Assembly: GCA_947040495.1 (NCBI GenBank) | Contig: CAMRBQ010000005.1 | Location: 1 to 64,000 of the forward strand | Reading direction: 5' to 3' | DNA: 64,000 nucleotides | From: an uncultured Spirochaetia bacterium | GTDB lineage: Bacteria; Spirochaetota; Brachyspiria; Brachyspirales; Brachyspiraceae | In this document: positions 1 through 64,000 of the stretch, in pieces | Layout of the letters: the number at the start of each line of letters is the position of its first letter | Numbering within the stretch: position 1 is the stretch's first letter | Notes under the pieces: generated by a model | The model's database searches: none | What the model was told of the DNA's origin: nothing | The model's input: only the letters and a program-made list of their open reading frames with translations | Made by a program: the position numbers and the translations under genes

Positions 1-8
1 ATTGACTA

Positions 9-365
9 TCAAATATCGCCTGTAGATGCTTGAATAATATTATCCATAGGTATTCGTGTGTTTTTATCTATATGTTTTACAGTTGTATTTTTTTCATCTA
101 ATTTTTTATAGTCGCCCTTACTAACATAAGATACTATTGTTAGGGCAAATATTGTAAATATCAAAGCAGCAGCCAATCTTGGAGAAATCATAAGTTTTTT
201 GATAAACAGCCCACCCCTATCCCATAAGACTATATTTGATTTGCTTGCATCTCTTGCCTTTGTAAGCATGAGCTCAAATTCAACATCTGGAAAATCGGGG
301 ACTTCAAATAAATCTTTATTACTATGAATATCATCTCTAAAATCTAGGAAGCTGTCTTTTTTCAT
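9..365 (-). CDS. Small single-pass membrane protein, probable anti-sigma factor
   Basis: A 118-residue protein with an acidic N-terminal half, one hydrophobic segment at about residues 62-82, and a short polar C-terminal tail. Its ATG overlaps the stop codon of the ECF sigma gene upstream (ATGA overlap), so the two are translationally coupled. That arrangement is typical of a membrane-anchored anti-sigma factor that holds its cognate sigma until an envelope signal arrives. I see no zinc-binding HxxxCxxC motif, so it is not a classical ZAS-domain anti-sigma. The role is inferred from context and topology; the sequence itself matches no family I can name. Confidence 0.6.
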   Translation of the reverse strand: MKKDSFLDFRDDIHSNKDLFEVPDFPDVEFELMLTKARDASKSNIVLWDRGGLFIKKLMISPRLAAALIFTIFALTIVSYVSKGDYKKLDEKNTTVKHIDKNTRIPMDNIIQASTGDI

Positions 366-964
366 AACATACCTCTTTCTTTTTCCATAAGTAGTTGCAT
401 CTTTTTAAGGGCATAAAAATAATTACTTTTTGCCGAGTCACTTGATATTTTAAGTATTTTACCTATTTCAGTATATGAATGGTCTTCATAATAACGCAGT
501 AAAAAGACATCCCTCTGCTTGCCTTTAAGCTTAGCAGAAGCCTCATATATTTTCTCTTTTAAATATGTCCGCTCATAGCCATTCTCAGAATTATACCTAT
601 TATCATCGAGCATCTCAAGTTTTTCCATATATGGAGATTCTCGATTTGATGCACGTTTATACATATTTATTGCCGTATTATTTATTATTCTATATACCCA
701 GCCTTTAAAATAATTTCTCTCTTCATAATTTTTGAGCCCACGATATATACGTATAAGTGACTCTTGCATAAGATCCATCGCATCCTCATGATTATGCATA
801 AAGCGATATGAAAGATTAAATATGTAGCTTTTATAACGTGTTAGGAGTATATCTATAGCAGACTCAACGCCATCTTTATGTGCCAATATCAATTCTAAGT
901 CTGTTATATCAGGATTGCTTAAATCTATCTTTTTTTTATCTAAATTTTCTATATTTATATTCAT
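362..964 (-). CDS. ECF-type RNA polymerase sigma factor
   Basis: A 200-residue sigma-70 family protein with region 2 at about residues 35-105 (the AMDLMQESLIRIYRG helix and the FKGWVYRIINNTA promoter-melting segment) and region 4 at about 140-195 (the RDVFLLRYYEDHSYTEIGKIL helix-turn-helix). Regions 1 and 3 are missing, as in the ECF group. It would direct RNA polymerase to a small stress or envelope regulon. A good ribosome site (AAAGGT, 6 bases upstream) supports the start. It is followed with a 4-base overlap by the putative membrane anti-sigma gene. Family assignment is secure; the regulon is unknown. Confidence 0.92.
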   Translation of the reverse strand: MNINIENLDKKKIDLSNPDITDLELILAHKDGVESAIDILLTRYKSYIFNLSYRFMHNHEDAMDLMQESLIRIYRGLKNYEERNYFKGWVYRIINNTAINMYKRASNRESPYMEKLEMLDDNRYNSENGYERTYLKEKIYEASAKLKGKQRDVFLLRYYEDHSYTEIGKILKISSDSAKSNYFYALKKMQLLMEKERGML

Positions 965-982
965 TTATTTACCTTTAATTTT

Positions 983-1010
983 AATATATTAAATAATCAA
1001 CAAAAGTCAA
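983..1010 (-). promoter_or_regulatory. Sigma-70-type promoter of the ECF sigma operon
   Basis: On the minus strand TTGACT (1010-1005) is followed by a 16-base spacer and TATATT (988-983), leaving a leader of only about a dozen bases before the sigma gene. The operon therefore has a housekeeping-type promoter. I see no ECF-type GGAAC element. Confidence 0.6.
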
Positions 1011-1197
1011 TTTCTATAACATATTATAAGCAAAAAATACTAGTTTACGAACAAACTTTATATTACATATTAGCCATTATTGTTATGAATATAAAGCCTT
1101 CACTAAATAAAACAAGATATAATTAAAAAAGTAAAAGTACTACATACATTTAAGTAGAACATTATAGAATTTATCTAACATTTATATACATAAGGGC

Positions 1198-1240
1198 ATA
1201 AAAAAAGCAGCTTGGCTTATAAAAACCAAACTGCTTTATA
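1198..1240 (-). terminator. Rho-independent terminator of the surface-protein gene
   Basis: Inverted repeat AAGCAG(C)TTGG / CCAA(A)CTGCTT around a roughly 10-base loop. On the minus strand it is followed by a run of six T. It lies 40 bases past the stop of the surface-protein gene. The rest of the 315-base gap (965-1279) holds the sigma-operon promoter and otherwise nothing I recognise. Confidence 0.85.
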
Positions 1241-1279
1241 TCAAAAAATCTATAGTTTTATATTATATATTACTATATC

Positions 1280-2281
1280 TTATAGAGCTGATAGATCAAA
1301 TGAATAACTCAAACCAGCCTGAAGAACAACTTCATGCATAATACCTGCCTTCGTTGTAAGTCCTTCTACTCCATCAGGAGTCGCAGCACTGTACCATTTT
1401 CCTTTTACCTCACCAGCAGCTAGGTTATTTAAGTTATAACGTACACGTGCCCAAAGACCAAGTCCACCAGCATTAACGCTAAGTGTATTTTCCCAACGTA
1501 TTTGTAGGCGACTAGCAAAATTAGCTTCCCATAGTTTAACTTGATTAAAAGCCATCATATTATCAGCAGTATCCAATCCAGCCGGTCTATCTGTACCAGC
1601 TCCTTGGAAACGGAAACCAACCTGAGTAGTGAAACCCCAGATTTCAGCAAATGGTAAAGAATATGCTATTCTTAGTTCAAATACATCAAGAACATTATAA
1701 GCATATTTTTTCTCTCCACCAGTAAGATCTATTGAATAAGGCATAGGATTTGCCCAAAACTCTACTATAGCACCAAAAGTAAGCCCACCAGCATTACCCA
1801 AGCCTAATGTGTAGAATAGCTCAAATGCAGCAAGTGTTCTTGTATCAAAGAATAGACCCATATATAGCCCGTCAAAACCAAGCGCTTCACTATTAAGCAT
1901 CAAACCAATCTGTGCTCTAGGTGTATCTGTATTAAGTCCAAACTCTCCTAGACCTTTGTATTTGTTAGGCTTAATAATATTTGCATCAGTAGAAGGCTGT
2001 GCTTCATAAACACCTGTTTGTGTAGCGATAACCAATGCTTTCATTTGGAAAGTCAACCACTGTACTGATTCAAAATTTTGTCTATACCAAATACCAAATT
2101 CAAATTCATTACCTGCAAATAAGTCTTGTGCAGTTGTATGTTTTGAAATATCACCATCTGATGCATTAACATTACCAGCTGTTGCATCAAAGTAGACACC
2201 AGCCGAACGAGTTTTTTGTGCGAAAGCCGCACTACTTGCTATAAGCATTACTGCTACAAGCGAAAAAATTAGTTTACGCAT
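1280..2281 (-). CDS. Exported outer-membrane/surface protein, Vsp-like
   Basis: A 333-335 residue exported protein. The N-terminus is a clear signal peptide (basic start, a hydrophobic stretch ending SSAAFA, then QKT). The mature part is rich in Gly, Phe, Tyr and Trp with alternating hydrophobic positions (for example LGLGNAGGLTFGAIVEFWAN), which suggests an outer-membrane beta-barrel and resembles variable surface proteins of Brachyspira. Two in-frame ATGs exist. GGAGG lies only 2 bases from the upstream one (2287) but 8 bases from the second (2281), so I prefer the second. It has its own promoter and terminator and is divergent from dnaN. The barrel nature is inferred; no C-terminal aromatic sorting residue is present. 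Confidence 0.7.
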   Translation of the reverse strand: MRKLIFSLVAVMLIASSAAFAQKTRSAGVYFDATAGNVNASDGDISKHTTAQDLFAGNEFEFGIWYRQNFESVQWLTFQMKALVIATQTGVYEAQPSTDANIIKPNKYKGLGEFGLNTDTPRAQIGLMLNSEALGFDGLYMGLFFDTRTLAAFELFYTLGLGNAGGLTFGAIVEFWANPMPYSIDLTGGEKKYAYNVLDVFELRIAYSLPFAEIWGFTTQVGFRFQGAGTDRPAGLDTADNMMAFNQVKLWEANFASRLQIRWENTLSVNAGGLGLWARVRYNLNNLAAGEVKGKWYSAATPDGVEGLTTKAGIMHEVVLQAGLSYSFDLSAL

Positions 2282-2352
2282 TTTCATTTCCTCCGTAAAT
2301 TTTGTTAAAATTAAGATTGTATATATATAAATTATAAATACTATCCTTACTA

Positions 2353-2380
2353 TATATAGTCTATAATTTTTTTTAGTAAA
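2353..2380 (-). promoter_or_regulatory. Candidate promoter of the surface-protein gene
   Basis: Minus-strand TTTACT (2380-2375), a 16-base spacer and TATATA (2358-2353), about 70 bases before the start codon. The match is moderate and the region is extremely AT-rich, so chance resemblance is possible. Confidence 0.4.
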
Positions 2381-2490
2381 TTCAAGTCCTTTTTGTAAAA
2401 AATTTTACTTAATTATTTTATCATTGTTATTATTTTTTAATGATTTTTATATTAACAAAATGCCTAATAATACTTGAAATTCTAGGTTAA

Positions 2491-2510
2491 TAGTATAGTA
2501 TAGTATAGTA
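2491..2510. repeat. Four tandem copies of a 5-bp unit upstream of dnaN
   Basis: TAGTA is repeated four times in a row, ending 44 bases before the dnaN ATG. A TTGAAA element at 2474-2479 precedes it. The array contains overlapping TATAGT hexamers, so the presumed -10 element lies inside a repeat whose length could change by slippage. Confidence 0.85.
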
Positions 2511-2554
2511 TTATGCTCGGTTAATTTTTTAAAATATTTTATAAGGATATATCG

Positions 2555-3682
2555 ATGAAGTTTAGATGTCTAAAAAAAGATATTATGAAATCTATTTCTG
2601 TTACTGAAAATGTTGTCGAAGGTAAAGTTATATATAACATGGAAAGTAATATATTAATAAATCTAGAAAATAATATACTAACATTAACAGCTACAGACGG
2701 CAATGTTTGGGCAAGAAGTAAGGCTCATCTCGAAAATGCAGAAGGCAATGGTACTGTTGCTGTATACGCCAAAAAAATAGGCTCGATATTAAAAGAAATG
2801 CCCGAAGGCTTTTTATCCATACATATAGAAGATAATGAAAAAATATATATAGATTCAGACAATGATAAAGTAAAGCATCTTATAATAGGTGTAAAGGCAG
2901 ATGACTATCCAAGTTATCCCGATAGCATAGAAAATACAAAAATGATATCTTTACCAACAAAAGAATTTATAACAATGATATCAAAGACGATTAATGCTGT
3001 CGCCAAAGAGCCATTTAAGCCTGCCCTGCGTGGTATACTCTTTGAAAAGACTGGCTCATCTCTCTATGCCGTTTCTACAGATGGACGTAGACTTGCATAT
3101 ATTGAGCGTGATTTTGGCTTAGAAGGTGTGGATGATTTCAGTATTATAATAGAACCAAAAGTACTTTTAGAGATACAAAAAAATATAAGCTATGAAGATG
3201 TTGAAGAAATACAAATGGGTGTTGATAATTATCAAGTATGTTTTAAGGTCGGTCAATATGATTTTGTATCTACGTTAATAGAAGGGAAATACCCAGACTA
3301 TAGAAAAGTTATCCCAAAAGAATTTGATTATACATTCAGAGTGAATAAAAATGACCTTGTCGATGCGATGAGGCGTGTTGTCCCAATGATTAGCGATATA
3401 CGTTCAAAAAAAATTATATTTGAAATAACAGAGGATTTGCTAAAAATTAAGGCTATCAATCAAGAGATGGGTGAGAGTCTTGGCAAGGTTGAAATTAAAT
3501 ATAGCGGAGAACAAGAGGTCTCTGCATTTAATTATGCATATGTACAAGATGTCTTAAAAACTCTTGATTCTGAAATAGTAACATTTTGCATGAATCATGA
3601 CCATAAACCTACTATGGTAAAAGAAATAGAAAGAGAAGATTATTTCTATATAATTATGCCCATGAATGCCAATGAAGATTAA
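2555..3682 (+). CDS. dnaN: DNA polymerase III beta subunit (sliding clamp)
   Basis: A 375-residue beta clamp with the usual three repeated domains of about 125 residues each. The central FKPALRGILFE and STDGRRLAYIE segments and the C-terminal YFYIIMPM ending are typical of the family. The dimeric ring encircles DNA and tethers polymerase III and repair proteins. AAGGA lies 7 bases before the ATG. No dnaA or recF is adjacent in this window, unlike the classical origin cluster, and I found no convincing DnaA boxes in the upstream gap. The next gene, pfk, is about 70 bases downstream on the same strand. Confidence 0.97.
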   Translation: MKFRCLKKDIMKSISVTENVVEGKVIYNMESNILINLENNILTLTATDGNVWARSKAHLENAEGNGTVAVYAKKIGSILKEMPEGFLSIHIEDNEKIYIDSDNDKVKHLIIGVKADDYPSYPDSIENTKMISLPTKEFITMISKTINAVAKEPFKPALRGILFEKTGSSLYAVSTDGRRLAYIERDFGLEGVDDFSIIIEPKVLLEIQKNISYEDVEEIQMGVDNYQVCFKVGQYDFVSTLIEGKYPDYRKVIPKEFDYTFRVNKNDLVDAMRRVVPMISDIRSKKIIFEITEDLLKIKAINQEMGESLGKVEIKYSGEQEVSAFNYAYVQDVLKTLDSEIVTFCMNHDHKPTMVKEIEREDYFYIIMPMNANED

Positions 3683-3751
3683 ATAATAAATTAGAATAAT
3701 ATAATATTAATTTTTTATAAAAGATTAATAATAATGACTAGGAGTCAGTTT

Positions 3752-4729
3752 ATGCCAAAAATAAAAAAAATTGCTGTGCTTACAAGTGGTGGCGATGCTT
3801 CAGGAATGAATCCAACAATACGTAGCGTTGTAAGATGTGCTATATACAATGGTATTGAGGTTATGGGTGTTTATAATGGATATCAAGGCTTGATGGATGA
3901 TGAAATTTTACCAATGGATGTTAGTACCGTTGGTGGAATTATAAGTAGAGGTGGAACAATGCTTTATAGTGCAAGAGCCCCAGAATTTATACATGCTGAA
4001 GGTATTAAAAAAGCAGCCGATAATTTCCGCAAACATAATTTAGATGCCCTAATAACAATTGGTGGTGATGGAACATTTAAAGGGGCATTAGATTTTTCTG
4101 TAATATGTGATTTCCCTGTAATAGGAATACCAGCTACTATTGACAATGACATAAATGGAACAGACTATACAATAGGCTATGATACTGCTGTCAATGTTGC
4201 CATGGACGCTATAGATAAACTAAGAGATACAGCCACTAGTCATGGTAGATGTTTTGTTGTCGAGGTTATGGGTCGCCATGCGGGTTATATTGCTATGGAA
4301 GTTGGCGTTGCATCTGGTGCAGAAGAGGTATTAATTCCTGAAACTCCAACTAAAATTAATGAAGTTATCGATAAAATTGAACAAGGGCGAAGCCGTGGAA
4401 AAAAATCTTCCATAATAATTGTGGCAGAAGGTGATGATACTGGTGGTGGTGCTAAAACATGTGAAATGATTGAAGGTAAAACGGGCTATCCTACTAGACT
4501 TACAATACTCGGTCATATGCAGCGTGGTGGTGTCCCTACAGCACAAGAAAGACTTATGGCTAGTCGATTTGGATATATGGCTATAAAGGCTTTACTCGAA
4601 GGCAAATATAATATCGCTGTTGGAACATATCAAGGAAAAAATACATTTACAGAATTAAAAGAAGCTGTTCGAAAAAAGCAAGAAATACCTTTTGAAGATA
4701 TTGAAATGCTTAAACAGTTATCCATTTAA
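3752..4729 (+). CDS. pfkA: 6-phosphofructokinase
   Basis: Phosphorylates fructose 6-phosphate to fructose 1,6-bisphosphate in glycolysis. The N-terminal TSGGDASGMN nucleotide loop, the TIGGDGTF motif and the catalytic TIDNDINGTD segment are all present. The Gly of GGDGT and an Ala in PATIDND, where PPi-dependent enzymes have Asp and Lys, argue for ATP as phosphoryl donor. I moved the start to the ATG at 3752: the AGGAG at 3740-3744 lies 7 bases before it and would sit inside the reading frame if the ATG at 3734 were used. The resulting 325 residues fit the bacterial family. Confidence 0.95.
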   Translation: MPKIKKIAVLTSGGDASGMNPTIRSVVRCAIYNGIEVMGVYNGYQGLMDDEILPMDVSTVGGIISRGGTMLYSARAPEFIHAEGIKKAADNFRKHNLDALITIGGDGTFKGALDFSVICDFPVIGIPATIDNDINGTDYTIGYDTAVNVAMDAIDKLRDTATSHGRCFVVEVMGRHAGYIAMEVGVASGAEEVLIPETPTKINEVIDKIEQGRSRGKKSSIIIVAEGDDTGGGAKTCEMIEGKTGYPTRLTILGHMQRGGVPTAQERLMASRFGYMAIKALLEGKYNIAVGTYQGKNTFTELKEAVRKKQEIPFEDIEMLKQLSI

Positions 4730-4809
4730 TTTGCATATTATAAAAATATTAATTTTTAATAATATTAGTTATAAAGAGATTTATGCATATGAACATAAAA
4801 TTATAATAT

Positions 4810-5514
4810 ATGTTTAATTTTAGAAATATACTTGGTGTTCGTATCGACGAATTAGATATTAGTATAGATGATGTACTAACAGAGATAATGCGTTCTAAAA
4901 ATAATCTGATAATACCTATGGATGTCTCTTTATTTTTAAAAGTTAGAAAAAATCCTAAGCTTAGAAAAATAGTAAATACAGCATCATTAGTTATCCCTAC
5001 AGATAAGGCTCTCTCAAAAAACTATTCTATAAATGAGTTTACACTTTATAGTAAAATACTAACATATATGGATGAAGCAAAATCATCATTTTTTGTTTTT
5101 GCTTCTGAAGAAAAATATATTTTAAAATCATTTGAAAAGATAAAACGTCTATATCCTGATATAACTATTGTTGGACATTATGATATTGTATCATATAAAA
5201 AAAGTGCTGAAAAAAGTAAAATATTAGAGGGTATAAGGAAAATATCAGCAGATACTGTTGCCATATATATGAAATTCCCACAAAATATAATCTGGTTTGA
5301 TGAAAATAAAAATGACCTTAATACAAAAATATATCTTTTATCTAGTAAACCATTTGATGTATTTAGCGGTAAAAAAAATGCTCCGCCATATAAAGTTATA
5401 CAAAATAATAGCAGTGCCTATTATCTAATTAAAAATCCATTTTTATTATTAAAGTATATTTATTTTTATTATATTATGTTTTTAAATAAAATATTTTCAA
5501 AAAAGAAGTTATGA
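4810..5514 (+). CDS. Divergent WecG/TagA/CpsF-family (GT26) glycosyltransferase-like protein
   Basis: A 234-residue protein that follows the GT26 pattern: an early segment where a run of charged residues precedes ASLVIPTD (usually ADLVLPDG), a central YPDITIVGHYDI, then an AIYMKFPQNIIWFDEN segment and SKPFDVFSGKKNAPP (usually GAFDVLAGKVKRAP). Family members add an N-acetylhexosamine to a lipid-linked sugar during surface-polysaccharide or teichoic-acid synthesis. Several catalytic-region residues are altered, so activity is uncertain. The C-terminus is basic and hydrophobic (about 205-230), consistent with membrane association. It is convergent with the alcohol dehydrogenase. Confidence 0.65.
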   Translation: MFNFRNILGVRIDELDISIDDVLTEIMRSKNNLIIPMDVSLFLKVRKNPKLRKIVNTASLVIPTDKALSKNYSINEFTLYSKILTYMDEAKSSFFVFASEEKYILKSFEKIKRLYPDITIVGHYDIVSYKKSAEKSKILEGIRKISADTVAIYMKFPQNIIWFDENKNDLNTKIYLLSSKPFDVFSGKKNAPPYKVIQNNSSAYYLIKNPFLLLKYIYFYYIMFLNKIFSKKKL

Positions 5515-5566
5515 TTTGTTTTTAGTTGTATTCTAGTCTAATGATATTTAAAATTGTTAAAAAATA

Positions 5567-5606
5567 AAAAGCCCTATTAAGATATTTAATATCTAATAAG
5601 GCTTTT
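5567..5606. terminator. Bidirectional rho-independent terminator
   Basis: A long inverted repeat (AAAAGCC...GGCTTTT, with AT-rich inner pairing) sits between two convergent genes. T-runs on both strands let it serve the GT26-like gene and the alcohol dehydrogenase gene. Confidence 0.85.
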
Positions 5607-5622
5607 ATTATTTTACAAAAAA

Positions 5623-6795
5623 TTATTTTGAAAGTTCATATATTTTTACAATATCATTTGCTTTTAATTTCTTAAATGAGCCGATTGCATCGCCCCTACC
5701 TTCAAATACTCTTTTTGCCATAACTTCAAATCTATCTGTATTAATATTTTCATGAGATAATCTTGTCGGTAGTCCAACAGACCTATAAAATAGTTCAAGT
5801 TGTCTAATACCTTCAAGTGCTTGATTTTCTTTTTCTTCATTTGCATAATCTATACCAAATATTCTATTTGCAAATTGAGCAAATTTATCAACATTATCTT
5901 TATAGACATATTTCATCCATGCAGGGAATATTATAGATAAACCCATTCCATGTGGTATATCATATTCGCCCGAAAGTTCATGCTCTATATTATGGCTAGA
6001 CCAATCTTCATCTCGCCCCATGCCCAAAAGCCCATTATGAGCAAGCGTACCCGCCCACATGATTTCTGAACGAGCAGTATAACATTTTGGATTTTCAATT
6101 GCTATAGGTGTATATCTTATCATTGTCTTAAATGCTGATTCTAAAAATCTATCCGATAAATCAACATTTTTTGTTTGAGTAAAATATCTTTCCATTAGAT
6201 GTGCTATTATATCAGATGCACCATATACTATTTGTTCTTTTGGCATAGAATATGTTATTTCTGGATTCATTATCGCAAACTGTGGGATAAGCTTTTCACT
6301 ATTTATATATCTTTTGAAGCTACTTGCTTCATTAGTTATAACAGAACCAGTTGACGATTCACTACCCGCAGCAGGGATTGTAAGTATTACACCAATTGGT
6401 AAAGCATTTTCTATAGGCTTACTATTATCCATATAATAGCTCCATATATCATCATGATAAGTACCAGCGGCTATTGACTTAGCAGAATCGATAACACTTC
6501 CCCCACCAACAGCAAGGATAAAATCAACGCCCTCTTTCTTACAAATATCGATGCCCTCTAATGCCAAGTCTAATCTAGGATTCGGTTTGACATTTCCTAG
6601 TTCTACATAACTAATATGACCATCTTTTAATGATTTAATAACTCTATCATAAACACCATTCTTTTTTATTGAAGAGCCACCATAATGCAATAAAACCTTT
6701 TTAACATTAAAAGATTTTATATGTGTTGCAACATCTATCTCTGTATCTTTACCAAAAATAATTCTACATGGATTATAGTAATTAAAATTATTCAT
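5623..6795 (-). CDS. Iron-containing alcohol dehydrogenase (butanol-dehydrogenase type)
   Basis: A 390-residue group III alcohol dehydrogenase. The N-terminal FNYYNPCRIIFGK, the GGGSVIDSAKSIAAG nucleotide-binding motif and the metal-site segments (YGASDIIAHLMERYF, SSHNIEHELSGEYDIPHGMGL) match the NADH-dependent butanol dehydrogenase/YqdH branch. It would reduce short-chain aldehydes to alcohols during fermentation and regenerate NAD+. AAGGAG precedes the ATG. It lies 31 bases downstream of the PIG-L deacetylase gene on the same strand, so the two are probably cotranscribed. The substrate cannot be read from the sequence. Confidence 0.93.
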   Translation of the reverse strand: MNNFNYYNPCRIIFGKDTEIDVATHIKSFNVKKVLLHYGGSSIKKNGVYDRVIKSLKDGHISYVELGNVKPNPRLDLALEGIDICKKEGVDFILAVGGGSVIDSAKSIAAGTYHDDIWSYYMDNSKPIENALPIGVILTIPAAGSESSTGSVITNEASSFKRYINSEKLIPQFAIMNPEITYSMPKEQIVYGASDIIAHLMERYFTQTKNVDLSDRFLESAFKTMIRYTPIAIENPKCYTARSEIMWAGTLAHNGLLGMGRDEDWSSHNIEHELSGEYDIPHGMGLSIIFPAWMKYVYKDNVDKFAQFANRIFGIDYANEEKENQALEGIRQLELFYRSVGLPTRLSHENINTDRFEVMAKRVFEGRGDAIGSFKKLKANDIVKIYELSK

Positions 6796-6826
6796 AAATA
6801 TATCTCCTTATAAATTGTATATAATA

Positions 6827-7528
6827 TTAAGGAAGCAATCTTTTTGTTACAAGACGTCCCCAATAAAGTGCCGGTCTAAATCCTTCAGCATAAGTAACAT
6901 TACATTGTAGACCACGTCCTTTTGAAGCCGTTCTAACAAAGTCGACAAAATCTATTTTATCATGTTCTTTCATCCAATCAATTTGAGAACGATGACATGA
7001 CAAAGCATTTAACTTTAATTCTATATAATCGCTTATATCAACATATTCTGTCGGCACAAAATTTACACCTGCTAATGTATCCATATAAAATATAGGACAA
7101 ATAGGATGTGCTTTGCCCTCATTTGTATAATGTGCAACACTTGCTGCAAATGATGCATTAAAAGCAAGATGACTTGATTCCATATGGTCTTGCATATAGT
7201 CATCAGGATTATGAGCAATGATTAAATCAGGCTTTGTTTCTCTAATCACAACTGCAAGTTTTGTTATGCTATCTTTATTATGAGAATCAACATGCATATC
7301 ACCAATATCAATATTTATGCTTTCACTACCGATTAATCTAGCAGCTTCTTCTGCCTCTTTAGTACGTATTGCTCTTATTTCATCAGGCATTATAACAGCA
7401 TGACCAAGATTGCCATTAGCAATATGGCATGTGAAAACTTTATGACCATCTTTAACCATTCTAGATAAAGTACCAAAACATGCTATCTCTAAATCATCAG
7501 GATGACAACCAATCGCTAGTACATTCAT
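6827..7528 (-). CDS. PIG-L/LmbE-family deacetylase
   Basis: A 233-residue zinc-dependent N-deacetylase-fold protein. The HPDD motif at residues 9-12 and the downstream HNPDDY and DHMESSHL segment supply the usual metal ligands and catalytic Asp. Relatives deacetylate N-acetylglucosamine derivatives or N-acetyl sugars. It has a strong AAGGAG ribosome site and is followed closely by the alcohol dehydrogenase, with which it shares no obvious pathway. Family assignment is secure; substrate unknown. Confidence 0.9.
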   Translation of the reverse strand: MNVLAIGCHPDDLEIACFGTLSRMVKDGHKVFTCHIANGNLGHAVIMPDEIRAIRTKEAEEAARLIGSESINIDIGDMHVDSHNKDSITKLAVVIRETKPDLIIAHNPDDYMQDHMESSHLAFNASFAASVAHYTNEGKAHPICPIFYMDTLAGVNFVPTEYVDISDYIELKLNALSCHRSQIDWMKEHDKIDFVDFVRTASKGRGLQCNVTYAEGFRPALYWGRLVTKRLLP

Positions 7529-7613
7529 AAAAAACTCCTTAATTTATAATATGGCTAAATAATATATACAATTATTACAATAGGTAATAATAAATATTAT
7601 AATTAAACTTGTA

Positions 7614-7856
7614 CTATTTTTTAAAAAATTTAATGGCGACATATGCACTCAGCAAAGACAAAAATATTGCCATAAAAATAGATACAATAAGCATATTTAT
7701 TGAAAATAAAATGGATATTACCGCTACCAATGTAACGGAAAGTATAATAAGAAATAATTCTATGAAAATAAAAAGAACTATCTTTTTTATTTTTGCATTA
7801 TCAAGTTTAATTTTTTTTTTTTCTACAGGCGCTTTATACGGAATAGGCTTTTTCAT
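7614..7856 (-). CDS. Small two-helix membrane protein with a poly-A tract
   Basis: An 80-residue protein with a basic N-terminus (Lys-rich to residue 25) and two hydrophobic segments at about 27-49 and 53-75. AGGAG lies 10 bases before the ATG. The codons around residues 12-15 form an uninterrupted run of 12 A (7822-7811), the longest homopolymer I noticed in the window, so the frame could switch by slippage. The overlapping plus-strand frame across the same bases is a shadow. Function unknown. Confidence 0.65.
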   Translation of the reverse strand: MKKPIPYKAPVEKKKIKLDNAKIKKIVLFIFIELFLIILSVTLVAVISILFSINMLIVSIFMAIFLSLLSAYVAIKFFKK

Positions 7857-8021
7857 TTAACTTATACTCCTATAATATGTATTAAAGTGTACTGTAAACA
7901 TAATTTTTTGTCAATGTGCCAAGCAAGAATAATATTTTAGAATAATCACTCTATATACAACTATTATTACAATATAATATAAATCTCTAGCTTATTAAAA
8001 ATCTATAGTAATTATATAAAT

Positions 8022-8954
8022 TTATAATGCCTCTAATGCCTTATCAAATGTATCCATATCATATACATTATAAACTTTTATACTAGGAGCTATTTTTCTT
8101 ATTAAACCTGAAAGCACTTTGCCAGGCCCTAGTTCAAATAAAACATCTACACCCTTGCTTTCTAATGATTTTACACATGCAAGCCAGTTTACTTCTGAGT
8201 ACATCTGCTTTACTAGCAACGCTTTTATCTCAAGGTCATTATTATAAAAACCACCTAATACATTTGATAAAACTTCATTTTTATTTTCATGTATTCTATA
8301 TTGAGATAAAATATTTTCAAACTCTATTGAGGCATCTTTCATAAATGGAGAATGAAAAGCACCGGCAACATTAAGCTCTACAACCATTTTGGCACCATTA
8401 GTTTTGAACTCTTCTGCTAGTTTACGAACTATATCTTCTTTACCTGATATTACAATCTGTTCGAGACTATTATAATTTGCTATAACAACATTATCATGTT
8501 CAGAACATATTTTCTTTATATAATTATATTCAAGCCCTATAATCGCGGCCATTAGGTATTGCTCACCTTTACCAGCATTAGACATTATAAGTCCACGTTT
8601 GCGTGAAATATTAAGTCCATCATCAAATGAAAATTTACCGGCAGCAGTAAGTGCTGTAATCTCACCAAGGCTATGACCACCATAATATTTGAATGCCTTA
8701 GAACGTTTCTCTAATTCTTTTTTCATCATCTCATGTAAAGCCATTCCCATTGCAAAAAGACAAGGCTGAGTATTTTCTGTTTTTCTAAGTTCATCTTCAC
8801 TTGCATAAAACGAAGTTTTTTCTACATCTATATCTATAATTGATGATGCCCTATCATATATTGCTTTAGCTATTAATGAGTTATCATAAATTGATTTGCC
8901 CATACCTGGTATTTGAGAGCCCTGTCCCGGGAAAATAAATCCTATATTTGACAT
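8022..8954 (-). CDS. fabD: Malonyl-CoA:ACP transacylase
   Basis: A 310-residue acyltransferase that loads malonate onto acyl carrier protein for type II fatty acid synthesis. The FPGQGSQ motif near the N-terminus, the GHSLGE nucleophile elbow (catalytic Ser) and the AGAFHSPFM segment with the catalytic His are intact. GGAGG precedes the ATG. No other fab gene is adjacent, so it is separated from the usual fab cluster. The 299-base gap upstream to cheX holds divergent promoter sequence. Confidence 0.96.
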   Translation of the reverse strand: MSNIGFIFPGQGSQIPGMGKSIYDNSLIAKAIYDRASSIIDIDVEKTSFYASEDELRKTENTQPCLFAMGMALHEMMKKELEKRSKAFKYYGGHSLGEITALTAAGKFSFDDGLNISRKRGLIMSNAGKGEQYLMAAIIGLEYNYIKKICSEHDNVVIANYNSLEQIVISGKEDIVRKLAEEFKTNGAKMVVELNVAGAFHSPFMKDASIEFENILSQYRIHENKNEVLSNVLGGFYNNDLEIKALLVKQMYSEVNWLACVKSLESKGVDVLFELGPGKVLSGLIRKIAPSIKVYNVYDMDTFDKALEAL

Positions 8955-9178
8955 AATATATCCTCCAAAATATTTATAATAAAATAATTATCAGTATAAT
9001 ATAGAAAAAACCATAAAAAGTCTATATATAAATTGATATATCTAATTTATTTTAATTTTCAAATATAAATAATTATTATACACAAGAGTAGTCTTTATTA
9101 CTTTACAATAATTATTTACATAACATTATCTGTTCTATTTTAACTATAAATAGTATAGCTTTTTATTATACTTTTATT

Positions 9179-9193
9179 ATGTTATAATAACAT
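9179..9193. promoter_or_regulatory. 15-bp palindrome in the fabD/cheX intergenic region
   Basis: ATGTTAT-A-ATAACAT is a perfect palindrome with a one-base centre. It contains a TATAAT-like hexamer and lies about 60 bases before the cheX start. A further ATAACAT-like half-site occurs near 9120. It could be an operator, but AT-rich palindromes arise easily by chance. Confidence 0.35.
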
Positions 9194-9253
9194 ATGTAAA
9201 TTGTATATTAATTAAAAAATATTTTTACACTTTACTTTAGATTAGAGGGTTTT

Positions 9254-9751
9254 ATGCAAGATAATATTAAATTTATGGATATAAGATTTATAAATCCATT
9301 TATTACATCAATTATTGGCTTATTCAGGACTACAGCCGGTATAGAAATGCAAAAGGGAGCTCTTATAAAGGGACAAGGTCGTAAACTATTTTCTGGATAT
9401 GGTGTCAGTATAGGTATTACAGGACAGGTTCGAGGACAAGTATTATATGAATTCCCCGAAATATTTGCTCAGGCATTAACAGAAATCCTTTCGAATAAAA
9501 AACGAGGCGGTTATGATTCTGAAATGGAATTTGAAGCCATGGTAAGAAGTACTGTAAATGAAATAGGCAATCAAGCAAGTGGTATGGCTGTAACAAAATT
9601 GTCGCAAGATAATATAAACTGCGACATAACTCCACCAGTATTATATTATGGGAAGGAAATACAGGCTATACCAAAAAATCTAGAGACAGTAATGGTCCCC
9701 TTTCAATCAAATATAGGTTTTATTAGTGTTAATATTGCTATGGATTTATAG
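9254..9751 (+). CDS. cheX: CheX-like chemotaxis phosphatase
   Basis: A 165-residue CheC/CheX-family protein. The segment EFEAMVRSTVNEIGNQASGMA carries the conserved Glu and Asn of the single catalytic helix that dephosphorylates CheY-P. Length and the single motif fit CheX rather than the two-motif CheC. In spirochaetes CheX is the main CheY-P phosphatase controlling flagellar switching. Here it stands alone, not next to cheA or cheY. AGAGGG lies just before the ATG. Confidence 0.88.
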   Translation: MQDNIKFMDIRFINPFITSIIGLFRTTAGIEMQKGALIKGQGRKLFSGYGVSIGITGQVRGQVLYEFPEIFAQALTEILSNKKRGGYDSEMEFEAMVRSTVNEIGNQASGMAVTKLSQDNINCDITPPVLYYGKEIQAIPKNLETVMVPFQSNIGFISVNIAMDL

Positions 9752-9761
9752 CCAAGTCTTT

Positions 9762-9980
9762 CTAGTCATCATCATCTTTATCTAATTTTTCCATTTGCTT
9801 AAATGTTTTATACATTAGATATACCGCCGATGAAAAACCAACAAGCGTCAAAAGTAAAGTAAACAAAGGAAGTGTATTAAGTTTTTTATCTAAGAATACA
9901 CCAAAAAATACAAATAATAATATTGTAGTAGCAAATTCTATACCAAGCCCGCTATATTTAAAGAATTTATTATTTTTCAT
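9762..9980 (-). CDS. atpZ: AtpZ/AtpI-family F-ATPase accessory membrane protein
   Basis: A 72-residue protein with two transmembrane segments (about 12-33 and 39-60) and a charged C-terminus. The first segment reads GLGIEFATTILLFVFFGVFLD, the second begins PLFTLLLTLVGFSSA, a pattern typical of AtpZ/AtpI proteins that assist c-ring assembly or Mg2+ supply for the F0F1 ATPase. It is usually next to atpB, but here it is about 44 kb away from the atpB gene in this window and convergent with cheX. No good ribosome site is visible. Confidence 0.75.
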   Translation of the reverse strand: MKNNKFFKYSGLGIEFATTILLFVFFGVFLDKKLNTLPLFTLLLTLVGFSSAVYLMYKTFKQMEKLDKDDDD

Positions 9981-10129
9981 AAATGTATCTATTCAAGAGA
10001 TAAAACATATCCTATAATAAGATTGAAAACTAAATACAGAAAATGTCAATAAAAAGATTTTTGTATCTATCTCGCAATCTGTGCATGTTTAATAACTACA
10101 TCATCAAACTTTTTTTTCATAGATAATTT

Positions 10130-10671
10130 TTATTTGAAGCATAAAGATTTTTTTAATTCTTCTGCTACTGATATTCCACTTATCATTTCTACAATATGAA
10201 ATGCTAGCACATGAGAAGCCCCCACACCTTGACTAGTGATAAATGGCAAATCAACAACGACATCTTGATCAACCCAACAAGGCAAAAAATCTTTAAGTGG
10301 TGGATAACAAGTGGCTTTTTTATTTGTAAGCCAAGGGATTAGAAGAAGTGTTGCTGCACATATCGTTATTATTTTTTTATTATTATCTATAAATTTTTTA
10401 ATTGTATCCATAGCTAGAGGAGAATTTTTAAATGCCTCTTCTGATGACCCACCGGGAATAAAAAGACACTCAAATATTTTATTATCAATAGTATCTAATG
10501 TCGTATCAGCAGAAATAATAATACCCTGTTGCCCCTCCCCTTTACTAATAAATTTGAATCAATAGATGCAATTGTTATACTATAACCAGCTCTTCTCCAA
10601 ATATCGATAGGAGTGATTAATTCAATTTCTTCTACACTATTCGCTAATAATACCAAAATATTGGCATGCAT
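10130..10671 (-). pseudogene. DJ-1/PfpI-family gene broken by a one-base frameshift
   Basis: Translation from the ATG at 10671, with GGAG well placed upstream, gives a normal DJ-1 N-terminus (NSVEEIELITPIDIWRRAGY). It then runs out of frame near 10537-10540. From there a second frame continues as IISADTTLDTIDN, FIPGGSSEEAF, IITICAATLLL (nucleophile Cys) and ITSQGVGASH to the stop at 10130. The whole interval is 542 bases, one short of 181 codons. Adding one G to the minus-strand GGGG run restores a continuous 180-residue protein of normal family length. Either this is a recent inactivation or a sequencing error in a short homopolymer. Confidence 0.85.
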
Positions 10672-10711
10672 AAAATCTCCTTATTTACTTTACTCTATAT
10701 AAAAAATATTT

Positions 10712-11119
10712 TTAGTAATTATTGTCTATCTCAATTTTAATATCATGAAGTAATTCTCTAAATTTAATATTTAAGCCAATGCCATTCTCAATTGGAAAAA
10801 TAAAAGAAGAGTGAATATTTTTTGCTTCTAACTTTGGAACTATTTCATCTATAAACTTATATAAATCAATTTCTTTTGATATACAGTTTTTAAATTCTAA
10901 ATCATTTGAAATATAATCTAATACATATTCTTTATGTGGAAATAAATATAAATACTTATTTTCTTTTTCATCTTCATTTAGTACAAATGAATTTTCTTCA
11001 TAAATAGCCCAAAGAGTTTCCATATCACAAATACGTTTTATAAAATATTTATAACGTTCTTGAGGGATTAATTTTTTTATAGCGATTATTTCTTTTTTAT
11101 TAATTAATATATCAGCCAT
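10712..11119 (-). CDS. DUF2750-family protein
   Basis: A 135-residue protein matching DUF2750: RYKYFIKRICDMETLWAIY, then YLYLFPHKEYVLDYI, an acidic helix, and a C-terminal SFIFPIENGIGLNI. The family is small, cytoplasmic and of unknown function, and is often found near immunity-type genes. It lies between the broken DJ-1 gene and a SUKH protein on the same strand, in a patch of accessory genes. No toxin or secretion gene is next to it. Confidence 0.75.
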   Translation of the reverse strand: MADILINKKEIIAIKKLIPQERYKYFIKRICDMETLWAIYEENSFVLNEDEKENKYLYLFPHKEYVLDYISNDLEFKNCISKEIDLYKFIDEIVPKLEAKNIHSSFIFPIENGIGLNIKFRELLHDIKIEIDNNY

Positions 11120-11294
11120 ATTTAATAATCCTTATATAATTTATTATTTTGATGATTCTATTAAGAATATATTATGCAGTTTGTACAAAGAATAATACAT
11201 ATCTAAAAGCAATATCTTATTAATATCATATTCAAAATTATATTAAGTCAAAGTTTTATCAATCTATGATATTCATAAGCAGACTTATAAAATA

Positions 11295-11780
11295 TTAAAT
11301 TATTCCCGTAAAAGAGGAAAGAAACTCGTTAAAATTATTTGCAATACATGTTGAATCTTCATATTCAGGTTCTATGCCATGAAATATTTTTGCTAAATTG
11401 TCTTTACCAACTCCGATAGAAAGGTACGAGTATTCTCCTCTAACAGACATCGCAAATGGCAGTTGTTCTTGCCAATAAAAATTAATATCTTCTAATATAT
11501 CAGTATCATCATCTGCATATTTAATCGACTGTTGCTCAAACTCATTCCATGCGAAGAATTCTTTATCATCATTAATATAATCTTGGTATGATAAAAACCA
11601 TATGTCATCTTCAGCATTGTTTAAAGTTGAGTAGGAAGAAATAAAATCTATAAATTCTTTTGGTGCTTTTGCCAATCTAGCAATAGCACGTCTATCAATA
11701 TTAACATTTTTAAGTGAAATTTTTTCGCTACTAACATTCCAACCAATATTCTTCATCTTTTCAAAAAATAATTCTTTCAT
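11295..11780 (-). CDS. SMI1/KNR4 (SUKH) family protein, possible orphan immunity protein
   Basis: A 161-residue acidic protein with the SUKH pattern: RLAKAPKEFIDFISSYSTLNN early, an IWFLSYQDYIND segment in the middle, MSVRGEYSYLSIGVG, and a C-terminal STCIANNFNEFLSSF. SUKH proteins are commonly immunity factors that neutralise contact-dependent or polymorphic toxins. No cognate toxin is recognisable nearby. It is about 85 bases from the 3' end of tRNA-Val, a common site for acquired genes. Family call is by pattern; the immunity role is inference. Confidence 0.7.
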   Translation of the reverse strand: MKELFFEKMKNIGWNVSSEKISLKNVNIDRRAIARLAKAPKEFIDFISSYSTLNNAEDDIWFLSYQDYINDDKEFFAWNEFEQQSIKYADDDTDILEDINFYWQEQLPFAMSVRGEYSYLSIGVGKDNLAKIFHGIEPEYEDSTCIANNFNEFLSSFTGII

Positions 11781-11865
11781 ATATTACTTCTTAAAGTAGA
11801 TTTAATTCTTTATTGGTTTAATTTAAAATAATTCTATAAATTACTAAAAGTAGAAAAGAGATTAT

Positions 11866-11938
11866 TGGGCGATGAGAGGCTTGAACTCCCGACCTAGTGC
11901 TTGTAAGGCACCCGCTCTCCCAGCTGAGCTAATCGCCC
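11866..11938 (-). tRNA. tRNA-Val (anticodon UAC)
   Basis: A 73-base cloverleaf on the minus strand. The acceptor stem GGGCGAT pairs with ATCGCCC, the anticodon stem GGTGC/GCACT encloses the loop CTTACAA with anticodon TAC, and a normal T-arm with GTTCAAG follows. The 3' CCA is not encoded. A promoter sits just upstream. The neighbours on both sides look accessory. Confidence 0.96.
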
Positions 11939-11961
11939 TCATATATACCGAACGAAACATA

Positions 11962-11990
11962 ACTATAATATATCTTTCAAAAAAAGTCAA
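11962..11990 (-). promoter_or_regulatory. Promoter of tRNA-Val
   Basis: Minus-strand TTGACT (11990-11985), a 17-base spacer and TATAGT (11967-11962). Transcription would begin about 15-20 bases before the mature tRNA 5' end. Confidence 0.8.
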
Positions 11991-12069
11991 GCATGAGAAC
12001 AATGAAAAATATATCATCAATAATTATTAATTAGTATTTATAGCTATATATACAGTATATATTTTTTAC

Positions 12070-12098
12070 TTGACTATTTATATAGTATTAATTATTAT
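12070..12098 (+). promoter_or_regulatory. Promoter of the phage-derived operon
   Basis: TTGACT, a 17-base spacer and TATTAT, with an alternative TATAAT at 12096-12101. It lies about 60 bases before the first gene of the four-gene cassette, so the cassette can be expressed from a housekeeping-type promoter. Confidence 0.7.
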
Positions 12099-12160
12099 AA
12101 TGTATATAAAACACATACTGCTTCTAAATAGAGATACTAATAATATTTAAGAGGGAATAC

Positions 12161-12631
12161 ATGCCAACTAAAAAAAATACAAATAAAAAAACAGCTAAAG
12201 AAGAGGGTTATATTTATATAAATTATAAGCCTTATAAAATCAATCAAACTATACCATCTATAGATATGCTTAAAGATGCTGTCAAAATAGCTACTTTTCA
12301 AAATGAATATAAAAATCTTATAAAAATTGTAGATTTAGTGCAAGAAAAAATGGATGCTTTACTTTCTGATGTAGATAACATTAGCAGTATGCTTCCAAAG
12401 TATAATTTACTCGAATCTGAAAAAGATAAACGCATTAATCAAATAAGTGATTTGCTTGATAGCATAAATAATAAAATAGATTCTCAATTAATTTATTATT
12501 TAGGAATAGATGTTTTTGAAAGCCAAATAAAATCATCAGATTTTTTAGATAAAATACGCTTTATCATCGAATGTTCTTCACAAAATAAAAATATGAGTTC
12601 CCTTATTAAAAAAGAACTGATAAGGCAATAA
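12161..12631 (+). CDS. Predicted phage tail-assembly-chaperone-like helical protein
   Basis: A 156-residue protein with a Lys/Thr-rich start, then mostly charged helices including a heptad-like stretch at about 60-115 that could form a coiled coil. By itself it matches nothing I recognise. Its stop codon is one base before the start of a Gp15-like gene. In phages, Gp15 follows another tail-chaperone gene, so a tail-assembly role is the best guess. GAGGG precedes the ATG. Confidence in the gene is high, in the function low. Confidence 0.6.
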   Translation: MPTKKNTNKKTAKEEGYIYINYKPYKINQTIPSIDMLKDAVKIATFQNEYKNLIKIVDLVQEKMDALLSDVDNISSMLPKYNLLESEKDKRINQISDLLDSINNKIDSQLIYYLGIDVFESQIKSSDFLDKIRFIIECSSQNKNMSSLIKKELIRQ

Positions 12632-12632
12632 A

Positions 12633-13247
12633 ATGTTATTATTACTTGGTGAAATAGAAGCCTTAGAAGTAAATGGTAGAGCATATTCTATAATAACAAA
12701 TGCTAGGTTTTGGATAAATACAATTAAAACATTAAAACTTGCTATAACAGAAGAGGAAAAGGCTTTTATTCTTTTGCAGGCAGTAGAAATAGATTTAATA
12801 AATACTACACCTCAAATAATAAATCGATTACTAGAGCGTATCACTTGGTTTTATACTTGCGAGTATGAAAAATGTAATAATCATAAAAGTAAAATTAAAG
12901 GCAATAACAATATTTTATACGACTTTTATACAGATGGGGGGCGTGTTTATTCCGCATTTTATCTAACATATGGCATAGATATTGAAAGCATTCTTGATAA
13001 TATGCATTGGTGGAAGTTCATGGCACTTTTTAATGATTTATCAAAAGAAAGCAATCTAAAAGGTTATTATATGCATTACCGAAGCTATAATAAAAATAGC
13101 AAAGAGTATAAAGATGCAAGTAATGATATAAGAAGGATGATAGATGAGCAGATACAAAATGTAGTTATTAATAATAGTGAGCCTATTATAGAAAAAGAAA
13201 GCCTGCTTGAAAATAAAAGAAAAAAAACACGAGGCAATAACAAATAG
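12633..13247 (+). CDS. Phage Gp15-like protein (tail-assembly chaperone family)
   Basis: A 204-residue protein whose central part matches Phage_Gp15: an AEEEKAF-like helical region, then FYTDGGRVYSAFYLTYGIDI, then MHWWKFMALFNDLSKES and a charged helix ending in IRRMI. Such proteins act in tail assembly of siphophages, in a gene pair before the tape-measure gene. No tape-measure or structural genes follow here, so the context is a detached remnant or a domesticated module. It starts one base after the preceding stop, which implies translational coupling. Confidence 0.72.
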   Translation: MLLLLGEIEALEVNGRAYSIITNARFWINTIKTLKLAITEEEKAFILLQAVEIDLINTTPQIINRLLERITWFYTCEYEKCNNHKSKIKGNNNILYDFYTDGGRVYSAFYLTYGIDIESILDNMHWWKFMALFNDLSKESNLKGYYMHYRSYNKNSKEYKDASNDIRRMIDEQIQNVVINNSEPIIEKESLLENKRKKTRGNNK

Positions 13248-13258
13248 AAGGTCAAAAT

Positions 13259-13480
13259 ATGTTTATAAATAAAAAATTATCATACTACACAAATCGCATA
13301 GTTTTGATGATAGGTTTATTTATTGTATTCTATGAAATTATGCTCGCAACGGGCATATTAAATATTATATTGCCTAATGCAAAGAGCCTTGATATTTCTG
13401 TTGTCGGTATTGCTGTAGGTTTTATACTTGGCACACCAGCCGTTCAGTCGATGGCAAATAATCGCAATACTACAAAATAA
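13259..13480 (+). CDS. Small membrane protein of the phage-like cassette
   Basis: A 73-residue protein with hydrophobic segments at about 12-37 and 44-63 and a polar C-terminus. It begins 11 bases after the Gp15-like gene with AAGG as ribosome site. Size and topology would suit a holin or a small phage membrane protein, but no sequence signature confirms this. Confidence 0.55.
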   Translation: MFINKKLSYYTNRIVLMIGLFIVFYEIMLATGILNIILPNAKSLDISVVGIAVGFILGTPAVQSMANNRNTTK

Positions 13481-13513
13481 AAATAATGGGTAATACCCTA
13501 GGTGGAATAAAAA

Positions 13514-13951
13514 ATGGAATTAGAAGTAATACATGATTATTTTATAAAGGCATTTGTTGGTGGACTTACTTCCACACTCATAGCATTTTGTATTTATTTT
13601 ATAAAGTCTTTGAGGGCGAGCATACTTATAAGCAAAGAAATAGATAAAAAACTAGATAATATACAAAGCAGGGTGGACTATATAGAAAAAAATTATAATG
13701 AGTTTAGAGCATTAGATGAAGCCAATACAGTTATAACTTTGTACTCAATTTTGTATACTGTAAAGCATTCTGCAATTCCAATAGAAATAGGATTAAAAGG
13801 TATAGTTGAAGATTTTAGAAAACAATGCCTTCAAAATAATGTAAATGGTTCAACCACAGCTATCTTTGATGAGCTAGAAATTTTATTTTCTCAAAGTGCG
13901 ACATTGAGCAAAACAAGCAAATCAAAATCCACAAGAACAAGGACATCTTAA
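13514..13951 (+). CDS. Membrane-anchored coiled-coil protein of the phage-like cassette
   Basis: A 145-residue protein with one hydrophobic segment near residues 10-32, then a charged helix (about 38-75, heptad pattern) and a C-terminal Ser/Thr/Lys-rich tail. It has an AGGTGG ribosome site. One membrane anchor plus a coiled coil is reminiscent of phage holin-associated or spanin-like proteins, but this is shape only. It is the last gene of the cassette; a 174-base gap without clear terminator follows. Confidence 0.5.
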   Translation: MELEVIHDYFIKAFVGGLTSTLIAFCIYFIKSLRASILISKEIDKKLDNIQSRVDYIEKNYNEFRALDEANTVITLYSILYTVKHSAIPIEIGLKGIVEDFRKQCLQNNVNGSTTAIFDELEILFSQSATLSKTSKSKSTRTRTS

Positions 13952-14125
13952 GTAGCTTATATGTATGCTTATAATGCATATATCTTTATTATATACTTAT
14001 AAAAAATTAACTTTATTCATATTTTATATGTTTACTATTATAGGTTTGCAATGTATTTTATTCGTAGAAATAGTTTTAATCTATATTAATACATTATTAA
14101 TTAATAACATGCGGAGTTTTGTATT

Positions 14126-15502
14126 ATGAAAAATATTGAAGAGTTATTAAGTAAACAAAATAATTTTTACAAATCTGGTAAAACAAAGTCGTGGGAATTC
14201 AGAAAAAAAAGCCTTATTAAACTTAGAGAATCTATTAAAAAACATAGAGATGAGATTATTCTTGCTATAGACAAAGATTTAGGCAAAGGTGAATTTGAAG
14301 CTATTATAACAGAAATACTTATAGTATTAGAGGAAATAAAATTTTTCTTAAAAAAAGGAAAATCATTTTCAAAAATAAAAAAAGTAAAAAAAACATTGCT
14401 TTCAATAGATGCTAATGGATATATACATCCAACACCATATGGACTTACATTAATAATGTCGCCTTGGAATTATCCTTTTAATCTATCATTATTTCCACTT
14501 GTAGGCTCTATTGCTAGCGGAAATTGTGTTGTCTTAAAGCCTTCAAGTATTACAGAGAACACATCATTAATTATACAAAAAATTATAGAAGAGGCTTTTG
14601 ATGAGAGCCATGTTGCAACAGTACTTGGCACAAGGGAAGCAACAGATGAGTTATTATCATATAAATTTGATAAAATATTTTTTACAGGCTCTGAATATGT
14701 GGGTAAAATTATATTAGAAAAAGCAAGCAAAACATTAACTCCATGTGTACTTGAACTTGGGGGCAAATCACCAGTAATAATAGATAATATGAAAGAAGAG
14801 TATATTGAAAAATCATTAAAAAGAATAATATGGGGGAAATTTTTAAATAGCGGTCAAACATGTATATCGCCAGATTATATAATTGCGGATATATCATTAA
14901 AAGATAAAATTCCAACTATATTCAAAAAAGTAATAAAATTATTTGAAGAAGAAAAAAAACTACATAAAATAGTAAATAAAAAACATTATGATAGACTTTG
15001 TTCTTATCTAAAACAGGGTAATATTCTTCATGGTGGCGAATATGATAATGAAAGCATGTCTATATCTATGACACTTATTGAGCCGAAAAATATTGAGCAA
15101 ATACTTATGAAAGAAGAAATATTTGGTCCTGTTCTACCAATATTATATTTCAATAAAAAAGAAGAGATTATAGAATTAGTAAATAATATATGCAAAACCC
15201 CATTGTCTTTATATGTATTTTCAACAAGAAATATATTTACATCGTACATAACAGAGAATCTCGAATATGGCGGTGCCTGTATAAATGGAACTATAACACA
15301 TATATTAAATCATAATCTAGCATTTGGTGGAGTTGGTAGTAGTGGTATGGGGACATATCATGGACATGAAAGTTTTAAGTGCTTTTCGAGAATGGTATCT
15401 ATATGTAAAAAAGATTTTATAAAAGATATTCCACTAAAATATCCTCCATATAAAAAAAGAATGTGGGCAATGAATATACTCTATAAACATTTTTCAAAAT
15501 AG
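14126..15502 (+). CDS. Aldehyde dehydrogenase (class 3-like)
   Basis: A 458-residue NAD(P)-dependent aldehyde dehydrogenase lacking the N-terminal extension of class 1/2 enzymes. The SPWNYPFNLSL segment, the GSEYVGK nucleotide loop, LELGGKSP (general base Glu) and NSGQTCISPDY (nucleophile Cys) are intact. It also keeps the C-terminal GVGSSGMGTYHG. Relatives oxidise fatty or aromatic aldehydes. GGAG precedes the ATG. It is monocistronic or cotranscribed with the RsmI-like gene 37 bases downstream. Confidence 0.94.
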   Translation: MKNIEELLSKQNNFYKSGKTKSWEFRKKSLIKLRESIKKHRDEIILAIDKDLGKGEFEAIITEILIVLEEIKFFLKKGKSFSKIKKVKKTLLSIDANGYIHPTPYGLTLIMSPWNYPFNLSLFPLVGSIASGNCVVLKPSSITENTSLIIQKIIEEAFDESHVATVLGTREATDELLSYKFDKIFFTGSEYVGKIILEKASKTLTPCVLELGGKSPVIIDNMKEEYIEKSLKRIIWGKFLNSGQTCISPDYIIADISLKDKIPTIFKKVIKLFEEEKKLHKIVNKKHYDRLCSYLKQGNILHGGEYDNESMSISMTLIEPKNIEQILMKEEIFGPVLPILYFNKKEEIIELVNNICKTPLSLYVFSTRNIFTSYITENLEYGGACINGTITHILNHNLAFGGVGSSGMGTYHGHESFKCFSRMVSICKKDFIKDIPLKYPPYKKRMWAMNILYKHFSK

Positions 15503-15539
15503 ATTGAATTATTTTGTTTATTAAAGTACATTAGAACAC

Positions 15540-16202
15540 ATGAAAACTTTGTATATAGCAGCAATAGATATAGGCAATAGAGATGATAATACTAGTAGGG
15601 CTATTGAAAAAATAAAATCTGTGAATACTATATTTGTAGAAAGTTATAGAGAAGGCAGTAAGTTTCTTAAACATATTGGTGTGAAAAAAAATATGGTTGA
15701 ATTTAGTGAACATACTACATATAAAGATTTAGATGATATTTTTGATATCCTTTTGAGAGAGAATGTTGTTCTCATTTCAGATTGTGGTACGCCTTTGCTT
15801 GAAGACCCCGGGCGTATGCTTGTGAGTAGATGTTATGAATATGGCATCAATGTAATAGCTCTTCCAGGTGTTAGCAGTATTACAGCCTCACTTATGGTAT
15901 GCCCTTTTCCAATAAAAGATTTTTTTTATGCGGGTCTATTACCTAGAAATGATAATGACAGAATTAAAAAATTAAAAGCTATAAAATCTATAAATACTGT
16001 TTCTATAATATTAGATACGCCTTATAGATTAGAAAAAGTACTTGCTGCTTGTGTGAAAGTATTCTCGTCAAGGGAGGCACTCATCGCCCTTGATATTACA
16101 ACAGAAAATGAAAAGATAGTCATTGATAATCTACAAAACCTACATAGACAGTTTGCTAATATTAAAAAAAGAGAATTTGTGCTTATAATCAATAAAGAAT
16201 AA
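15540..16202 (+). CDS. RsmI-like SAM-dependent methyltransferase (tetrapyrrole methylase fold)
   Basis: A 220-residue methylase with the SDCGTPLLEDPG and LPGVSSITASL motifs that bind SAM in the tetrapyrrole-methylase fold. RsmI 2'-O-methylates C1402 of 16S rRNA. The N-terminus is divergent and the protein is shorter than typical RsmI (about 280 residues) because the C-terminal extension is missing, as in the short RsmI-like branch. The target is therefore likely but not certain to be 16S rRNA. No clear ribosome site. Confidence 0.75.
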   Translation: MKTLYIAAIDIGNRDDNTSRAIEKIKSVNTIFVESYREGSKFLKHIGVKKNMVEFSEHTTYKDLDDIFDILLRENVVLISDCGTPLLEDPGRMLVSRCYEYGINVIALPGVSSITASLMVCPFPIKDFFYAGLLPRNDNDRIKKLKAIKSINTVSIILDTPYRLEKVLAACVKVFSSREALIALDITTENEKIVIDNLQNLHRQFANIKKREFVLIINKE

Positions 16203-16225
16203 TATTTTAAATAAATTATTGATAA

Positions 16226-16269
16226 AAAAAGACCTACAAAATGTTTAACTACATTTCATAGGTCTTTTT
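16226..16269. terminator. Bidirectional rho-independent terminator
   Basis: AAAAAGACCTA and TAGGTCTTTTT form an 11-bp stem with further internal pairing (ATG/CAT). T-runs are present in both directions. It serves the convergent RsmI-like and propeller genes. Confidence 0.9.
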
Positions 16270-16309
16270 ATTATTTTAAAGTATATCGAAATAGTTAGAG
16301 AATAAAAAA

Positions 16310-17203
16310 TTATTTTGGTATACTTATTTTTTTAATACTATTTTTTAAAAGTTGAGGCACCCATATAAAGTCATCATAAATATCAAAGTCTGCTACAGAT
16401 GTAAGTGGACCACTCATTTTAGAAACCAACCTACCCTTGTTTAAATCATATATATATATAACAGAACCATTATCTTTCCCACTTCCCCAGTCAGATACAT
16501 ATAACATTTTATCTACAATCTTTATACCATCAAGACCACCCATCCCTATTTTATCTTTTGTTAATGTTTCATTTTTTTTTCCACTTATATTCATTTTATA
16601 AATATGCCCACCATTATCGTCGCCACCAAATGTAGAGCCTGCTATATAAAGCATTTTTTCAAAGTATATAATACCATTTGCTCCAACAATATCGCTTGCA
16701 ATTTCTTCATAACTCATTTCTTCTTTTTTAATATTAATAATATAAACTTTACCCGCACCAGTATCTGTTAAAGCAACTGTACTTTTATTAATAAGGGCTA
16801 TATCATTTAAAAATTTGGAATTTTCAATAGTAAGTTTAGATATAATTTTGCCACTTTCTATATTGGCAAGTACAACATTGCCTGGCTTTGCACCCGTGTT
16901 TACTTGATCTGCAATAACAATCAAATCATCCGATATAAATGTAAAACCTTTTGGGCTATCTAGTTCATTTCCAAAAAGTTTTTTGGCATTTGAACCATCA
17001 ATATTTGCTTGAACGATAAATCCATCCCCACTCTTTTCAGGAACACCCAAATTGCTTATATAAAGCATATCATCATATATCATTACACTTTCAGGTGCTA
17101 GAAGCATATCAATACGAATAGTTGATGATTTGGTAGTAGATGTAGTATCTTGTGCGATAACAGACATAGACAATAATACAAATAATAATAAAACTTTTTT
17201 CAT
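16310..17203 (-). CDS. Exported beta-propeller protein (SMP-30/NHL-like)
   Basis: A 297-residue secreted protein with a signal peptide (MKKVLLLFVLLSMSVIAQ). The mature part is built of repeated short strands with LYISNLGVPEKSGDG, LYIAGSTFGGDDNGG and LYVSDWGSGKDNGS blades, about six in all, as in periplasmic NHL/SMP-30-like propellers. Such proteins bind ligands or act as lactonases; I see no assured catalytic metal site. It stands alone between two terminator/promoter regions. Confidence 0.75.
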   Translation of the reverse strand: MKKVLLLFVLLSMSVIAQDTTSTTKSSTIRIDMLLAPESVMIYDDMLYISNLGVPEKSGDGFIVQANIDGSNAKKLFGNELDSPKGFTFISDDLIVIADQVNTGAKPGNVVLANIESGKIISKLTIENSKFLNDIALINKSTVALTDTGAGKVYIINIKKEEMSYEEIASDIVGANGIIYFEKMLYIAGSTFGGDDNGGHIYKMNISGKKNETLTKDKIGMGGLDGIKIVDKMLYVSDWGSGKDNGSVIYIYDLNKGRLVSKMSGPLTSVADFDIYDDFIWVPQLLKNSIKKISIPK

Positions 17204-17371
17204 AATAAGTATAATCTCCTCTAGTTAAAATGTATAATTTGAGAATAATCTATAGTTATAAAATAGTCAATAGATATTTTTAAGTATTGCATGATATGAT
17301 TTTATTATTTTTATCATTGATTTTTTTTAAAGTTCGTATTATCCTATCTAGCATAGGGGTATATTTATACT

Positions 17372-17854
17372 ATGGAAAAAAAGTATATAATTAAAAGTAA
17401 TTTAAGAGACATTGATTCCGTAATAAAAGAAATATCCTCTGATGTAAATATTTTTTTTGCTGCGGATGATTTAAGAGAATTCCTTTTGGGCATCTATGAA
17501 ATGACTGTTAATGCTGTAGAACATGGGAATTTTGATATCACATATGAGATGAAAAAAGAGTGGCTAAGAAATGATGTATATGAAGAAGAATTGTCAAACC
17601 TTATAAATAAATTAGGGCATAAGCAAGTATTTATAAAGCTAGAAATATATAAAAATATAATTACTATAAAAGTTAAAGATGAAGGCAAAGGCTTTAATAT
17701 ACAAGAGCAAATAAAAAAGCAGACAATGGATAATATATTAAGGGAAAGTGGTCGTGGTATTATAATAACAAAGCATTTTTTTGATGATGTTTGTTATAAT
17801 GAAAAAGGTAATGAAGTCACTATTACTAAAATATTGAAAAATAAATTAGATTGA
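17372..17854 (+). CDS. RsbW-like GHKL ATPase (serine kinase/anti-sigma type)
   Basis: A 160-residue stand-alone HATPase_c domain. N-box YEMTVNAVEHGN, G1 box DEGKGF and G2 box SGRGIIITKHF are present in order. This is the RsbW/SpoIIAB type: such proteins bind a sigma factor or phosphorylate an anti-anti-sigma (STAS) protein. No STAS or PP2C gene is adjacent. Instead the next gene, 39 bases on, is a Nudix-histidine kinase, suggesting a shared signalling operon. Confidence 0.85.
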   Translation: MEKKYIIKSNLRDIDSVIKEISSDVNIFFAADDLREFLLGIYEMTVNAVEHGNFDITYEMKKEWLRNDVYEEELSNLINKLGHKQVFIKLEIYKNIITIKVKDEGKGFNIQEQIKKQTMDNILRESGRGIIITKHFFDDVCYNEKGNEVTITKILKNKLD

Positions 17855-17893
17855 TTTTGATATGTACTCATAATATTATAAGGGTTATCTTTA

Positions 17894-19432
17894 ATGTCTG
17901 AAGCAAAAAAAAAACTTGTAAAAGCAAAATTTAGCCATAAAAAACCAAAACAAATACTTAAAACAAATTTTTCTTCATTAGAAAGATATGAAGTTGTAAA
18001 TTACTATAGCGATGATAGTGCATCCAAAAAATATAATTGTGATATTTTAATGCATAAAGGCTTTGATGCTGTCGGTATAGTTCCATATTTATATATTAAT
18101 AATGAACTACATGTACTTTTACTTTCAAATTTTAGAGCCCCTGCTTTTTTCCGTGAAGCTATGGATAAACCTTCAGAAATACCAAAAGAGATACTTGAGT
18201 TTATAGAAATACCGGCGGGTATTATAGATAAAGAAGATAGAGAAAATGAAACCAATATAGAAAATGTTGTAAAAAAATGTGCATCTAGAGAGTTATTCGA
18301 AGAATGTGGTTATGCCCTAAAGCCAAACATGATAGATATATTATATTCATATTATTATACAGCGCCGGGTATTATAGCGGAAAAAATATACATCACAACT
18401 TGCAATATCACAGGCAAAAGGCAAAAAGAAATAAAAACTGATGGCTCTGTTATGGAAGAAAATATGGAGACATTTATACTTCCAATTACTACAGCAATAG
18501 AATATATACAAAAAGGGATTATCAAAAATGCTGCTACAGAAATAGCCCTATCCCGATTATATTATAAACTTGTTGTAGAGAAAGAAATGTCTTATGCAAA
18601 GATTATTAGCAAAAGATTAAATATGCTTAATAATGTTATTGGTGATTTAAAAAAAGAAAGCGAATATTATAATAAGCTTATTAGAGAATTCCGTGCAACT
18701 ATTTCGCATGAACTAAAGCATCCATTTACAGAAATTATAAACTATCTAAATATTTTAAACAAAGATGATGTTTCTGAAGAGATTAGAAAAAAAAGTATGG
18801 ATGTTCTACAAAGTAGCATAAGAAAAATATATGACAATAATAGAAATTTACTAGAAATTTCTTTTGGTGCGGATAGGATACAACAGACAACAGAATGCTT
18901 TGATATTCATGATACTATACTCGATATAGTTAATCAGTATAGATTGGCCTACAAATATGATATAGATGTAAATATTGATATAGAAGAAAGATGTAAATAT
19001 CTCATAGGCTTTGAAGATAGATTTCGAATTATCTTAGAGGGAATATTATCAAATGCATTAAAATTCACAAAAAAAGGCTCTATAAATATTACAGTGAAAA
19101 TTATAGATTCGTCATCAATAGGAACTAGAAAAATAGACTTCATGCCCGACTTATTTAATTATCATGTGCTTGGAAATATAAAACCATATGAAATAGAGTT
19201 TATCATAAAAGATACAGGTGTTGGTATAAAATCTAGATTATTAAAAAAAATATTTATTCCATTTTATCAAACAGATTCTAGATTCACAAGAGAATATGGT
19301 GGCATGGGTATAGGCTTATCTGTTGTAAAGGATTTTATAGAATCTATGCAGGGCAGTATAAAAATAGATAGCTCTATCGGTGTTGGAACTACTGTTACAT
19401 TAAATGTTGCTTTTGGACTAAGAGAAGAATAA
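17894..19432 (+). CDS. Nudix domain-histidine kinase fusion
   Basis: A 512-residue soluble protein with two parts. Residues about 55-225 form a Nudix hydrolase domain close to ADP-ribose/UDP-sugar pyrophosphatases: EFIEIPAGIID, then REL.EECGY completes the Nudix box (residues 109-138, with about nine extra residues between Gly and REL), then YYYTAPGIIAEKIY. After a helical linker (about 225-262) comes a DHp domain with ISHELKHPF (His272) and an ATPase domain: GILSNALKFT, DTGVGI (from residue 440), GGMGIGLSVV. No transmembrane segment, so it would sense a cytoplasmic nucleotide. No response regulator is adjacent. It overlaps nothing and lies between the RsbW-like and SGNH genes. Architecture is seen directly; ligand and partner are unknown. 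Confidence 0.88.
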   Translation: MSEAKKKLVKAKFSHKKPKQILKTNFSSLERYEVVNYYSDDSASKKYNCDILMHKGFDAVGIVPYLYINNELHVLLLSNFRAPAFFREAMDKPSEIPKEILEFIEIPAGIIDKEDRENETNIENVVKKCASRELFEECGYALKPNMIDILYSYYYTAPGIIAEKIYITTCNITGKRQKEIKTDGSVMEENMETFILPITTAIEYIQKGIIKNAATEIALSRLYYKLVVEKEMSYAKIISKRLNMLNNVIGDLKKESEYYNKLIREFRATISHELKHPFTEIINYLNILNKDDVSEEIRKKSMDVLQSSIRKIYDNNRNLLEISFGADRIQQTTECFDIHDTILDIVNQYRLAYKYDIDVNIDIEERCKYLIGFEDRFRIILEGILSNALKFTKKGSINITVKIIDSSSIGTRKIDFMPDLFNYHVLGNIKPYEIEFIIKDTGVGIKSRLLKKIFIPFYQTDSRFTREYGGMGIGLSVVKDFIESMQGSIKIDSSIGVGTTVTLNVAFGLREE

Positions 19433-19452
19433 TTAAAAAATGGGACATAGTT

Positions 19453-20100
19453 ATGAAAAAAAGAATAGTATGTTTTGGAGATTCAAATACATGGGGGGTC
19501 GACCCAAAATCTAATAATAGATTTGATGAAAATATTAGATGGCCAACACTTATGGGGCAAAACCTTGGGTATAATTATATAATTGTAGAAGAAGGGCTTT
19601 GCGGACGTACTACTATATGGGATGATGATGTTAATAATATTTCTAGTGGTCGCTCATATATGAAAATATGTATAGATAGCTATTATCCTTTTGATATTAT
19701 GATTATTATGCTTGGAACAAATGATTTAAATTCTAGTTATTCTGTTAGTTCAGATGATATAGCAAAGTCTGCTTCTAGTTTGGCAATGGATGTACTTAAT
19801 CATGACTACTCATCTATAGAAAATTTTGAAATACCAAAAGTTCTTTTAGTTTCACCTATACATGCAGGAAGCCGTGTTTCTGATATTAAATTTGGCTATA
19901 CAATGTCTAGCGATGCTTGTGAAAAATCAAAGCAATTTGCCAAAGAGTATAAAAAATATGCAGATATTATAGGTGTAGATTTTTTAGATGCTGCTATATA
20001 TGCAAATCCAAGTATTGATGATCAGTTGCATATAGATAAAGAAGGACATTGGAATTTAGCAAAGGCTATGTCAGAAAAAGTAAAGCAAATTATAGGCTAG
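19453..20100 (+). CDS. SGNH/GDSL-family esterase
   Basis: A 215-residue cytoplasmic SGNH hydrolase of the arylesterase/acyltransferase type. Block I is CFGDSNTWG with Ser11, block III is MLGTND, and the C-terminal DDQLHIDKEGHW supplies Asp/His. The VEEGLCGRTT segment is shared with small bacterial arylesterases that also transacylate. It has no signal peptide. It starts 20 bases after the Nudix-kinase stop, so it is probably in that operon. Substrate unknown. Confidence 0.88.
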   Translation: MKKRIVCFGDSNTWGVDPKSNNRFDENIRWPTLMGQNLGYNYIIVEEGLCGRTTIWDDDVNNISSGRSYMKICIDSYYPFDIMIIMLGTNDLNSSYSVSSDDIAKSASSLAMDVLNHDYSSIENFEIPKVLLVSPIHAGSRVSDIKFGYTMSSDACEKSKQFAKEYKKYADIIGVDFLDAAIYANPSIDDQLHIDKEGHWNLAKAMSEKVKQIIG

Positions 20101-20183
20101 ATATATTATAAAGAATTGAGCTACTCTAAGTTTCTAATATTATATCTATAAAACAAGCATACAAAATAACATCAGAATAAATG

Positions 20184-20255
20184 AGCGGGCGAACGGAATC
20201 GAACCGTCATCTTTAGCTTGGAAGGCTAAGGTAAGAACCATTATACGACGCCCGC
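20184..20255 (-). tRNA. tRNA-Gly (anticodon UCC)
   Basis: A 72-base cloverleaf on the minus strand. The acceptor GCGGGCG pairs with CGCCCGC, the anticodon loop CTTCCAA carries TCC, and the T-loop is GTTCGATTC. CCA is not encoded. It has its own promoter upstream. Confidence 0.96.
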
Positions 20256-20276
20256 TAGTTGATTTCAACGTCTACT

Positions 20277-20304
20277 ATTATAATATTAATTTTAAAAATA
20301 GCAA
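20277..20304 (-). promoter_or_regulatory. Promoter of tRNA-Gly
   Basis: Minus-strand TTGCTA (20304-20299), a 16-base spacer and TATAAT (20282-20277), ending about 20 bases before the tRNA 5' end. Confidence 0.75.
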
Positions 20305-20394
20305 TATTCTTTATAGCAATCTCACATATTATAAACGACTACTTATTAAATTCATATTGCATTAAAAAATTTATAACTTAAGTTTATAGAGTAG

Positions 20395-20423
20395 TTGCAA
20401 CTATGCTGTTTATTAGATATAAT
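20395..20423 (+). promoter_or_regulatory. Promoter of htpG
   Basis: TTGCAA, a 17-base spacer and a perfect TATAAT, giving a leader of about 65 bases. I see no CIRCE element, so HrcA control is not indicated. Confidence 0.75.
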
Positions 20424-20496
20424 AATTGCCATTATTTATTACTTGAATCAAGGTAATTATAATAAATTTAATCTTAAAAAATTTGGAGAATAATAT

Positions 20497-22407
20497 ATGT
20501 CAGATAAAAACTCATATGTTTTTGAAGCACAAACAAAACAACTTCTCGATTTAATGATTCATTCTATCTATACGCATAAAGAAATATTTTTGCGTGAACT
20601 TATATCAAATGCATCAGATGCCCTTGATAAAGTTAGATTTAATTCTCTCACAGAGCCAGAAAAATATAAAGATGTAGAAGATTTATCTATCACTATATCT
20701 ATTGATGAAAGCAGTCGTACACTTACTATTTCAGACAATGGAATAGGTATGACAGAAGAGGAAGTAAAAAATAATATAGGTACTATCGCAAGAAGTGGGA
20801 CGAAAAAATTTCTTGAACAAATGAAATCACAAAAAAATAGTGATAATAATATTGATCTTATTGGTCAATTTGGTGTTGGATTTTATTCTGCTTTTATGGT
20901 TGCAGATGATATTATATTAGAAACAAAAAGCGAAGATAGTGATATAGGTATGCGTTTTGAAAGTAAAGGTGATGGCAACTATACATTAGAAAATATTGAG
21001 CGTACAACACGTGGTACAGATATTATATTAAAACTAAAACCAATAGCAGAAGATGATAGCGAAGACTATATAGATAGATATACAATTCAAAGATTGGTAA
21101 AAAAATATTCAGACTATGTACGCTTCCCAATAAAAATGGATATGCCAAAGCAAACAGAGCCTGATGAAAAACCTGATGATAAAAAAGATACTATAGAGTA
21201 TGAAACAAATACATTAAACTCACAAACTAGTATATGGCAAAAAAATAAAAATGATGTAACAACAGAAGAGTATAATGAATTTTACAAAATGCATTTTCAT
21301 GAATTTGAAGATGCAATAGAAATTATACATACAAAGACAGAAGGCATTATTGAATATACAGCATTGCTATTTATTCCAAGCCGTCCTCCATTTAATTTTA
21401 CTCAACCAGAATTTGAAAAGGGGCTCGATTTATATTCAAAAAATGTATTCATCATGAATAAATGTAAAGAGCTACTTCCAGACTATCTGCGTTTTGTAAA
21501 GGGACTTATTGATTCCCCAGATTTTTCTCTAAATATATCACGTGAAATTTTACAGCATACAAATGAACTCAAAAAAATATCAAGTAATATTGAAAAGAAA
21601 GTATTAGATATACTTGCTCTAATGCTAAAAAACAATAGAGAAAAGTATGAAAAATTCTATGGCGAGTTTGGCGAGTCGATAAAAATGGGTGTATACTCAG
21701 ATATGCAAGCAAAAGATAAATTAATAAATCTTGTATTATTTAAAACTTCTACTTCTGATGACAAATATATTAGCCTTACAGAATACAAAGATAGAATGAA
21801 GCCAGAGCAAGAGTTTATTTATTATGCTACAGGCGATGATGCCCAGTCGATAGAAAGACTCCCACATATGGAAGCAATTAAAGATAGTGGTTATGAAGTT
21901 TTGTATTTTACAGAGCGTGTTGATGAGTTTATGGCAAATAGTGCTAGGGAATTTGAAGGCAAAAAACTACGTTCTATTTCTCAAGGCGATATAAAACCAA
22001 AAGAAGAAGGTAAAGAAAAAACTACTGATGCCAATGTGACAGATGTACTAACAGCTATGAAAACTATACTTGGCGATAGTGTTTTTGATGTCAAAGAAAC
22101 AGATAGACTTAGAGATAGCGTTGTATGTTTTGTTTCAAAAGAAGATGGTATAACATTTAATATGGCAAAAGTTTTGAGCGAAAGTGGGAATAATATGTTT
22201 GGACTTAAAGCTGAAAAGATACTTGAAGTAAATACAACTCATCCATTATTTGAAAAAATTAAAAATGAGTTTGAATCCAATAAAGAATCCGAGATGTTTA
22301 AAGAATATACACATCTACTTTATGATGAGGCTTGTATAGTATTGGGTATGCCTATTGAAGACCCAAAGCTATTTACACAAAGACTATCAGCACTCATGCT
22401 TAAATAA
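20497..22407 (+). CDS. htpG: Hsp90-family chaperone HtpG
   Basis: A 636-residue bacterial Hsp90. The N-terminal GHKL ATPase has FLRELISNASDALDKVR, the DNGIGM motif and GQFGVGFYSAF. The middle domain has the catalytic SLNISREILQ segment, and the C-terminal dimerisation domain ends in LCLGMPI-like and LSALMLK sequence. It refolds client proteins with DnaK/DnaJ. A strong promoter and GGAGA ribosome site precede it. Full length for the family. Confidence 0.97.
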   Translation: MSDKNSYVFEAQTKQLLDLMIHSIYTHKEIFLRELISNASDALDKVRFNSLTEPEKYKDVEDLSITISIDESSRTLTISDNGIGMTEEEVKNNIGTIARSGTKKFLEQMKSQKNSDNNIDLIGQFGVGFYSAFMVADDIILETKSEDSDIGMRFESKGDGNYTLENIERTTRGTDIILKLKPIAEDDSEDYIDRYTIQRLVKKYSDYVRFPIKMDMPKQTEPDEKPDDKKDTIEYETNTLNSQTSIWQKNKNDVTTEEYNEFYKMHFHEFEDAIEIIHTKTEGIIEYTALLFIPSRPPFNFTQPEFEKGLDLYSKNVFIMNKCKELLPDYLRFVKGLIDSPDFSLNISREILQHTNELKKISSNIEKKVLDILALMLKNNREKYEKFYGEFGESIKMGVYSDMQAKDKLINLVLFKTSTSDDKYISLTEYKDRMKPEQEFIYYATGDDAQSIERLPHMEAIKDSGYEVLYFTERVDEFMANSAREFEGKKLRSISQGDIKPKEEGKEKTTDANVTDVLTAMKTILGDSVFDVKETDRLRDSVVCFVSKEDGITFNMAKVLSESGNNMFGLKAEKILEVNTTHPLFEKIKNEFESNKESEMFKEYTHLLYDEACIVLGMPIEDPKLFTQRLSALMLK

Positions 22408-22508
22408 ATAATTAATTTAATATTTAATGCCCCTTTATAATTTAAATTACTTTTGACATTTTTTATAAATCATCTGTTAATTAAATTAATAAGGGGTATT
22501 ATAATAAT

Positions 22509-23552
22509 ATGAGAAAATTTCCTTTTATATCTTTATCTATAATTTTACTTTTAATATTAATAAGCTATCAAGGCGGAGTTTTAAATTTTGCTACCAATAA
22601 TGTAAAAAATGTAGAAATCACTTCCGATAAAATTAATAGTAAAAATTCTATAAATAATTTATATGCTCAAAATCAAACTATAAATAATTCTAAATCAATT
22701 GTGTTTATGACAACAAATATAAATTCCAAATCACTTGTGGATTTATATGAGGCTTTAGATAGAGAAGCCAAAGGCAATGTTGCTATAAAATTACATATGG
22801 GCGAAGTTGGCAATAAAAATTATATATCGCCTAATCTTGTAAAGGATATTGCGCTTAAAGTAAATGGAACATTTGTTGATGCAAATACTTATTATGCCGG
22901 CGGTCGCTCTACAACAAAGCTGCATTTACAAACAGCAAAAGACCATGGCTTCACTTATGCAAAAATAGATATTCTTGATTCTAATGGCGAAATAAAACTT
23001 CCTATAAAAAATGGTAAGCATCTCAAAGAGGCAATAATAGGTGCCGGTTATATAGATTATGATTTTATTATATCTATTGCTCATTTCAAAGGGCATGCTA
23101 TGGCAGGATTTGGTGGCAGCTTAAAAAATCTTGCTATAGGCATGGCTTCGGGTATAAATGGCAAAGGGGCAATACATAAAAACCCAGGTGGTGGAAAATG
23201 GTCATCTCGTGGCAATGTTTTCCTCGAAAAAGTTGTAGAATATAATAAAGCTATAATGGATGATATTGGCGATAATATTATCTACATTAATGTACTTAAT
23301 AATTTATCTATCGACTGCGATTGTTCTTCTCGTGCAGCACATCCACAAATGAAAGATATTGGTATACTCGCCTCGACCGACCCTGTAGCATTAGAAAGAG
23401 CAAGTCTTGATTTAATTTATAAAGCACCTAGAAAAGATAGTATACATTTAATCAATAGAATAGAAGCAAAAAATGGTGCTTATATAATTGACTACGCACA
23501 ACAATTAGGGTTAGGCAGCAAAGAGTATGAACTGATAAATGTCAATAATTGA
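22509..23552 (+). CDS. DUF362-domain exported protein
   Basis: A 347-residue protein with an N-terminal hydrophobic signal or anchor (residues 5-22) and a low-complexity Asn-rich linker to about 65. A DUF362 domain follows: VAIKLHMGEVGN, STTKLHLQTAKDHG, IISIAHFKGHAMAGFGGSLKNLAIG, and a Cys pair in IDCDCSSRAAHP. Related proteins often carry Fe-S clusters, and this one keeps the Cys pair but no ferredoxin repeat. The end of the gene overlaps the start of the permease gene by 14 bases, so the two are likely a functional pair. Confidence 0.85.
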   Translation: MRKFPFISLSIILLLILISYQGGVLNFATNNVKNVEITSDKINSKNSINNLYAQNQTINNSKSIVFMTTNINSKSLVDLYEALDREAKGNVAIKLHMGEVGNKNYISPNLVKDIALKVNGTFVDANTYYAGGRSTTKLHLQTAKDHGFTYAKIDILDSNGEIKLPIKNGKHLKEAIIGAGYIDYDFIISIAHFKGHAMAGFGGSLKNLAIGMASGINGKGAIHKNPGGGKWSSRGNVFLEKVVEYNKAIMDDIGDNIIYINVLNNLSIDCDCSSRAAHPQMKDIGILASTDPVALERASLDLIYKAPRKDSIHLINRIEAKNGAYIIDYAQQLGLGSKEYELINVNN

Positions 23553-24453
23553 AGTCCTTGCTAGAGAGTCTTTATATCTTTGGCATTTTTTTAGCATTCA
23601 ATTCTTTCAAATAATATACTACTATATATTTGGTGTAATAATAGGCTCTGCTATATCTGTATTTATAAAAGATAAAATACATGCTCTGTTGTTAAATAAT
23701 AATATAGAAAATAAAATTTTTAATTTTTTTGGTATAATTTTTGCAAGTATAATTGGTATTATCTCCCCTCTTTGTATGTATGGCACAATCCCAATAGCAG
23801 CCTCATTTTCTCAAAAAGGTGTGAAGGATTATTTTATAGCCTCGTTTATGCTAAGCTCAATATTATTAAATCCACAGCTTATTATATATAGCCTGGCTCT
23901 TGGCAAAACTATTTTTATAATACGCATTATTTCATGCTTTGTATGTGGTATATTAGCAGGCATTATAATCATGTTATTTTATCCTAATAAGAATTTTTTT
24001 AATTTTAATTTATTTGAAAATAATACACAAAAAAATAAAGATAAAAATTATATAATTGCATTTTTAAAAAGTATTATAAGAAATATAGAATCTACTGGAT
24101 TATATTTTTTATTGGGTATTCTACTTTCAGCACTATTTCAGAGATATATTGATGCCGAAATATTTGCTTCTATTTTTGGAGGCAATCGTGGACTTGGTGT
24201 ACTTCTGGCTGCAAGTATTGGAGTTCCTATTTATATATGTGGAGGGGGTACTATACCATTACTCTTATCATGGCTCGAAGTTGGCATGAGTTATGGGGCG
24301 GCTACTTCATTTATGCTAACAGGGCCCGCAACAAAAATAACAAACTTAGGGGCATTAAAAATAATATTGGGTATAAAACATTTCAGTTTATATCTTATAT
24401 ATATATTTTTATTTTCTACTTTGAGTGGATTTATAATTAATATTATATTTTAA
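23539..24453 (+). CDS. Permease of the ArsP_1/YraQ (DUF318) type
   Basis: A 304-residue integral membrane protein with about eight hydrophobic segments. The two pseudo-repeats carry SPLCMYGTIPIAASF (usually PLCSCGxxP) and VPIYICGGGTIPL, and the C-terminal half has FMLTGPATKITNLG. Relatives include organoarsenical exporter ArsP. Loss of the second Cys in the first motif suggests a different substrate. Its start lies inside the DUF362 gene (14-base overlap), so it is translationally coupled. Confidence 0.78.
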   Translation: MSIIEVLARESLYLWHFFSIQFFQIIYYYIFGVIIGSAISVFIKDKIHALLLNNNIENKIFNFFGIIFASIIGIISPLCMYGTIPIAASFSQKGVKDYFIASFMLSSILLNPQLIIYSLALGKTIFIIRIISCFVCGILAGIIIMLFYPNKNFFNFNLFENNTQKNKDKNYIIAFLKSIIRNIESTGLYFLLGILLSALFQRYIDAEIFASIFGGNRGLGVLLAASIGVPIYICGGGTIPLLLSWLEVGMSYGAATSFMLTGPATKITNLGALKIILGIKHFSLYLIYIFLFSTLSGFIINIIF

Positions 24454-24483
24454 TGAGATTTATAATACAAAGAGGATTAAATA

Positions 24484-24807
24484 ATGGATGAACATATTTT
24501 AAATATATTATATCATTTTACTTCAGGATTTGGAGGAATGCATCGCAAAACTATTTTAGAATTAGCAAAAGAACATTTTCCAGATTTAGATGAGGAGATG
24601 CAAAATAATATTAGTATTTATCTAGTAAAAGCTAGAAAAGACATAACTAATTATTTTTTTGAAAGGTACAACTATAAAAATGATTCAGAAAATAGCGTAT
24701 TACAAAAAGATGGACTTGTATGGATAAAGCAAAATTACAGTTGGATGGACGAGGATAATATAAAATCTTCTGTTGGCGAGGGAATGTATTTTGGATGGCA
24801 TGGCTAA
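24484..24807 (+). CDS. Hypothetical protein (107 aa)
   Basis: A small soluble protein, helical in the first two thirds (LYHFTSGFGGMHRKTILELAKEHFPDL and a charged helix) and Trp/Met-rich at the end. No family recognised. GAGG lies 6-7 bases before the ATG, and it follows the permease gene at 30 bases, so it may belong to the same transcript. Confidence 0.65.
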   Translation: MDEHILNILYHFTSGFGGMHRKTILELAKEHFPDLDEEMQNNISIYLVKARKDITNYFFERYNYKNDSENSVLQKDGLVWIKQNYSWMDEDNIKSSVGEGMYFGWHG

Positions 24808-24947
24808 TAATTAAAATTGTCAAATGCTTTTTGTATTTTTATATATAGATAGTTTATCTTAGAATAATCATACTATCAAATATTTGATTTTTTATCTTAA
24901 AGCATATATCATTAGTATGTTTCAAAAATTACATAGGCAATTAAATT

Positions 24948-26009
24948 ATGAAAAATATAAAAGATTTAATAGATTTACTTATTGGCGAGTTTAATGATTG
25001 GAGACATAATTTTAGAGAAATAGGCTATGCCATAGTAATAGTGCTTTTGATAAATACATTTTTAGTTCAAAATTATCAAATCCCTACAGGTTCTATGATA
25101 CCAAATCTCATGCCTGGAGATAGACTATTTGCAAATAGATTTATGTTTGGTGTAAAAGTTCCATTTACAGATGGCCTTATTGGATGGAGATTACCAAAAA
25201 TAAAAGAGCCTGAGGTTGATGACCTTATAGTATTTAGAGCACCATCTTCTACATACAATGCATGCGAAAGGACAGCACCATATCATGTTCCAAGCACTTT
25301 GGTACAAATATTAAAATTGCCTGTATATATATTTGCACTTTCACCATTTGATTGGGATCCAAGGATACTATTTGCCGACAAGTTGGGTGATATACTAACT
25401 GGTGGAAAACAGATGACGGGTATACCAAGCATCATAGGATTAAAGACTGTAGACTTAGACCCAAGAAAAGAATATGTAAAGCGTATCATAGCAAAATCTG
25501 GTGATACTATTGAAATTAGAGAGCAGAAATTATATATGAATGGCAATTATATTGAAGATAAATACGGCTATTTTAAATATGGTGATAGGCAGCTCATTGC
25601 CCCAAGTACGGCAGGTGGTGAGCCTATTGATTTTTATGGCCCCGTTTACATCCCTAAAAAAGGTGATGTCATGGTATTCAAAAAATATGTTGACACTATC
25701 GACTATAGGGATAGAAGTGGATTTGATGTATTTATAAATGATAAACCTGCAAACTATGATGTTAAACTTTGGTACTGGATAAATATATATGAAGTTTATG
25801 CAAAAGATAACTCTGATGAGTTTATTTTTAATATAGAAGAGGATTATTATTTTTGTCTTGGTGATAATCGTGATGAAAGTTGCGATAGTAGAATGTGGGG
25901 GCTTGTTCCATATCATCTCATAAAAGGACAACCTAATATTGTATGGATGCAGGCAAAAAGAGATGCTAAGCTTGACAAAGGATTTTGGCATTATTTTTTC
26001 ATAAAATAG
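24948..26009 (+). CDS. lepB: Signal peptidase I
   Basis: A 353-residue membrane protease that cleaves signal peptides of exported proteins. One N-terminal transmembrane helix (about 26-41) is followed by box B PTGSM with nucleophile Ser49. The general-base Lys178 lies in EYVKRIIAKSGD, and box E reads LGDNRDESCDSRMWG. Between boxes B and D there is a long insertion (about 75-165) typical of spirochaetal and Gram-negative enzymes. The ribosome site is weak (AGG 12 bases upstream). Confidence 0.95.
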   Translation: MKNIKDLIDLLIGEFNDWRHNFREIGYAIVIVLLINTFLVQNYQIPTGSMIPNLMPGDRLFANRFMFGVKVPFTDGLIGWRLPKIKEPEVDDLIVFRAPSSTYNACERTAPYHVPSTLVQILKLPVYIFALSPFDWDPRILFADKLGDILTGGKQMTGIPSIIGLKTVDLDPRKEYVKRIIAKSGDTIEIREQKLYMNGNYIEDKYGYFKYGDRQLIAPSTAGGEPIDFYGPVYIPKKGDVMVFKKYVDTIDYRDRSGFDVFINDKPANYDVKLWYWINIYEVYAKDNSDEFIFNIEEDYYFCLGDNRDESCDSRMWGLVPYHLIKGQPNIVWMQAKRDAKLDKGFWHYFFIK

Positions 26010-26034
26010 CGCAAGGTTAAAACAAAACTATAAT

Positions 26035-27816
26035 ATGCAATCATCATCTATTAACATTTTTACAGATACTACAGTTGCTAATCTATGCAAAATATGGGGA
26101 ATAAAAAATAAATCTATAAGTAATATTGAAAAGAAAATTACAGATAAAACCTCTGTTATATCTAAATTTCTAACATTGCCTGATGATATTAAAGATATTA
26201 TATATCATCTTTTATTTTCATTTGGTGATGCTCATTATGCAAGCACTCGCTCTATTATACAAAAATGTAATATCAAGTTTAAAAAAAATAGTGAGAATAG
26301 TTTTGACACCTCATATATTGAAAATAGTGGATTTGTATATATACAAAAGAAAAGGGCAAAGCTAAATGCAATTGATGATACTATTACACTTCTACCTCAA
26401 ATAGCAATTATATTAAAAGATATATTTCTCAATAGTGAGAATGATTTAAAACTAATAAGACATAATAAAAATTATGATAAGAAACTATACTTAAAGTTTT
26501 ATGAAGATATAAAAATTATTTATAGCCTTGGTTTATCTTTTAATATAGAAGATATTGCATATTCATCTAATACATTTATATCAAAGGAATTTGAGATATA
26601 TAAAGATACTGTTATATACAGTGAAAAAATAGATTATATTATTTCAAATATAGACCTATTATTAAAAGCAGATATTCTCTCTTTATTTTTTATAAAAATA
26701 GATGGAAATATAAAATCACACATATCTATTTCAAATGATAAAGTTGTAGAAGATATAGAAAAATCTTTGAATAATATTAAAAAACCTATTAACTATAAGA
26801 ATAATCATAAAAATATATTTTATGATATTGATATGTTTATAGATAGGCTTTTAATGGGTAAAATAAAAATATCTAGGGATGGCAGCATAAATAAAAAGCA
26901 TATTAATGCAATTAATTCAGAAATTTTTACAGATAAAGTAGACTATAAATATATATATAATATCTGTTTAATATTGGATATAATAAAAGAAGATAATATA
27001 GACAAAGAAAGATATAAATATATAAAAAGCTTACAATTAAAAGAAAGGCTTAACTATTTATTTGGCTATATATTTTTGAATAACAATTATATTAGTATAT
27101 TAAATATTATAGACAGCGATGAATATAAAAATGATATGTCTATATATAAACTTCTAAATATAATAAACAGCACTAATAATAATAAAATATCGATTACAGA
27201 TATTAAAAATACCATAATAAATTTATATATATTTGGCAATATTTTTATACATGAAACTGATGATAATATATATATATCATTATCTAATAATGTAGAAGAA
27301 AAGTTTATAACGACAGGCACATTTGATTTTATGTTTATCAATCATCAATCTTTTTCTGATAAGTTTATATACTTATGCATGTTATTTTCTGAAATAAAAA
27401 AGCAAGATGATAACATATATGAAATGACCATTACAGAAGAAAGTATCTCTAATGGGAAAACGCTATCTCTACATAATACAAATTACACATTTGAAGATTT
27501 TATTGCTATGCTTGTAAATATGCTTGATAGATATGGATATAAGTTTGCTATGCATACAGAATCTACACTTAGAAGATGGTACAATAAATCATATTTTGCT
27601 ATGATTTGTGATAGTGCTGTAATAATAAAAATTAATAATACTGATAAAATCGATGAAATACTACATAGTGCCAAAAGATTACATATAAATATTAAAAAAA
27701 TTAGTGAAACATATTTGCTTATATCCAATGATAGCATATCAAAAAGCAAGATAATGAAGTTTTTTTCAACAAATAAAATAAATATAGATTTTGTGGATTT
27801 TGACGATATTTTATAA
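26035..27816 (+). CDS. Large hypothetical protein, weak resemblance to XPB/Ssl2 N-terminal-like domain
   Basis: A 593-residue, very Ile/Asn/Lys-rich soluble protein. No motif gives a confident family. The C-terminal third (about 420-590) shows a pattern seen in helicase-associated XPB/Ssl2-like domains: TFDFMFINHQS, a YEMTITEESISNGK turn, a loop of helices, STLRRWYNKSYFAMICDSAVIIKI. There are no Walker motifs, so it is not a helicase itself. It starts 25 bases after lepB and is followed by an exported protein and proC. Confidence 0.55.
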   Translation: MQSSSINIFTDTTVANLCKIWGIKNKSISNIEKKITDKTSVISKFLTLPDDIKDIIYHLLFSFGDAHYASTRSIIQKCNIKFKKNSENSFDTSYIENSGFVYIQKKRAKLNAIDDTITLLPQIAIILKDIFLNSENDLKLIRHNKNYDKKLYLKFYEDIKIIYSLGLSFNIEDIAYSSNTFISKEFEIYKDTVIYSEKIDYIISNIDLLLKADILSLFFIKIDGNIKSHISISNDKVVEDIEKSLNNIKKPINYKNNHKNIFYDIDMFIDRLLMGKIKISRDGSINKKHINAINSEIFTDKVDYKYIYNICLILDIIKEDNIDKERYKYIKSLQLKERLNYLFGYIFLNNNYISILNIIDSDEYKNDMSIYKLLNIINSTNNNKISITDIKNTIINLYIFGNIFIHETDDNIYISLSNNVEEKFITTGTFDFMFINHQSFSDKFIYLCMLFSEIKKQDDNIYEMTITEESISNGKTLSLHNTNYTFEDFIAMLVNMLDRYGYKFAMHTESTLRRWYNKSYFAMICDSAVIIKINNTDKIDEILHSAKRLHINIKKISETYLLISNDSISKSKIMKFFSTNKINIDFVDFDDIL

Positions 27817-27870
27817 TGTATAAAATTGTTATACTTAATTATTTATCAAAACAATATTAAAGAGTCAAAA

Positions 27871-28470
27871 ATGAAAAAAACTAATATAGCAATATATTCT
27901 ATTTTTATAATTTGTATGCTGTCAAATTTATTATTATCACAAGATACTAATACTAATAATGTAGATACTCAAACAAATTCGCAAAAAGAACTAATCGCAC
28001 CCGCAAAAAGTACAGTTCCAATAACAGGCTTTGGGGATATAGCTCTTGGTAGTAATATGGAAAATACTATAGCAAATCTACTTAAAAACCCACTTATTAG
28101 CTTGGCTAGAAAATATAAAGAAAGTGATATATCTTCTGAAGTTTCTGATTCCTTCATTGCTATAAATCAAAATAAATTTTTCAGAAGCGGATATTTTTTA
28201 TTTCAAGATAATTCACTTTATTCTATTACAATAAGATATCAAGAGAAGCAAGTTGACTTTCTAGATTTACTTAATACATTAAATAATAAATATGGCAAAG
28301 GCTCATTTTTGGATGCAAATACTGTTGCTTGGGAATATGATAATAAGCAGCTCATACTTGAAAGACCTACAACGCTTAAATATATAGTAACTGATGTTGC
28401 AAATGATGTAAGGGTTAATTATACAAATATGATTGTTACAAATGCATTAGATGTACTTGGAGGAATATAG
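27871..28470 (+). CDS. Hypothetical exported protein
   Basis: A 199-residue protein when started at the ATG at 27871, where a signal peptide begins (MKKTNIAIYSIFIICMLSNLLLSQ). The in-frame ATG at 27826 would add 15 residues with no leader logic. The mature part has FGDIALGSNMENTIANLL and YSITIRYQEKQVDFLDLLNTL, a pattern seen in small periplasmic proteins of unknown role. Its stop is one base before the proC start codon. Confidence 0.7.
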   Translation: MKKTNIAIYSIFIICMLSNLLLSQDTNTNNVDTQTNSQKELIAPAKSTVPITGFGDIALGSNMENTIANLLKNPLISLARKYKESDISSEVSDSFIAINQNKFFRSGYFLFQDNSLYSITIRYQEKQVDFLDLLNTLNNKYGKGSFLDANTVAWEYDNKQLILERPTTLKYIVTDVANDVRVNYTNMIVTNALDVLGGI

Positions 28471-28471
28471 T

Positions 28472-29305
28472 ATGATTGATAATAAAAATATAATTGATAC
28501 AAAAAATATGACAATTGGTTTTATTGGTACTGGCAATATGGCAACAGCGATGATGAATGGATTTATAAAATCAAAAACTATAAATAAAAATAATATATTT
28601 ACCTATGATATCGATATAAAAAAGCTTGATTCTATCAAAAAAAAACTATCGGTAAATATAACAACAAATTATGATGAAATAATTAAAACTGATATAATAA
28701 TTATTGCCGTAAAGCCAAATATTGTTAAATCTGTATTAGAAAAATTATCAGCATGTAGCATACCACAAAATACTTTCATAATAGGCATAGCAGGTGCTTT
28801 ACCTTTAAGCCTATATGAAGGTTATATAAAAAGTAATACTGTAATTAGAATTATGCCTAATACTCCTATCGAAGTATTAGAAGGATTTACTTCTATTGTT
28901 CGAGGTGCAAATACAGATGAAAAATGCCTTACTATTGTGGAGCATATTTTTAATAAAGTGGGCGGCTCTTCTATCATAGATGAGAGCATGATAGATGCCT
29001 ATACAGCAATAGCAGGATGTTCACCTGCATATATATATACCTTGATAGATGCAATGGCTGATGCTGCTCTTTTGCTTGGTATCCCAAAAACTGAGGCAAT
29101 AAAACTGGTATCACAAACATTTTTAGGCTCTAGCAAAATGGTTAAAGAAAGCCAAGTACATCCTTCTATACTAAAAGATAATGTATGCACACCAAAAGGT
29201 ATAACTATCGAAGGTATAAGAAAAATGGAAGAAGGCAATGTACGTAGTGCCATGATAGAAACCATTATAGCGGGTTATAATAAATCAAAAGAATTGTCTA
29301 AGTAG
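28472..29305 (+). CDS. proC: Pyrroline-5-carboxylate reductase
   Basis: Final step of proline synthesis. A Rossmann start (MTIGFIGTGNMATAMMNGF), the IIAVKPNIVKSVL segment, RIMPNTPIEV, the GCSPAYIYTLIDAMADA helix and CTPKGITIEGIRKME near the C-terminus are all as expected. I place the start at the ATG at 28472, with GGAGG at 28459-28463 eight bases upstream; the earlier in-frame ATG at 28451 lies inside the preceding gene and before that ribosome site. The result is 277 residues, a normal length. Confidence 0.95.
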   Translation: MIDNKNIIDTKNMTIGFIGTGNMATAMMNGFIKSKTINKNNIFTYDIDIKKLDSIKKKLSVNITTNYDEIIKTDIIIIAVKPNIVKSVLEKLSACSIPQNTFIIGIAGALPLSLYEGYIKSNTVIRIMPNTPIEVLEGFTSIVRGANTDEKCLTIVEHIFNKVGGSSIIDESMIDAYTAIAGCSPAYIYTLIDAMADAALLLGIPKTEAIKLVSQTFLGSSKMVKESQVHPSILKDNVCTPKGITIEGIRKMEEGNVRSAMIETIIAGYNKSKELSK

Positions 29306-29437
29306 TTCTTATAATAAAGTAATAAAATTAAAGGGGATAATTAGCTATATTTTTTATATGTTTTATTCAAAAAGTAAAATGCAAATCTTATTTGAATAAG
29401 ATTGTATAACTTGGTATATATATATGTTACCTTATAG

Positions 29438-29466
29438 TTGAATTTATGCATTAAAAAATATACAAT
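29438..29466 (+). promoter_or_regulatory. Promoter of rimO, placing transcription start at the AUG
   Basis: TTGAAT, a 17-base spacer and TACAAT. Only six bases separate the -10 element from the rimO ATG (29473), and no Shine-Dalgarno sequence is present. Initiation seven bases after the -10 would give a leaderless mRNA. Confidence 0.65.
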
Positions 29467-29472
29467 TAAAAT

Positions 29473-30795
29473 ATGCAAGAATTAAAAAATGTTTTTATAG
29501 ATTCGCTTGGTTGTGAAAAAAATACGATAGATAGTGAACATATAATGTCTATACTTAAAGATGAAAAGTATAATATTATAACAGAGCCTAATGATGCAGA
29601 TATTATTATTATAAATACATGTGCTTTTGTAGAAGATGCCAAAAAGGAATCTATAGAAGCAATACTTGAACATTCTCTTTGTAAGAAATATGGAAAATGC
29701 AAAAGATTAATAGTGTCAGGCTGTATGGCGGAGCGTTATAAAGAAGATTTCCTACAGCTCGTACCAGAGGTTGATGCTATAGTTGGTATTCATAATTTAA
29801 AAAGCATACTAACAGCTATAAAAGAAAATGGCGCTTATTTAGATAAATATCAAGAAAATTATGTTGAATATTCTGGTAGAGTTAGCATGATAGAAAATCC
29901 TTATTCTTATATAAGGATAAGTGATGGATGTCATTCAAAATGTAGCTTCTGTGCGATTCCTTTGATACGTGGTAATTATCGTAGCAGAACAATCGAGTCT
30001 ATAGTTGCTGAAGCAAAAACACATGCAGAAAATGGTATAAAAGAAATAAATCTTATAGCCCAAGAAACTACATATTATGGCAAGGATATATATAAAGAAT
30101 TTGCTATTGTTAATTTACTGAAACAGCTAAGTGAAATAGATGGCATCGAATGGATAAGGGTTTTATATCAAAACCCATCTGTATTAAATAAAAAGATATT
30201 GGATGGATATTTTGAAATAAATAAAGTTATGCCATATTTTGATATCCCTATGCAGCATGTGAATGGGGATATATTAAAGGATATGAATAGGCTTGGCGAC
30301 TATACTCTTTATATGGATTTAATAAATGATATACGTAGCTATTCAGATGATATAGCAATACGCTCATCATTTATAGTCGGCTTCCCAGGTGAAACTACAG
30401 ATGAGTTTGATGACCTTTTATGTTTTGTTGATGAGGCAAAGATTGATAGGGTTGGTATATTTGTTTATTCAAAAGAAGAGGGAACAGCATCACTTCGAAT
30501 AAACAAAGAATCTGCAACTAAATCTGAATGCTTTGATAGGCGTGAAAAACTTATGGACGTTGCATTAGATGTGTCAATAAAGCGTCTTAATAGATTTATC
30601 GATAAAGATATAGATGTACTTGTGCAATCTACTGATACTGATGAGATAATAGGTCGTAGCAAATATGATGCACCAGATATTGACGGGCTTGTTTATATAG
30701 ATAATAAGAATGGAAAGAATATAAAAGCGGGTGATATAATAACAGTCAATATAACAAATAATAATGAACATGATTTATTTGGCAAAATAAACTAG
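29473..30795 (+). CDS. rimO: Ribosomal protein S12 methylthiotransferase
   Basis: A 440-residue radical SAM enzyme. N-terminal MTTase domain with the three cluster Cys (SLGCEKN, NTCAF, SGCMAE), a radical SAM core with CHSKCSFC followed by IPLIRGNYRSR, and a C-terminal TRAM domain. It adds a methylthio group to Asp of ribosomal protein S12. RSR and the DGCHSKC context favour RimO over MiaB. No ribosome site is visible; a consensus promoter 6 bases upstream suggests a leaderless transcript. Confidence 0.93.
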   Translation: MQELKNVFIDSLGCEKNTIDSEHIMSILKDEKYNIITEPNDADIIIINTCAFVEDAKKESIEAILEHSLCKKYGKCKRLIVSGCMAERYKEDFLQLVPEVDAIVGIHNLKSILTAIKENGAYLDKYQENYVEYSGRVSMIENPYSYIRISDGCHSKCSFCAIPLIRGNYRSRTIESIVAEAKTHAENGIKEINLIAQETTYYGKDIYKEFAIVNLLKQLSEIDGIEWIRVLYQNPSVLNKKILDGYFEINKVMPYFDIPMQHVNGDILKDMNRLGDYTLYMDLINDIRSYSDDIAIRSSFIVGFPGETTDEFDDLLCFVDEAKIDRVGIFVYSKEEGTASLRINKESATKSECFDRREKLMDVALDVSIKRLNRFIDKDIDVLVQSTDTDEIIGRSKYDAPDIDGLVYIDNKNGKNIKAGDIITVNITNNNEHDLFGKIN

Positions 30796-30856
30796 TTTTA
30801 TTTTTTAAAAAATGAACTATATTTAACTTTATAATTAATGAAAGGAATAAATAATT

Positions 30857-32647
30857 ATGGGTAAAAAAAACAAAGTCGCAGATGATAGAGATATAGTATT
30901 TGAGGAATATTTTGATATTATTACTCGAATTGTATATACATTGACTACTATAAATGAACATAATGAAGTATTAAGAAGACTTAATATGAATATAGATACT
31001 CATTTTGATTTTACTGATGATGACATTCGTGAAGAAAATGATAGTGAATCTAGCAAAGGCGATAGAATTAAGGCTATATTAAATCTTCATGAATCACTTA
31101 AAAGCGATATGCTTTATATAAAAAAATATAAAAAATATAATTTTAATATGGAATGTTTGGTTACTAGCCTTAAACTATCAGATATAGAGCGTTATATGCT
31201 TTATTGTATAACAGTTTACTCGCTTTATACAGACCCATTAGCTTCTTTGTCTATGAGAAAACTACTTGAGCTAGTTAGTATTGAAACAGAAATATATATT
31301 AGAAATCATAAATATATATCAGCAGATAGTAAGCTTATAAAATCACAAATACTTACAACATCAAAAGACAATTTTTCATCATCAATGGGGCTTGAAATAG
31401 GTCAAACGCTTGTAGGTTTCAGTAATTCCAAAATTTTATTTGTTTTGCTTGAAGAGATGGAATATTGTGTACTTAACAGAATAATAGGTGATAGTCTATC
31501 AGTAGAGTTTACTCCATCTATATCATTAAATAAAAGAAAATTTGAATCTATTGTCGAAAATATTACTCCAAAAGAGATAGTAGCAGAATTAGATAAATCT
31601 GTTATTGGACAGAAAAGAGCGAAGAGAGTATTAGCAGTGCAAGCTTATTTACATTATATGCGTTTACAAAATGCCCCACATATACCATTCCGTTCAAATA
31701 TAATGCTTATAGGACCAACAGGTGTCGGTAAAACATATCTCGCTCAGACATTAGCAAATGTATTAGCATTGCCTTTTGCAAGAAGTGATGTGACCACTCT
31801 CACAGAAACAGGCTATGTAGGCGATGATGTAGAAACAGTATTATATGAACTTTATAAAAAATCTGATGGTGATATATCCGTTGCTGAAAAGGGTATAGTA
31901 TTTTTAGATGAAATAGACAAAATCGCAAAAGCAGATACCCATCAATCGACAACTGGAAATCCATCTGACAGAGCAGTACAAGAGGCTCTTTTATCTATGC
32001 TAAATGGTGAAGAAATTAGAGTCCCCGAATTTGGCGATAGAAGGATGATGCATAGCTCTGATGGAATACTCATGAATACCAAAAATATTTTATTTATATT
32101 TGGAGGTGCATTTGTTGGACTTGAAGATGTTATAAAAGATAGATTAAAAGGTGAAAATTCGATAGGCTTTGCTTCAAAACTTATTCATGATAGTAAAATA
32201 AAAGATAGTATTTTAGACAAAGTTGATATAAAAGACCTTGAAAAATATGGAATGATACCAGAATTTCTAGGGAGAGTACCTATTGTAACTACATTACATT
32301 CTTTAAATAAAGAAGAAATGAAATCTATACTAACAGAAGCCACAGATTCTCCGATACTAAAGTACTATGAGTTTTTTAAGGCGATGGATAAAAAATTTAA
32401 TGTAAGTGATGATGCTATTGATGCTATTGTTGATAAAGCATTTGATATGAAAATGGGTGCTAGAAGCCTAAAAAGCATTGTAGAAAATATAATGATAAAT
32501 GTACTTTATAACTTTGATGGTATAAAGCATAATGGAGTAAAATTAACTGTGAAGGATGTCGAAAACTATAATATCGATCATGATAAAGAATTTGACGAGA
32601 TAGATAATAAAAAAACATCGAGTGAAGATAGTTCCTATCTAGCATAG
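30857..32647 (+). CDS. ClpX-like AAA+ unfoldase with a non-canonical N-terminal domain
   Basis: A 596-residue protein. From about residue 237 it is a full ClpX ATPase: VIGQKRAKRVLA, Walker A GPTGVGKT (286-293), pore loop GYVGDD, Walker B FLDEIDK (349-355), the ClpP-docking IGF tripeptide (436-438), PEFLGRVP and sensor-2 GARSLKSI. The first 235 residues are not the Cys4 zinc-binding domain of ClpX: there are no CxxC pairs and the region is helical and acidic. The IGF loop suggests it still docks ClpP, with different substrate selection. clpP is not adjacent. Confidence 0.85.
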   Translation: MGKKNKVADDRDIVFEEYFDIITRIVYTLTTINEHNEVLRRLNMNIDTHFDFTDDDIREENDSESSKGDRIKAILNLHESLKSDMLYIKKYKKYNFNMECLVTSLKLSDIERYMLYCITVYSLYTDPLASLSMRKLLELVSIETEIYIRNHKYISADSKLIKSQILTTSKDNFSSSMGLEIGQTLVGFSNSKILFVLLEEMEYCVLNRIIGDSLSVEFTPSISLNKRKFESIVENITPKEIVAELDKSVIGQKRAKRVLAVQAYLHYMRLQNAPHIPFRSNIMLIGPTGVGKTYLAQTLANVLALPFARSDVTTLTETGYVGDDVETVLYELYKKSDGDISVAEKGIVFLDEIDKIAKADTHQSTTGNPSDRAVQEALLSMLNGEEIRVPEFGDRRMMHSSDGILMNTKNILFIFGGAFVGLEDVIKDRLKGENSIGFASKLIHDSKIKDSILDKVDIKDLEKYGMIPEFLGRVPIVTTLHSLNKEEMKSILTEATDSPILKYYEFFKAMDKKFNVSDDAIDAIVDKAFDMKMGARSLKSIVENIMINVLYNFDGIKHNGVKLTVKDVENYNIDHDKEFDEIDNKKTSSEDSSYLA

Positions 32648-32664
32648 TTATAGAATAAAAAATT

Positions 32665-33399
32665 ATGGATGAAAATTTTGTAGTATCGCTTAATGATATA
32701 GAATATGAAGGCCCGCTTTCTATTTTACTTGAAATGATAAAGCGATCTGAAAAAAATATATATGAAATATCTCTTACAGATATAATCAGCCAATTTTCTA
32801 ATTATATTAAGGAATATCAGAACTATACTCTTGATACAGCTAGTGACTTTATTATAAGAGCTAGTGAATTTCATCTTTATAAATCAAAAATGTTAATTCC
32901 AAAAGATTTTGTGCCTGATGGACAGACTGAGCACCTTCATTTTGAACTTGTACAACAGCTGCTTGAGTTTCAAAAATTTAAAATAGCATCACAAAGCCTC
33001 GATAATATGCAAGATATCGAAAATTCTATTATTGAGCGTAAAGATAAACAAAGATATACTCATGATAAAGACAAATATAATGGAGATGAGGAGTATTGGG
33101 AAGATGTAAAGCTATATGATTTGGTATATTCATTTGCCAAAATTTTCTTCACCCCTGAAGATGAGCTTGCTGTATTTTCAAATAGAGCAACATTATACCT
33201 TGAAGATGCTATAAATATGATAAAGCTAAAACTCAAAGATAATAAAAATTTTTCATTTGTAGAATTATTTTCTGAAGGCATTACAAAAAGAGAGCTTGTA
33301 ACATTTTTCTTGGCTATACTTGAAATGGTCAAAGAAAACATTATAAAGCTTCGTCAGGATAAACGCTTCAAAGAGATTCATATATTTGCATATGAATAA
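32665..33399 (+). CDS. scpA: Segregation and condensation protein A
   Basis: The kleisin subunit of the SMC-ScpAB condensin. N-terminal YEGPLSILLEMIKRSEKNIYEISL and the SEFHLYKSKMLIP segment bind SMC; the C-terminal winged helix is at about 170-240. Length (244 residues) is normal. It starts 17 bases after the ClpX-like gene. scpB is not in the window. Confidence 0.92.
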   Translation: MDENFVVSLNDIEYEGPLSILLEMIKRSEKNIYEISLTDIISQFSNYIKEYQNYTLDTASDFIIRASEFHLYKSKMLIPKDFVPDGQTEHLHFELVQQLLEFQKFKIASQSLDNMQDIENSIIERKDKQRYTHDKDKYNGDEEYWEDVKLYDLVYSFAKIFFTPEDELAVFSNRATLYLEDAINMIKLKLKDNKNFSFVELFSEGITKRELVTFFLAILEMVKENIIKLRQDKRFKEIHIFAYE

Positions 33400-33430
33400 A
33401 GTTGTTCGGCATTATATTTTATTAAAAGCT

Positions 33431-34678
33431 CTATATGTCACCAATATCTTTTCTATAGTATAAAACATTTTTATCTAAATGATTTATAGAATCATATACT
33501 TTTTTTCTAGCATCTGCCAATGAAGTACCAAAATCGACAACACTTAAAACACGGCCTCCACTTGTAACTAAATCATCATTTTTTTTATCTACACCCGCCA
33601 TATAAACTCTCGCCTCTATTTTATCTAAGTTATTGATAATCAGGCCTTTTTCATATTTATCAGGGTATCCTATAGAAGATGCAACAACACATAGGACATA
33701 GCCTTTTTTCCATGTTATTTCAATTTTTGCTAGATTGCCATTTATAGTATCTGTAATTAGCGAGAGGAAATCTGTTTCCATCATAGGCAGCACAACTTGA
33801 GTTTCAGGGTCGCCAAGCCTCATATTATATTCAAGCAAATATACCCCTTTCTTTGTAATCATAATGCCAAAGAAAATAAATCCACAAAACTCTAATCCCT
33901 CTTTTTTTATGCCCATAAGCGTAGGCTTTAATATATCATGAATAAATAAATTATTTATATCATCAGTCATATGTGGGTTTGGAGCAATGCTACCCATTCC
34001 ACCAGTATTAGGGCCAGTGTCATTATCCCCTATTTTCTTATGGTCTTTAGCAGAAATAAATGGCACAATAATATTTGAATCTGTTATCGATAAAATAGAG
34101 GCTTCAAATCCTTCAAGGAACTCTTCAATAACAATTTCATTGCCCGCATCACCAAATACTTTTTGTCCCATTATCTCATCAATGGCAGTAGTGGCCTCTC
34201 TTTCATTTTGGCATATTATAACACCCTTGCCAAGTGCAAGCCCACTAGCCTTGACAACAAGTGGGTATGACTGGCTTGCTATATACTCTTTTGCTTTATC
34301 TATATTATCAAATGATTCATATGCTGCAGTCTTTATACCATATTTTTTCATGAACAATTTTGAATAGGCTTTTGAACCTTCAAGCATAGATGAGGCTTTG
34401 TCTGGACCAAAAATATTTAAATTATGTTTTTTAAACAAATCGACAATGCCGTCTACAAGTAATGCTTCATTGCCAACAATAGTCATATCGATATTTTTAT
34501 TTTTGGCAAAATTTAAAATATCATCCATTTCATTCAATATAACATTTTCAGTTTTTTCTAACATAGAAGTCCCCGCATTGCCAGGGCTTATATATATAGA
34601 TTCAACTTTTTGATTTTTTAATATCTCAAAAGCTATTGCATGTTCTCGAGCACCACTACCAATAATTAACACGTTCAT
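33431..34678 (-). CDS. purD: Phosphoribosylamine-glycine ligase
   Basis: Second step of purine synthesis, making GAR from phosphoribosylamine, glycine and ATP. A 415-residue ATP-grasp enzyme: N-terminal NVLIIGSGAREHAI, the ATP-grasp YPLVVKASGLALGKGVI, DHKKIGDNDTGPNTGGMG and NMRLGDPETQ segments. AGGA lies 8 bases before the ATG. No other pur gene is adjacent. It is convergent with scpA. Confidence 0.97.
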   Translation of the reverse strand: MNVLIIGSGAREHAIAFEILKNQKVESIYISPGNAGTSMLEKTENVILNEMDDILNFAKNKNIDMTIVGNEALLVDGIVDLFKKHNLNIFGPDKASSMLEGSKAYSKLFMKKYGIKTAAYESFDNIDKAKEYIASQSYPLVVKASGLALGKGVIICQNEREATTAIDEIMGQKVFGDAGNEIVIEEFLEGFEASILSITDSNIIVPFISAKDHKKIGDNDTGPNTGGMGSIAPNPHMTDDINNLFIHDILKPTLMGIKKEGLEFCGFIFFGIMITKKGVYLLEYNMRLGDPETQVVLPMMETDFLSLITDTINGNLAKIEITWKKGYVLCVVASSIGYPDKYEKGLIINNLDKIEARVYMAGVDKKNDDLVTSGGRVLSVVDFGTSLADARKKVYDSINHLDKNVLYYRKDIGDI

Positions 34679-34709
34679 ATTTTTTCCTATTATTATATTT
34701 AAGTAATTT

Positions 34710-35393
34710 TTATTTATTTTTTAAATTCTCTATATCTTTTTTTGTCAACCCAGTTGCTTTAATAATAGTTTCTATATCTAAATTAAGATTTAATAATTTT
34801 TTTGCTATTCCAATTTTCATATCATAAGCATAATCTTGCTTCTCTTTATCCAAAATATCTTTAACATCATCAACAGCTTGATAGGTTATATCTTGTTCGA
34901 AAAAATCTATATATTTTTCTGTAAAAAAACTATAGTAAATTGATTCTTCACTTTCTAAAGATGAGCGTGAAATTATTATATGGTCAATTAAATTTAGTCC
35001 CAAATATTTCGACCTATGATAAAGCTTGTTCGTAAAGTCTATATCGTATTGCGAAGGCTCGGGCTTTTTTCTGGTTGTATGATTATGAGCAACTACAACA
35101 TTTCTTGATTTATGTTTTATAGCCGTATCAAAAATATCTATGATAGGAAGTTTTACCATGTTTTCAGCACCCAAAGCTACAAGATAAATGCAGACAACAT
35201 ATCCATCGCTATCCATGCCCATTATCCAAAAATGCTCTTTACCATATAAGTCTTTATTTTCAATTTTTAATACATGGATAAAAGCTCTATAATAATCTTC
35301 TACGCTACTTATTTTTATTGATTTTTTTTTAATATCTTTGACACTTCTAATTAACATTTTTTTATTATCTTCAGTTTTTTTCTTGCTTGCCAT
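34710..35393 (-). CDS. RadC/JAB-domain protein with a C-terminal helical domain
   Basis: A 227-residue protein. Residues about 70-160 hold a JAB1/MPN (RadC-type) domain: VVVAHNHTTRKKPEPSQYDIDFT carries the two His and Asp zinc ligands. The C-terminal 40 residues (MKIGIAKKLLNLNLDIETI, then TGLTKKDIENL) resemble the end of Rpn-family PD-(D/E)XK nucleases, a short helix-turn-helix. A ribosome site AAAGG lies 8 bases before the ATG. A 23-base sequence just upstream is identical to one at 53491-53513, next to a decayed relative. Confidence 0.75.
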   Translation of the reverse strand: MASKKKTEDNKKMLIRSVKDIKKKSIKISSVEDYYRAFIHVLKIENKDLYGKEHFWIMGMDSDGYVVCIYLVALGAENMVKLPIIDIFDTAIKHKSRNVVVAHNHTTRKKPEPSQYDIDFTNKLYHRSKYLGLNLIDHIIISRSSLESEESIYYSFFTEKYIDFFEQDITYQAVDDVKDILDKEKQDYAYDMKIGIAKKLLNLNLDIETIIKATGLTKKDIENLKNK

Positions 35394-35401
35394 AAAATAT
35401 A

Positions 35402-35424
35402 CCTTTATAATTTAATAATTATTT
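35402..35424. repeat. 23-bp sequence shared with 53491-53513
   Basis: An identical 23-base stretch (beginning CCTTTATAAT and ending AATTATTT) lies 8-9 bases upstream of the start codon of both the JAB-domain gene and the decayed gene at 53 kb, in the same relative orientation. It marks the two loci as copies of one ancestral 5' region. Confidence 0.9.
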
Positions 35425-35592
35425 ATTATATAACAATATTTTATTTTTTGTAGTACTTTTCCTAGTAGTACAATTGAATGCATTATAATGTATAACTTGA
35501 ATTATATGCATGCCAAAAGTAATAGTTGAAAAATATATTTATATGATATACTTTATTATTCAATAATATAAAATTAATAACAGGAAAAAACC

Positions 35593-37119
35593 ATGCCAGT
35601 ATTAGAAACAAAAACAGATATAATTGTAATGAGCGTTGTGCTTTTTATATATATACTTATTTTGATATTTATAGGTCTTTACTTCTATAGAAAAAACAAA
35701 AATCAAGCAGACTATATACTTGGTGGCAGGAAGGTAAATGTATGGCTTGTTTCTTTATCTGCCCAAGCCTCTGATATGTCGGGTTGGTTGCTGCTTGGTT
35801 TGCCAGGGCTTGCATATCTATCGATTATAGGTGCTACTGAGGCGGTATGGACTGCCATTGGTCTTGCACTTGGGACGTATTTAAATTGGAAAATAGTTGC
35901 CAAGAGGTTGCGTCAATATACATTCAAAGCAAATAATAGTATTACATTGCCAGATTATTTTTCAAATAGATTTAAAGATAATTCAAATATTATAAGGACA
36001 ATATCGGCACTTTTTATATTTATATTTTTCTTAGTATATACAGCAAGTGGATTCAGCGCTGGGGCAAAATTATTTAATACGATATTTGGTCTTGATTATA
36101 GGCTTTCTTTATGTATAGGTGTTTTTGTAATTGTAGGTTACACATTTCTAGGCGGATTTCATGCTGTTTGTTCTAGCGATTTTATACAGGGTATTTTAAT
36201 GTTTTTTGCGATTCTCATAGTGCCTACAGTTGCTATAATTGAGATGCCAACTATCCTCCCTGAACTAACTAGTTTTGCAACATCTTTGCCATCTAGAACA
36301 ATATCTAATATAGGTATTATGGGTATTATCTCTGCCTTGGCTTGGGGGCTTGGATATTTTGGACAGCCTCATATACTTGTAAGATTTATGTCTATTGATA
36401 AGGCAAGCCATATAAAACCCGCTCGTATGATTGCAATGATATGGGTAATATTATCTTTGATTGGCTCTGTAGTTGTTGGTATAGTTGCGAGGTCATACTT
36501 ACCAACACATGGTGGATTGCTTATGGATGGTCGAAGTGAAACTGTGTTTATGGTTATGGCATTAAAAATATTTCCTATAGTTGTATCTGCTATTTTAATT
36601 GCCGCTATACTTGCTGCCATTATTTCTACAGCCGATAGCCAATTGCTTGTGACTGCCTCTGCTGTTTCACAAGATTTTTATAGGGTATTTTTCAAACGTA
36701 ACTCTAATGAAAAAGAGCTAGTTATAGTAAGTAGAATCACAGTTGTTGCTGTGGCTATTATCGCAGCTATTATTGCTAGTAATCCAAATAGTAGCGTCTT
36801 TCGCCTTGTTCAAAATGCATGGGCAGGTTTTGGGGCAACATTTGGTCCTATTGTGATAATGTCACTTTTTTGGAAGAGGATGACAAAGTATGCTGCTATA
36901 GCGGGTATAATAACAGGTGGAACTACCGTAATTGTTTGGATATTATTAAGAAAATTCCTCACAACACATACTAATTATACTCTAGCAATATTTAATTTAT
37001 ATGAAATAGTACCCGGTTTTTTATTCTCTTTAATCGCTATAATAGTTGTAAGTTTAATGGATAAAAAGCCATCGGATGATATTATAAATGAATTTAATGG
37101 AGTAAATGAAATAGAATAA
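35593..37119 (+). CDS. putP: Sodium/proline symporter
   Basis: A 508-residue sodium:solute symporter with about 13 transmembrane helices. YILGGRKVN, SLSAQASDMSGWLLLGLPG and the YTASGFSAGAKLF segment match PutP, which takes up proline with Na+. AGGA precedes the ATG. Proline synthesis (proC) is elsewhere in the window, so both import and synthesis are present. Confidence 0.93.
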   Translation: MPVLETKTDIIVMSVVLFIYILILIFIGLYFYRKNKNQADYILGGRKVNVWLVSLSAQASDMSGWLLLGLPGLAYLSIIGATEAVWTAIGLALGTYLNWKIVAKRLRQYTFKANNSITLPDYFSNRFKDNSNIIRTISALFIFIFFLVYTASGFSAGAKLFNTIFGLDYRLSLCIGVFVIVGYTFLGGFHAVCSSDFIQGILMFFAILIVPTVAIIEMPTILPELTSFATSLPSRTISNIGIMGIISALAWGLGYFGQPHILVRFMSIDKASHIKPARMIAMIWVILSLIGSVVVGIVARSYLPTHGGLLMDGRSETVFMVMALKIFPIVVSAILIAAILAAIISTADSQLLVTASAVSQDFYRVFFKRNSNEKELVIVSRITVVAVAIIAAIIASNPNSSVFRLVQNAWAGFGATFGPIVIMSLFWKRMTKYAAIAGIITGGTTVIVWILLRKFLTTHTNYTLAIFNLYEIVPGFLFSLIAIIVVSLMDKKPSDDIINEFNGVNEIE

Positions 37120-37144
37120 TGTCAATATAATTGCTCTATTTCAT
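37106..37144 (+). terminator. Hairpin at the end of putP, weak terminator candidate
   Basis: ATGAAATAGA and TCTATTTCAT form a perfect 10-bp stem around a 19-base loop that includes the putP stop codon. No T-run follows, so intrinsic termination is doubtful. Confidence 0.35.
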
Positions 37145-37224
37145 GAATTATAAAGTTATTTATTTTTATTAGGTTATAGGGTATAATTTAATAAATTATT
37201 ATATTTCAGGGCGGGTATCTTAAT

Positions 37225-38193
37225 ATGAAAAAATTTATATTTTATTTTGTTATATTTTTATCTTTAATGTTTAACTTATCTGCCGCCCCAGATGATAAGG
37301 AATCTTATCCTATAAATGAAATTTTGGTTATAGATGAAGAGGTCTCAGAGAATACAAACATAACAGAGGAAACTACCACAAAGACTATAAAAGAACCAGA
37401 GCCTCTTACAAAAAAAGAATTTGAGAAAATAAAAGTAGCATCTATAAATAGTATAAACTTTTTAGAGTATAATTATAATGGTATTGTCTTTCATGTTAAT
37501 AATATATTTACAAATAAGTTCGACCAAAATTTTGAATTAAAATATGTTAATATCTCTTTATTAAATCGTGCAAATAATGAAATAGCTAAGTATACTAGAG
37601 AATCTCGAATTGATATACCTACGAATGAGAATGTGCCATATTCATATGAAATGAAGATTACATATGATGAATTTATCAGTGCTGATATTGAAATAAATAC
37701 AAATATTAATATATACTCATTATTAGGCAAATATCAATTTACTATCGATGGAAAGAAAAAACTAGAGGAATCTGTCTATTATCCGTTTAGATTGCAGCTG
37801 CCACCTATACCACAACCTACAATATCTGTAAAAGAATCTAATTATCAAAAATCGAGTGATAAAATTGATATTAGCTTTGATATCAAAATGCATAAACCTA
37901 AGGGATTCACTCATCTTTTGGTATCTAGTCATAATAGACTTGAAATAAATGGAGGAACAGTGAAGGAATCTGCTACAAAAGTGTCAGATATTTTAATATC
38001 AACTTATAATGTTGTATCATTTTCTGTTTCATACACCCTAACTAAAGAGAATATGGGTGATAGTTTATTTCTAATATTAAAAGAAGGATATGATGTTAAT
38101 TATATATTCTCTACAGATTTAATTTTTAAAGACCCGAATGATTTTGAGCATACTATACTATTAACTTATAATGGTAAAATAAAAGCAATATAG
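37225..38193 (+). CDS. Hypothetical exported protein (322 aa)
   Basis: Signal peptide at residues 1-21 (ending NLSAA), then an acidic linker and a beta-rich mature domain with an alternating strand pattern and no Cys. No family recognised. The region preceding the ATG contains GGGCGGG. It is followed after 7 bases by the DUF4416 gene, so the two may be cotranscribed. A periplasmic or envelope location follows from the signal peptide. Confidence 0.7.
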   Translation: MKKFIFYFVIFLSLMFNLSAAPDDKESYPINEILVIDEEVSENTNITEETTTKTIKEPEPLTKKEFEKIKVASINSINFLEYNYNGIVFHVNNIFTNKFDQNFELKYVNISLLNRANNEIAKYTRESRIDIPTNENVPYSYEMKITYDEFISADIEINTNINIYSLLGKYQFTIDGKKKLEESVYYPFRLQLPPIPQPTISVKESNYQKSSDKIDISFDIKMHKPKGFTHLLVSSHNRLEINGGTVKESATKVSDILISTYNVVSFSVSYTLTKENMGDSLFLILKEGYDVNYIFSTDLIFKDPNDFEHTILLTYNGKIKAI

Positions 38194-38200
38194 CATATAA

Positions 38201-38743
38201 ATGAGTAAAACACTAAAGCAATCAAAGGCTGTTATTGTGATAGCTTTTATGTATCAAGATAATTATGTATATACTAAGGCAAAAAATAATTTTGTTAAAT
38301 TATTAGGTGAAATAGAAACAGAGGGGGAGGAGTTCAATTTTTCCCATTCATTATACTATGAAAAAGAAATGGGATTTAATTTAAAAAAAAGATTTTTAGT
38401 ATTTAAAAAATTACAAAGAAGAGATTATCTTATCAAGATAAAAAAAGCATCAAATAAAATTGAAAAAAAATATTCAAAAAATGATAAACGCATTATAAAT
38501 ATAGACCCAGGTATGCTGACATTAGAAAATTTTATATTGTCTACAAATAAAAATTTCACCCATCGAATATATTTAAAAGATAATATATTTGCGGACCTCA
38601 CATTAATATATAAAAAGAAAGTAGGATATACCGATTTACCTTGGACTTATTTAGACTACAAAGATGAAAAAACAATACTATTTTTAAATAATATTAGAGA
38701 TAATTTTTTTGATAGACTTTTAGATACATCTTGTTATAAATAA
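38201..38743 (+). CDS. DUF4416-family protein
   Basis: A 180-residue cytoplasmic protein matching DUF4416. The diagnostic part is NIDPGMLTLENFILSTNKNF followed by a HRIYL motif, then DLTLIYKK and LPWTYLDYKDE. The family is common in spirochaetes and deltaproteobacteria and has no assigned function. No ribosome site is visible; it starts 7 bases after the exported-protein gene and is probably coupled to it. It is convergent with the rec-lpxC gene. Confidence 0.88.
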   Translation: MSKTLKQSKAVIVIAFMYQDNYVYTKAKNNFVKLLGEIETEGEEFNFSHSLYYEKEMGFNLKKRFLVFKKLQRRDYLIKIKKASNKIEKKYSKNDKRIINIDPGMLTLENFILSTNKNFTHRIYLKDNIFADLTLIYKKKVGYTDLPWTYLDYKDEKTILFLNNIRDNFFDRLLDTSCYK

Positions 38744-38749
38744 ACTCAT

Positions 38750-40063
38750 CTAATAGTAATTATATTTTTTAGCGATATCAATAACAATGTCATGATTAAA
38801 TCTATGAGATGTTTTATTTGCCTCTATTTTGCCACGGAATGGAATACCCAATATATATAAATCACCTATTATATCAAGTATTTTATGCCTGACAAATTCA
38901 TCTTCAAATCGTAATTCTGTATTTATAATTTTATCTTTATCAATTATTATATGAGAGTCCATAAATCCCGCACCAACAATACCATGTAATTGGGCAAGCT
39001 GTATACTTTCTAATGTATTAAATGACCTTGCACATCCTATTTCATTTTTAAATTGCTCGGGCGTTTCAAAGATATATGTATAGCTTTGCTTTCCAATTGG
39101 ACTTGGAAAATCTATATTAAGAGATATATAAAGCCCATCATAAGGGGATATTTTTACAGATGTTTCATCTTTATTATTTATATCTCCGTATATAATTTCA
39201 TCCTCAATTACAAGGGCTCTAATTTTTGCATTCTGTTCTTTTATACCTGCATACTCAATAATACTACAAAAATCTAGCGAAGAACCATCTATATTTGGAA
39301 CTTCTTCATCACACTTTACAATCAAATTATTAATACCATACATATGAATAGTTGCTAAAAAATGCTCTGTTGTTCTAATTATACTATCCTCACTAGCAAG
39401 CACAGTTGAATTAGCATGGGAATTATTTGATGAGCTTTGAATATTATCGGGACTTAGTTTTATCCTTGTTCCCTTAGCCATATCAACAAAAATAATCCCG
39501 TGATTTGGAGGGGCTGGTAATAGCTGCATTGCAGTACTACGACCACTCATCAATGCATGCCCTGATATTACAACGCTATTTTCTATAGTCTTTTGATTTA
39601 TGGTATTTTTTATATTATTAATAGATGTTAAAGGCAAAGTGTTTTGTTTAATATCAGGTGTTTTATTTGATATATTTTCATCACTTTTATTTGGTATATA
39701 TATTTTACATAGAGATAAAATTTTTGAAGCAGTGAAAGGCTTTTCTATAAAGTCACTTGCTCCCATTTTTGTGGCACGCACTATAGTTTCTACACCAGCA
39801 TGCCCGCTCATCATAATTATTTTTAAGTCTTTTTTTATATTTGATATATCTGATAATATTTCAAGTCCATCAATATTTGGCAGCCATAAATCTAAAAATA
39901 CTAAATCTAAGTCGATTCTTTGGATATAATCGAGCCCTTCTCTGCCATCACCTGAAACATATACAGTATAATTTTCATTTTCCAGTATACTCTTTAATGA
40001 TGTATTTATATCTTTTTCATCATCTATAATTAATATATTACCATTGCTTTTATCTTCTTTCAT
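38750..40063 (-). CDS. lpxC: Receiver domain-LpxC fusion
   Basis: A 437-residue protein. Residues 8-125 are a response-regulator receiver domain with the acidic pocket D14/D15, phospho-acceptor D58, S86 and K108 all conserved. A linker (126-160) leads to UDP-3-O-acyl-N-acetylglucosamine deacetylase, the committing step of lipid A synthesis: LLPAPPNHGIIF, RTTEH (E233, H234), ARSF, RHKILD (H393, D397) and H420. All expected zinc ligands and catalytic residues are there; the usual GLHTG loop is altered to ALMSG. LpxC is normally about 300 residues without a receiver domain. It is monocistronic with a strong promoter and no ribosome site. The kinase partner is unknown. Confidence 0.92.
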   Translation of the reverse strand: MKEDKSNGNILIIDDEKDINTSLKSILENENYTVYVSGDGREGLDYIQRIDLDLVFLDLWLPNIDGLEILSDISNIKKDLKIIMMSGHAGVETIVRATKMGASDFIEKPFTASKILSLCKIYIPNKSDENISNKTPDIKQNTLPLTSINNIKNTINQKTIENSVVISGHALMSGRSTAMQLLPAPPNHGIIFVDMAKGTRIKLSPDNIQSSSNNSHANSTVLASEDSIIRTTEHFLATIHMYGINNLIVKCDEEVPNIDGSSLDFCSIIEYAGIKEQNAKIRALVIEDEIIYGDINNKDETSVKISPYDGLYISLNIDFPSPIGKQSYTYIFETPEQFKNEIGCARSFNTLESIQLAQLHGIVGAGFMDSHIIIDKDKIINTELRFEDEFVRHKILDIIGDLYILGIPFRGKIEANKTSHRFNHDIVIDIAKKYNYY

Positions 40064-40069
40064 AGAACT

Positions 40070-40097
40070 ATTATAGTTTTTTATAAAAAAAAGTCAA
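40070..40097 (-). promoter_or_regulatory. Promoter of rec-lpxC, placing transcription start at the AUG
   Basis: Minus-strand TTGACT (40097-40092), a 16-base spacer and a perfect TATAAT (40075-40070). Only six bases separate the -10 from the ATG at 40063, and there is no Shine-Dalgarno sequence. The message is probably leaderless. Confidence 0.75.
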
Positions 40098-40307
40098 AAT
40101 TCAGAATGATACTTTAAAATATAATATTATATTATATCAATAAAAAATTGAGATAAAATAAAAAATATATATATAAAATATAATATTTAGTAAAAATAAT
40201 ACGATTTAATTTTTACTAATAGATAGAATTATTTTTAAAATAGGTTATAATTATTTATTCTAATTTATTATTTATCAATAATGAAAAATTCTTAGGAGGA
40301 TTATTAA

Positions 40308-41504
40308 ATGAAAAAAAGCGTAAAAGATATTGATATTAAAGGTAAACGTGTAATAATGAGAGTAGACTTTAATGTCCCATTTGATAAAGAGGGCAAAGGT
40401 ATAATAACAGATACAACACGTATAGATTCTGCTATGCCTACAATAAAATATATACTTGAACAAGGGGCAAGCCTTATACTTATGAGCCATTTAGGTAGAC
40501 CAAAGGGTGAACCTAATCCTTCTTATTCAATGAAGCCTATTTCAGTATATCTTAACGAAAAACTTAAAACATCAGATAATAATATATATTTTGCAAATGA
40601 TTGTATTGGTGAAGATGTAAAAAAATTAGCTTTATCATTAAAAGCAGGCGATGTTCTTTTGCTTGAAAATTTACGTTATCATAAAGAAGAAGAAAAAAAT
40701 GATGCGGCATTTGCTGCTGAACTTGCTTCACTTGCTGATATTTATGTCAATGATGCTTTTGGGACTGCCCATCGTGCCCATGCTTCGACAGAGGGTATTG
40801 CTCATAAACTACCAGCCGTTGCTGGATTTTTAATGGAAAAAGAGATTGAATATCTTGGCGATGCTGTTGCAAACCCACAAAGACCATTTGTCGCTATTAT
40901 TGGTGGGGCAAAGGTATCAAGCAAAATATCTGTACTTGAAAATTTACTCGAAAAAGTAGATGTACTTATTGTTGGTGGTGGTATGGCTTATACATTTTTT
41001 AAGGCTGAAAATCATAGTGTTGGGACTTCTCTTGTAGAGGAAGAGCATGTAGATACAGCTAAAAAAATCATTGAAAAAGCAAAATCACTTAATAAAAATC
41101 TCTACTTGCCAGTAGATAATATTATAGCTGATAAGTTTGATAATAATGCAAATATAAAGACAATACCTAATGATGAAATCCCTGATGGTTGGATGGGTAT
41201 GGATATTGGAGAGAAAACAATATCTGAAATAAATAATATTATAAAATTAGCAAAGACTGTTGTATGGAATGGACCACTTGGTGTATTTGAAATGCCTAGT
41301 TTTTCAAAAGGAACATTTGCAGTTGCAAAAGCTATTGCTGAAAGTGATTGTATAAGTGTTATTGGTGGTGGCGACAGTGTAAGTGCCATAAATAAGGCCG
41401 GTCTATCTGATAAAATGACACATATTTCAACAGGTGGTGGTGCATCTCTTGAATTCCTTGAAGGTAAAGAGCTCCCTGGAATAGTGATTCTTCAAGATAA
41501 ATAA
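40308..41504 (+). CDS. pgk: Phosphoglycerate kinase
   Basis: A 398-residue glycolytic enzyme that makes ATP from 1,3-bisphosphoglycerate. VIMRVDFNVPFD, SHLGRPKGE, VNDAFGTAHRAHAS and the C-terminal GGGDSVSA with STGGGASLEFLEG are canonical. A full AGGAGG ribosome site precedes the ATG, as expected for a highly expressed gene, and a strong terminator follows. gap and tpi are not adjacent. Confidence 0.98.
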   Translation: MKKSVKDIDIKGKRVIMRVDFNVPFDKEGKGIITDTTRIDSAMPTIKYILEQGASLILMSHLGRPKGEPNPSYSMKPISVYLNEKLKTSDNNIYFANDCIGEDVKKLALSLKAGDVLLLENLRYHKEEEKNDAAFAAELASLADIYVNDAFGTAHRAHASTEGIAHKLPAVAGFLMEKEIEYLGDAVANPQRPFVAIIGGAKVSSKISVLENLLEKVDVLIVGGGMAYTFFKAENHSVGTSLVEEEHVDTAKKIIEKAKSLNKNLYLPVDNIIADKFDNNANIKTIPNDEIPDGWMGMDIGEKTISEINNIIKLAKTVVWNGPLGVFEMPSFSKGTFAVAKAIAESDCISVIGGGDSVSAINKAGLSDKMTHISTGGGASLEFLEGKELPGIVILQDK

Positions 41505-41527
41505 ATTATTATAAATAATTAAAATAT

Positions 41528-41570
41528 ATCCCTCTAATTAAATTATTAATTAGAGGGATTTTTGTTTTTA
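41528..41570 (+). terminator. Rho-independent terminator of pgk
   Basis: A perfect 14-bp stem (ATCCCTCTAATTAA with its complement) and a 4-base loop, followed directly by TTTTTG and more T. It lies about 25 bases after the pgk stop. Confidence 0.93.
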
Positions 41571-41684
41571 AATAGCTCTATTCTACAAATTTATGATACT
41601 AATTAATTTATATATTTTATGTAGACATCTGTTAAATAATAAGTATTACAAAACCGATAATATAAAAATTATGGAGTTTTATAT

Positions 41685-43340
41685 ATGATAGAAAGTAGAC
41701 GAAATAAATTTATAAAAACATCTATTAGTTTTATAATTACATTTCTAATTGTAATAGTAACAGTTATTATTTTACGGGCTTTAACATTAAATATTAATTC
41801 AAATGGAAATCCCGTTCATATTTTTATGAAAGACTATTTTGATGTTATGCTTAAAAAAACAGAAGATATAGCATCAAAGTTTAAAATCAGAAGAAATAGT
41901 GTCTCTGAATATCAAATTAATTTAGTGAGCCAGTCTGTTGCAGATTATATAAATCTATCAAAATATCAGACTCAAGAAGCAGCAAAATCATTTAATGTAA
42001 ATAAAAATATGACATCAAGCTCTATAGAAAAACATAAAGAAAATTTTTATAAAATGAGACTAGAAAACCCATATATTCGTGGACTTACTTTTTTTGATAA
42101 TAAAGGGAAAATGAAATTAAACTTATTTTCTATTAAAGGATTTACTCTTGAACTTACAGAAAGACTTATGAATGAAGTTAAAGAAAAGAAATCTATGATA
42201 TTACATGCAGAAAATGAGAATACTTTATATATAATTAGCCATATTCAAAATGAAAATGGTGAGCATTATGTGGCAACAAGAAATGATTATATGTTTGTTA
42301 CAGATATAGTTGCTTATTACCAAATGGCAGAAAAAGATTTTATTCTAACAGATTCTCATAATATATCACAGAGAATAGAGCAGAATGATATGGCATTTGT
42401 TGAATCTAGAGCAAAAGAAAATGTTTCTAGCATAATTAGTAAATATGCATATTATAAAAAAGAACCTGCTTTTACAATAGGGTCCGCAAATGATTTGACA
42501 GTTACAATGGTAGGTAAAAATTATCCCGACTATTTTGAACTTATACTGATATCTCTTACAGCATTTTTTATTGTATTAGCACAAAAATTAATTATATTAT
42601 TAATTTCTCTAGTAAAAAGGCTTTTACCAATAAAATTTATTGAAAAAGATGAGATTAATGATATTAAAACAGCATCATTGATAGATAAAGCAATTGCAAA
42701 ATCTCAACAGCATGAGTTCGCATATGATGGCCCTTCATTTGATGACGATGATAATATAAATGATAGTGATCATATGACTGAGAATAGAAATAATATTGAA
42801 ACAATTGAAACAAATGCTCCATTTAATAATTATATTTCTGATAGTATAGATAGTAACAATAATCATATAGATATTGGAATAAAAAATAGTCCTGACAGCA
42901 TAGAAGATAAAAATGAGATAGAAGAAATTATTAACCATAACGAGGATACATCAATAGATGAGGATGTAGAAAATTTTAAAGTGGAAAATAATATAGAAAC
43001 AGATATACTTGAAGATATCGAAAACATTACAGTAGATTCAGACATTGTAAATATGGAGACTGGGCAAGAAAATATTGAAAAAACATCTATTGATATTTCT
43101 GATATAGAAAACAAAGAAAACATAACTGCTGTTGTTAATGATGAGTTAGATAATATAAATAAAACAAAAGTAAAGAAATATAGTAACGATGTAAGTGATA
43201 TATTTGCTTCATTTGATGCCCTTTTAGAGTCTATTGTATTAAAGGCTGAAGATAAAGCAAAGAAAAATATAAGTATGAATTATAGTAATAAAGAAATTGT
43301 TACAGATGAGAATGTCACAGATAAGAATGAAATCAAATAA
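41685..43340 (+). CDS. Membrane protein with extracytoplasmic domain and long acidic cytoplasmic tail (551 aa)
   Basis: Architecture: transmembrane helix at about 12-31, an extracytoplasmic sensor-like domain (about 35-285, PAS/Cache-like alternation but no firm family match), a second hydrophobic segment (about 286-308), and a cytoplasmic tail of about 240 residues. The tail is dominated by Asp, Glu, Asn, Ile and Ser and looks disordered. No kinase, GGDEF or MCP domain is present. GGAG precedes the ATG. The next gene has the same plan, and both are on one strand 29 bases apart. Confidence 0.75.
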   Translation: MIESRRNKFIKTSISFIITFLIVIVTVIILRALTLNINSNGNPVHIFMKDYFDVMLKKTEDIASKFKIRRNSVSEYQINLVSQSVADYINLSKYQTQEAAKSFNVNKNMTSSSIEKHKENFYKMRLENPYIRGLTFFDNKGKMKLNLFSIKGFTLELTERLMNEVKEKKSMILHAENENTLYIISHIQNENGEHYVATRNDYMFVTDIVAYYQMAEKDFILTDSHNISQRIEQNDMAFVESRAKENVSSIISKYAYYKKEPAFTIGSANDLTVTMVGKNYPDYFELILISLTAFFIVLAQKLIILLISLVKRLLPIKFIEKDEINDIKTASLIDKAIAKSQQHEFAYDGPSFDDDDNINDSDHMTENRNNIETIETNAPFNNYISDSIDSNNNHIDIGIKNSPDSIEDKNEIEEIINHNEDTSIDEDVENFKVENNIETDILEDIENITVDSDIVNMETGQENIEKTSIDISDIENKENITAVVNDELDNINKTKVKKYSNDVSDIFASFDALLESIVLKAEDKAKKNISMNYSNKEIVTDENVTDKNEIK

Positions 43341-43369
43341 AATACTAATATTTTATTTATGGAAAGAAT

Positions 43370-45409
43370 ATGAGAAATAAAAAAATATCCTTTATACTTT
43401 TTGTATCAATCCTTGTAAGTGCAGTATGTATTGCTGTTTATGTATACATGATGTTCTTTCATAATAAAAGGCTCATGGCAGATAATTATGAAGTATTTGA
43501 ACAAAAAGTAGAGGCCATTGCTCAAAATACAGAAAAAAATATAAATTTGTATTCGGATAAATTTAGAACTGTATTAAATGCTAATTCACTTAATAATATT
43601 ATAATAAAAATTATTAATTCTAATTATGCAATAGATGAGGATAGAGTATATTTATCTCAGTTATTAAATAAAAACAATCTAAAATTTTCTGATATAGCAT
43701 TGTACAAAAATGATGGTTCTATTGTGTTTTCAAGTAGTAAAAATCAAAAGCCATTATATCAAGAGGTTTTTTGGGATAAAATAAGAAAAAATAATCTAGA
43801 AATTAATACAACTTATGATTTAGAAAATAATGGTCTAAGGTCAATCGCAAAAATAAAAGATGACCAAGATAAACTAATTGGTTATCTTGTCTTAAAGATA
43901 CCAAATTCTATTTTTAATATATCAAAAGCAAATGTAGGAAATTATACACTTACAGAAACCAGCATTATATATGCAACAGATGCCATTAAGGATTTGAACT
44001 ATAATATAGCCCTACAAATAGAGCCTATGCTAACTATTACAAAAGGATACATAGATCTAAAAGAAATTCCTTATAAAATATATATTGCATCTGCTAGAAA
44101 CAATTCAAATCCTATAGTCGGCATGATTATCAAAGATAATACTAAAACAAAAAATGTGCTAGAATATATTATCCTTGCAATATTTAGCCTATCTTTTATA
44201 TTTATAGTTGCTTCATTTATTTTATTTGTAAAAAATAGAAATAATGTGTATGAAAATAGTGATAATAGCCTTTCAGATAGCGATTTAGATAAACTATTAG
44301 AGGATGAACTGGAGAGCTTTGATGAATTAGATTCTGATATTGACCTGGACTCCACACTTATTAATAATTATTTAGACGAAGAAGATAGTGATGATGACAG
44401 TATCGATAGTATATTGAAGTCTATAGATAATATAGATATGAATACTGATACTATTAATGAAGAGCTATTAAACATAATGAAAGATATTGAAGAATTAGAT
44501 ATAGATATGGAGCATGAAATAAATAAATTAGAAGATAATAAAAAAGAAATATCTAATGATGAATTAGAATTATTGATAAATGATATAGATAATGACTATG
44601 AAAATAATGAAATGGAAAATAACATGCTTGATTCTACAGATGAGACTGTAAAAGAAGATAATAATATTTATATAACAGATGGCTCTATGCTAGATAGTGA
44701 AATATTAAAAATGGAAAATGAATACTTTTCATCAGATAATGCATTTTCATTTGATGATAGTGATTTTTTAAATATTATAAATAAAGATGATGAAGAGAAT
44801 GATGAAAAATCAAACGAAAATATATTATCCAAAATAGATGATAGCAATGATGTTGAACAAATTGATATTAATTATGAGTATGAAGATGAAAAAACAGAGT
44901 TGGAAAATGATATAGAAAATACTACTCTTGAGATTGATGATGATAACGAAAATGATTTGGAGAAAGTACCAAAAATTCCAGATAATTATTATAAAAACGA
45001 AAAGATATGGGATAACATTCTTGATGCTCCATATTTTAAGAATATGTTAAAAAATAAATCTATGGATGATATACTGGATGACATGAAAAATGATTTATCC
45101 GCAAATGTTGACAAAGCCTTATATGTCCAATATGATAAAGAAAGTATGGCATATCAGGTTTCTCAATCTATAGATATAGATGAGCAATATTTATTTACAA
45201 TAAAAGATGACGAGCCACTTTATACAAAATTATTATCACAGAACAAAGTGATTTTTATAGATAATCCTATGGAATCTGATATAATATCATCTAAATTCCC
45301 AGAAGATGAACATAAAAATATTGATAAAATAATATTTGTGCCCGTTGATAATAATGATAATATAGATAAAAAAGACTACTTTATTATACTGGGTCTTTCT
45401 AGCCTCTAA
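43370..45409 (+). CDS. Membrane protein with acidic tail and C-terminal globular domain (679 aa)
   Basis: Same plan as its neighbour: transmembrane helix (about 5-26), extracytoplasmic domain (about 30-262) and second helix (about 263-285). A very acidic, low-complexity stretch of about 250 residues follows (many short Asp/Glu/Ser/Ile repeats such as DIDNDYENNEMEN), then a folded C-terminal domain (about 545-679) beginning near IPDNYYKNEKIWDNILD. Alternating hydrophobics and FIILGL near the end suggest a GAF-like fold, but this is shape only. GGAAAG precedes the ATG. Function unknown. Confidence 0.75.
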   Translation: MRNKKISFILFVSILVSAVCIAVYVYMMFFHNKRLMADNYEVFEQKVEAIAQNTEKNINLYSDKFRTVLNANSLNNIIIKIINSNYAIDEDRVYLSQLLNKNNLKFSDIALYKNDGSIVFSSSKNQKPLYQEVFWDKIRKNNLEINTTYDLENNGLRSIAKIKDDQDKLIGYLVLKIPNSIFNISKANVGNYTLTETSIIYATDAIKDLNYNIALQIEPMLTITKGYIDLKEIPYKIYIASARNNSNPIVGMIIKDNTKTKNVLEYIILAIFSLSFIFIVASFILFVKNRNNVYENSDNSLSDSDLDKLLEDELESFDELDSDIDLDSTLINNYLDEEDSDDDSIDSILKSIDNIDMNTDTINEELLNIMKDIEELDIDMEHEINKLEDNKKEISNDELELLINDIDNDYENNEMENNMLDSTDETVKEDNNIYITDGSMLDSEILKMENEYFSSDNAFSFDDSDFLNIINKDDEENDEKSNENILSKIDDSNDVEQIDINYEYEDEKTELENDIENTTLEIDDDNENDLEKVPKIPDNYYKNEKIWDNILDAPYFKNMLKNKSMDDILDDMKNDLSANVDKALYVQYDKESMAYQVSQSIDIDEQYLFTIKDDEPLYTKLLSQNKVIFIDNPMESDIISSKFPEDEHKNIDKIIFVPVDNNDNIDKKDYFIILGLSSL

Positions 45410-45558
45410 TTGCATATAAAATACTTTATTTTTTAGAAAAATAGCCGTATAGATAATAGAGATATATTATATTTTTATTTTTTATATTTGAAATAATGAT
45501 TGATATTTATATAATGAAGCTCTATGTTATGTATAGAAGATAAGGATTAGACTATAGC

Positions 45559-46347
45559 ATGTATATAGATGATTTACTAAAAGATGCACCTCCAATTATA
45601 AAAGATAGAACAACAATATCAAAAATAAATAAGGCATCATCTATAGCATTGAATGCTTTATCATACTCTTCGATGCTTTTAATGGCAGGTACTAGAGCAA
45701 ATATATTGGATAAACAAATAGCCCAATATATAATAGAGCAAGGTGGTAGCCCTGCAAATTATGAAATAGCTGGATACGGTTATGCGACAAGTATATCTGT
45801 AGAAAGTGAAATAGCACATGGATTACCAAAGCCTTTGAAATTATTAAAGCATTCTGATGTTGTATGTATAGATATTGGTGTTAAATATAAAGATGTGTAT
45901 GCTGATTTTGCAAAGACTTTTGTCGTTGGTGGAACAAGCAAAGCAGATGAAGATGCATTGACCCTTATAAGGACATGTGATAATGCCTTAAAAAAATCTA
46001 TAAGGATACTAAGGCTTGGTGGGATGCTTAGTGATTATGGCAAAACAGTAGATAAAATTGTAAAAGAAAATGGATTTAAGATTATAAAATTTCTTACAGG
46101 ACATGGTGTTGGCGAAAAATATCATGAACGTCCTTATATATATAATTTCTATCATCCTGAAAATGATATTGTATTAAAAGAAGGTATGGTGTTTGCCTTT
46201 GAACTAATGATAACAAATGGTAGTGACAAATATAGAAAGCATGAGGATGGTTGGACTTTATATACATATGATGGCTCTATAGCGGTACACTTTGAATATA
46301 CTGTAGCAATGTTAAAATCTGGACCTAAAATTTTAGGCATGATGTAA
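45559..46347 (+). CDS. map: Methionine aminopeptidase, type I (divergent copy)
   Basis: Removes the N-terminal methionine of new proteins. All five metal ligands are present: Asp and Asp in VCIDIGVKYKDVYADFAKTF, His in LTGHGVGEKYHE, Glu in AFELMITNG and Glu in VHFEYTVA. The substrate-pocket His of AHGLP and KYHERP are kept too. It is more divergent than the copy at 50625-51410 (FELMI instead of VEPMI). The stop codon overlaps the DUF167 start (TAATG). Confidence 0.9.
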   Translation: MYIDDLLKDAPPIIKDRTTISKINKASSIALNALSYSSMLLMAGTRANILDKQIAQYIIEQGGSPANYEIAGYGYATSISVESEIAHGLPKPLKLLKHSDVVCIDIGVKYKDVYADFAKTFVVGGTSKADEDALTLIRTCDNALKKSIRILRLGGMLSDYGKTVDKIVKENGFKIIKFLTGHGVGEKYHERPYIYNFYHPENDIVLKEGMVFAFELMITNGSDKYRKHEDGWTLYTYDGSIAVHFEYTVAMLKSGPKILGMM

Positions 46348-46607
46348 TGCTTATAAAGTTTAAGGTAACAACAAATGCAAAAAATAATTCTATATCTACA
46401 TTAAAAAATGATTTATATAAATTAAAAATAAATGCAGTTGCTGTTGATGGCAAAGCAAATAAAGAAATCATAAATTATCTTTCAAAATCTCTTCATATAT
46501 CAAAGTCTAGTGTGTCTATTATACATGGGCATTACTCTAATAATAAAACAATCGATATAGAAGTTCAAGAGCATAAATGGCTATCTTTTATATCAAATCA
46601 AAAGTAA
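46347..46607 (+). CDS. DUF167/YggU-family protein
   Basis: An 86-residue protein matching the UPF0235/YggU family: a basic strand start (IKFKVTTNAKNN), VDGKANKEIINYLSKSLHISKSSVSII and a basic tail. The function of the family is unknown. Translation is coupled to the preceding map gene by a 1-base overlap. It converges on the uracil-DNA glycosylase gene with 8 bases between them. Confidence 0.88.
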   Translation: MLIKFKVTTNAKNNSISTLKNDLYKLKINAVAVDGKANKEIINYLSKSLHISKSSVSIIHGHYSNNKTIDIEVQEHKWLSFISNQK

Positions 46608-46615
46608 ATTTATTT

Positions 46616-47170
46616 TTAATTATTCATAGTTTTTAAAAGCAATTCAAAATCATCATATACTTTTTCGGCAGACTGAGGGCTTCTCAATATAAATGCTGGA
46701 TGATATGTTGCAACAACGGGTATATTTTTATATGTATGTAGTGCCCCTCTCATATCAGAATATTTTGATGATACACTAAAATCTATAAGATTAGAGAGGG
46801 CATGTTTACCCAATGCACATATAATTTTTGGTTTTAATATCTCTAGCTGCTTTTCAAAATACTCTCTACATGCATTTTTTTCTTCTGGCAATGGGTCTCT
46901 ATTTTTTGGTGGGCGACATTTTATAGCATTCATTATATAAATATTATCTAGGCTTAGATTATATTTGTTAATCCATTTATCGAGCAATTTTCCAGACCGA
47001 CCTACAAATGGTAAACCTAACTTATCTTCATCAGAGCCCGGTGCTTCTCCAATAAAAACAATATCAGGATTTTGAGAGCCCTTACCAAAGACAATAGTAT
47101 TTCTAGTTTTTGAAAGTATACATTTATTACAATACGCAATACTATCATATAATTTATTTATATCAGTCAT
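46616..47170 (-). CDS. Uracil-DNA glycosylase, family 4
   Basis: Excises uracil from DNA in base-excision repair. Fe-S cluster Cys are CNKC near the N-terminus plus Cys in KCRPPKN and ACREYF. The active-site loop IGEAPGSDED and the C-terminal YHPAFILR motif are typical of thermophile-type family 4 enzymes. I use the ATG at 47170; a GTG at 47173 in the same frame is possible. The start overlaps the end of the upstream 63-residue frame, so coupling is likely. Confidence 0.92.
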   Translation of the reverse strand: MTDINKLYDSIAYCNKCILSKTRNTIVFGKGSQNPDIVFIGEAPGSDEDKLGLPFVGRSGKLLDKWINKYNLSLDNIYIMNAIKCRPPKNRDPLPEEKNACREYFEKQLEILKPKIICALGKHALSNLIDFSVSSKYSDMRGALHTYKNIPVVATYHPAFILRSPQSAEKVYDDFELLLKTMNN

Positions 47171-47354
47171 CACTTCTATCTACAGTCTCATATTTTTTAT
47201 TATCATCAGTATTTAAATTATCTATATTTTTTGAGGCAACTTTGTCATGAACTTTATTTTCTAACATTTTAGAAGAACCTATAGTTTCTTTATAGATTAT
47301 ATCCTCAAATGATACATCGCCTTTTAAAAAATAATATAAATCTAATTTATTCAT
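47163..47354 (-). CDS. Small hypothetical protein (63 aa)
   Basis: A short, charged, Asp/Lys-rich protein with no recognised family. Its end overlaps the start of the uracil-DNA glycosylase gene by 8 bases, and it begins about 50 bases after the nifS-strand gap. Placement in an apparent operon supports it as a real gene; there is no other support. Confidence 0.5.
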   Translation of the reverse strand: MNKLDLYYFLKGDVSFEDIIYKETIGSSKMLENKVHDKVASKNIDNLNTDDNKKYETVDRSDD

Positions 47355-47405
47355 AATATAAAATTCCTACATTGTTTTATGAAAGATATTATATATAATT
47401 TTTTA

Positions 47406-48584
47406 TTATTTATCAAAAAAATCTTTCGGCGTATATGGTGAAATATGCCTTAGAGTATCAACAATTTCAATAACTTTTTTGGCTGTGTATTGTACCTCTT
47501 CCATTGTGTTGTATATAGAAAATGAAAATCTTGTCGAACTATGGGCAAAATCAAATGGAACATTCATAGCCCTAAGTATAGGTGAAGGCTCAAGAGTACC
47601 TGATGAACAAGCACTTCCTGTCGAAGCACATATACCATACCTATCAAGCATAAGTAGTATCCCCTCCCCTTCAATATATTGAAAACTTATATTAAGTGTA
47701 TTTGGAAGACGCTCACTAGCACCACCATTTATTTTTGTATTTTTTATTTTGGATACAAGTTCATTTTCAAGGCTATCTCTTAATAACTTCACATGGGCAA
47801 TATCATGAACCATATTATTTTTTGCCATTTCACATGCAAGACCAAATCCTATAATATAAGGTACATTCTCTGTCCCTGCCCGACGACCTCTTTCATGATG
47901 CCCGCCTGTTTGTACGGGTCTTATCATAGTACCTTTTCTTATATACAATGCACCGATACCCTTTGGAGCATGTATTTTATGACCTGATATTGTAAGTAAG
48001 TCAATTTTATTTTTACTCATATCTATTGGTATTTTACCAGCGGCTTGTACTGCATCAACATGTAGAATCACCCCTTTGCTTTTCACAATATCTGAAATAG
48101 ATGCTATATCAAAAATAACGCCAGTTTCATTATTTGCCCACATGATAGATACAATAGCTGTATCTTCTCTAATAGATTTTTCAAGTTCATTTATATCAAG
48201 ATTGCCATCTTTGTCGACATCAAGATATGTAACGTCATAACCCTTGCGTTCAAAATCTCTAAACGTTGTTATGACAGCTGGATGTTCTACACGAGTTGTT
48301 ATAATATGTCGCTTATTTGGATTGGCTTCTATAATACCACGTATAGCAAAATTATCCCCTTCGCTACCGCATGATGTAAAGCATATTTCTATAGATTCTG
48401 CATTAAGCAATGATGCGACTTGAGCTCTTGCTTTTTCAACTTCTATATGAGTATTTTTAGCAAATGTATACATCCCTGAGGGATTAGCATAGTACTCTTC
48501 AAAGTATGGTAGCATTATTTTCACGACTTCTTTATGAACACGGGTTGTCGCATTATTATCTAAATAAATTATTTTATTTTCCAT
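47406..48584 (-). CDS. nifS: Cysteine desulfurase (NifS/IscS family)
   Basis: A 392-residue PLP enzyme that takes sulfur from cysteine for Fe-S clusters. YLDNNATT, the PLP Lys in SGHKIHAPKGIG and the nucleophile Cys loop STGSACSSGTLEPS (short loop, class I) are intact. A ribosome site AAGGAAAC lies upstream. No nifU/iscU gene is adjacent. The RimO and uracil-DNA glycosylase products in this window need Fe-S clusters. Confidence 0.93.
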   Translation of the reverse strand: MENKIIYLDNNATTRVHKEVVKIMLPYFEEYYANPSGMYTFAKNTHIEVEKARAQVASLLNAESIEICFTSCGSEGDNFAIRGIIEANPNKRHIITTRVEHPAVITTFRDFERKGYDVTYLDVDKDGNLDINELEKSIREDTAIVSIMWANNETGVIFDIASISDIVKSKGVILHVDAVQAAGKIPIDMSKNKIDLLTISGHKIHAPKGIGALYIRKGTMIRPVQTGGHHERGRRAGTENVPYIIGFGLACEMAKNNMVHDIAHVKLLRDSLENELVSKIKNTKINGGASERLPNTLNISFQYIEGEGILLMLDRYGICASTGSACSSGTLEPSPILRAMNVPFDFAHSSTRFSFSIYNTMEEVQYTAKKVIEIVDTLRHISPYTPKDFFDK

Positions 48585-48846
48585 ATGTTATAAGTTTCCT
48601 TGTTTTTAAATTCTAAGTATATTTTATATATGTCTTATATAAATATAAACCCAAATTATATAACTTTTTGTATAAAACATACAATTTTTTTTTGTACGAG
48701 AATTACACATAAACAATCATAATTGATATAGATAGTATTTTTAACAAAATAAATTATTGTATAATAATATACATCAATATATAATTGATTTTTTCAATAT
48801 GAATAGATATAAAAAACACCCAATATAATTAGGACAATATAGTTTA

Positions 48847-49854
48847 ATGGCAATTCCAAAAACAAAAAATATAAAAATAGCGGATGTAAATTTAGATGGT
48901 AGATTTATATTAGCCCCCCTTGCAGGATATACCGATTATGCATTCCGTTCTATTGCAAGAAAATGTGGGGCTTCACTCGCAGTTACAGAGCTTGTTAGTG
49001 TTGCTGCTTTGTCAAGGAATATAAAAAAATGTTATAATTATATGAAGCGTGCTGATATAGAAAGCCCTGTAAGCCTGCAGCTATTTGGAAGCAATGCTGA
49101 TGAGTTTAAGATTGCTATTGAAAATCATATAGATAAAATTATGGGCAATGATGGTGAGATTGCTTTTTCATTCATAGATATAAATATGGGATGCCCTACA
49201 AGAAAAGTTATACGTTCAGGCTCTGGTGCTAAGCTATTAACAGATATAGATAAAATGATTAGTATTGTACAGTCTGTCAAAAGTGCTTCACCTTTGCCTT
49301 TTAGTGTGAAAATTAGGCTTGGGTTTAGTAGAGTAGAGGGCGGAGAAATAGAGCGATTAAAAGCATTGATAGAGCAAAAACCAAGTTTTATAACAATACA
49401 TGGCAGATATGCGACAGATATGTATAGAGGCTCTGCCGATTGGGAGGCTATTGCTCGCCTTAAACAAGAGGCAGGCGATTTTATTATTGTTGGCAATGGC
49501 GATATTAAAAGTAAAGAATCTGCTATCGAGGCATTTAATATTTCAAATGTAGACGCTATTATGGTAGGGCGTGCTGCTGTTGGCAATCCATGGTTATTCA
49601 GGGAATTAAATTCGATATTTGATAGCGATGATAATAGCGACTATAGCATTGCTAAGCATGAGGTAATAGAAATAATAAAAGAGCATATACATGAAGCCTC
49701 GCTCAATTATACAGAGATAAAGGGTATGCATTTTATGCGTAAATTTATATTGAAATATTTATCGCATATACCAAATATATCTCGTGAAGATAAATTAAAA
49801 TTTGTAAAAGTTGAGACAGAAAAAGAGATACTAGATTTACTTGATTTATTATAA
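48847..49854 (+). CDS. dusB: tRNA-dihydrouridine synthase
   Basis: Reduces uridine to dihydrouridine in tRNA D-loops. A 335-residue FMN enzyme: LAPLAGYTDYAFRSIARKCGA, the catalytic Cys in DINMGCPTRKV, SVKIRLGF, TIHGRYATDMYRGSADW, and the phosphate loop VGNGDIKSKESA with IMVGRAAVGNPW. The DusB branch is likely by length and sequence. The 260-base gap before it is non-coding and AT-rich. It is convergent with a small hypothetical gene. Confidence 0.93.
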   Translation: MAIPKTKNIKIADVNLDGRFILAPLAGYTDYAFRSIARKCGASLAVTELVSVAALSRNIKKCYNYMKRADIESPVSLQLFGSNADEFKIAIENHIDKIMGNDGEIAFSFIDINMGCPTRKVIRSGSGAKLLTDIDKMISIVQSVKSASPLPFSVKIRLGFSRVEGGEIERLKALIEQKPSFITIHGRYATDMYRGSADWEAIARLKQEAGDFIIVGNGDIKSKESAIEAFNISNVDAIMVGRAAVGNPWLFRELNSIFDSDDNSDYSIAKHEVIEIIKEHIHEASLNYTEIKGMHFMRKFILKYLSHIPNISREDKLKFVKVETEKEILDLLDLL

Positions 49855-49857
49855 TTG

Positions 49858-50079
49858 CTATAAATTTAGATTATCTTTTGCACAAAAATAGCAGCTATCA
49901 AAAAACCCTTCCCCTCTTTCAAATTCAAGTACAACTTCATTTATTTTTTTATTAAGCTCAGCTATAGTTTCGTATGAAAGAGTTTTTATCTCAAAATCAT
50001 CCATATCAGGATTTTTTTCTCTAACAATCTTCATTATAGAATTAATATTTATTCTTTTATATATGCTGTCATTTTCCAT
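49858..50079 (-). CDS. Small hypothetical protein (73 aa)
   Basis: A short helical protein with acidic character and a single CYFC pair near the C-terminus (residues 63-66). No family recognised. It ends 3 bases from the end of the convergent dus gene. The ribosome site is poor. Confidence 0.5.
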   Translation of the reverse strand: MENDSIYKRININSIMKIVREKNPDMDDFEIKTLSYETIAELNKKINEVVLEFERGEGFFDSCYFCAKDNLNL

Positions 50080-50124
50080 AAATATTATATGTTTCCTTTT
50101 AATAAAATATTTTTCATAACAATT

Positions 50125-50601
50125 TTATTGTATCTTATATTCAAGATTCCATCTTAGATAAAGTTTGCCCGTTCTAAACATTATACCATTATTTAAATAA
50201 GTAACATTATCTTTTTTTATAAATACCTCTTGAACACTTGAGCCGCCTAGTAGCTCTGCATACATTGCATGTATAAAATCAAATGAAACAATATAAAGCC
50301 CTTTAAGTGCTTCACCAACAAGTGGATTTGTCGACTCATATCTTAGTATATTAGTTTCCGATATATCCATAGATAATTCTTCGTTAAACTCAAAATACAT
50401 TATATCACTTTCTGACTGTAGGCTAAATATACGATGAATACTCACACCATCATTTGCAGTGTTTTTTTGAACATTCACTTCACCATAGGCATTTTCATAT
50501 TTACCATTTGATATAGAAACAATCCCTTCGATATTCCATTTAGAATTTTCAAAATATGAAATATTATATTTATCGATATTATTATCCAAATTATCACCCA
50601 A
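50125..50601 (-). CDS. Hypothetical protein without an obvious start codon (158 aa)
   Basis: A predicted beta-rich soluble protein, no family recognised. The frame has no ATG near its beginning: the only start is TTG at 50601, without a ribosome site. The same frame stays open to 50649, overlapping the end of the map gene. Either translation is coupled to map from a non-ATG codon or a frameshift has removed the original start. It runs on the same strand as map and the bactofilin gene. Confidence 0.5.
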   Translation of the reverse strand: MGDNLDNNIDKYNISYFENSKWNIEGIVSISNGKYENAYGEVNVQKNTANDGVSIHRIFSLQSESDIMYFEFNEELSMDISETNILRYESTNPLVGEALKGLYIVSFDFIHAMYAELLGGSSVQEVFIKKDNVTYLNNGIMFRTGKLYLRWNLEYKIQ

Positions 50602-50624
50602 ATATTTGTTATTTGTTAAAGATA

Positions 50625-51410
50625 CTAGCCTTTGAATTCTATAAAATTATTTTTATCTAATGTTGTAAGTATTTCTATACCATCTTCTAACACAACAATT
50701 GTATGTTCATAATGTGATGATAGTTTTTCATCTGCTGTAATAACAGTCCAATCATCATCTGCTATGTATACCTTATGTGTGCCCATATTTATCATAGGCT
50801 CTACAGCTATAGTAGTATAAAGTGGTAAAATAACACCTGTACCCTTTGCTCCATAATGTGCGACAGACGGCTTTTCATGCAATTTTGAACCTATACCATG
50901 TCCTGTAAATTCACGCACAACGCTATAGCCTTTTGCTTCAACAGTCTTTTGTATAGCATTGGAAAGGTCCCCCAAATGTGAGCCTGCTTTTATAGAAGAC
51001 ACCCCATTATAAAATGATGCCTCTGTTGTTTTAACAAGTTCTCTTGCTTCATTAGATACATCACCCACCATAAATGTAGTAGCCCTATCGGCATGATAAC
51101 CATTATAGTAAACACCTATATCTATTCCAACTATATCTCCATTTTGTAATTTACGTTTACTAGGGATGCCATGTATAACTTCTTCGTTTATAGAGATACA
51201 GCTTGATGCGGGGTATGGTGGTTTACCATATCCTTTGAAAGATGGCATTGAATTTTTTTTTCTTATGCTTGTGTATATAAATTTATCTATTTCTTTTGTT
51301 GTAACACCTTCTTTTATAAGAGGCATTATCTCTTCAAATACTGTAGCAAGTATTTTACAACCCTGCCTCATAATATCCAATTCTGTTTTTGTTTTTGGTT
51401 TTACACTCAT
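50625..51410 (-). CDS. map: Methionine aminopeptidase, type I (canonical copy)
   Basis: The housekeeping-like enzyme. Metal ligands: IDIGVYYNGYHADRATTF (two Asp), FTGHGIGSKLHEKP (His), IAVEPMINMG (Glu) and SSHYEHTIVV (Glu), all standard. 261 residues, full length. It starts 15 bases after the bactofilin stop and has no clear ribosome site, so it is likely read from the upstream transcript. A divergent paralogue sits about 5 kb away. Confidence 0.96.
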   Translation of the reverse strand: MSVKPKTKTELDIMRQGCKILATVFEEIMPLIKEGVTTKEIDKFIYTSIRKKNSMPSFKGYGKPPYPASSCISINEEVIHGIPSKRKLQNGDIVGIDIGVYYNGYHADRATTFMVGDVSNEARELVKTTEASFYNGVSSIKAGSHLGDLSNAIQKTVEAKGYSVVREFTGHGIGSKLHEKPSVAHYGAKGTGVILPLYTTIAVEPMINMGTHKVYIADDDWTVITADEKLSSHYEHTIVVLEDGIEILTTLDKNNFIEFKG

Positions 51411-51425
51411 ATTTTATAACTTTAA

Positions 51426-51848
51426 TTATTGATTTCTGCTATCATCATGATTATCTGTACTTGTATTGTCATCTCTTGACATAGCTTCTGTTATGAGAGA
51501 TTGTATATCTTTTTTTTGTCCGCCTGTTACACGTACCTCGCCTTGTACGACGACACCTTCACTCATATTTATTTTTGCCGCATCAATATTTCCAAGAACT
51601 CTACCTGTTTCAAGGATTACAAGTTCATTTTCTACAGTTATATCGCCAACAATAGTACCAGCAATTGTTACATTTTTTGATTTTATATGTGTTTTTACTT
51701 TGCCAGTAGGCCCTATTACAAGGGATTCCTTGGCCTTCATATCTCCTTCAAATTTACCATCTACTTGTATAGTTCCATCAACGTGAAAAGTTCCTTCAAA
51801 TGAAGAATGTTCCCCTATAATACTATTGACAATATTTTTATTTTTCAT
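51426..51848 (-). CDS. Bactofilin
   Basis: A polymer-forming cytoskeletal protein of the DUF583/bactofilin family. Central right-handed beta-helix repeats (SSFEGTFHVDGTIQVDGKF, TIAGTIVGDITVENELVILE, GNIDAAKI) with Gly/Val/Ile-rich turns; no ATPase. Bactofilins shape cells by forming filaments under the membrane. I start it at the ATG at 51848, which follows an AGAGAG purine run; the upstream frame to 51890 has no ribosome site. Map follows in the same direction. Confidence 0.9.
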   Translation of the reverse strand: MKNKNIVNSIIGEHSSFEGTFHVDGTIQVDGKFEGDMKAKESLVIGPTGKVKTHIKSKNVTIAGTIVGDITVENELVILETGRVLGNIDAAKINMSEGVVVQGEVRVTGGQKKDIQSLITEAMSRDDNTSTDNHDDSRNQ

Positions 51849-52020
51849 ATTATACTCTCTTTGTCTAAAATTAATAACAATATAAAACATTATATTATGA
51901 ATATTATTATATCGGAATTTGTTGTATTTGTCAAAATAATAATATTAAGATATTTTATCTATTGTTTTTTAATGCTCTATTAATTATACTTATAATTAAT
52001 GAAAAATATTAGGAATTTAT

Positions 52021-52587
52021 ATGTCAATAAGAATAGAAAACAAAAATGATTTTGATACAATAGAATCAATGATAAAAAAATCATTTATTAATGCTGTTTA
52101 TACAGATGACGATGAACAAAATGTGCCAAGGGATATAAGAGGCACAGATGCTTACATAAAAGAACTATCTCTTATATATGAAGAAGATGGTAAGATAGTA
52201 GGATATATAATGTTTTCTAAGACATATATACTGACATATGAGGATAAAAAAATAGAAACTATATTGGCTGAACCTCTTGCTGTTGATATAGACTATCAGT
52301 CTAATGGTATTGGTTCTAAACTTATAAATAGTGGATTATCTATCGCAAAAAAAATGGGGTATAAATCATGCTTTTTGATAGGGGATATAAATTACTATAA
52401 AAGATTTAATTTTATAGAGGCTGGTAATTTTTCTATATATACAAGTGACGAACATTCAGATGAACATTTACTCGCACGAGAATTAGAAATGGATGCATTG
52501 AAAGATATAAAAGGCTGCCTACATTTGTATTGGGCGGAAGATAGTTTATCAAATAATTTTAAGAGTCCTCATGGAAATGATGTTTAG
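52021..52587 (+). CDS. GNAT-family N-acetyltransferase
   Basis: A 188-residue acetyltransferase with a YhbS-like outline: a mixed sheet start, LAEPLAVDIDYQSNGIGSKLI carrying the acetyl-CoA pyrophosphate loop (Q-x-N-G-I-G), and FLIGDINYYKRFNF. Substrate unknown. AGGA lies 8 bases before the ATG. The last 29 bases overlap the convergent kdsB gene. Confidence 0.85.
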   Translation: MSIRIENKNDFDTIESMIKKSFINAVYTDDDEQNVPRDIRGTDAYIKELSLIYEEDGKIVGYIMFSKTYILTYEDKKIETILAEPLAVDIDYQSNGIGSKLINSGLSIAKKMGYKSCFLIGDINYYKRFNFIEAGNFSIYTSDEHSDEHLLARELEMDALKDIKGCLHLYWAEDSLSNNFKSPHGNDV

Positions 52588-53293
52588 AAATATATTCTAA
52601 ATCTTCTTTCGTATCGACACCATGTAAATCTTTATCCGCTTTTATAACTTTTATTCTAAGCCCATTATAAAGCCATCTAAGCTGCTCAAGCATTTCAATA
52701 TTTTCATATTCACTTGCTTTCATATTTTCTATCTCAAGCAAAGTATCCCTTCTATAAGCATATACGCCAATATGTTTATAATACTCTACATTTATATCGA
52801 TATCGCTTCTCTTATGTGGGATGGTGGCACGAGAAAAGTACAAAGCAAAATCATTTTTATCGCATACAATCTTTACAGCATTTTCATCTTTAATCATAGC
52901 ATCATCTTTTATAAGTGTTTTAATTGTTGCTATGTTTACAGTTTCATCTTCAAATGTTTTGATAAGAGATGACAATATCTCACTATAAATAAGAGGCTCA
53001 TCACCTTGCACATTAATTATAATATCTGCTTCTACTTTTTTGGCTATTTCAATAATTCTTGATGTACCAGATTTATGCTCACTCGATGTAAGCATAGATT
53101 TTATTTTTAATTTTTCACATTCTTTTATAACAATATCACTATCTGTTGCGACAATAGTATCATTGATTTGAACTGTATCCGCGACATTTTTATAGACATG
53201 ATATATAAGTGGCTTCCCATTGATTGGCAAAATCACTTTTCCATGTAGCCTCGTTGATGCATATCTAGCGGGTATTATAGCTATAACTTTCAT
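52559..53293 (-). CDS. kdsB: CMP-KDO synthetase
   Basis: Activates KDO with CTP for lipid A/LOS inner core. A 244-residue nucleotidyltransferase: IIPARYASTRLHGKVIL, VATDSD, NVQGDEPL and EMLEQLRWLYNG segments. Presence together with LpxC, a heptosyltransferase and MlaE supports a diderm with an LOS-type outer leaflet. The GNAT gene overlaps its 3' end. A ribosome site AGGA is upstream. Confidence 0.95.
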   Translation of the reverse strand: MKVIAIIPARYASTRLHGKVILPINGKPLIYHVYKNVADTVQINDTIVATDSDIVIKECEKLKIKSMLTSSEHKSGTSRIIEIAKKVEADIIINVQGDEPLIYSEILSSLIKTFEDETVNIATIKTLIKDDAMIKDENAVKIVCDKNDFALYFSRATIPHKRSDIDINVEYYKHIGVYAYRRDTLLEIENMKASEYENIEMLEQLRWLYNGLRIKVIKADKDLHGVDTKEDLEYISKHHFHEDS

Positions 53294-53337
53294 ATTTTTC
53301 CTACCTATTTTAATTATACTATGTTTGCAATATAAAA

Positions 53338-53482
53338 CTATAGTTTCAAATTTTTTATTTCTTTTTTACTTAGACCTGTATGTTTAGAAATTATATTAAT
53401 ATCAATATTGTCAGCTAACATGCTTCTTGCTATTTCAAAGTATAATCTTCATGCCATCATTTTTTGTTTTATTATCTTCCAT
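53338..53482 (-). pseudogene. Decayed copy related to the JAB-domain gene's ends
   Basis: From the ATG at 53482 the frame gives MEDNKTKNDGMKIIL and then a stop. In the next frame it continues EIARSMLADNIDINIISKHT, then GLSKKEIKNLKL to a stop at 53338. Both parts resemble the N-terminal TEDNK and C-terminal MKIGIAKKLLNLNLD and TGLTKKDIENLK of the JAB-domain gene at 34710-35393. The 23-base upstream sequence is identical. A frameshift plus a large internal deletion of such a gene, or of an Rpn-type relative, explains it. Confidence 0.75.
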
Positions 53483-53490
53483 AAAACAAG

Positions 53491-53513
53491 CCTTTATAAT
53501 TTAATAATTATTT
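53491..53513. repeat. 23-bp sequence shared with 35402-35424
   Basis: Second copy of the 5' sequence described at 35402-35424, immediately upstream of the decayed gene. Between copies the similarity continues imperfectly further out (TTATA and AGTACT nearby). Confidence 0.9.
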
Positions 53514-53561
53514 TTTATAGTACTGCATTAAAATGTGCAATTAAGAAAAAACTTAAGCCTA

Positions 53562-54464
53562 CTAATGGTCTTCTATAGCGAGGGATATAAATACAGCAGT
53601 AAGAAATGAAAATACATATGCTTGTACAACAGAAACAAATATTTCAAGTAAATATATAAATATTAAAAATGCTATTGCAAATGGAGATACCAACACAGTA
53701 CCAAATATTATAATTAAAAATGGTATAACGATAATCATAATATGCCCACCGGTCATATTAGCAAATAATCGTATAGCCAAAGAAAATGCCCTAGTAAATA
53801 AGCCTATAAATTCAATAATCCATATGATAGGCGCGACAAATATAGGGACACCATGTGGAACCAAAGATATCCAATATTTAACAATTCCTTTTTTACGCAT
53901 TCCAGCTATATTATAGGCAAAAAATGACAAAACAGCCAATGCCCCAGTAACAGAAAGATTTGCAGTTATAGCACCTGCGATATAAGAATGACCGCCGCCT
54001 TGAGTAGCAAACTTCATAGTAGCAGGAATTAAACCCAAAAAATTTGCAATAAGTATAAAGAAAAACATAGTTAGACAAAAAGGTAAATATTCTCTACCAT
54101 TTTTACCCAATGTTACACCCAAAACATGTTTGTCCAAATATTCAATTATAACTTCTAATATGTTCTGAAAAAATGTTGGTCTTTTAAATGGCGTTTTTAA
54201 TTTATGAGCTAAATATAATATTGTTAGACAGCAAAGTATAGCAACAATTGTAAGTATTATAAAATGTTTTGTTATTTTGAATGTATAAGAAAAATTGCCT
54301 ATATTTATAGGGAAAGAAAAAAATGGATCTGAGGTATTGTCTGTTACCTCATGCATTATAACATCACCAACAGAATCTTCTGATGCAAATATTAATGTAG
54401 ATGAAGGGATAAAAAACACTACTATTAAAATAAATAATAACAATCTATTTTTTATATGTCGCAT
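53562..54464 (-). CDS. atpB: F0F1 ATP synthase subunit a
   Basis: A 300-residue membrane protein. A signal-like N-terminus (1-27) is followed by an acidic periplasmic segment and five to six transmembrane helices; the essential Arg is in SLAIRLFANMTGGH. It forms the half-channels for H+ (or Na+) across the membrane. In this window it stands alone: downstream are a decayed gene and kdsB, not atpE, atpF or atpA, and upstream is an unrelated lipoprotein. atpZ lies about 44 kb away. Confidence 0.95.
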   Translation of the reverse strand: MRHIKNRLLLFILIVVFFIPSSTLIFASEDSVGDVIMHEVTDNTSDPFFSFPINIGNFSYTFKITKHFIILTIVAILCCLTILYLAHKLKTPFKRPTFFQNILEVIIEYLDKHVLGVTLGKNGREYLPFCLTMFFFILIANFLGLIPATMKFATQGGGHSYIAGAITANLSVTGALAVLSFFAYNIAGMRKKGIVKYWISLVPHGVPIFVAPIIWIIEFIGLFTRAFSLAIRLFANMTGGHIMIIVIPFLIIIFGTVLVSPFAIAFLIFIYLLEIFVSVVQAYVFSFLTAVFISLAIEDH

Positions 54465-54502
54465 TTTTTACCCCCATCTATCTATTGATTAGTATTATAA
54501 AA

Positions 54503-55267
54503 CTACATTTGTTTATAAACTAATTCTTTACCATCATCTGTTTTTAATGTAATTTCACCATCATTAATTACAATAGTCGTAATAAGTGGTAGCATCTCCA
54601 AATAGGCTTTTTCAGCATCCATTTGTTCTGGAGGGCCAGTCATTCTAGTAGCACCCATGGCACCATCGATAGTCAATTTGTCGCCTTCTATAATATAACT
54701 ACCCATATAATTATTAACGGCAGCTTTACCAGAAATTTTACCATCATTAAACATAATAGTAATTTCGCTTCCTTCAAACATATTTGAAAGTTTAAAAGTT
54801 TTTCCATACAAATTTTCTATAGTCATAGGAGCAGCACTACTCATTACAGCAGGCTCTTCCTCTACAGTTCCATCTTCCACAACGCCCTCTTCAAAGATAA
54901 GTTTTTTATCATCAGAAGTTGTAAATGTAAGTGTCTTATCTTTCAAAGATATTTTAGTTATGTTGTTAAACATATTAAGAAACTCTGTTTCAATATTCAT
55001 AGCTTCTTCAGGACCTGCCACCATAGTCATTCCGATGTCACTTGTTGTGAAAGAGTCATCTTTGCCTATTTCATATGTTCCAAAAAATCTGTTAACAGCA
55101 GAGCTGCCTGAAAATTTATTACTGTCAAACATGAGAGTAATATCACTTCCTTCAAACATATTTGTAAGTATAAATGCTTTTCCTGTTAGAGCATCCATAG
55201 TAACTGGTTTTGTACATCCAATAACAGTTATTGTCAGTAAAAACATTAACATGAAAATTTTCTTCAT
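54503..55267 (-). CDS. Lipoprotein with two META domains
   Basis: A 254-residue lipoprotein: signal ending TVIGC (lipobox Cys18) and two tandem META (HslJ-like) domains, at about 26-125 and 150-254. Both contain the same signature: GSDITLMFDSNKFSGSSAVN, then a YEIG-type turn and a GP.E....E..FL helix in the first; GSEITIMFNDGKISGKAAVN in the second. A Glu-rich linker joins them. META proteins are envelope-stress-linked in other bacteria; the role here is unknown. Confidence 0.9.
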   Translation of the reverse strand: MKKIFMLMFLLTITVIGCTKPVTMDALTGKAFILTNMFEGSDITLMFDSNKFSGSSAVNRFFGTYEIGKDDSFTTSDIGMTMVAGPEEAMNIETEFLNMFNNITKISLKDKTLTFTTSDDKKLIFEEGVVEDGTVEEEPAVMSSAAPMTIENLYGKTFKLSNMFEGSEITIMFNDGKISGKAAVNNYMGSYIIEGDKLTIDGAMGATRMTGPPEQMDAEKAYLEMLPLITTIVINDGEITLKTDDGKELVYKQM

Positions 55268-55435
55268 TATTCATATTCCTTTTATTAAAATTGTGTGCCC
55301 TTTATTATATGTGCTTTGAAATAAAAATCAAATTTATTTACTTCTAAAGAATATAAATAATCTCTAAGATTTCTAATATAATAATTATATCTTTTTAATC
55401 TTATTCTATATAATTGCAAAAATATAGTTATATGC

Positions 55436-55463
55436 TTTACAATTTTTAAATATAAAATATAAT
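55436..55463 (+). promoter_or_regulatory. Candidate promoter of dnaJ
   Basis: TTTACA, a 16-base spacer and TATAAT, about 40 bases before the dnaJ ATG. No CIRCE operator is seen. Confidence 0.55.
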
Positions 55464-55502
55464 TAATGCAAAACTTTTCATGGAGTAAAAGAAAAAATAA
55501 AT

Positions 55503-56645
55503 ATGGCTACAACAACTAATAAAAGAGATTATTATGAAGTCTTAGGTATTGAAAAATCAGCCAATGCCGATGAAATAAAAAAATCATATAGAAAGCTTGC
55601 AATAAAATATCATCCCGATAAAAACCAAGGTGATAAAGCAACTGAAGATAAATTTAAAGAAGCAACCGAAGCATATGAAATTTTATCTGATGATAAAAAA
55701 CGCAGCCAATATGATCAATTTGGTCATGCTGGTGTGCATAGTTCATTCTCTGATGCTTATAGTAGAGGTGGCGGTTTTTCTGGAAGCAGTTTTGAAGATG
55801 CTTTTGGTGGCTCATTTGGTGGCTTTGAAGATATATTTAGTTCGCTATTTGGTTTTTCATCGGGTAAATCACAAGCAGGCCCTAACTCGAGAAGACGTGG
55901 GGCTGACCTAAGATATGATATGACTATAAGCCTAGCTGAAGCGGCATTCGGTAAGAAAACAGAAATAACATTGAGAAAAAGAGAAGTATGCGATAAATGT
56001 AATGGCACAGGTGCTGAAGCAGGCAGTAAACCAACAACATGTGATATGTGTGGTGGAGCGGGACAAGTAAGACGCTCTCAATCTTTTTTCAGTGTCAATA
56101 CAACATGTCCAAAATGTAAAGGCACAGGTTCAATTATAAGTAATCCATGTAAAACATGTCATGGAGAAACTACTGTAGAAAAACAGAAAAAACTATCTAT
56201 AAGTATACCTGAGGGTGTAGATGACAATACACAGCTTCGAGTTACAGGGGAAGGCGAAGCTGGGGCTAATGGCGGAAAGTCTGGGGATTTATATCTATTT
56301 ATACATGTACAAGAGCATGATATTTTTTTAAGAGATGGCATACATCTTATAACTGAAATTGGAATTAGTATCACTCAGGCATCGCTGGGTGCTGAAATAT
56401 TTTTACCTACACTTGATGATAAAAAAGTAAAAATTAAAATACCGGAAGGTACTGTAAGTGGGAAAATATTTAGACTAAAAGGACATGGTATATCTCATGT
56501 TAATTATAATAAAAAAGGTGATATGCTTGTACATGTTATAATTGAACCACCAAAGCATTTAAGTGGTGAACAGAAAAAAATATTAAATGAGCTAAAAAAA
56601 TTATTGGCAGATAATGACAGCCCTATGCCAAGAAAACCTAGTTGA
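55503..56645 (+). CDS. dnaJ: Chaperone DnaJ
   Basis: A 380-residue type I Hsp40. J-domain with HPDKNQGD (HPD motif), Gly/Phe linker (about 75-130), four-motif zinc centre CDKCNGTG, CDMCGGAG, CPKCKGTG, CKTCHGET (last Gly replaced by Thr), then the substrate-binding C-terminal domains. It delivers clients to DnaK. No dnaK or grpE is adjacent. GGAG is about 18 bases from the ATG, so the ribosome site is weak. Confidence 0.96.
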   Translation: MATTTNKRDYYEVLGIEKSANADEIKKSYRKLAIKYHPDKNQGDKATEDKFKEATEAYEILSDDKKRSQYDQFGHAGVHSSFSDAYSRGGGFSGSSFEDAFGGSFGGFEDIFSSLFGFSSGKSQAGPNSRRRGADLRYDMTISLAEAAFGKKTEITLRKREVCDKCNGTGAEAGSKPTTCDMCGGAGQVRRSQSFFSVNTTCPKCKGTGSIISNPCKTCHGETTVEKQKKLSISIPEGVDDNTQLRVTGEGEAGANGGKSGDLYLFIHVQEHDIFLRDGIHLITEIGISITQASLGAEIFLPTLDDKKVKIKIPEGTVSGKIFRLKGHGISHVNYNKKGDMLVHVIIEPPKHLSGEQKKILNELKKLLADNDSPMPRKPS

Positions 56646-56690
56646 TTTAAAAATATATTTTTGCTATAACTGAAGATAAGGAGATCATTT

Positions 56691-57557
56691 ATGGAAAAAA
56701 ATCTTACTGTGCTTTTTATGGGCAGATATTCTGACCTTCAATCTGCTATGAAGAATTCTACTGCCAGCATGCAATATAAATCTGTATACCTAGCAGATAA
56801 TAAACCACTGGATAATAAAAATATTAAAATATGCTCTGAATCTGAGGTAATACTAGAAGATGTAAGTGAAAGTACACTTTTAATAGCAAGCAATTTATCA
56901 TCATATAGAAATGTTATTTACAAAGCACTTGAAAAAAAATGTCATTTATTTTTACTATCGCACCAAGATATAACAATTAAAGAATATTCTATACTAGAAG
57001 AATATTCTAAAAATAGAGGTGTTGCTTTTTATGTGCCTATATTCGCCTATTCAAAAGCTATTCTATTAAAAAAAATGATAAATCTATATACAAAAGACAG
57101 AATACTTAATATAACAATTAATGATCAAGATAATGCTATATTTAATAGTAATATTTTTTTACTAATATTAAATATTATAAATGCCAAATCTATCAAAAAT
57201 ATAAAGATAGAGCAAAATGGTGATAAAATTAAAATAAAAACAGATAAATATATTATTGAATTTAAAAATAACAGTAGAGAACAAACAATTGTAAAGGCAA
57301 TTACTGATGATGATATTTGGAAATTCACTTGGAATGCAAGTGATTTGTTAGAAACCAGTCATAAAAGTGGCATGAAAGAACGCTATTTTTATGAAGAAAA
57401 AAGTGCCGTAGAAAATATTTATAAAAATATATATTCACATTGCCTAGGTATATCCCCTATGTTATATACTACTATAGAAGATATGCTCGTATATTTAAAA
57501 ATAAAGAGTGCTTTTTTCAATATGACAGATGATAATAGTATAAACATATCCATATAA
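56691..57557 (+). CDS. Hypothetical protein, possible degenerate Gfo/Idh-type fold
   Basis: A 288-residue cytoplasmic protein. The order of elements (an opening NLTVLFMGRYSDL, a helix-turn YRNVIYKALEKKCHLFLLSH, then KEYSILEEYSKNRGVAFYV) loosely follows Gfo/Idh/MocA oxidoreductases, but the glycine-rich nucleotide loop is absent. I cannot assign a function. AAGGAG precedes the ATG. It follows dnaJ by 45 bases. Confidence 0.55.
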   Translation: MEKNLTVLFMGRYSDLQSAMKNSTASMQYKSVYLADNKPLDNKNIKICSESEVILEDVSESTLLIASNLSSYRNVIYKALEKKCHLFLLSHQDITIKEYSILEEYSKNRGVAFYVPIFAYSKAILLKKMINLYTKDRILNITINDQDNAIFNSNIFLLILNIINAKSIKNIKIEQNGDKIKIKTDKYIIEFKNNSREQTIVKAITDDDIWKFTWNASDLLETSHKSGMKERYFYEEKSAVENIYKNIYSHCLGISPMLYTTIEDMLVYLKIKSAFFNMTDDNSINISI

Positions 57558-57642
57558 TTAATATATTTTTATAATAAAAAATAAAATAATTCCGAACATA
57601 TTATATACAATTAAAATTATATATAGCGAGAAATATTTTATT

Positions 57643-58377
57643 ATGAAAATTGATACTAATAAAAATGAAATTGAAATACTACTAAAAAGAGCATTAAAAG
57701 CACAAACAACTGGTTCTTTAGATTTAGCTATTCAATATTATAGCAAAATTATAACTATATCACCTTACAATGCTGGTGCCTATAATAATAAAGGCAGTTG
57801 TCTTTTAGCTTTAAAAAAATATGACGAAGCAATTGAAATCTATAATAATGCTATTTTAATACAACCAACTTATAAATATGGTCATTATAATAAGGGTCTT
57901 TGTCTTGCATATTTATGTAAATTTGACCTAGCTATTGAATCTTTTAATGAAGCTATTAATATAGATTCTGAATATGCCTTAGCCTATTACAATAAAGCTT
58001 ATTGCCTAGATAGACTTTCATTTTATGATGAGGCAATTTCTTGCTATGATAAAGCTATAGATATAGATGCTAACTATACATCAGCTCATATTAATAGAGG
58101 TTATAGTTTAGTCAATTTAAAAAGATATGATGAAGCATTAGAAAGCTATGATAATGCTATAAGCTCCTCAACAAAATCGGTTAATGCCAAAAATAGTAAA
58201 GCCGACCTGCTTTCAAAATTAGGACGTGATGAAGAGGCTATTAATTATTATAAACAAGTATTAATGTTAGAGCCAAATAATACAGAGGCAAATAAAAAAA
58301 TCAGTGTTCTAATTAGTAAAGATGAAAGCAATGATTCTGATTATCAGATGATTTCTGCCGCATCAAAATTAAAATAA
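57643..58377 (+). CDS. TPR-repeat protein
   Basis: A 244-residue protein of about six tetratricopeptide repeats. Each carries the AYYNKAYCLDRLSFYDEAI-type pattern, covering about residues 20-225. There is no signal peptide. TPR solenoids bind other proteins; partner unknown. It follows the 288-residue gene on the same strand. The 185-base convergent gap after it holds no clear terminator. Confidence 0.88.
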   Translation: MKIDTNKNEIEILLKRALKAQTTGSLDLAIQYYSKIITISPYNAGAYNNKGSCLLALKKYDEAIEIYNNAILIQPTYKYGHYNKGLCLAYLCKFDLAIESFNEAINIDSEYALAYYNKAYCLDRLSFYDEAISCYDKAIDIDANYTSAHINRGYSLVNLKRYDEALESYDNAISSSTKSVNAKNSKADLLSKLGRDEEAINYYKQVLMLEPNNTEANKKISVLISKDESNDSDYQMISAASKLK

Positions 58378-58561
58378 AATATTAGAAGCAAATATTACAA
58401 TTAAAAATTGACCTAAAAAATAAAGTTATAATAATGAAAGAGCAAATGATGCTATTATTACAAGTAAAATGTGGGTAATGGTTTTATGATATAAAATGCT
58501 GCTGATACAAAAAATATTAGCATATAAAAAATATATTTTATTGTTAGAAACAATTAAAAAT

Positions 58562-59362
58562 TTATCTAAAAAATGGGAAATAGTTAAATAAAGTAATAAG
58601 CAGATAATCGCTTACAAGTATAAACATAAAACTCCATACAACACTAGTCGTAGTAGCACGACCAACACCTTCAGCACCGCCTTGAGTACGGAAGCCAAAG
58701 AAGCATGATATAATCATTGTCTCAGCCCCAAATATAGTGCCTTTTATTATCGAACCTATAAAATCACCTAGTGATATAACCTCTATTGCCCTTTCTAAAT
58801 ATATTAGAGCATCATTATTTAATACAAATTGAGAAACAATAGCACCACCTAATACCCCAACTATATCTGCAGTAACTGTAAGCATTGGAAGAGCAATTAT
58901 ACCTGCCCAAAATCTTGGAACAGCCACATATTCGACAGGGCTTGTATAAAGTGTTTTTAATGCATCAAGCTGCTCACTTACTTTCATCGTGCCTATTTCA
59001 GCTGTAATAGAACTACCTATCCTACCAGCAAATACTAATGCAACAAGTATTGGTGAAAGTTCCTTAACCATAGCCTTACCAACCATTGAACCAACATATT
59101 GAGATATACCCATAAGTACAGTATCTAATACTACAGCTATCTGTAAAGCCATAACCATACCAGTAAAAAATGATGTAACCATACATACAAGAAATGATTC
59201 TACACCCATCCTCACAATCTGATCTGATAATTGTTTAAATGAAAAAGATTTTCTAAATGTACATTTAAATATATCAACTATAAGCATACAAAATTCATTT
59301 GCATTAATAAAAAATGATTCTAATTTTCCAAATATCGATTTTCTTAAACTAAAATTTTCCAT
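58562..59362 (-). CDS. mlaE: MlaE/YrbE-type ABC transporter permease
   Basis: A 266-residue membrane permease of the Mla family that moves phospholipid between membranes. The VKELSPILVALVFAGRIGSS segment with the EIGTM and SEQLDALKTL helices is characteristic. It lies 30 bases downstream of the NtrC-type regulator gene on the same strand, so it is probably in one operon with it. The partner ATPase (mlaF) and MlaD lie outside this window or elsewhere. Confidence 0.92.
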   Translation of the reverse strand: MENFSLRKSIFGKLESFFINANEFCMLIVDIFKCTFRKSFSFKQLSDQIVRMGVESFLVCMVTSFFTGMVMALQIAVVLDTVLMGISQYVGSMVGKAMVKELSPILVALVFAGRIGSSITAEIGTMKVSEQLDALKTLYTSPVEYVAVPRFWAGIIALPMLTVTADIVGVLGGAIVSQFVLNNDALIYLERAIEVISLGDFIGSIIKGTIFGAETMIISCFFGFRTQGGAEGVGRATTTSVVWSFMFILVSDYLLITLFNYFPFFR

Positions 59363-59392
59363 AAAATATCCATTTCAAACATAAAGCTATTT

Positions 59393-60736
59393 CTAACTAT
59401 CAGACTTTATTTTTCTGTATAGTGTTGCCCGTTCAATACCCAAAATATCTGCCGTACGTGCCTTATTATATTCATTCTTAACAAGCATATATTCTATATA
59501 AAGTTTTTCAACCTCAGCAAGAGAAATATCTTCATTTATAGTGAATATTTCTTGATTATTATTAAGTACACCATCAGGTATATCATTTTCTGTTATTTTT
59601 TCACCATCCGACATTACAACCATTGTTTCTATTGTATTTCTAAGCTGCCTAATATTACCTACCCAAGATGCTAATGTTAATATTTTATATACTTTATTAT
59701 CAATAGATTTTATCTCTTTATCATGCTCTTTTGAAAACTCTTTTATAAAGTTATCTATAAGCAGTGGTATATCTTCTCGCCTTTCTCTTAATGGAGGTAC
59801 ATCTATCCTTATAACATTTAATCTATAAAACAAATCTTCTCTGAAAGAACCGTTCTTTACACTTTCAGATAGCTTTTGATTCGTAGCTGCAATAACACGT
59901 ATATCAACTGGTATAGGTATATTTGAACCAACCCGCTCAATAGTTCTATCTTCAAGAACCCTTAATAGCTTAACTTGAGTGGAGGCAGATATTTCAGCAA
60001 TCTCATCCAAAAAAATAGTGCCTTTATTGGCGGCCTCAAAACGTCCTATTTTTTTATCAAGAGCCCCCGTGAATGAACCCTTTTCATGCCCGAAAAGTTC
60101 ACTTTCAAGTATACCCTCAGATAATGCCGCACAGTTTACTTTGATAAAAGGATTATTTTTTCTATCAGATATATTATGTAGTGCATCGGCTATAAGCTCT
60201 TTACCAGTACCACTTTCCCCTTCTATAAGGCATGTTGCTTTAGTACGTCCAACTTGCTTTATAGCATTATATACTTTTTGTATTTTAGCACTATGCCCTA
60301 TCATCCCATAAAATGTTTGAGTATAATCTAGCCTATCTTCTAATATTTCTTTATCTTTTTTTGTTTTTTTATTTTCTAAGGCACGTGCTATAATAAGTGA
60401 TAATTTGTCAAGGTTTAATGGCTTGGTTAAAAAATCATAAGCACCTTTACGCATTAGTTCCACAGCTGTTTCAATATTACCATGACCTGTAAGAATAATC
60501 ACTGGTATATTTTTATCAAACTCAAGTATATCAGAAAGCATATCTTCGCCATTTTTTTTTGGCATACGTAAATCAGTTACAACTAAATCAATACCACCCG
60601 CATATATGATATTTATAGCAACCTCTCCATCCTCACCCGTTATAACTTCATAGCCATCATATTCTAGCGATTTTTTAAGACCATCGCGTATATTTTTTTC
60701 ATCATCTGCTATAAGTATTCTAGGCATATCATACAT
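59393..60736 (-). CDS. Sigma-54-dependent response regulator (NtrC family)
   Basis: A 447-residue REC-AAA+-Fis protein. Receiver domain with ADDEKN, phospho-Asp in VVTDLRMP, and Lys in LTKPL; AAA+ domain with Walker A GESGTGKE and L1 loop GSFTGA (usually GAFTGA), Walker B GTIFLDEI; Fis-type helix-turn-helix at the C-terminus (NKARTADILGIERATLYRKI). It activates sigma-54 promoters. No histidine kinase is adjacent. MlaE is the next gene, so membrane-lipid transport is a plausible target, though unproven. Confidence 0.95.
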   Translation of the reverse strand: MYDMPRILIADDEKNIRDGLKKSLEYDGYEVITGEDGEVAINIIYAGGIDLVVTDLRMPKKNGEDMLSDILEFDKNIPVIILTGHGNIETAVELMRKGAYDFLTKPLNLDKLSLIIARALENKKTKKDKEILEDRLDYTQTFYGMIGHSAKIQKVYNAIKQVGRTKATCLIEGESGTGKELIADALHNISDRKNNPFIKVNCAALSEGILESELFGHEKGSFTGALDKKIGRFEAANKGTIFLDEIAEISASTQVKLLRVLEDRTIERVGSNIPIPVDIRVIAATNQKLSESVKNGSFREDLFYRLNVIRIDVPPLRERREDIPLLIDNFIKEFSKEHDKEIKSIDNKVYKILTLASWVGNIRQLRNTIETMVVMSDGEKITENDIPDGVLNNNQEIFTINEDISLAEVEKLYIEYMLVKNEYNKARTADILGIERATLYRKIKSDS

Positions 60737-60787
60737 TTATATACAAAATAGATATAAATTACAAGTAATTTTATATCTTAATTTAGC

Positions 60788-60810
60788 AATTAGTTTATCT
60801 CCAACTAATT
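60788..60810. repeat. Inverted repeat AATTAGTT/AACTAATT
   Basis: AATTAGTT, 7-base spacer, AACTAATT between the divergent regulator and pyrE genes. It shares its half-site with the palindrome in the pyrE promoter about 110 bases away. Confidence 0.7.
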
Positions 60811-60906
60811 TTATTTTTAATCAAAAGCTTTTAAAGATAATAAATATTAGAGGCAAATATAATTTCACTAAATACTATAATATATTGTAAATAAAAAATA
60901 AAACTG

Positions 60907-60935
60907 TTGAAAAATTAGTATAACTAATTTATACT
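60907..60935 (+). promoter_or_regulatory. Promoter of pyrE with an overlapping 19-bp palindrome
   Basis: TTGAAA, a 17-base spacer and TATACT. The spacer is almost filled by the palindrome AAATTAGT-ATA-ACTAATTT (60912-60930), a classic operator position between the -35 and -10 elements. Start site would be about 30 bases before the pyrE start codon. Confidence 0.7.
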
Positions 60936-60975
60936 TTTTGAATATAATTAATAGTATATAAAATGGAGGTTAATC

Positions 60976-61557
60976 TTGACAATAAGAGATGATGAAAAAT
61001 TAAAACAAATGCTTATAGAAAGTGATGCTTTGCTTCAAGGACATTTTCTACTATCAAGCGGTCTACATAGCGACAAATATATACAATGTGCAAAGCTTAC
61101 ACAATATCCAAAATACTCTAATTATGTGGCTCAAGCATTATCTGAACTATATCAAAATGAAAAAATTGATGTTGTTATAGGCGGTGCTTTTGGTGGTATA
61201 GTATTAGCATATGCAATGGCTTCTATTTTAAATGTAAGGAATATATTTGCTGAACGTATCGATGGCAAATTTTCTCTAAGACGTGGCTTTGAAATAAAAA
61301 AAGGTGAAAGGCTACTCATCGCTGAAGATGTTTGTACTACAGGGAAAAGCATATTAGAAGTAAAAGAATTGATAAATGAATACGAGGGGGAAACTATAGG
61401 CTCTGCCATTATAATAGATAGATGCGAAGAAAAAGGACAAGACCTTGGCATGCGTAAAGAATGGCTTTTAAGCGTTGTTGCTAATACATATGAATCTTCT
61501 AACTGTCCATTATGCAAAGAAGGTAATGCCCCTATAAAACCGGGAAGTCGAAAATAA
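60976..61557 (+). CDS. pyrE: Orotate phosphoribosyltransferase
   Basis: Converts orotate and PRPP to OMP in pyrimidine synthesis. The PRPP loop LLIAEDVCTTGKSI, GAFGGIVLAYA and SSGLHSDKYIQCAK motifs are present; 193 residues. The start codon is TTG at 60976, preceded by a strong GGAGGT five bases upstream; no ATG is available in frame. Two Cys near the C-terminus (CPLCKEG) form an extra pair seen in some branches of the family. It is divergent from the NtrC-type regulator. Confidence 0.93.
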   Translation: MTIRDDEKLKQMLIESDALLQGHFLLSSGLHSDKYIQCAKLTQYPKYSNYVAQALSELYQNEKIDVVIGGAFGGIVLAYAMASILNVRNIFAERIDGKFSLRRGFEIKKGERLLIAEDVCTTGKSILEVKELINEYEGETIGSAIIIDRCEEKGQDLGMRKEWLLSVVANTYESSNCPLCKEGNAPIKPGSRK

Positions 61558-61580
61558 AAACATAGAGGATGTAATTTCTT

Positions 61581-62099
61581 ATGGATAAAAAGAAAAATAT
61601 ACTTTTTGTTATACCCGCTGGAAATTTTAGAGATGAAGAATATTTTGAACCTAAGCAAATATTTGAAGAAGCAGGATATAAAGTGATAACAACATCTTCT
61701 AAAGTAGGCGATTTTATTGGAAAAATTGGCGGTGAGGCACATATAGATTTACTTTTTTCTGAGGTATATGTGTTAGACTATAAGGCTATAGTATTTGTTG
61801 GAGGCCCTGGTGTCGTTGCTCTTTGGGATGATTGGAGGACACATGAACTTGCAAAAATATTCTTAGAAAAAAATCTTAAAGTTTGTGCTATCTGTAGTGC
61901 TCCTGTCATACTAGCAAGGGCAAAATTGCTCGAAGGCAAAAAGTCCACATGTTTTCATAAAGATGAAATGGAACTTGTTCATGCCGGTGCAATATACACA
62001 GGCAATACTACAGAAATAGATGGCAATATTATCACTGCTAATGGGGCGGAAGCTTCTAATGCATTTGGCAATCTAATTTTACAAGAATTATGCAAATAA
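61581..62099 (+). CDS. DJ-1/PfpI-family protein (intact)
   Basis: A 172-residue DJ-1-superfamily protein with the nucleophile elbow CAICSAPV, the FVGGPGVV turn, an acidic NFRDEEYFEP segment and FHKDEME. It follows pyrE by 23 bases with an AGAGG ribosome site, so it is likely in the pyrE transcript. A second family member at 10130-10671 is broken by a frameshift. Members act as glyoxalases, chaperones or oxidative-stress proteins; the role here is unknown. Confidence 0.88.
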   Translation: MDKKKNILFVIPAGNFRDEEYFEPKQIFEEAGYKVITTSSKVGDFIGKIGGEAHIDLLFSEVYVLDYKAIVFVGGPGVVALWDDWRTHELAKIFLEKNLKVCAICSAPVILARAKLLEGKKSTCFHKDEMELVHAGAIYTGNTTEIDGNIITANGAEASNAFGNLILQELCK

Positions 62100-62135
62100 A
62101 AACATATATGAAATATAAAAAATAAAGATATAAAA

Positions 62136-63179
62136 TTGAACAATATCAAAAAAATACTTATTATAAAACAAACATCCCTTGGTGATGTGCTACATTCTAC
62201 CGCTTTTATAAGAGAAATAAGCCTTATTTATCCCGATGCTTTAATCGATATTGTAACGGATAAAAGTGCTTTGGATATATTAAAACATAACCCACATATA
62301 AATAAATTTTATATTCTCGATATATACAAATATGAAAAGCAAATATTAAAATCTGTGAAAGATTTTTTTTATGTATTAAAAGAATTCTTTTCCGTAATAA
62401 AAGATGTACGTAAAGAACATTATGATTTAGCATTTGATTTGCAAGGGCTTGAGAGAAGTGTAATATTTTTATACCTATGTCATTCTAAGAGAAAGTATGC
62501 TATTGGAAATAAATGGATTTTTTCAAAACACAAAGACGTAAAAAAATATCATGTTATAAAATTACTTCTATCATTGCTTGAGATGATAGGTCATAAATCT
62601 GACAATACTAAACTTGATTTTTATCTACCCGAAAATATAGAAACAACATTTAATGAAATGCTAGAAAAAAATAATATATCATTAAAAAAAGACTACATCA
62701 TTATTAGTGGCTTTTCAAGGTGGGTAACAAAAGACTTGCCTATAAAAAAATCTATAGAGATAATAGAGAGAATTAGAAAAAAAAGTGATATAGATATAAT
62801 ATTAACTAGTACAAAAGATGAGTATGAAAAATGTATGAATATAAAAAATGCATTTCAAGATAAAGACTCTATACATGTATTTTCAAAATTATTAAATATA
62901 AATACTTTGGCAGCTCTTATTAAAAATGCAAGAGCAATAATTTCTGTAGATAGTTTCCCAATGCATATTGCAGCTTCTTTTGAAACACCGCTTATAGCAT
63001 TATTTGGTCCAACAAGTGAACATCGCATTGGTCCAATATCAAAGAATAGCCATATTATAAAAAATGAAAATATTGACTGCCTTATGTGTTACAGAATCTC
63101 TAACTGTCCAAATAATTATAGATGTATGAACTCTTTAGATGCACAAAATATTGCTGATATAGTTTTGAAATATATATAA
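62136..63179 (+). CDS. Heptosyltransferase-family (GT9) protein
   Basis: A 347-residue GT-B enzyme of the RfaC/RfaF/RfaQ family that adds heptose (or a related sugar) to the LOS core. Start KILIIKQTSLGDVLHSTAFI, DLAFDLQG, a C-terminal Rossmann domain with ARAIISVDSFPMHIAAS and LFGPTSEHRIGP. CLMCYRISNC near the end is a Cys-rich tail. The start codon is TTG; no in-frame ATG precedes it. The next gene is a methyltransferase, so this may be the edge of an LOS gene cluster. Confidence 0.9.
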   Translation: MNNIKKILIIKQTSLGDVLHSTAFIREISLIYPDALIDIVTDKSALDILKHNPHINKFYILDIYKYEKQILKSVKDFFYVLKEFFSVIKDVRKEHYDLAFDLQGLERSVIFLYLCHSKRKYAIGNKWIFSKHKDVKKYHVIKLLLSLLEMIGHKSDNTKLDFYLPENIETTFNEMLEKNNISLKKDYIIISGFSRWVTKDLPIKKSIEIIERIRKKSDIDIILTSTKDEYEKCMNIKNAFQDKDSIHVFSKLLNINTLAALIKNARAIISVDSFPMHIAASFETPLIALFGPTSEHRIGPISKNSHIIKNENIDCLMCYRISNCPNNYRCMNSLDAQNIADIVLKYI

Positions 63180-63295
63180 ACTCTTTTTATTATCACTAGA
63201 TATTTATTAAAAAAAATGTTATCATTTATAAAATTTTGATAAACATTGCTCAAATAGTTATAATATAACTATATTTTAGTTGGGGAAATCTTTTA

Positions 63296-64000
63296 ATGCC
63301 TATAACAGATGAAAAACATATAAGTCAGTACAAGCAACTTCATAATAATCAAAAAAATTATGGTAGCACTTCCTCTATGTTTTTTGAAGAGATATGTATG
63401 TTTATTGATTATATCAATCCTAAAACTGTATTAGATTATGGTTGTGGAAAGGGTGCTTTGGTTTCTCTACTTCGAGAGAAATATCCGTCTATAGAAATAT
63501 ATGGTTATGACCCGAGTGTAGAAGAGCATAGTAAATTGGAAAAAGACCATTTTGATATAATTGTAAATACAGATGTCCTTGAGCATGTGCCTGAAAATGA
63601 TGTGAGCGATGTAATAAGTCATATCGCAAGTTTATCTCAAAATGTATTTTTTAATCTTCATCATGAAAAGGCTTCTTTCACATTACCTAATGGGCAAAAT
63701 GCACATTGCACTATCAAGCCTTCTACTTGGTATCATGATATTATGATAAAGTATTTTGATACTGTTATTGCATTGGGGGGAAGAGCCCCTATTTTATCAG
63801 CGGTAATTACTTTTAATATAGATAATATATTAATGCATAAATATAATTATATTGTGGCAGCAGAGCATGATGCACTAAAAGTAAATTGGTTGCCAACTAT
63901 GTTTGGAATATCTAATAATAGAACAACTCTAAAAATAACAATATTTTTTATAAAAATAACAATTAAAGTTACAGATAAAAAAATTTCAAAAATAGCATCT
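63296..64000 (+). CDS. Class I SAM-dependent methyltransferase, truncated by the window end
   Basis: An open frame of 235 codons from the ATG at 63296 to the last base, with no stop. GGGGA lies about ten bases before the ATG. Motif I is LDYGCGKGAL, followed by YGYDPS, and post-motif DVLEHVP is a typical class I methyltransferase landmark. It follows a heptosyltransferase, so a role in surface-glycan methylation is plausible. The 3' end lies beyond the window. Confidence 0.85.
   Translation, partial: MPITDEKHISQYKQLHNNQKNYGSTSSMFFEEICMFIDYINPKTVLDYGCGKGALVSLLREKYPSIEIYGYDPSVEEHSKLEKDHFDIIVNTDVLEHVPENDVSDVISHIASLSQNVFFNLHHEKASFTLPNGQNAHCTIKPSTWYHDIMIKYFDTVIALGGRAPILSAVITFNIDNILMHKYNYIVAAEHDALKVNWLPTMFGISNNRTTLKITIFFIKITIKVTDKKISKIAS

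Follow-up and report, generated by a model that had tools for sequence, protein, structure and literature searches.

A Nudix-histidine kinase fusion conserved across a spirochaete order and commonly encoded beside an RsbW-like protein

Nudix domains are known as the input of regulatory proteins from the Nudix-HTH regulators NrtR and AraR, in which the Nudix box is degenerate; several NrtR-family Nudix sensors lack activity, and ADP-ribose is a known NrtR effector (PMC4666351). Partner switching driven by a receiver protein has been described in Pseudomonas, where HsbR (REC-PP2C-RsbW) performs this role (PMC6482189). The 512-residue protein analysed here resembles NrtR and AraR in that a Nudix domain provides the regulatory input, but their output is DNA binding whereas its C-terminus is HisKA-HATPase, and its Nudix box is undegraded with the box glutamates intact. 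In comparison to E. coli NudK (GDP-mannose pyrophosphatase) and the ADP-ribose pyrophosphatases, the Nudix half has the same fold, REUxEExGU helix glutamates, acidic L9 loop and C-terminal helix region, but differs in a box lengthened by 5–9 residues, a score under the TIGR00052 cut-off and the fused histidine kinase. The kinase half shares the H, N, G1 and G2 motifs and the core fold of HK853-like HisKA kinases, and departs from them in its Nudix sensor, a His at the T/N position and a PDLFNYH insert. The likeness to HsbR and CrsR (REC-PP2C-RsbW, with a STAS antagonist) lies in an order-wide REC-PP2C protein, STAS proteins throughout the family and an RsbW-like protein encoded next to the kinase; the RsbW-like protein is, however, the product of a separate gene co-encoded with the Nudix kinase, and its connection to REC-PP2C is putative.

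The locus lies in a stretch of 64,000 nucleotides (the window) from an uncultured bacterium whose genome represents a distinct genus within the Brachyspiraceae. Three co-directional open reading frames on the forward strand encode an RsbW-like GHKL ATPase of 160 aa (17372–17854), the Nudix-histidine kinase (17894–19432) and a 215 aa SGNH/GDSL hydrolase (19453–20100; Pfam GDSL lipase, 9e-13), separated by intergenic gaps of 39 and 20 bases respectively. Promoter and terminator scanning returned 27 promoter-like sites where 26 were expected and found no terminator. Divergent from the RsbW-like gene, a gene at 16310–17203 on the reverse strand encodes a protein that is predicted to be secreted and weakly resembles ScyD/ScyE.

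The earlier note on this DNA, made from the sequence alone, had proposed a three-gene operon, and gene neighbourhood comparison upheld only its first two members. In 28 of 29 Brachyspiraceae genomes the RsbW-like gene immediately preceded that of the kinase, while the SGNH gene adjoined the kinase in the window genome and in none of the other 30 genomes, and was therefore dismissed as a component of the system. The conserved unit is thus the RsbW-like gene together with the kinase gene, although this pairing is not required everywhere, as neither the sister family nor one genome of the Brachyspira group (G002) carried the RsbW-like gene next to the kinase. The RsbW-like protein matched PF13581 (HATPase_c_2) at 7e-15 with intact N, G1 and G2 boxes, and these motifs (YExxxNAxEHGN, DxGxGF and GRG) were conserved in the 28 orthologues; its score of 30 bits lay below the RsbW equivalog cut-off of 145. 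Proteins with STAS and SpoIIE domains are encoded in the genome, none of them linked to this RsbW-like gene.

Other genes were seen around the kinase in relatives. A convergent cluster of small genes on the opposite strand downstream of the kinase occurred at some loci (L033, L038, L042, L053, L056) and not in all relatives; its L033 version codes for an ECF sigma factor and a candidate zf-HC2 anti-sigma factor. This ECF sigma/anti-sigma pair, found convergent 3' of the kinase in some Brachyspiraceae, was set aside as not conserved. A subset of Brachyspira carried a second RsbW-like gene on the opposite strand just 3' of the kinase (L055:7799-8242, L051:7878-8306). In the sister family a gene for a small lipoprotein-like protein overlapped the kinase gene from upstream (L057:5513-5986, L032:1111-1512); the protein had no Pfam match, and by Pfam the small upstream genes of this family did not resemble RsbW.

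Full-length orthologues of the kinase were found once per genome in each of the 31 genomes that were examined for this order (29 from the Brachyspiraceae and two from the sister family), and the fusion was intact in each, which rules out a frame error merging two separate genes. A single stop flagged by profile search in one genome (G030) lay outside the 506-residue frame that was analysed. Orthologues within the Brachyspiraceae shared 50–53% identity with the window kinase, and those of the sister family about 38%. The two halves of the protein, Nudix and kinase, diverged alike (for example 49% and 52%, or for the sister family 37% and 39%), indicating similar constraint on both. The fusion, which the earlier note had read as a Nudix domain joined to a histidine kinase, runs in the order Nudix domain, helical linker, HisKA and HATPase. 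The protein lacks transmembrane segments, its Kyte-Doolittle mean over 19 residues peaking at 1.27, so that its description as a soluble kinase also held.

Pfam searches of the window protein matched HATPase_c at 3e-18, HisKA at 7e-6 (slightly below the cut-off) and NUDIX at 0.047, a weak match below the cut-off for this protein alone; among the orthologues, 24 of 26 matched PF00293 (NUDIX) at E 0.01 or better and HisKA was detected in 26 of 26. The HisKA region (residues 264–312; 18683–18829) contains the putative phosphoacceptor H272 (18707–18709) within the H-box HELKHP, which reads HEL[RKN]HP in all 31 kinases, and the HATPase_c domain (residues 374–505; 19013–19408) contains N387, the G1 motif D440xGxG and the G2 motif GxGxGL. 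H272, N387, D440/G442/G444 and G470/G472/G474 were invariant in the alignment of 31 kinases, as was a family-specific PDLFNYH motif (residues 418–424; 19145–19165) in an insert preceding the G1 box, and the predicted kinase core matched HK853 and others in structure comparison. The HExxT/N motif beside the phosphoacceptor underlies phosphatase function in kinases of this kind. It was absent here, as a His occupies the T/N position in 31 of 31 sequences (HEL[RKN]H), and its absence concerns phosphatase activity and not membership among the kinases.

To survey the fusion more widely, 84,980 species genomes were scanned with two conserved peptides, [TG]DGSVMEE and D[FL]SPDLFN, which identified 19 fused orthologues, all from Brachyspira or spirochaetes, and none outside the order, in a scan that is blind to kinase fusions of other Nudix subfamilies and to members with altered peptides. 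The same scan returned 28 loci with the Nudix half only, including Planctomycetota and ‘Deltaproteobacteria’ bins; their frames continued just 0–49 residues beyond the matched stretch, and tblastn with the kinase half and RsbW as queries found no kinase or RsbW relative near any of the 28. Profile searching of 393 Spirochaetota genomes with the Nudix half gave strong matches exclusively to the 31 fused genes, along with 15 weaker matches in frames of 175–232 residues. Scanning of viral_contigs gave no matches. Published descriptions of a Nudix-kinase fusion were likewise sought, and none was found in the open-licence literature, which is weak evidence of absence.

Several lines of evidence agree with the earlier assignment of the Nudix half (residues 1–225; 17894–18568) to the ADP-ribose/sugar-nucleotide pyrophosphatase type. 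TIGR00052 (YffH/AdpP) aligned to residues 20–220 at 3e-12, with 46.6 bits against a cut-off of 79.55, so that by sequence this half is a divergent relative of the family and not a filed member. Among PDB entries the family profile matched NudK and ADP-ribose pyrophosphatases (E 8e-11 at full length, 5e-14 with the Nudix half only), and the Nudix half modelled alone (pLDDT 88) matched ADP-ribose diphosphatase and NudK with a TM-score of 0.7–0.8, normalised by target length. The only other Pfam-NUDIX protein found in the window genome is short and zinc-ribbon-like, and the Nudix kinase may therefore be the sole AdpP-type enzyme of this genome.

The canonical Nudix box, GX5EX7REUXEEXGU, has 14 residues from G to R. 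In the window protein the box (residues 109–140; 18218–18313) spans 23 residues from G109 to R132, which bears out the nine-residue insertion already reported; the spacing was 22 in 28 other kinases and 19 in the sister family. The earlier note had suggested that this insertion could mean the loss of hydrolysis with binding retained, which would make the Nudix half a hydrolytically dead ligand sensor similar to NrtR and AraR. Apart from the abnormal spacing, this has the precedent of the inactive sensors in the NrtR family (PMC4666351). However, the box is longer in stand-alone relatives too, with 4–5 extra residues in those counted by eye, so that lengthening characterises the wider group and does not mark decay in the kinases, and the insertion was ruled out as an argument for inactivation. 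Furthermore, G109, R132, E133, E136, E137 and G139 of the box (RELFEECGY at its helix) and E163 were invariant in the 31 kinases, whereas AraR has two or three of its box glutamates replaced. The loop DGSVMEE (residues 183–189; 18440–18460), which aligns to GGGVEDE of NudK where ADPRase and NudK have their catalytic L9 loop, retains E188 and E189 in all 31 and, in the form D183-G-S-x-M-E-E189, was invariant together with E133, E136, E137 and G139 in 46 fused and stand-alone sequences. Since these residues are invariant, unlike the degenerate box of AraR and NrtR, we think that hydrolysis is more likely kept than lost, and a dead sensor appears unlikely. The catalytic base is nevertheless uncertain, as D152 of NudK aligns with the non-conserved position 190. 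In addition, the 26 sequences of the Brachyspira group have SSG and so lack the proline of the SPG motif that is typical of ADP-ribose pyrophosphatases, and the substrate may therefore be something other than ADP-ribose.

Our preferred explanation, which we hold at a probability of roughly 0.6, is that this protein is a cytosolic sensor histidine kinase with a YffH/AdpP-type Nudix input, autokinase activity set by a ligand and, most plausibly, an output by partner switching. Together with Mg2+, the Nudix half would bind a nucleotide-diphosphate compound from inside the cell, either ADP-ribose or a sugar nucleotide, would probably hydrolyse it, and would probably dimerise like its enzyme relatives. 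An AlphaFold2 model of the whole protein, a monomer of moderate overall confidence (mean pLDDT 79, pTM 0.56), predicted a single helix from residue 213 to 288 (18530–18757), in which the last Nudix helix runs unbroken into the DHp helix carrying H272; 11 of 13 a/d positions in its heptad register are hydrophobic, which is compatible with a coiled coil. We infer that the ligand state is transmitted along this helix, such that occupancy would shift the C-terminal Nudix helix, which is also the first DHp helix, and so set autokinase activity. Alternatively, the Nudix half may be a working pyrophosphatase that is regulated by the kinase half or its partner, or the two activities may simply be tethered. 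The invariance of box glutamates and loop in 31 of 31 kinases, the same residues in stand-alone homologues and its possible standing as the only AdpP-type enzyme of the genome would suit such an enzyme, but the N-terminal input position with a continuous predicted helix to the DHp is the usual arrangement of a sensor, and the kinase protein has no receiver to be phosphorylated; we consider this improbable. Enzymes of the ADPRase type are dimers, and the predicted helix continuity would suit a constitutive dimer, so the Nudix half could also be imagined as a dimerisation or docking module that senses no small molecule, yet strict conservation of an active site is unexpected for a scaffold and this is the least probable interpretation. 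Within the sensor kinase explanation, the further proposal that an active Nudix hydrolase reads the flux of ADP-ribose or sugar nucleotides, has its signal erased by hydrolysis and feeds partner switching as an order-wide class of sensor is possible but tentative.

The phosphate would pass to a response regulator encoded elsewhere. In agreement with the earlier note, no response regulator adjoins the kinase, and the closest REC domains in the window lie at 39713–40036 and 60392–60718. The genome encodes about five sensory histidine kinases, namely a PhoR-like kinase adjoining a receiver gene, two kinases with an NtrB-type H-box (HEIKNP), a GAF-containing HATPase protein and the Nudix kinase, and REC-PP2C, REC-LpxC, REC-RsbW, HTH-REC and REC-GGDEF proteins are among its receivers that lack an obvious kinase. 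REC-PP2C was found in each of the 31 genomes examined for the order, and STAS and SpoIIE-type phosphatase domains in 29 of 29 Brachyspiraceae genomes. The most plausible route for the signal would involve REC-PP2C, STAS proteins and the co-encoded RsbW-like protein, and the signal could plausibly run from the kinase through REC-PP2C and STAS to RsbW; REC-LpxC is as universal as REC-PP2C, and order-wide co-conservation is no proof of pairing.

Two of these receivers were observed as fusions of their own. The REC-LpxC protein (38753–40063, reverse strand; 437 aa) matched LpxC at 7e-69 and Response_reg at 8e-29, had a match in all 31 genomes, which spanned almost the entire protein in 30 of them; a lipid A enzyme as the output of a response regulator is unusual, and the literature search found no description of this fusion. 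A receiver fused to an RsbW-type HATPase_c_2 domain, 263 aa in length, was found at L098:2555-3343 (G000:C2:29054).

In summary, this sensor architecture is genuine, conserved and made of known domains, while its function is inferred. Sensor kinases with a Nudix input appear to be undescribed in the open-licence literature that was searched. The Nudix kinase is a universal single-copy gene of the order, which includes the gut spirochaete Brachyspira, and its occurrence throughout the order, usually beside a switch protein, suggests an undescribed way for these bacteria to read their own nucleotide metabolites. Should the intact Nudix site act as the sensor, the turnover of NAD or sugar nucleotides would be linked directly to two-component signalling.
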